16,666 nucleotides of DNA, from contig MU631487.1 in assembly GCA_026770615.1 (NCBI GenBank), positions 83,693 to 100,358 of the forward strand, in the 5' to 3' direction. The position numbers were made by a program, and so were the translations under genes. Below the pieces are notes generated by a model. It made no database searches, was not told the origin of the DNA, and was given only the letters and a program-made list of their open reading frames with translations. Shown here in pieces: positions 1 through 16,666 of this stretch (position 1 is the first letter of the stretch; each line of letters opens with the position of its first letter). Source of the stretch: Pavlovales sp. CCMP2436 (lineage: Eukaryota > Haptophyta > Pavlovophyceae > Pavlovales).

Positions 1-220
1 CATGTGCGTGCCCGCTCTCCTCACCGCACATCATCTCACTTGTGCATGTGCGTGCCCGCTCTCCTCACCGCACATCATCTCACTTGTGCATGTGCATGTC
101 CGCTCTCCTTACCCCACATCATCTCACTTGTGCATGTGCGTGCCCGCTCTCCTCACCCCACTCTCGTACTTGTGCATGAGCGTGCCCGCTCTCCTCACCG
201 CACATCCGATCTCGCATTCC
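1..220. repeat. 44-bp tandem minisatellite, about five copies
   Basis: Units start at 1, 45, 89, 133 and 175. Each begins CATG(T/A)GC(G/A)TG followed by a (C/T)CCGCTCTCCT core. Units 1-3 are 44 bp with few substitutions, unit 4 is 42 bp, and unit 5 decays near 215. Open frames through it exist only because the unit lacks stops, and they give a low-complexity Cys/His/Ser/Leu repeat. It lies upstream of a terminal exon with a good splice acceptor, so it is probably intronic. Confidence 0.9.
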
Positions 221-382
221 TACGCGCACTGCCTGCTCTCACTGCCTGCTCCCACTGCCCACTCACGCTGCTTGCTCGCCGCACGCGCAGCTCATCCCCC
301 CTCCCCCTCCCCTTAAATAATAGTTTTTGTAACCCCCCCCCCTTGGCAGCTCACCCCCCCTCCCTTCTCCCCTCTTTGACAG
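221..382 (+). other. C/CT-rich probable intron 3' end with acceptor
   Basis: This is a pyrimidine-rich stretch with two long C runs (about 331-340 and 354-360). It ends in CTCTTTGACAG at 372-382. The strong polypyrimidine tract and terminal AG fit a 3' splice site feeding the exon at 383. No coding sequence is seen in it. Confidence 0.5.
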
Positions 383-721
383 CGGCTGTCCGAGGCGGAG
401 CTGCTACGCCTCTTCGCACCCGGACTGGGCCCGGACTCCTGCGCCGCCATCGTGGATGCGCTCGCCTCGCTCCGCCCCGCCGAGAGCGCAATCACCAGCA
501 CCGCCAACTTGTTGGGCGAGGGCGCCGATCGCTCGCCCGTCGCCTCGCTGGCGCTCTGCTCGCGGCTGCTGCGCGCGCTCTCGAGCATGGGGCGGCTGGA
601 GCTGGCGCTGGCCTTCCTCGACGCGAAGCAGACCGCCGCGCTGCACGCCGCCATCGGTCAGGCGAGGGCAGCCGGCGAGGACGTGGCGGCGCTCGGCGCG
701 CTCGCCAGCGTGCTCGGCTGA
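383..721 (+). CDS. Terminal exon of an unrecognised helical protein (partial)
   Basis: A 112-residue open frame runs from the acceptor AG at 381-382 to a TGA at 719-721. It begins RLSEAELLRLFAPGLGP and ends LGALASVLG. Composition is Ala/Leu/Glu/Arg-rich with amphipathic periodicity and nearly all G/C third positions, as in the other real exons here. Upstream exons must lie outside the window or beyond the minisatellite intron, so the true N-terminus and function are unknown. Other frames are also open because of high GC, but they give Arg/Pro/Ala-biased products. An in-frame ATG at 452 exists, but the conserved-looking sequence starts before it, so I treat 383 as an exon edge. I recognise no domain. 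Confidence 0.5.
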   Translation, partial: RLSEAELLRLFAPGLGPDSCAAIVDALASLRPAESAITSTANLLGEGADRSPVASLALCSRLLRALSSMGRLELALAFLDAKQTAALHAAIGQARAAGEDVAALGALASVLG

Positions 722-1199
722 CGCGCCGCCGTTCCGCTCTTGGGCCGCAGGTGAGACCGAGGCGTGCTAGCTCGTGGGTTCGGATTTGCGGCATAGAAAT
801 CTAGGCCGTCTGTCTGCCACGGTCGAGGAAGCGGCCAGCTCGGGCTCTGCACGTCTGAGGACTCTGAGCTGCCTCGCTCAAGGTTAGTTTACGTTATATA
901 GTGTAATTTCTTGGTCGGTTGGCTAAAGCAGGCTGTACGAAAGTTCGAATATATTAAACTATCAATTTATCGCGGCATATATAAATACGGGTCGACGTAG
1001 TTATATTATTTTGAATAGTTCATGATGAGTAAGTAAAGCAATCGAACTAACACTAAGTTAGCTCTTCAACATCGTCATCGAGTAGTTATACTACTTATAG
1101 TAGGTCCAACTCACCGCAACTGGCCTGACTGAGCCTATTAGAATACGCTTCGTCAACGGCCGGAACTGCGCAACGGCCGCATTTGTACTTAAGTTACTG
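722..1199. other. Intergenic, AT-rich, no gene seen
   Basis: After the stop at 721 the GC content falls, with TATATA-type runs around 895-1020. All frames are closed by frequent stops. No RNA gene or repeat is recognised. Confidence 0.6.
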
Positions 1200-1319
1200 G
1201 TCGTGGCGCGAACGGCCTCGTATCCAGACGGGCACCTCGTCTTCGCGACCACAGCTGGCCAGGTCTACTCATGGGGCAGCACCGCATTCGGCCAGCTCGG
1301 CCTCGAACCATTTCTTTGA
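1200..1319 (+). pseudogene. RCC1-repeat fragment
   Basis: Frame 1200-1316 reads about 39 codons ending in TGA at 1317-1319. It contains GQVYSWGSTAFGQLGLEP at 1257-1310. The pattern G-x-V-x-x-WG-x-x-x-x-GQLGLG is the hallmark of an RCC1 beta-propeller blade. Upstream PDGHLVFATTAGQ also matches the strand that normally precedes it. Only one blade of the usual seven is present; there is no start codon, no clear splice sites and a stop straight after. It is either a decayed fragment or an isolated exon of a damaged gene. Confidence is good for RCC1 ancestry and low for any function. Confidence 0.6.
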
Positions 1320-1517
1320 TCAAACACGTTTCGTAGCGCAGGCCGCCTAACCGAAACACACTCCTGCCGAAAGCAGCGCCCGCGTACGGCGCATGCTCCC
1401 TCGGTCCACGCAGCTGCCGGTGCCCGCGTTGGATGAACTGCCTCGAGGCAGATCACAGCTCCTCTGCCGCGGCGAGCACTCCCGCCGGGCGCGGCAAGAC
1501 GCCAGCCCGAGACGCCA

Positions 1518-1539
1518 GCCCGCCCGCAAGCGGGCGGGC
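1518..1539. repeat. Perfect GC hairpin just past the TMEM216-like stop
   Basis: GCCCGCCCGC at 1518-1527 and GCGGGCGGGC at 1530-1539 are exact reverse complements separated by AA. The hairpin starts 8 nt beyond the stop of the minus-strand gene at 1547, so it would fold in that gene's 3' UTR. A short direct repeat (GACGCCAGCCCG, twice) adjoins it. A role in 3'-end formation or mRNA stability is only an inference. Confidence 0.6.
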
Positions 1540-1546
1540 CCCGCGG

Positions 1547-1972
1547 CTAAGCTCTTCTGTGCGCCTGCCAGAAGACAAGCGCGGTGATGCACGAGAGCAG
1601 GAACTCGAAGGCGAGGAAGACGATGGCGATGATGTTGAGTACCTGGTCGACGCGCAGTACGAACACCTGGTAACCCAGGAAGTAGATGTATGCGCCGAAG
1701 AGCGGCAGCGAGAGCACCACGTTCCATACGATGGGCGTCACGGTCTCAGTCTTGTTACCGCGACTTGCGAGCAGCAGGCGGCACGGCTCGATGGCCGCGA
1801 TGCACAGGATGCCGAAGATCTCGAGACCGAGCACGTCGTTTGGGTACGGCAGACGCGTGCCCTTGAAAATGTACACGAGCAGCACGATCACAACATAGAT
1901 CACGTCGAACCAGCCGTGAAAGTAGAGCAGCACCTGCAGCGGCAGCGAGCTCAGCATCGGCTGCGGGGCCAT
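1547..1972 (-). CDS. TMEM216/Transmemb_17-family ciliary transition-zone membrane protein
   Basis: A 141-residue intronless protein starting MAPQPMLSSLPLQVLLYF. It has four hydrophobic segments at about residues 12-35, 47-66, 79-97 and 104-134. Family landmarks visible are FHGWFD in the first segment, KGTRLPYP before the second, E-P-C-R-LLLASRGNK after it, and YQVFVLRVDQVLN before the last. This order matches the Transmemb_17 family (TMEM216, TMEM17, TMEM80), proteins of about 140-200 residues. They work with the B9/MKS complex to gate membrane traffic at the base of the cilium. The start is chosen because the hydrophobic core follows directly and a TTTAAA motif lies about 80 bp upstream. It implies a flagellate stage. 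TMEM216 is the closest match by eye, but paralogue assignment is uncertain. Confidence 0.85.
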   Translation of the reverse strand: MAPQPMLSSLPLQVLLYFHGWFDVIYVVIVLLVYIFKGTRLPYPNDVLGLEIFGILCIAAIEPCRLLLASRGNKTETVTPIVWNVVLSLPLFGAYIYFLGYQVFVLRVDQVLNIIAIVFLAFEFLLSCITALVFWQAHRRA

Positions 1973-2048
1973 CCTCCTCTACGGGGAGACGGAGAGCTCG
2001 GCGGGCGGCTCGTCTCGTTGGGCGGCTGGGCCAACGGTTTGGGGCCAC

Positions 2049-2056
2049 TTTTAAAT
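2049..2056 (-). promoter_or_regulatory. TTTAAA core-promoter candidate for the TMEM216-like gene
   Basis: ATTTAAAA on the minus strand, about 78 bp upstream of the ATG at 1972. It is shared with other starts in the window (2345, 9655, 14162). Its role is inferred from recurrence and position only. Confidence 0.35.
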
Positions 2057-2059
2057 CTT

Positions 2060-2344
2060 CCGGGCAGTTTTTAACTTTTTGGAAGGACCGTCGAAAGGGC
2101 CGGGCCCATGACCGGAACTCTGGCGGGCCCTCACGCGGTACATTTGCGCAGCGTGTGCGGCGAGGCTGCCGCGCGGATATTAACACGGTGCCTGAATTTT
2201 CAAATACTTAAAATAAAATGGCGCATTTCTCGTGGTCGCATACTATCATCTAATCGATCGTATCAGATCCTTACATACTCACGGGCGCAGCCCAATTGAC
2301 ATGCCCTTGCAGGCACGCGCTCAAGCATCCCAACTGCGAGAGCA
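2060..2344. other. Divergent intergenic region, no gene seen
   Basis: This separates the minus-strand TMEM216-like gene from the plus-strand prolyl hydroxylase, so it must hold both promoters. It is mixed in composition, with AT-rich stretches at 2195-2275. No convincing ORF or RNA is present. Confidence 0.5.
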
Positions 2345-2351
2345 TTTAAAA
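2345..2351 (+). promoter_or_regulatory. TTTAAAA core-promoter candidate for the prolyl hydroxylase gene
   Basis: TTTAAAA lies about 105 bp before the proposed ATG at 2456, matching the motif and spacing upstream of other minus- and plus-strand starts. This is inferred, not demonstrated. Confidence 0.35.
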
Positions 2352-2455
2352 TTTCAGTTTTTGCATGTCAGGCGTGATGACGCGCGCGGGTTTGGGGGTC
2401 TGGACAGGCATGTTGACACTTTTAACGCTCGCGTGCGAGCTGATCCCCAACGCAG

Positions 2456-3521
2456 ATGACACCCCCGAGAGTGTGCTCGCTGCTCGCGCACGCCTGCTGC
2501 CTCGGTCTGGTTGTCACGATGCGTACCCCTACGGCAACGCTGCTCGCGCTGAGCGCCGCCGAGGTACACAGGCAGCAGCGGCCGGTCAGCGCGTCAGTCA
2601 GAGAGCCGTCAACTGTCATGTGTCTGACCAGCCTTAGCGGTGGGGACGGTATCCGTGTGCTCTGCAAAGGTCCCTTGATCAGAGTGTTTCTCAACACTTG
2701 GGTCCGGTGGAGACCTGTCAGTGGACGGACGTATTTCTAGATATTTACGCACACACACACGCACGCACGCACGCACCCACACACACACACACAGGCGTCC
2801 ACACACACACACACAGGTGCGCGCACTTGGCGACGGCGAAGTCGTTGTCCGTGACGGCGTGCTCGGTCCAGAGTTTGTGCGCGGCTGCGCCGCGGCGGTC
2901 CGCGGGCTGGACGGGTCGGTCTTTGCGCCGTTTGGGACCGGCCGGCGAGACGAGCCCGGCCCATCGGTATCGGAGCGGCTGCGCGGTGACCACTGCGCCT
3001 GGTTTGACGAGCGGGGGGCACTCGACAGCGGCCCGTCTGGATGGCAGCAATCGGGCGATCAGATTGCCCGATTGCAGCCTCGATTGCCCGAGCTGGCCGA
3101 GCTTTTCGCGAACTTTGACGCAATCCGGCTCGAGCTCAACGAAGCGTGCTTCCTGTCCCTCAATTCTTTGGACTGTCAGCTCGCCCGCTACCCTGCGGAT
3201 GGCGTCAGCGGCTACCCAAGGCACGTCGACGCACTGCGCACGCGCGGCAGCGTCGCGGAATCTGGCTCTCGGCGGCGTGTCATCACGTGCATCGTCTACC
3301 TAAACGAAGGCTGGGCGGTGGAGCATGGAGGCGAGCTCAGAATCTGGGGCGCCGCCGACATGGCGGGAACCATCGTCGACGGGGTCGGGGTGATGGCACC
3401 TCCGAGGTGCGATATCGTCCCTGCGCTTGGCCGCCTCGTCCTGTTCAGCAGCGTAGCGGTCCCGCACGCAGTCCTCCCGTCTTGCGCGCAGCGCCACGCG
3501 GCGACGGCGTGGTTCTGCTAG
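2456..3521 (+). CDS. EGLN/PHD-type prolyl 4-hydroxylase (2OG-Fe(II) oxygenase)
   Basis: Proposed join of exon 1 (2456-2563, 36 codons) and exon 2 (2817-3521) gives 270 residues. The intron is phase 0, GAG|GTACAC...CACACAG|GTG. Exon 2 carries the double-stranded beta-helix core. The iron ligands are H172 and D174 in GYPRHVD, then H253 in PHAVLPS. R262 in QRHAATAWF should bind 2-oxoglutarate. RVITCIVYLNEGW and HGGELRIW are characteristic of EGLN/PHD enzymes rather than collagen P4Hs. Known members hydroxylate a proline in HIF-alpha or, in protists, Skp1, coupling O2 to proteolysis. The substrate here is unknown. Exon 1 has two hydrophobic patches and could be a targeting signal. It was chosen because exon 2 lacks an early ATG and only this frame joins in phase. 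Exon 2 is secure; exon 1 is moderate. Confidence 0.8.
2564..2816 (+). mobile_element. Intron formed by a dispersed repeat (element copy 1, introner-like)
   Basis: This 253-nt segment from GTACAC to CACACAG is the predicted intron of the prolyl hydroxylase. From about 2585 it is homologous to 10019-10207 (reverse strand), including an identical 23-nt block (2640-2662 against 10120-10142). It also shares GGACGGACGT and the CTAGA-A-T-(T)TA-(CA)n tail. A weaker copy is at about 7575-7705. A hairpin (AGTGTT 2683-2688, AACACT 2693-2698, loop TCTC) is kept in position. The (CA)n run at 2750-2815 serves as the tract before the acceptor. No ORF is present. Homology is seen directly; that the insertion created the intron is inference. 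Confidence 0.6.
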
Positions 3522-4260
3522 GAGCCCTGAAGATGCGTGGTTTGTACCAGCGTGTCCTAAAGCTATATTTCTAGCTGATCCGGCTGGAACTAGTGAAGTT
3601 ATAAAAGGATGGCCATATGGCATCTGACACTGGGCAAGGCCAAGGGCGGGTGTAAGGGATGACAACGTTTCCTTTATATTTTAACCGTTTACAAATGTCT
3701 GAATGCAAAATCAAGCACTGGCGAGTGATGCCGATATCCTATAATTCAGTGTGAAAGTGCCCCTCGCGCCTTGGACCGCAGTCAAAGAAGAGAGGGCCGC
3801 AGGGCAGACTACGGCTGGATGCCCCGGTGCACAACTCAGTGGCGCGCAACACTCTGAGCGGGCTCGCGCCTCTTTACCCGTCTTGTTCGCAAAGGAAGTG
3901 AGGCTGAACGAACGTCCCAAAAGGGCGTCCTAAGCGCACTTCGCGCTAGCAGGGCATGCACCTCTCGGCGGTTGCGCGGGAGATTGGGCCGTGGCTGAAT
4001 TTATTTATTTTTCTAGTTTTAGCAGCTTATCTATTAACTATACAAATAATTATTACAGTGTTTCTTTGTATACTCTACTAGTAATAAAAGTTGTAATAAG
4101 AAGTGGGTTGTAGCAGTGTGCGACAGGTCTGCCAGAAGACTCGAGTTCAATCATAGACTAGATCGTGCAAACATAGACAGAGAGAAGCGGTGAGGAAGAT
4201 TGAATCGTGTACACGCCACGATCCCCCCCCCCTTACACCCACACCCTGATGCATCAGCAC
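3522..4260. other. Intergenic, no gene seen
   Basis: Downstream of the hydroxylase stop. It contains ATAAAAGG at 3601-3608, a moderately GC-rich patch at 3750-3960 that is open on both strands without recognisable protein, and an AT-rich block at 3995-4110. A C9 run is at about 4225. Nothing functional is recognised. Confidence 0.5.
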
Positions 4261-4956
4261 TCACACCCTTAGGTGTGAGTGTGTGCGCCCTGGCCCCCAC
4301 GGCCGCCTCGGCCGCCCCCGTGGCCACCGTGGCCCTGCCGTGGCGGCCCAGGAAGCAGCATCGTCGTCGTAGCACCTCAGAGGTAGCCTTGAGAAGCGTC
4401 TCCGCGTGCGGCCCATCACCGCACGCAGCAGCGCCCACCGCAGCACGCGACGCACATCCAATTGAAGACCCGAGCAAGACGGGTGGTCGAAAGGTGCCAG
4501 GACTATACGGGTCAAAATCCGAATTAGTGGCCAGTTCGGGGGGGAATTACGCAAAATTATGAAATGTCCGGTGAAAATTCTCCGGGGCATCTCACAAACC
4601 GGAGGCTTTAATGAAAAGTTAGTTGCAGAGTCGTGAATGGGGTGGCGCCCCATTAACGAATATGTCATTAACTCCGCTGTACCTCTTCGGAACAATGACT
4701 TCCATGTACCGCTGTCGTCCTCGTCCCAGCCGCCCACTTTCGACTACCACCACAGCTTGCCGTCTCCTTCTCTCGAGCTGCTGCGGCTACCGCTTAACCA
4801 TCCCCATCACCACCACCCTCACACCCCCACTCTCACCTCACCTCACTCCTCTCTCCCTCTCTCTCTCTCCCTCCGTATTAGTTTCGTCGGTCTTTATTTC
4901 CTGCTTATTATCCTTGGGTCAGACTTTCATCTGTTGCTTCAAGGTATGTCTTGCCT
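4261..4956. other. Degenerate sequence with low-complexity tracts
   Basis: 4290-4350 is a GGCC-rich imperfect repeat. 4490-4640 is lower in GC, with repeated CCGG-containing motifs. 4735-4890 is a (C/T/A)-rich tract ending in a CTCTCC microsatellite. A minus-strand frame is open across about 4261-4737 but reads unlike a folded protein, and plus frames give Pro/Ser/His low complexity. It may be flanking debris of the minus-strand relic at 4957-5466. Confidence 0.45.
4636..4654. repeat. Perfect 7-bp hairpin
   Basis: AATGGGG (4636-4642) pairs with CCCCATT (4648-4654) around a TGGCG loop. It is isolated with no gene context, and its function is unknown. Confidence 0.5.
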
Positions 4957-5466
4957 TCATCGATGGAGATTATGCATATCTTCCTTCCTCCGTTGCGCGA
5001 CTCCGTGATAAGCTCTGGTAAGGATACTACGGTAGCTCCAGGCCGGGCTGTTCATACCATTTGCGCGGTACGGTGAAAGGCCGTCCAGTGTTTCAGCACG
5101 GTAGACAGCGATGAAGTTATGGACTTGCTCCTGCTCCAATCTCTTGATCAGCACCACATCATTGCCTACGTATGTGGCGATGCTGCGGAGCATGTTATCT
5201 TTCATCCATGCAGCCTGATTTGGCCCGTAGTGTGGTGGCCCGTACTTTACTTGCGCTTCGATTGGCCAAACGTTACTGATTAGCCTGTTGTCGAGGTTGT
5301 TGCCCATAGGGTCAACTATATTCTCCGGTCTGCGTAGATTCAACTCCTCTCGGATGTGCTGCGGGAGGCTGCGGGTATGCGTGATATCGAATTTGGTAGT
5401 GCTATGGCTGCCTCCCAGCTGACCGTCCTCCCTGCGCTTCTTTGCGAAGCGCAGTGTCGGCAGTTT
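4957..5466 (-). pseudogene. Unrecognised minus-strand ORF, probable relic
   Basis: The frame is open for about 169 codons between TGA at 5467-5469 and the stop at 4957-4959. There is no ATG before about 5307 (MGNNLDNRL), so the start is missing or lies across a frame break. The product is mixed in composition and protein-like. Segments include KFDITHTRSLPQHIREEL, VKYGPPHYGPNQAAWMKDN and NDVVLIKRLEQEQVHNFIA. GC is near 50 percent, clearly lower than the certain exons, which suggests a different origin. Just upstream on the same strand, other frames are also protein-like (GKKSTGSSQNREANRLATW around 5510-5570), consistent with one or more frameshifts in a longer gene reaching about 5800. I recognise no family. 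A decayed transposon or transferred gene is possible. Confidence 0.4.
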
Positions 5467-5838
5467 TCATCACCCAACTAGTAAGCTTGCTGGGGTTAGG
5501 TTTACACTTGCCAGTAGCGTTCCCAGGTTGCCAGCCGGTTCGCTTCTCTGTTCTGCGAGGAACCCGTCGACTTCTTCCCCTGTACTTTTGGTGCTCTCAC
5601 TGCTCTGCTAGCCTTTCTTCCTGCTACCCGTAGGCCGGATTTGAGTGGCGAGGAGTTAGTCCTTAGCTGTTATAATACTTGGCGCATCGAAATGTTTGGC
5701 TTCCGCTCAGCAAGGGCCAACCGGCCAAATGCGCATGCCGCATTATCTGGATTTGGAACCGATCGCAGCACGGCGAACGCGGACATTGCGCTCCGCGTAT
5801 GTCTGTTGTGATACCTCTGCGGTACGTGCTGTGTTACG
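5467..5838. other. Possible frameshifted upstream part of the relic at 4957-5466
   Basis: Minus-strand frames here carry protein-like sequence broken by stops, for example a run starting MSAFAVLRSVPNPDNAACAF near 5795 that ends in TAA at about 5675. The plus strand is also open in places (5517-5810). No frame is decisive. Composition matches the relic rather than the GC-rich genes. Confidence 0.3.
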
Positions 5839-5854
5839 CTCATTCTATTGACAC
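5839..5854. repeat. Left 16-bp direct repeat (target-site duplication candidate)
   Basis: CTCATTCTATTGACAC, repeated exactly at 6005-6020 on either side of a 150-bp segment that recurs elsewhere in the window. Confidence 0.75.
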
Positions 5855-6004
5855 GGACTCGCGCCTGAAGGTGCTAAGCCCGACCCATACCCCCCGCAGC
5901 CCCTGCATCCTAGCGTGACCCAAGCTTGCTGCTGGGGCCGCCAGGACTGCTTTGCCGCCGGTGCAGAGTCCTCCACCGCCCGACCAGGCGTAGGGAGGCC
6001 CCGA
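5855..6004. mobile_element. Short dispersed element, second family, copy 1 (150 bp)
   Basis: It starts GGACTCGCGCC exactly after the left 16-bp direct repeat and ends just before the right one. The first 130 bp or so match 9751-9915, from GGACT(C/T)GCGCC through CTGAAGG(T/C)GCTAAGCCC and CCAGGACTGCTTTGCC to CCGCCCGACCAGG. A 15-bp indel and a few substitutions separate the copies. It has no ORF, no terminal inverted repeats and no poly-A tail. A 16-bp variable-type duplication fits retrotransposition of a SINE-like RNA. I could not identify convincing Pol III A and B boxes. Confidence 0.65.
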
Positions 6005-6020
6005 CTCATTCTATTGACAC
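6005..6020. repeat. Right 16-bp direct repeat (target-site duplication candidate)
   Basis: An exact copy of 5839-5854. Confidence 0.75.
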
Positions 6021-6486
6021 CCACCCGTCTCTACGTGATACCGACTTCGAGCCTTTACTGTAATGTCGTTGACCTTGCGTCAGATCACGTATGAGTTGTA
6101 TCAATGTTGCAGAGCGTCATCTCAAATGCCAGCGGGCGTAGTGGCCAGCTGCAGCTGTAAACCAACGGTTAAGAGCTGTAAACCGAAGAAGGCTGGGCGA
6201 GATGGGATGTCGCGCTGAAGAGGGCATCGGTCGGCGCGATGCGATATCGGAAGGCAGGTGGATGGCCGCGGCTCGGCACCGGCTCACGGAGGTTGGCGCG
6301 GGAGCAGATTGGCTCGACCATGGTCGAGCTGCTGGCCGCTCGACGGTAGTGGTTGCGCCTTCGGCCTTTGCACAACAAGAGACAAAGTGGAAGGCGAGAG
6401 GGCGAGCTGGACGTGGTGCAGAGAGCAGGCTGAGATGCAGAGAAGAGGGCGCCCGTCGTGCGGCGAGCTCGCTCAGGTCGGAACAC
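6021..6486. other. 3' flank of the small minus-strand gene, no gene seen
   Basis: GC-rich from 6190 onward, so several frames stay open on both strands, but the products are Arg/Ser/Ala-biased and recognisable in none. It probably includes the 3' UTR of the gene ending at 6487. Confidence 0.5.
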
Positions 6487-6812
6487 CTAGTGTATCTTGT
6501 CGACTGTTCCACCGAACTCTGCGAAGGCCTTGTCGTACAGCTCCTTGGCGGTGGTCCGCAGCTTCTCGGCGGTGAGGAAGTGCTCATCCGTCTCGTCGGA
6601 GCGCGCAGGACGGCGGGCGTCGTGCCAGGTCGCTTCGGTCAAGAGCTTCTCGTACTTCTTCGCATCCTTCTTGGAAAGCTTGAACTCCTCCTGTGAGCCG
6701 AGGACGTGCGCGTGAGGGCGCGTGCGGCGAAGACGTGCGCGCGCGCGGAGGAGGCGCATGAGGGCGCAGGGCGCGGCGCGGCGCGCACAATCTGCTGCTT
6801 GGCCTTCCCCAT
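6487..6812 (-). CDS. Small 75-residue unknown protein, two exons
   Basis: Exon 1 is 6812-6789 (MGKAKQQI) and exon 2 is 6690-6487 (67 residues and TAG). The 98-nt intron (6788-6691) is phase 0, ATT|GTGCGC...CTCACAG|GAG. The spliced protein is charged and helical: EEFKLSKKDAKKYEKLL, then TWHDARRPARSDE, then EKLRTTAKELYDKAFAEFGG, ending VDKIH. It looks like a soluble helical protein with two amphipathic helices joined by an Arg-rich linker. The unspliced frame would need an Arg-rich start inside the intron and is less natural. No TTTAAA motif is seen upstream. I do not recognise the family, so its function is unknown. It sits in the same orientation as the unknown gene at 8807-9550. Confidence 0.65.
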
Positions 6813-6892
6813 GGGTTCGGGGGTGGGAAGGTTTTCTTGAGATCGGCTTTGGACGGACGGAAGGAACAGCAATCTAATAATTTCAAATTAGA

Positions 6893-7157
6893 TTTCGTCC
6901 AAGGGTGTGCCGAAAACTTTCAACATAACTCATCTATGACAACAAACAAGATGAGTTTGGCGGTTCGTTCCAAGGAAAGTGCCGAAAGCGAATCAGGGCC
7001 CAAGAATTATGACGGTTAGCGCGCCACTCGCCGTCGACCAGTCGGGCGGGATTTCGTCTACCGAAACTAAAAGTATAATAACTAATCTAATTAATTTCTT
7101 ATTAATTTCACAGGTGCTTTTAGGCGGTTCGTCCAAGAGAGGTGCCGACAACTTCCG
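6893..7157. repeat. Three dispersed copies of a TTCGTCCAAG...GTGCCGA motif
   Basis: Copies lie near 6893 (TTCGTCCAAGGGTGTGCCGA), 6964 (TTCGTTCCAAGGAAAGTGCC) and 7128 (TTCGTCCAAGAGAGGTGCCG). A related GGACCAAGGGAG occurs at 7184. Spacing is irregular, about 70 and 165 bp. They lie in an AT-rich spacer with no ORF. Possibly decayed tandem or mobile sequence. Confidence 0.5.
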
Positions 7158-7204
7158 TTGGTCTTTTTAAACGTCACTTCGGACCAAGGGAGTACAGCGC
7201 TGCC

Positions 7205-7577
7205 CAGGTTATGTGGCACTCTTCGTTTTTTTTTGGCGCGAGTTCCAACATTTTCGAAAAAAAATTGCACAAGATAACAGAACGCGGAGAGAGGTACAAC
7301 CGATTTCAAGTTTTTAGACCGATTGGGGATTTTCTTTCGTCGGATTTCCTGCGGCGAATCCATATTTTGGGACCGGCAAGATTCTTTTCCTGTCAGTTTC
7401 TTGGATCGACCAATGATATAAATTGCATGTTGGATATAGCTTAAACCGTCTTGGATCGACCAATGAGCTCAAATCGACCTACAGTCGACAGGCGGTGAGA
7501 ATAGCCATGCAGGAGTAAATAAGTGTAGCGCAAACAAAAAATGACTCGCGCAATATAAAAACGAAGTGTGCCACATT
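7205..7577. repeat. Inverted repeat pair of about 38 bp, 290 bp apart
   Basis: The left arm at about 7206-7246 (ATGTGGCACTCTTCGTTTTT, then GCGCGAGT) matches the reverse complement of about 7541-7575 (ATGTGGCACACTTCGTTTTT, then GCGCGAGT) with few differences. The enclosed 330 bp carries no gene. The arms could be terminal inverted repeats of a small non-autonomous DNA element. The right arm abuts the next dispersed element at 7575. Confidence 0.55.
7399..7466. repeat. 18-bp direct repeat, 50-bp period
   Basis: TCTTGGATCGACCAATGA occurs exactly at 7399-7416 and 7449-7466, inside the inverted-repeat pair. The intervening sequence is AT-rich, and no function is evident. Confidence 0.7.
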
Positions 7578-7705
7578 TGTCGACAGTCGTGTGTCTGATT
7601 AGTCTTAGCGGGGAGGACGGTATCTGGGGGCTCGGGAGCTGATCCCAGTTTTACCTGGGAGACCGCAAACGGGACCGGATGTTCTTGTAGATATTTACAC
7701 AAATA
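7575..7705 (+). mobile_element. Dispersed element copy 2 (diverged introner-like relative)
   Basis: It shares GTGTGTCTGA, CTTAGCGG, GGACGGTATC and GTAGATATTTAC with the intron at 2564-2816, in the same order and spacing. At the position of that intron's hairpin it has a different-sequence hairpin: TCCCAG (7643-7648) with CTGGGA (7655-7660), loop TTTTAC. It ends near CCTGGGCAG, an AG in the right place for a 3' splice site, but no flanking exons are recognised. Confidence 0.5.
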
Positions 7706-7782
7706 ACCTGGGCAGCGCTGTATTCAGACCCGTGGCTTGAGCTTGCCGATTTCTCACGTAAAAATGGTAGCTTTCGTGAAGA

Positions 7783-8151
7783 ATGGCGACCTGCGCCGAC
7801 GTGCCGAGACGTGGTGGCCGACGCGTCGCTCGGCGGGCGAGGCGGCCGCTGTGCGGCCCGCGTAGCATCCAGGCCCGCTCAATTTTGCTCACGGCGCCCT
7901 CACGCTTGCTCCACGGCCTCTCGCTGGACCCTCCTCGTGAACATGAGGGCTTCGCGCCGACGGGCGCGAGCGACCTCGCGGGCGGGGCGATCGCCGTCGG
8001 GCACAAGCTCACCACCGCGGGTGCCCGGTGGCTGGGCATCCCGCCACCTACCGGCCCCGCCTCGAGCGTGAATTCGAGGGCGCGGGTTTGCGCTGGTTGC
8101 AGCAAGGTGGCATACCTTTTTGTTTTTTTCTCGGTTTTTTATATTTCGTGA
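7783..8151 (+). pseudogene. Thiolase-like C-terminal fragment
   Basis: The frame reads GGAIAVGHKLTTAGARWLG at 7981-8037, close to the thiolase signature N-x-x-GGAIA-x-GHP-x-G-x-x-GAR. The catalytic-type His is kept, but the usual Asn is Asp and the Pro after His is Lys. Twenty residues after GAR comes VCAG (CxG), matching the position and motif of the second thiolase catalytic Cys, followed by VA. Thiolases join or cleave acyl-CoA units in beta-oxidation and the mevalonate pathway. The preceding 66 residues are Arg-rich and show no thiolase core, the active-site N-terminal half is absent, and the frame runs into an AT-rich stretch before its stop. It is either a decayed copy or an isolated exon; AAG|GTGGCA at 8106 could be a donor. 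Moderate-to-low confidence. Confidence 0.4.
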
Positions 8152-8806
8152 ATCCCTTCTCTAAAGAGCGCTTGTAACAGTTTCGTCAGATATTCGTCCA
8201 ACGCTCGTCCAGTATTATTTAGTTCAAAGGATTCTATAGGGGCGTGCGATTCATTGGCCGTCCTGGCTCCAAGCGCAGTATTTTACCCCGGCGAGGGCCT
8301 GCAGCATTGCTCAAATTGCTCAACGCCAGAGCACACAGTCACAGCGAATTTGCGCGCTGGTATTGTCGCTGGCACAAGGGGGATCAATAGATCTCCCTGT
8401 GTGGTGTATCTGCCGGAATTGAGGTCGCTTCTGAGCGACGACTGCGTATAAATATCGCATGGTTGAATAATATCGTGCGCGCACGCATATGTAAGCCGTA
8501 AACGAAGAGCTAGACTGGCAGAGCGAGGCGCGGGGCAGAACGCCAAAATTGGCGGACTGAAACATATGCGCCGTGACACAGTGGCGCGTTTTTGGGCCGC
8601 TCAGGGCTCACTCAAGATTGGCGGCGGCAACAGAGCGACGCACTGATAGTGACACTACTAGGCTATGCACCCGGCTTTCCGTTCAGCTAGGCGAGCGAAG
8701 TCCTCTTCGACGAATTCTGGCCGAAGTCCGTAGGCTGATTGCGCGGCTGGGCGTGGCGCTGGCGGTGTGCTAGGCTTGACACCGGGGGTGTGCTGCGCGA
8801 TCTTGA
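8152..8806. other. Intergenic, no secure gene
   Basis: Mixed composition with frequent stops to about 8560, then GC-richer. Near 8690-8770 short exon-like strings appear (VLFDEFWPKSVG in one frame, RRILAEVRRLIARLG in another), too short to assign. It probably includes the 3' UTR of the minus-strand gene ending at 8807. Confidence 0.4.
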
Positions 8807-9550
8807 TTAGCGCCCGCTGGAGAGGCGCCGCGGCCTGGCCGCCTCGATCTCCTCGTGCAGGCGAAGCTCCGCCGCCTTGTCCGCCGCTGCCTTGTCCGCC
8901 TCGGCCTGCGCGTGCTGCAGCAACTCCTCAGTCGTCCGCTTGCGCAGTCCGTGTACTTGCGCGTGCACCTCGGCCTTGTGCCGCACGTTGCTCCCACCGT
9001 CCACGGGCAGATCCGATGGCTTCAGGTCCAGGCTGGAGCTGGCGCTTCCAACAACGCCGAAGATGCCGGACGGTTCGTCGTGCAGCCCGTGCACCGATCC
9101 ACTCGACGGTCGGCGCTGCGGACCCTGGTGCGCAGCGTGAATGGCTGCCGCGCGGATATCCTCCCCCGAGAGCACCGGCTCGGACTTTGCATGCTCCTGC
9201 AAATCGCGTGGCGTTGGCGGCGGTGGGGAGGTGAGCGCAAGGTCGCGTGAGCGAAGGACGAGAGCGGGCGCGGGCTATCTCGCGCGGGAGAGAGAGGGCG
9301 CGAGGGCGCGAGGGCGCGGGTCCTCGCGCGATGGAGCACGGACCATTTTTTCGCTAAATACGGGCGGCGCGCGGTGCTCGGTGGAGAGGTGCTCGAAGAG
9401 CGACGAGGGCAGCGCACCCGCCACGTCGGCGAGCGTGTGCGGCTGCTCGGACGCAGCGTGCTTCTTGGGGGACGGCGACTGCGTCACGCGAGGCTGGCCT
9501 GCCGGCGTGAGCTTCTCGCTAAGGTTGTAGAGCGAGTCGCCGATCGTCAT
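8807..9550 (-). CDS. Unknown two-exon protein with coiled-coil-like C-terminus
   Basis: Exon 1 is 9550-9344 (MTIGDSLYNLSEKL start), exon 2 is 9196-8807 (starts EHAKSEPVLSGED, ends ARPRRLSSGR). The intron is phase 0, ATG|GTCCGT...GATTTGCAG|GAG (147 nt), giving about 198 residues. An alternative donor at 9361 (CCC|GTATTT) would shorten exon 1 by six codons. The N-terminal half is Ser/Pro-rich and polar. Residues from about 150 (KAEVHAQVHGL) to the end are charged and Ala-rich, a plausible coiled coil. The frame stays open upstream of the ATG to about 9640, reading LRDSLNDIGEKMTIGDSLYN with a near-repeat DSLxxxxEK, so an earlier exon could contribute. I recognise no family. TTTTAAAA lies about 105 bp upstream of the ATG. 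Confidence 0.55.
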
Positions 9551-9610
9551 CTTCTCGCCGATGTCGTTCAGGGAGTCGCGGAGTTGAGGAGTTGAGTGTT
9601 GATGGCGGAT

Positions 9611-9650
9611 GGATCTAGCCGATCTAGAACGGATCTAGCCGATCTAGAAG
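9611..9650. repeat. 20-bp tandem duplication
   Basis: GGATCTAGCCGATCTAGAAC at 9611-9630 is followed immediately by a copy differing only in the last base. Each unit contains two TCTAG palindrome cores. It lies between a TTTTAAAA motif and the gene start at 9550. Confidence 0.8.
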
Positions 9651-9654
9651 GCTA

Positions 9655-9674
9655 TTTTAAAACTCAGCGCTGAG
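9655..9674 (-). promoter_or_regulatory. TTTTAAAA beside a 14-bp palindrome
   Basis: TTTTAAAA at 9655-9662 overlaps ACTCAGCGCTGAGT at 9661-9674, a perfect palindrome. It is about 105 bp upstream of the minus-strand start at 9550. The pairing of a core-promoter-like motif with a dyad suggests a bound dimeric factor, but this is inference. Confidence 0.4.
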
Positions 9675-9750
9675 TGTTGACGAACCGGTGTAAGAGCGGA
9701 GAGCTATGAATGGCCTGTATTTTAAACTCGGTGCGTGAATTACGAACAAC

Positions 9751-9915
9751 GGACTTGCGCCAGAAGCAACCTGAAGGCGCTAAGCCCGCCTCATACCCCC
9801 CGCAGCCCATGACAAACGTGCGTGCATCCTAGCGTGACCCAAGCTCGCTGCAGGGGCCGCCAGGACTGCTTTGCCACCGGTGCAGAGTCCTCCACCGCCC
9901 GACCAGGACTGCTTT
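9751..9915. mobile_element. Short dispersed element, second family, copy 2
   Basis: It starts GGACTTGCGCC and matches 5855-6004 over most of its length, with an extra 15 bp near 9810 and a duplicated CCAGGACTGCTTTGCC near its 3' end (9868-9883 and 9903-9918). No target-site duplication is visible. It runs straight into a CTGACTGT minisatellite. Confidence 0.65.
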
Positions 9916-9920
9916 GCCAC

Positions 9921-10018
9921 CTGACTGTCTGAGCGTCTGACTGTCTGATTATCTGACCGCCCAACTGCCCAACTGCCCAATTGTCTGAATGTCTAAGTGT
10001 ATGAGTGTATGAATGTCT
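9921..10018. repeat. (CTGACTGT / CCCAACTG / GTCTGAAT) minisatellite
   Basis: Degenerate 8-bp units CTGACTGT, TTATCTGA, CCCAACTG x3 and GTCTGAATGT run into the (GT)n of the adjoining element. About 50 bp (9926-9974) is nearly repeated at 11175-11220. Confidence 0.75.
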
Positions 10019-10207
10019 CTGTGTGTGTGTGTGCATAAGATTCTAGTTAAACGTCCGTCCCCGGGAGGATCTCACTGAATTTAAGTGTTGAAAAACACTC
10101 AGATCCAGGGATCCACCCTGAGCACACGGATACCGTCCCCACTGCTGATCAGTTCAGCCACACGACGATCGACGACTGACGACTCTCGACTGGCGCGCTG
10201 ACCGACC
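10019..10207 (-). mobile_element. Dispersed element copy 3, inverted (introner-like family)
   Basis: Read on the minus strand it aligns with the intron at 2564-2816: GGTCAGCGCG near the 5' end, an identical 23-nt block (10120-10142), an AGTGTT/AACACT hairpin (10084-10089 with 10094-10099), GGACGGACGT, CTAGAATCTTA and (CA)n ending CACACAG. Between the shared blocks the sequence has diverged. The minus-strand 5' edge reads GAG|GTCGGTCAGC, which could be a donor, but no flanking exons are recognisable. Confidence 0.65.
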
Positions 10208-10376
10208 TCCACTGCTCTCCCTCGCGTCGTCTGGAAATGCAGCACCGTCTGCGAGCGCGGCCCACCTTCGCGCATCCCAAACATTACTTCCTCACTAGCC
10301 TGGCTCGCATATGTTGAGATTTTTGCCCTGGGGGGGCAAAAACCACAAATTTGCGCGGCTTATTTGCTGGCCCATT
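10208..10376. other. Spacer, no gene seen
   Basis: A short unassigned spacer between the inverted element and the proline-rich repeat ORF. It contains a GGGGGGG/CCCC-rich patch at 10329-10340. Confidence 0.4.
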
Positions 10377-11132
10377 CTATCCCGCCCCCTGACGGGGGTG
10401 GGCCTCGGGCGCAGGACTCTGAGTTGCGGGGTGTGGCGGGCTTGCTGGCTCATGTTTGCGTTTTGAAGACTTTGAGCTTGCTGGCTCATGTTTGGTTTTA
10501 GGGTTTTTGTCGCCCGAGTGGTGTGACAGCGTGGGTGACTGGCCGGTTTCAAGGGGATGTTTGGTTGCTGTGCGCAGTGTGCGTGAGTGGTGCATGAATA
10601 TGACGGACTTGTCATGGATCAGTGCGTGCATGCGTGACGGGCCTGCTGCGGATTCGTGGTTTATGGCGGGACTGGGTGGTCCTGTTTTGGGTTCGGTGGG
10701 ACTGGCTGCTCCTGGTAGCAATGAGGTTTTGGTTCGAGACGGTCTCTGGTTGCATTTTTCCACGTTTGATGCGCGTATCGGCTGCATGGAGGGTATGATC
10801 GGGTTTACACCTGTTAATGAATCTTCATTATTCGTAGGTTGGTTGCGCATCAGGCATCTTCATTTGGCAGGGGTGGTCAGTGCACTGGTGTCCGTTGGGG
10901 GTATGGGCTCTTGCTGTATAGGTGGTATGGCCGTTGGGGATATGGGCTCATACTGAGCGATGCTGTCCGTTGGGGGTATGGGCTCATACCGCGGAAATGG
11001 TATAGCCGCTGGTGCCTTGTTTTGGGCTCTGCTGTCCGTTAGGGGTATGGGCCCATACTGCACAGGTGGTATGGCCGCTGATGCTTCGTTTTGAGCGATG
11101 CTGTCTGTTGGGGGTATGGGCTCATACTGCAT
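10377..11132 (-). pseudogene. Proline/serine-rich repeat ORF interrupted by one TGA
   Basis: On the minus strand one frame is open from 11132 to 10377 (about 252 codons) except for a single TGA at 10862-10860. The first 90 codons are a repeat with units like QYEPIPPTDSIAQ and AAIPP, encoded by the minisatellite below. The rest is Pro/Ser/Thr/His-rich and ends with two KHEPAS motifs. It could be a degenerate low-complexity extracellular or wall-type protein, or chance openness, because the plus strand is also open from 10456 to 10956 with a Gly/Met/Trp-rich product. There are no domains or splice evidence. Low confidence that either is a gene. Confidence 0.25.
10440..10494. repeat. 19-bp direct repeat, 36-bp period
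   Basis: GCTTGCTGGCTCATGTTTG occurs at 10440-10458 and again at 10476-10494. It encodes the two KHEPAS motifs in the minus-strand ORF. Confidence 0.8.
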
Positions 11133-11150
11133 AGGAGGTAAGGCTGATGG
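10893..11150. repeat. About 69-bp minisatellite, five degenerate units
   Basis: Units begin CCGTTGGGGGTATGGGCTC at about 10890, 10929 (short, 38 bp), 10967, 11035 and 11104. They contain GGTATGGCCGCTG and a GAGCGATGCTGTC tail. Unit lengths are mostly multiples of three, so the minus-strand frame stays open through them. Confidence 0.8.
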
Positions 11151-11174
11151 TCTGAGCGTCTAAGCGCCTAAATG

Positions 11175-11220
11175 TCTGAGCGTCTGACTGTCTGACTATC
11201 TGACTGCCCAACTGCCCAAC
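11175..11220. repeat. Second copy of the CTGACTGT minisatellite
   Basis: GTCTGAGCGTCTGACTGTCT followed by GACTATCTGACTGCCCAACTGCCCAAC closely matches 9926-9974. The two copies bracket the block from 9975 to 11174. Confidence 0.75.
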
Positions 11221-11782
11221 ACGCCCAGCTGCCCATCAACGTAACCCCCACAGGTCAAGGAGAGCACTCAGTTTCGATTCAAGTTCGCTGAGTTGGCAAC
11301 CTAGCGGAGTGTTATATTATTAGCGCGTAGTAATTTAGTATATTACTATAGTGCCTGAAAATAACCATACTGCCTGAATTGGTTGTAGTAGTGACCTCTC
11401 TCTCTCTTTCATACTAGCACGCTGTAGGCTTGCTGGATTCGTCTCGGCGAGTTCTATTTCATGCGTTTACCAGAAATTTCGAATTTGCGAGTTTATATGC
11501 GTGGGGTGGTAATTTAGTAACTAACAAAGTGATATTTTCAAAAGGGGGAATGATGGATAACTAACTACAGTATATAGCATAAAGAAACATTTTTAAAACT
11601 GAGAAATTTTGATTACCGTATATAGCATAATAAAAAAAAGTATGTTATTTTAAGAACTAAGTTAATTATTGGGCGTCCATTAAAAAAAAATTATATGAAT
11701 GCACTGCAGATATGTTTATTTTGAATAGACTGGTCACATTTCAGCTCAGTCTTCTGGAATTGAAATGGACCGGTCGTGTGCT
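11221..11782. other. AT-rich spacer, no gene seen
   Basis: All frames are closed. It contains a CTCTCTCT tract at 11397-11408 and TATATAGCATAA twice (11571-11582 and 11619-11630). No RNA gene is recognised. Confidence 0.6.
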
Positions 11783-11814
11783 GGGGGGGGGGGAGGGGGG
11801 GGGGTGGGGGGGGT
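11783..11814. repeat. Poly-G tract (G-quadruplex-capable)
   Basis: Three long G runs (about 11, 10 and 9 G) are broken by A and T. The tract would be prone to polymerase slippage and to sequencing or assembly length errors. Confidence 0.85.
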
Positions 11815-11933
11815 TGACCTGAACCATAGCCCGCTACTAGCCGCGTTCGCAGGTCGATAAGACTAACTGGTGGACGTCTTGCAGCTTGCCGGCCGGCCTG
11901 ATCTGGCCACCGGGGGAGGCCGGGTCAGCTCCT

Positions 11934-11952
11934 GTCTCGTTGAATACGAGAC
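11934..11952. repeat. 7-bp hairpin
   Basis: GTCTCGT (11934-11940) pairs with ACGAGAC (11946-11952), loop TGAAT. Flanking CCGG on both sides could extend it across a bulge. It lies directly outside the inverted-repeat segment at 11959. Confidence 0.6.
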
Positions 11953-11958
11953 CCGGCC

Positions 11959-12641
11959 ACTAGTCGGCTAGACCACTGAGAGTGAGACGGATCCTATCCA
12001 AACCTATGCAATAGGATGGGTGCGCACTGCTGCCATTGGTCTTTATTTCGTGCTCCGGAGCTGAGCCTTGAAAAGTAGGGTCTCAAGAGAAATATAAAAA
12101 GCCTCGGCACATCAGAACCTCCTCAAAAACTAATTAAGTACTACTAATTAAATGCCGAATTTAAATAAATAAGTATTCCTATCTACCATAAAATTCTCAG
12201 GGTGGTACCGATAGGTGCGTGGCCAGAGGGCGTTCTGGGCTGCATCATGGGTGCGCCAAACACACCTGGGGTGTCTAGGCTACCTCACACACCACGCCGG
12301 GCCCCTCTCCGCTTAGAACAGGTCCGCGTCGACGCGCTGGCAAGCTACTGGCACGTGCGCCCACATGCCCGAAACTTGGCCGGCCCATGCTGAAATTTCT
12401 GTATTTTTTTTGTAGTGATTTCAAGAGATCATAACAGACCAACGGGAGGCCGCATCGTCAATCTGATTGATTCCTGGATATCCTTATGTCGTCTTGTTCA
12501 TGGTGATGTGCGGTGACCCTAGGTCCCCGCCGCGCGGTTCGTCGACTACAGCGTGCCGAATCCATCCTATTCAATAGGTTTGAAAACCTATTGTTTATTT
12601 ACTCTCAATATTGAATAGTCTCAGGGGTCTAGCCGACTAGT
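11959..12641. mobile_element. Segment bounded by long imperfect inverted repeats
   Basis: ACTAGTCGGCTAGACC at 11959-11974 is the exact reverse complement of 12626-12641. Further in, 12000-12019 (AAACCTATGCAATAGGATGG) matches the reverse complement of 12562-12581 at 18 of 20 positions. GAGAGT and CTGAGA also align, so the arms extend about 70-90 bp with indels. The interior (about 500 bp) has no convincing ORF, only an unremarkable open frame at 12202-12393. It looks like a non-autonomous DNA element of about 680 bp, or two inverted copies. I see no clear target-site duplication. It ends about 110 bp beyond the stop of the plastid-type gene. Confidence 0.55.
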
Positions 12642-12753
12642 TTCTGGCAGCGAGATTGATATATATATACTGATAGGGATTCAAGCTGGCGTCTGACTGT
12701 TCTGAATGTTTTGCTGGTCTGAGCGCTGCGTCGCCCATTGCCTGCTGCGTGCC

Positions 12754-14111
12754 TTAGTCGGCTGCGCTGGCTTGGGCGCCACCGCGCGTGCCGATGGATC
12801 TCCGGTAGTGTGCCCGGGCAAGGGCGTTTAGGGAGATGATCTGCTGGTTGCTGTTTGTCGTGTTCCCAAGCTGGGCAGCGATCGGGGCCAGCGCGCTCAA
12901 GCGCGCGAGCAGCAGCTGCGCATGGCCGCGTGCCGCGATCGTACCGATCGTGTCGATGAGTTGCTTCTTTATGCGCGCGGCCGCCTCCATCGGACTCACG
13001 CCCATCAGCGCGTACATCTTGCGGCCTCCCTGCGCCGCGATTTCTTTGACGAGCGAGTGCGTATCGGCGCTGACCTATTATACAAAAATTACGAGCCGTC
13101 GTAAAATGGTGAATCAAACCATTCCTCCGTCGCCACGAGCAGTTCGCTCGCCTCGGCGTGCAGCACCCGAGCTTTATCGTCGCGCTCGAGCCCAAGTGAT
13201 CCGACGATGCGCCGCAGCGTGACCTCGAAGTGGCGGGCGCTCTCGCCGTTCATCTCCTGCAGCGAGGTCCAGAGCAGGTCCTTACGGCCGGCGGGTGGGA
13301 TGGACATGACGTGGCGCAGCACCTCGATGTCCTGCGTGTAATCGGCCTGCAGGATGGCGTGTGTGCCCTGCCGGATCAGCCGCAGCACCAGCTGCCACTG
13401 TGAGGGCAGCTCGCCGTCCGCGGCGTCGGCAGCGTCGATGGCGAGCGCGAGCCAGTTCACAAAGTCCGCGTCGAGCCCGCCGCGTTCGAAGAGCTCGTAC
13501 GCGGCGGCATGGAGCGCTGGCGTGCCGCCGCGCTGCGCCGCGGTGCAGAGCGCGGCCACCTTGTCCATCTGCCGCGAGTGCAGCGTGCCGAGCGCGCTCT
13601 GTGTCGAGTTGGCGACGGAGAGGACGAACTCGTTAAGCACCAGCAGCGCGCCACGCTCGGCCGCCGGGTCGGTCGAGGCCTCGGCGGCGCGCAGCCGCTC
13701 GCGCATCAGCGAGAGGTAGCGCGGTGTGAGCAGCGATCCGAGGCGGCTCTGCGCCAGCAGAGGCAGCTCCTGCGCGCGCCCGCGCTTGAGCGCGTCGAGC
13801 AGCGCGTCGACATACTGCTCGTCCTGTATGGCGCGCAGCTTCCCGTCCGCGTCCGCGTCGACGAGCAACGCGGCTATGCTGTCGAGCAGTGCGAGCGTTG
13901 CTGGGCGCGTGTCCTCCGTCGGCAGCGCCAGCACGGACGGGGTGACGTCGACCTCGAGCCCGCCATCGGAGAGGCGCGTGCACGCGCGGAGCGCGGCCGC
14001 GCGGCGAGGCGCGGCGGCGCGTGCCGACGGCGGCGCGAGGTGGGTGCGATGAGAGCCAACACGCGATGTCGAGACCAGGCAGAGCAGCGCAGTCGGTGCG
14101 TGCCACCACAT
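12754..14111 (-). CDS. Unknown helical protein with bipartite plastid-type leader, two exons
   Basis: Exon 1 runs from 14111 (MWWHAPTALLCLVSTSRVGS) to about 13093-13137 and exon 2 from about 13069-13074 to 12754, for roughly 430-445 residues. Residues 1-20 are a signal peptide. The next 25 (HRTHLAPPSARAAAPRRAAA) are basic and hydroxylated, so together they resemble a secondary-plastid bipartite leader. An ATG ten codons earlier (14141) is possible, but it delays the hydrophobic core. The mature part is all helical: SLLTPRYLSLMRERL, LNEFVLSVANST, WLALAIDAADAADG, SLQEMNGESARHFEVTLRRI and, after the intron, KEIAAQGGRKMYALMGVSP. I recognise no named family. The intron is ambiguous: TC|GTAATT...GGTCAG|C gives 23 nt, ATG|GTTTGA gives 50, CTC|GTGGCG...AATAG|GTC gives 62, and all keep frame. 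The AT-rich third positions of the last exon-1 codons favour a longer intron. Confidence 0.7.
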
Positions 14112-14345
14112 CCTAGCCTGAATCCGTCCGGCGACGCGCATTGCTGAGCTTGAAACTCGATTTTAAATGTGAAGATAAGGCGCAGGTGAAGGTGCGTGTT
14201 GGAGGCGGGCCCACTGCCGCGCTCGAGATCAGGTAGAGCAGCGATATGTATATTGTGGCTCGTAATACGTGCCCGGAGGCGGGGAAGGCAGCCCGATGCC
14301 GAACAGAGCAGAGCCCTGAGCAGACGCGCATTGGATTTTAAAGAA
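14069..14345 (-). repeat. Degenerate tandem duplication of the plastid-type gene's 5' end
   Basis: On the minus strand CTTTAAAATCC-AATGCGCGTC (14342-14323) resembles TTTAAAATC...AATGCGCGTC (14167-14133) at the gene start. Further in, GCTGCTCTACCTGATCTCGA (about 14243-14224) matches GCTGCTCTGCCTGGTCTCGA (about 14090-14071), which encodes the signal-peptide core. The upstream copy opens a 72-codon ORF at 14331 with a similar hydrophobic core (SLLYLISSA), ending at 14113 and overlapping the main start out of frame. Confidence 0.55.
14162..14167 (-). promoter_or_regulatory. TTTAAA core-promoter candidate for the plastid-type gene
   Basis: ATTTAAAATC on the minus strand lies 21 bp before the ATG at 14141 and 51 bp before 14111. 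If it positions transcription, the second ATG (14111) would be the natural start. Confidence 0.35.
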
Positions 14346-14475
14346 TGCGAAGCAACTCCCACGACTCTGGGACACACCACTCTCACTCGTAAGCACCGCA
14401 GCACTTCTACCGCAGCAGATCAACGCCTCGCTACCACCCCTCCCCGCCTGTCGCCACCGCAATTAGTTATCCGGT

Positions 14476-14911
14476 AATTCAATTGCCCGGCAAGCAATTT
14501 CAGTTCGACATTGCCGGCACTCGGGCAGCGCACACCTGTCACGAGATGAGACAGGCGCACCGCAACAGACCATGGCCTCGCTGCCATCCCCCTCTCAACC
14601 CCCTCTCACATCCGCCGAAGTTAGTTACTGTATTGGAATTCAATTGCGGGGCGCCCGGTACGAAGGTGGTCAACGCCCTGCCGGACGGAGTGATCAACGC
14701 ATCATCTCATCGTCGCCGGTTCATAGCGACGTCACTTCCGCAAGTGAATCCGCCGTTCCAGCAGGTCTTCAGATGCGCCTGAGCTTCGTGTGAAAAAAAT
14801 TACGTCGTTGAGTTGCCGGACACGCCGATACTTATCCTCCCCGAAATTCAATTGCCGGCACCTTCGCCACGAAGGTGGTCAACTCTGCCGTCCGCCCGGA
14901 GTGATCAACGC
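14476..14911. repeat. Degenerate tandem units upstream of the transporter gene
   Basis: AATTCAATTGC recurs at 14476-14486, 14637-14647 and 14845-14855. ACGAAGGTGGTCAAC recurs at 14660-14674 and 14869-14883, and GGAGTGATCAACGC at 14687-14700 and 14898-14911. The last two units are 208-211 bp apart in register; the first is 161 bp away and less complete. The third unit ends 11 bp before the start at 14922, so the gene's 5' flank arose by tandem duplication. Confidence 0.65.
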
Positions 14912-14921
14912 CCGCCTCGAT

Positions 14922-16588
14922 ATGTTGCGCATCACCCTCGCGTCGCTCATCCTCGCCGCCGCGCGCGGTGCCTCGCCGCGAGCTGTTGCGCTCGCGCGCG
15001 CCGCGGCAACCGGCGGCGGTGCGGTGCGTGGGCTCCCGCGCGCGCCTTGGCTCCGCCGGCCACCTGCGCGGATGCACGGGGGGCACGGGCACAGGCACAA
15101 CGATGACGACGATGACCACAGCACCCACCATAGCGGTCTGGCCGCCTCGCTCCGCTCGCTGTTCTTGCACCGCTGGTGGGCCGCCGGCAGCGCACCCGTG
15201 CCCACCTACGGTGCGCCACGCTACGCTGGCGGCAGCGCTGGCGGCAGCGGCAGCGCGGGCGCGACGGGCGGCTGGCTCTCCCGGGTGCTCCCGCACGAGG
15301 AGGACCGGATCACAGTGGTGGGCGCTGCGCTCAACGTGCTTCTCGCGGCGCTCAAGCTGCTGGCGGGCATCTACGGACACTCCGCCGCTATGGTGGCCGA
15401 CGCGGCGCACTCGATGTCCGACTTGGCGAGTGACGTCATCACGATGTGGTCGGTGCGCATGGGGCGCCTGCCGCCGGACGACGACCATCCTTACGGTCAC
15501 GAGCGTTACGAGGCGGTGGGCTCGTTGATCATCGCCGCCATGCTCGTCACAACGGGATGGGCCATCGGCGCACATGCCTGGGCACAGGGCCACTCCATTC
15601 TCGCGGGGCAGTCGGCCGTTGCAGCGGCACTGCAGGCGGGACACTCGCACGCGCACGCGCACTCGTTGTTCGTGACACAGGTGCCCAAGGCGATCTCGCT
15701 CTCCGCCGCTCTCTTCTCTTTGGTGAGCATACCTATCGTTATGAATATGAGAACATGAATAAGACAACAACAGTACTAAACTAATCTACTATACACATAC
15801 TTTTGCGAATAAGGGCGCTCTTCTCTTTGGTGAGCATACCATTTTTATGAAAAACATGACAATAATAAGAACATCTCTAATTGAATACTACATGCTCGTT
15901 CGAATTCGAGTTCGAATGGTAATACGAATACTGATACTACAAATAATGCGATGCGAATAACTAACAAATAACTAACAGGTGAGCAAGGAATGGCTCTTCC
16001 GCGCAACATCAGCCGTCGGACGCAGGTGCGAATTTTTTTTTTTTTTTTTTAGTTCATCACCTTGCTTTGTGATTGTTATTCGCAATATTCGAATTTTTCG
16101 AGTGAATGGTAGTGCTGCTCTCACAACCTCGGCTTCTGGCGCAAGTGCGTATTATTGACATTAGTCGTATTTTTAGTTTTGGTAGTATTGGGGCGCACCC
16201 TCTCCTCCGACTCCACCTCCCCCCCCCTCCTCCCCACCCCCCTCCTCCCACAGCCCCTCCCACCACCCTCCCCATCCTCCCCCCTCCCCACCCTCCTCCC
16301 TCAGCCCCTGCACTCTCCTCTCTCCCCAACGCACAGCAACCCAGCCCTAGTCCGAGTCCTACCCTAGCCCTCTGCCCCCGACACCGACCCTGACCGACCG
16401 AGCTTGAGTTGTCTGCGCGAACCATAGGCCTGCCCTGACCGTAGCCCTTACCCCCAAACCCAGGCTGGAGTCGTCTGTGCTGCTGGCCAACGCACAGCAT
16501 CACCGTTCCGACGCGCTCTCTTCGATCATGGCTTTCGTGGGGATCGCCTTCGCCATGCTGGGGGTGCCCATTCTCGACCCTGTCGCAG
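14922..16588 (+). CDS. Cation diffusion facilitator (CDF/ZnT/MTP) transporter, 3' incomplete
   Basis: Exons are 14922-15722, 15979-16025 and 16464-16588; the gene continues past the window after donor GTGAGC. Introns are 256 and 438 nt, phase 0 and 2, the third phase 1. Residues 1-17 are a signal peptide, followed by an Arg/Ala transit-like stretch. A His/Asp-rich segment (52-70) precedes the membrane core. TM1 is about 130-150. TM2 holds HSMSD (H163, D167), then DDDHPYGHERYE, a CDF hallmark. TM3 is about 197-220, then the His-rich loop HSHAHAH. KEWLFRATSAVGRR spans the exon 2 junction, and TM5 holds HHRSD (H295, D299). Paired HxxxD sites fit Zn2+/H+ antiport, as in ZnT9/MTP/FieF-like members. 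The earlier ATG at 14790 would put 44 repeat-derived residues in front and is rejected. The leader hints at plastid or secretory membranes. Confidence 0.9.
15711..15840 (+). repeat. Exon-intron junction duplicated inside intron 1 of the transporter
   Basis: The 23 nt at 15711-15733, spanning the end of exon 1 and its GTGAGC donor, recur exactly at 15818-15840, 107 bp downstream. The following TATGAA and ACATGA-AATAA strings also align. The second copy provides a decoy donor, but the intervening frame has a stop at 15756-15758, so using it would truncate the protein. Confidence 0.75.
16026..16463 (+). other. Intron 2 of the transporter, with T18 and C-rich tracts
   Basis: It starts GTGCGA and ends CCAAACCCAG. 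It contains an 18-T run (16033-16050) and a (C/T)-rich stretch at 16196-16330 with many CCCCTCC units. Open frames in the C-rich tract are proline-rich artefacts. Confidence 0.75.
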
Positions 16589-16631
16589 GTGAGCCCTAGC
16601 CAAATTGTTGTTGTTCTTATTATTGAAAACC

Positions 16632-16633
<2 letters not shown>

Positions 16634-16666
<33 letters not shown>
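16634..16666 (+). repeat. A33 homopolymer at the window edge
   Basis: It lies inside intron 3 of the transporter gene and reaches the last base. It may mark a place where assembly broke; it is not a poly-A tail, because the reading frame needs further exons. Confidence 0.85.

What the first reader, a model, noticed from the sequence alone, without database searches (positions are those of the whole stretch)
2564..2816. An intron that is itself a copy of a dispersed repeat (introner-like element)
The only intron of the prolyl hydroxylase gene matches, over most of its length, an inverted copy at 10019-10207 (including a 23-nt identical block) and a weaker copy at 7575-7705. Repeat ends and splice sites nearly coincide: homology begins about 20 nt after the GT and ends at the (CA)n-CAG acceptor. 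Introner elements that generate introns in bulk are known in several algae (Micromonas, Aureococcus and others). Three copies within 8 kb suggest a large family in this genome, possibly an undescribed one.
Basis: partly seen in the sequence, partly recalled or inferred. Interest (0 to 1): 0.8.

Follow-up and report, generated by a model that had tools for sequence, protein, structure and literature searches.

The report
LINE retrotransposon copies that became introns
In an Arctic haptophyte alga, the intron of a hydroxylase gene is almost entirely a recent, shortened copy of a retrotransposon, and a second gene shows the same thing independently, so ordinary retrotransposition can apparently create new introns.

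Summary
Intron 2564-2816 is 184 nt of a dispersed repeat (2570-2753) plus a CA-rich tail. The genome, inferred to be Pavlovales sp. CCMP2436, holds 1,537 near-matches to the repeat core and 448 exact 3' ends; reversed controls gave 0. The repeat is the 3' end of a LINE: copies share one 3' end, start at many 5' points, and belong to reverse-transcriptase elements. Homologues run straight through LSAAE|VRALGDG, supporting the 2564/2816 junction; the deposited protein fits the same acceptor but a donor 54 nt upstream. A second gene (WDR18, L061) has a 149-nt intron that is wholly such a copy, of another subfamily, and the deposited protein has exactly that junction. So LINE insertions made at least two introns. 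It does not look like a dedicated introner: of 30 copies taken in contig order, 1 is an exact intron, 8 lie in or at the edge of probable introns, and for 21 no such context was found (5' flank not held for 5 of the 30). No RNA evidence was available. New variant of a known kind.

The parts
2456..2563 (+). Exon 1 of the 2OG-Fe(II) oxygenase gene (36 codons, ends ...LSAAE)
   Evidence: Spliced protein 270 aa; LSAAE|VRALGDG is contiguous in P0002 (LSACEVRALGDG), P0003, P0004, P0005 (LT..E-V.A.G.G) and P0007 (LAPSEWTALGRG)
2564..2816 (+). Intron (GT-AG, phase 0, 253 nt) made of a 5'-truncated LINE copy
2564..2569 (+). GTACAC, the only 5' part of the intron without homology to the LINE; holds the donor GT; may be a diverged target duplication (AGGTACAC at 2562-2569 against AGGTGCGC at 2815-2822, 6 of 8) or filler
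   Evidence: Read; a duplication is not shown
2570..2753 (+). LINE 3' end, truncated at its 5' side, 95% identical to family member L004
2741..2748 (+). ATATTTAC, the conserved LINE 3' terminus; candidate branch-site region (inferred only)
   Evidence: Shared by copies; branch use not tested
2749..2816 (+). CA/CG-rich tail ending in the acceptor CAG
   Evidence: same layout, (AC)n-GCAG, in L061
2817..3521 (+). Exon 2: 2OG-Fe(II) oxygenase domain (PF13640), stop included; single copy in the genome apart from two distant paralogues
   Evidence: HxD (RHVDA) and distal His (VPHAV) present (motif meaning recalled)
7577..7704 (+). Older copy of the same LINE family, inserted in one arm of a 54-nt inverted repeat; filled site with about a 2-nt target duplication
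   Evidence: With 7577-7704 set aside the arm matches its partner 7190-7243 at 49 of 54 positions
10026..10267 (-). Third copy, older, 74% identical to L004

Best explanation
The intron was made by one insertion of a 5'-truncated LINE into the coding sequence of the hydroxylase gene, at GAG|GTG. Shown from sequence: the intron is LINE 3' end plus CA tail with 6 nt left over at the 5' side; the element belongs to a LINE family with reverse transcriptase; the flanking exons join into a conserved protein; the same happened independently in WDR18. Inferred: target-primed reverse transcription copied the 3' end of the LINE RNA into the exon and left a very short target duplication. The LINE 3' end brings most of an acceptor in every sense copy (ATATTTAC as possible branch region, then a CA tract), and the target supplies the final AG. 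The donor GT is whatever lies at the truncation point: filler or target sequence here (GTACAC), the LINE's own GTGGGG in WDR18. A copy that is spliced out exactly leaves the protein unchanged and is kept; copies in exons that cannot be spliced are lost. The family makes introns by chance among many other insertions, not as a specialised introner.
For: LINE identity: one 3' end, variable 5' starts, from 35 nt to beyond 1.6 kb; RVT_1 E=2.3e-18 in L075 and 1.1e-13 in L080, best solved relatives include R2 and LINE-1 ORF2; the stretch from the end of the RT to the young 3' end is colinear in two copies, L064 and L067. Window intron: single-copy gene; junction matched by 5 homologues; deposited protein P0001 fits the same acceptor. 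Second case: L061 intron 1413-1561 is entirely LINE plus (AC)n-GCAG; the spliced ORF is 477 aa from its Met; P0016 has the same junction, and P0017 to P0021, including Diacronema lutheri P0018, are contiguous there. Different subfamilies by a marker motif. Recent: the window copy has 2 substitutions in 110 nt against the majority sequence; 8 of 50 copies have none, indels ignored. Short shared strings at the two ends: mean 5.05 nt against 4.25 in permuted pairs, 12 of 40 copies with 6 nt or more against 4.05, 0 of 1000 permutations as high. Filled site at 7577-7704.
Against: No RNA evidence. P0001 is reproduced exactly by a donor at 2510, not 2564, so the model disagrees with me there or two donors exist. 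P0016 is marked partial and lacks segments that homologues have, so these models are not proof of splicing. Gene structures of relatives were not seen: P0002 and other 'lgn' proteins may come from transcript assemblies, so intron absence there is not shown. The window's own target duplication is unclear. Permuted pairs do not control for similar base composition of the two flanks of one site. The test for splice-compatible open frames did not discriminate.
Confidence: 0.87

Rival explanations
1. An older, short intron was already there and the LINE jumped into it, replacing or swelling its content.
For: LINE copies do lie inside probable ordinary introns: L051 in sense, L045 and L050 in antisense, with 60 or more nt of other intron sequence. 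Three antisense copies (L036, L048, L059) have their 3' end 6-9 nt from a donor as I read it.
Against: In the window only 6 nt at the 5' side are not LINE, and in L061 none. Such remnants are too short to have been introns, unless the rest was deleted precisely.
Confidence: 0.08
2. A specialised introner family: this element has evolved to insert into exons and be spliced, with many introns genome-wide.
For: Two exact introns from two subfamilies; 9 of 30 copies in or at the edge of probable introns.
Against: 1 of 30 copies in contig order is an exact intron; the other genic copies sit in introns with other sequence or in antisense; 5' ends are scattered truncations.
Confidence: 0.15
3. The gene is a pseudogene broken by the LINE and the 'intron' is not spliced.
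For: No RNA data here; without the intron no in-frame ATG precedes the domain (read).
Against: Exon 2 is open for 234 codons with HxD and distal His present; exon 1 ends in the residues that homologues have; in WDR18 the deposited protein has the LINE-intron junction.
Confidence: 0.05

Closest known systems
Introners (introner elements), surveyed in Gozashti et al. 2022, PMC9860276 (section 7 read; other passages by term search)
   Same: Repeat copies whose ends coincide with splice sites in unrelated genes; alga; joining without change of the protein; splice sites recruited partly from element, partly from target.
   Different: There, most are called consistent with DNA transposons, some with 3-9 bp duplications and/or terminal inverted repeats, and families kept had at least four introns; [quoted passage not shown] Here an RT-bearing LINE family, scattered 5' truncation, CA tail, 2 exact introns found. 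The main text has no hit for 'haptophyt' or 'Pavlov', though Chrysochromulina is a figure example; supplements were not seen.
Single transposon-derived introns: p-SINE1-like intron of rice CatA and maize Ds (passages and reference entries in PMC3443670 and PMC3151243; originals not read)
   Same: One insertion of a mobile element gives one intron; the CatA case is a retroelement (SINE).
   Different: Plants; isolated cases. Here a young LINE family with two independent, exact cases in a protist.
LINE / non-LTR retrotransposons (R2, LINE-1)
   Same: RVT_1 domain, shared 3' end, 5' truncation, short simple-repeat 3' tail (general features recalled).
   Different: Clade not assigned; no endonuclease found; very short target duplications; CA tail.

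Membership tests
LINE (non-LTR retrotransposon) | Reverse transcriptase of the RVT_1 type | tested here: met
   L075 2.3e-18, L080 1.1e-13; R2 and LINE-1 among the best solved chains. L075 and L080 are about 85% and 76% identical in DNA to L064 over their main shared block of 1.64 kb; the RT core itself was not seen on a copy that also carries the young 3' end
LINE (non-LTR retrotransposon) | Constant 3' end with variable 5' truncation | tested here: met
LINE (non-LTR retrotransposon) | Target site duplications | tested here: inconclusive
   Short shared strings above permutation; about 2 nt at the filled site 7577-7704; not clear in the window copy
LINE (non-LTR retrotransposon) | Endonuclease domain | tested here: inconclusive
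   None among the eight ORFs scanned; upstream parts partly not held or N
Introner | Introns in unrelated genes that are copies of one another, ends at splice sites | tested here: met
   Window intron and L061 intron
Introner | Family of at least four such introns (cut-off used in PMC9860276) | tested here: inconclusive
   Two found; 30 copies in contig order and 19 loci examined
Introner | Copies concentrated in genes | tested here: inconclusive
   9 of 30 in or at the edge of probable introns; no genome-wide expectation computed
Introner, DNA-transposon type | Fixed element ends with terminal inverted repeats | tested here: not met
   5' ends differ from copy to copy
Introner | Intron absent at the site in close relatives | not testable with these tools
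   Only proteins of relatives were available; no relatives of G000 are held

The most novel reading that the evidence does not exclude
An RNA-propagated introner: the LINE's 3' end is a portable splice module. In sense it carries ATATTTAC plus a CA tract that needs only a target AG to be an acceptor; in antisense its end reads GTGTGTAAATAT, a donor-like sequence, and three antisense copies lie 6-9 nt from a donor as I read it. The family would then be seeding introns across a haptophyte genome now, with the reverse transcriptase known.
Probability: 0.25. Interest if true: 0.78.

Novelty: new variant of a known kind. Interest (0 to 1): 0.62.

Why it matters
Introners in the survey that I read look mostly like DNA transposons, and how RNA-copied elements could make introns has stayed unclear. 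Here the source element, its reverse transcriptase, its copy number and two exact, recent introns are in one genome. That makes intron birth by retrotransposition testable by comparing strains and by minigenes, and suggests that an ordinary LINE with a splice-friendly 3' end may be enough.

Tried and rejected
Rfam at E up to 1 and a tRNA search of the window found nothing, so a tRNA- or snRNA-derived SINE is not supported. Phage records: no match. Viral contigs for P0002: none. Pfam found no domain in four ORFs of the 3' half of the LINE, and a presumed RNase H stretch had no credible solved relative, so RNase H stays a reading by eye.

A test whether each copy could be removed as a GT-AG intron leaving an open frame did not discriminate: of 31 copies (L001 and the 30), 5 could not be tested, and besides L001 and L061 six passed (L037, L043, L046, L047, L049, L054). 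L001 passed only with the acceptor at 2794, because the test asked for 150 open bases upstream, beyond the start codon.

Antisense copies near donors (L036, L045, L048, L049, L050, L059, and L085 outside the sample) were considered as further new introns. L036, L045, L050 and L059 have about 60 to 200 nt of other intron sequence, so an older intron is likelier; L048 and L049 were not settled. Exon boundaries were read by eye unless backed by Pfam (L061 WD40, L036 Myb, L045 ThiS; L085 RIIa) or by homologues (window, L061). The joined pieces of L049, L050 and L059 gave no Pfam family. A plain GC3 filter also flagged ORFs within 250 nt of L035 and L054 in the sample and of L004, L006, L009, L023 and L028 outside it, which the codon score did not support within 150 nt; these were not followed. 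Three more CA-tailed copies (L083-L085) gave no further exact intron in the short stretches held. In one search, 10 of the 29 loci L002-L030 had no exact 3' motif and were dropped; of the 19 kept, 3 (L009, L013, L026) are the same copies as sample loci.

Paper searches. That I know of no LINE-made introner family and no introner paper on this species rests on these and on the passages or sections seen; no supplements were read.

Full report
What the window is. Its hydroxylase protein is identical, apart from the exon junction, to P0001, T492DRAFT_841056 of Pavlovales sp. CCMP2436, and a second gene matches another protein of that strain. I infer that the genome is that Arctic haptophyte; the published assembly is longer, 165.4 Mb (PMC9756366, section 6 read; other passages).

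The repeat is real and abundant. A search with 2585-2816 gave 41 matches after scoring 40 of 1,988 candidates. A 25-nt 3' end occurs exactly 148 times, a 15-nt one 448 times, and the 20-nt core 1,537 times within 3 mismatches, with 0 hits for each reversed pattern.

The repeat is the 3' end of a LINE. Aligned copies stop at the same place, ATATTTACACAC with a short CA tail, and start at different points from 35 nt to more than 1.6 kb upstream. Longer, related copies carry reverse transcriptase: RVT_1 in L075 (2.3e-18) and L080 (1.1e-13), with R2 and LINE-1 ORF2 among the best solved chains. The stretch from the end of the RT to the young 3' end is colinear in L064 and L067. L075 and L080 are about 85% and 76% identical to L064 over their main shared block, so the RT is from close relatives; I did not see the RT core on a copy with the young 3' end. 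The family is young: 8 of 50 copies, two of them short, show no substitution against the majority sequence of the last 110 nt, indels ignored.

The intron. Exon 1 is 2456-2563, exon 2 2817-3521. Joined, they encode 270 residues with a 2OG-Fe(II) oxygenase domain. Of the 15 proteins found I aligned seven; P0001 is the same gene and P0006 is too short, and the other five (P0002-P0005, P0007) run straight through the junction (LSAAE|VRALGDG against LSACEVRALGDG, LTDAEVRALGEG and the like). Donor 2564 therefore fits better than the donor at 2510, which reproduces P0001 exactly but would drop LSAAE. The gene has no second allele in the assembly, only two distant paralogues (45% and 37%). Of the 253 nt, 6 at the 5' side lack LINE homology; then come 184 nt of LINE and the CA-rich tail that ends in the acceptor. 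The window copy has 2 substitutions in 110 nt against the majority sequence.

A second, independent case. One search cut out the first 30 of its 148 copies in contig order. One of them, L061, sits in a WDR18 gene. Intron 1413-1561 of L061 begins GTGGGGACGG, the LINE's own sequence, and ends (AC)n-GCAG. Removing it and an ordinary first intron gives a 477-residue WD40 protein. The deposited CCMP2436 protein P0016, marked partial, has exactly this junction, SPCEHS|VFAGTAAG; Diacronema lutheri P0018 and P0017, P0019, P0020 and P0021 are contiguous there. By a marker motif the copy belongs to a different subfamily from the window copy, so these are separate insertions.

How general. In the 30, a codon score with cut-off 12 (highest value in shuffled sequence 9.6) found coding sequence within 150 nt of 8 copies: L045, L049, L050, L051, L052, L055, L059, L061. 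L036 (Myb domain across the joined exons) and L048 were added by eye. L055 lies just upstream of a probable start codon. That gives 1 exact intron, 8 copies in or at the edge of probable introns, 1 near a start, and 20 without detected context; for 5 of those 20 the 5' flank was hardly or not held. Among the 19 further loci analysed, all with copies of 296 nt or more and 3 of them repeats of sample copies, the codon score found none near coding sequence; a cruder GC3 filter flagged some ORFs (see Tried and rejected). So the family looks like a general LINE in which a minority of truncated copies have become introns.

Mechanism. The ends of copies share short strings more than permuted ends do (mean 5.05 against 4.25 nt; 12 of 40 with at least 6 nt against 4.05 expected; 0 of 1000 permutations as high), though similar local composition was not controlled for. 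The copy at 7577-7704 sits in one arm of a 54-nt inverted repeat; with it set aside the arms match at 49 of 54 positions, and the duplication is about 2 nt. In L061 the string shared at both ends is CAG (read). A very short duplication at an AG gives the upstream exon its AG and the CA tail its acceptor AG, and exact splicing restores the frame. This part is inferred. That ATATTTAC serves as branch region and the CA tract as acceptor tract is a hypothesis.

Literature. Gozashti et al. 2022 (PMC9860276: section 7 and passages) describe 548 introner families, most consistent with DNA transposons, and say that some earlier ones may be RNA-propagated; families kept had at least four introns. Transposon-made introns such as rice CatA (p-SINE1-like) and maize Ds appear in PMC3443670 and PMC3151243 (passages and reference entries only). 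I found no paper on LINE-made introns in haptophytes with the searches.

Limits.

Noticed in passing
Window 2817; L036, L045, L050, L051, L052, L059 (two), L061 (two): In 8 of 10 acceptors that I read by eye the next exon begins with GT (mostly GTG), so many introns here may lie at AG|GT. My choice of boundaries may favour this; a whole-genome table could show whether introns here arise by insertion at AGGT.
   Followed up: partly
L036, L048, L059 (antisense): Antisense copies of the LINE have their 3' end 6-9 nt inside a donor as I read it; reversed, the LINE end reads GTGTGTAAATAT, which is donor-like. Either a target preference or donors supplied by the LINE.
   Followed up: partly
Window 7190-7725: A 54-nt inverted repeat pair (arms 7190-7243 and 7544-7725) with an older LINE copy nested in the right arm; looks like a small DNA transposon.
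   Followed up: yes
Window 5864-5988 and 9770-9907: Two copies of another dispersed repeat, 90-96% identical (families D15 and D7).
   Followed up: no
Window 1-247: Tandem array of units of about 44 nt (family D2).
   Followed up: no
Window 2456-2563 against P0001: The deposited protein T492DRAFT_841056 fits a donor 54 nt earlier than the homologues suggest and so lacks the conserved LSAAE residues.
   Followed up: yes
L036:1274-1332 and L047:1934-1992: A further dispersed repeat, 91.5% identical over 59 nt, lies beside LINE copies; in L036 within the probable intron.
   Followed up: partly
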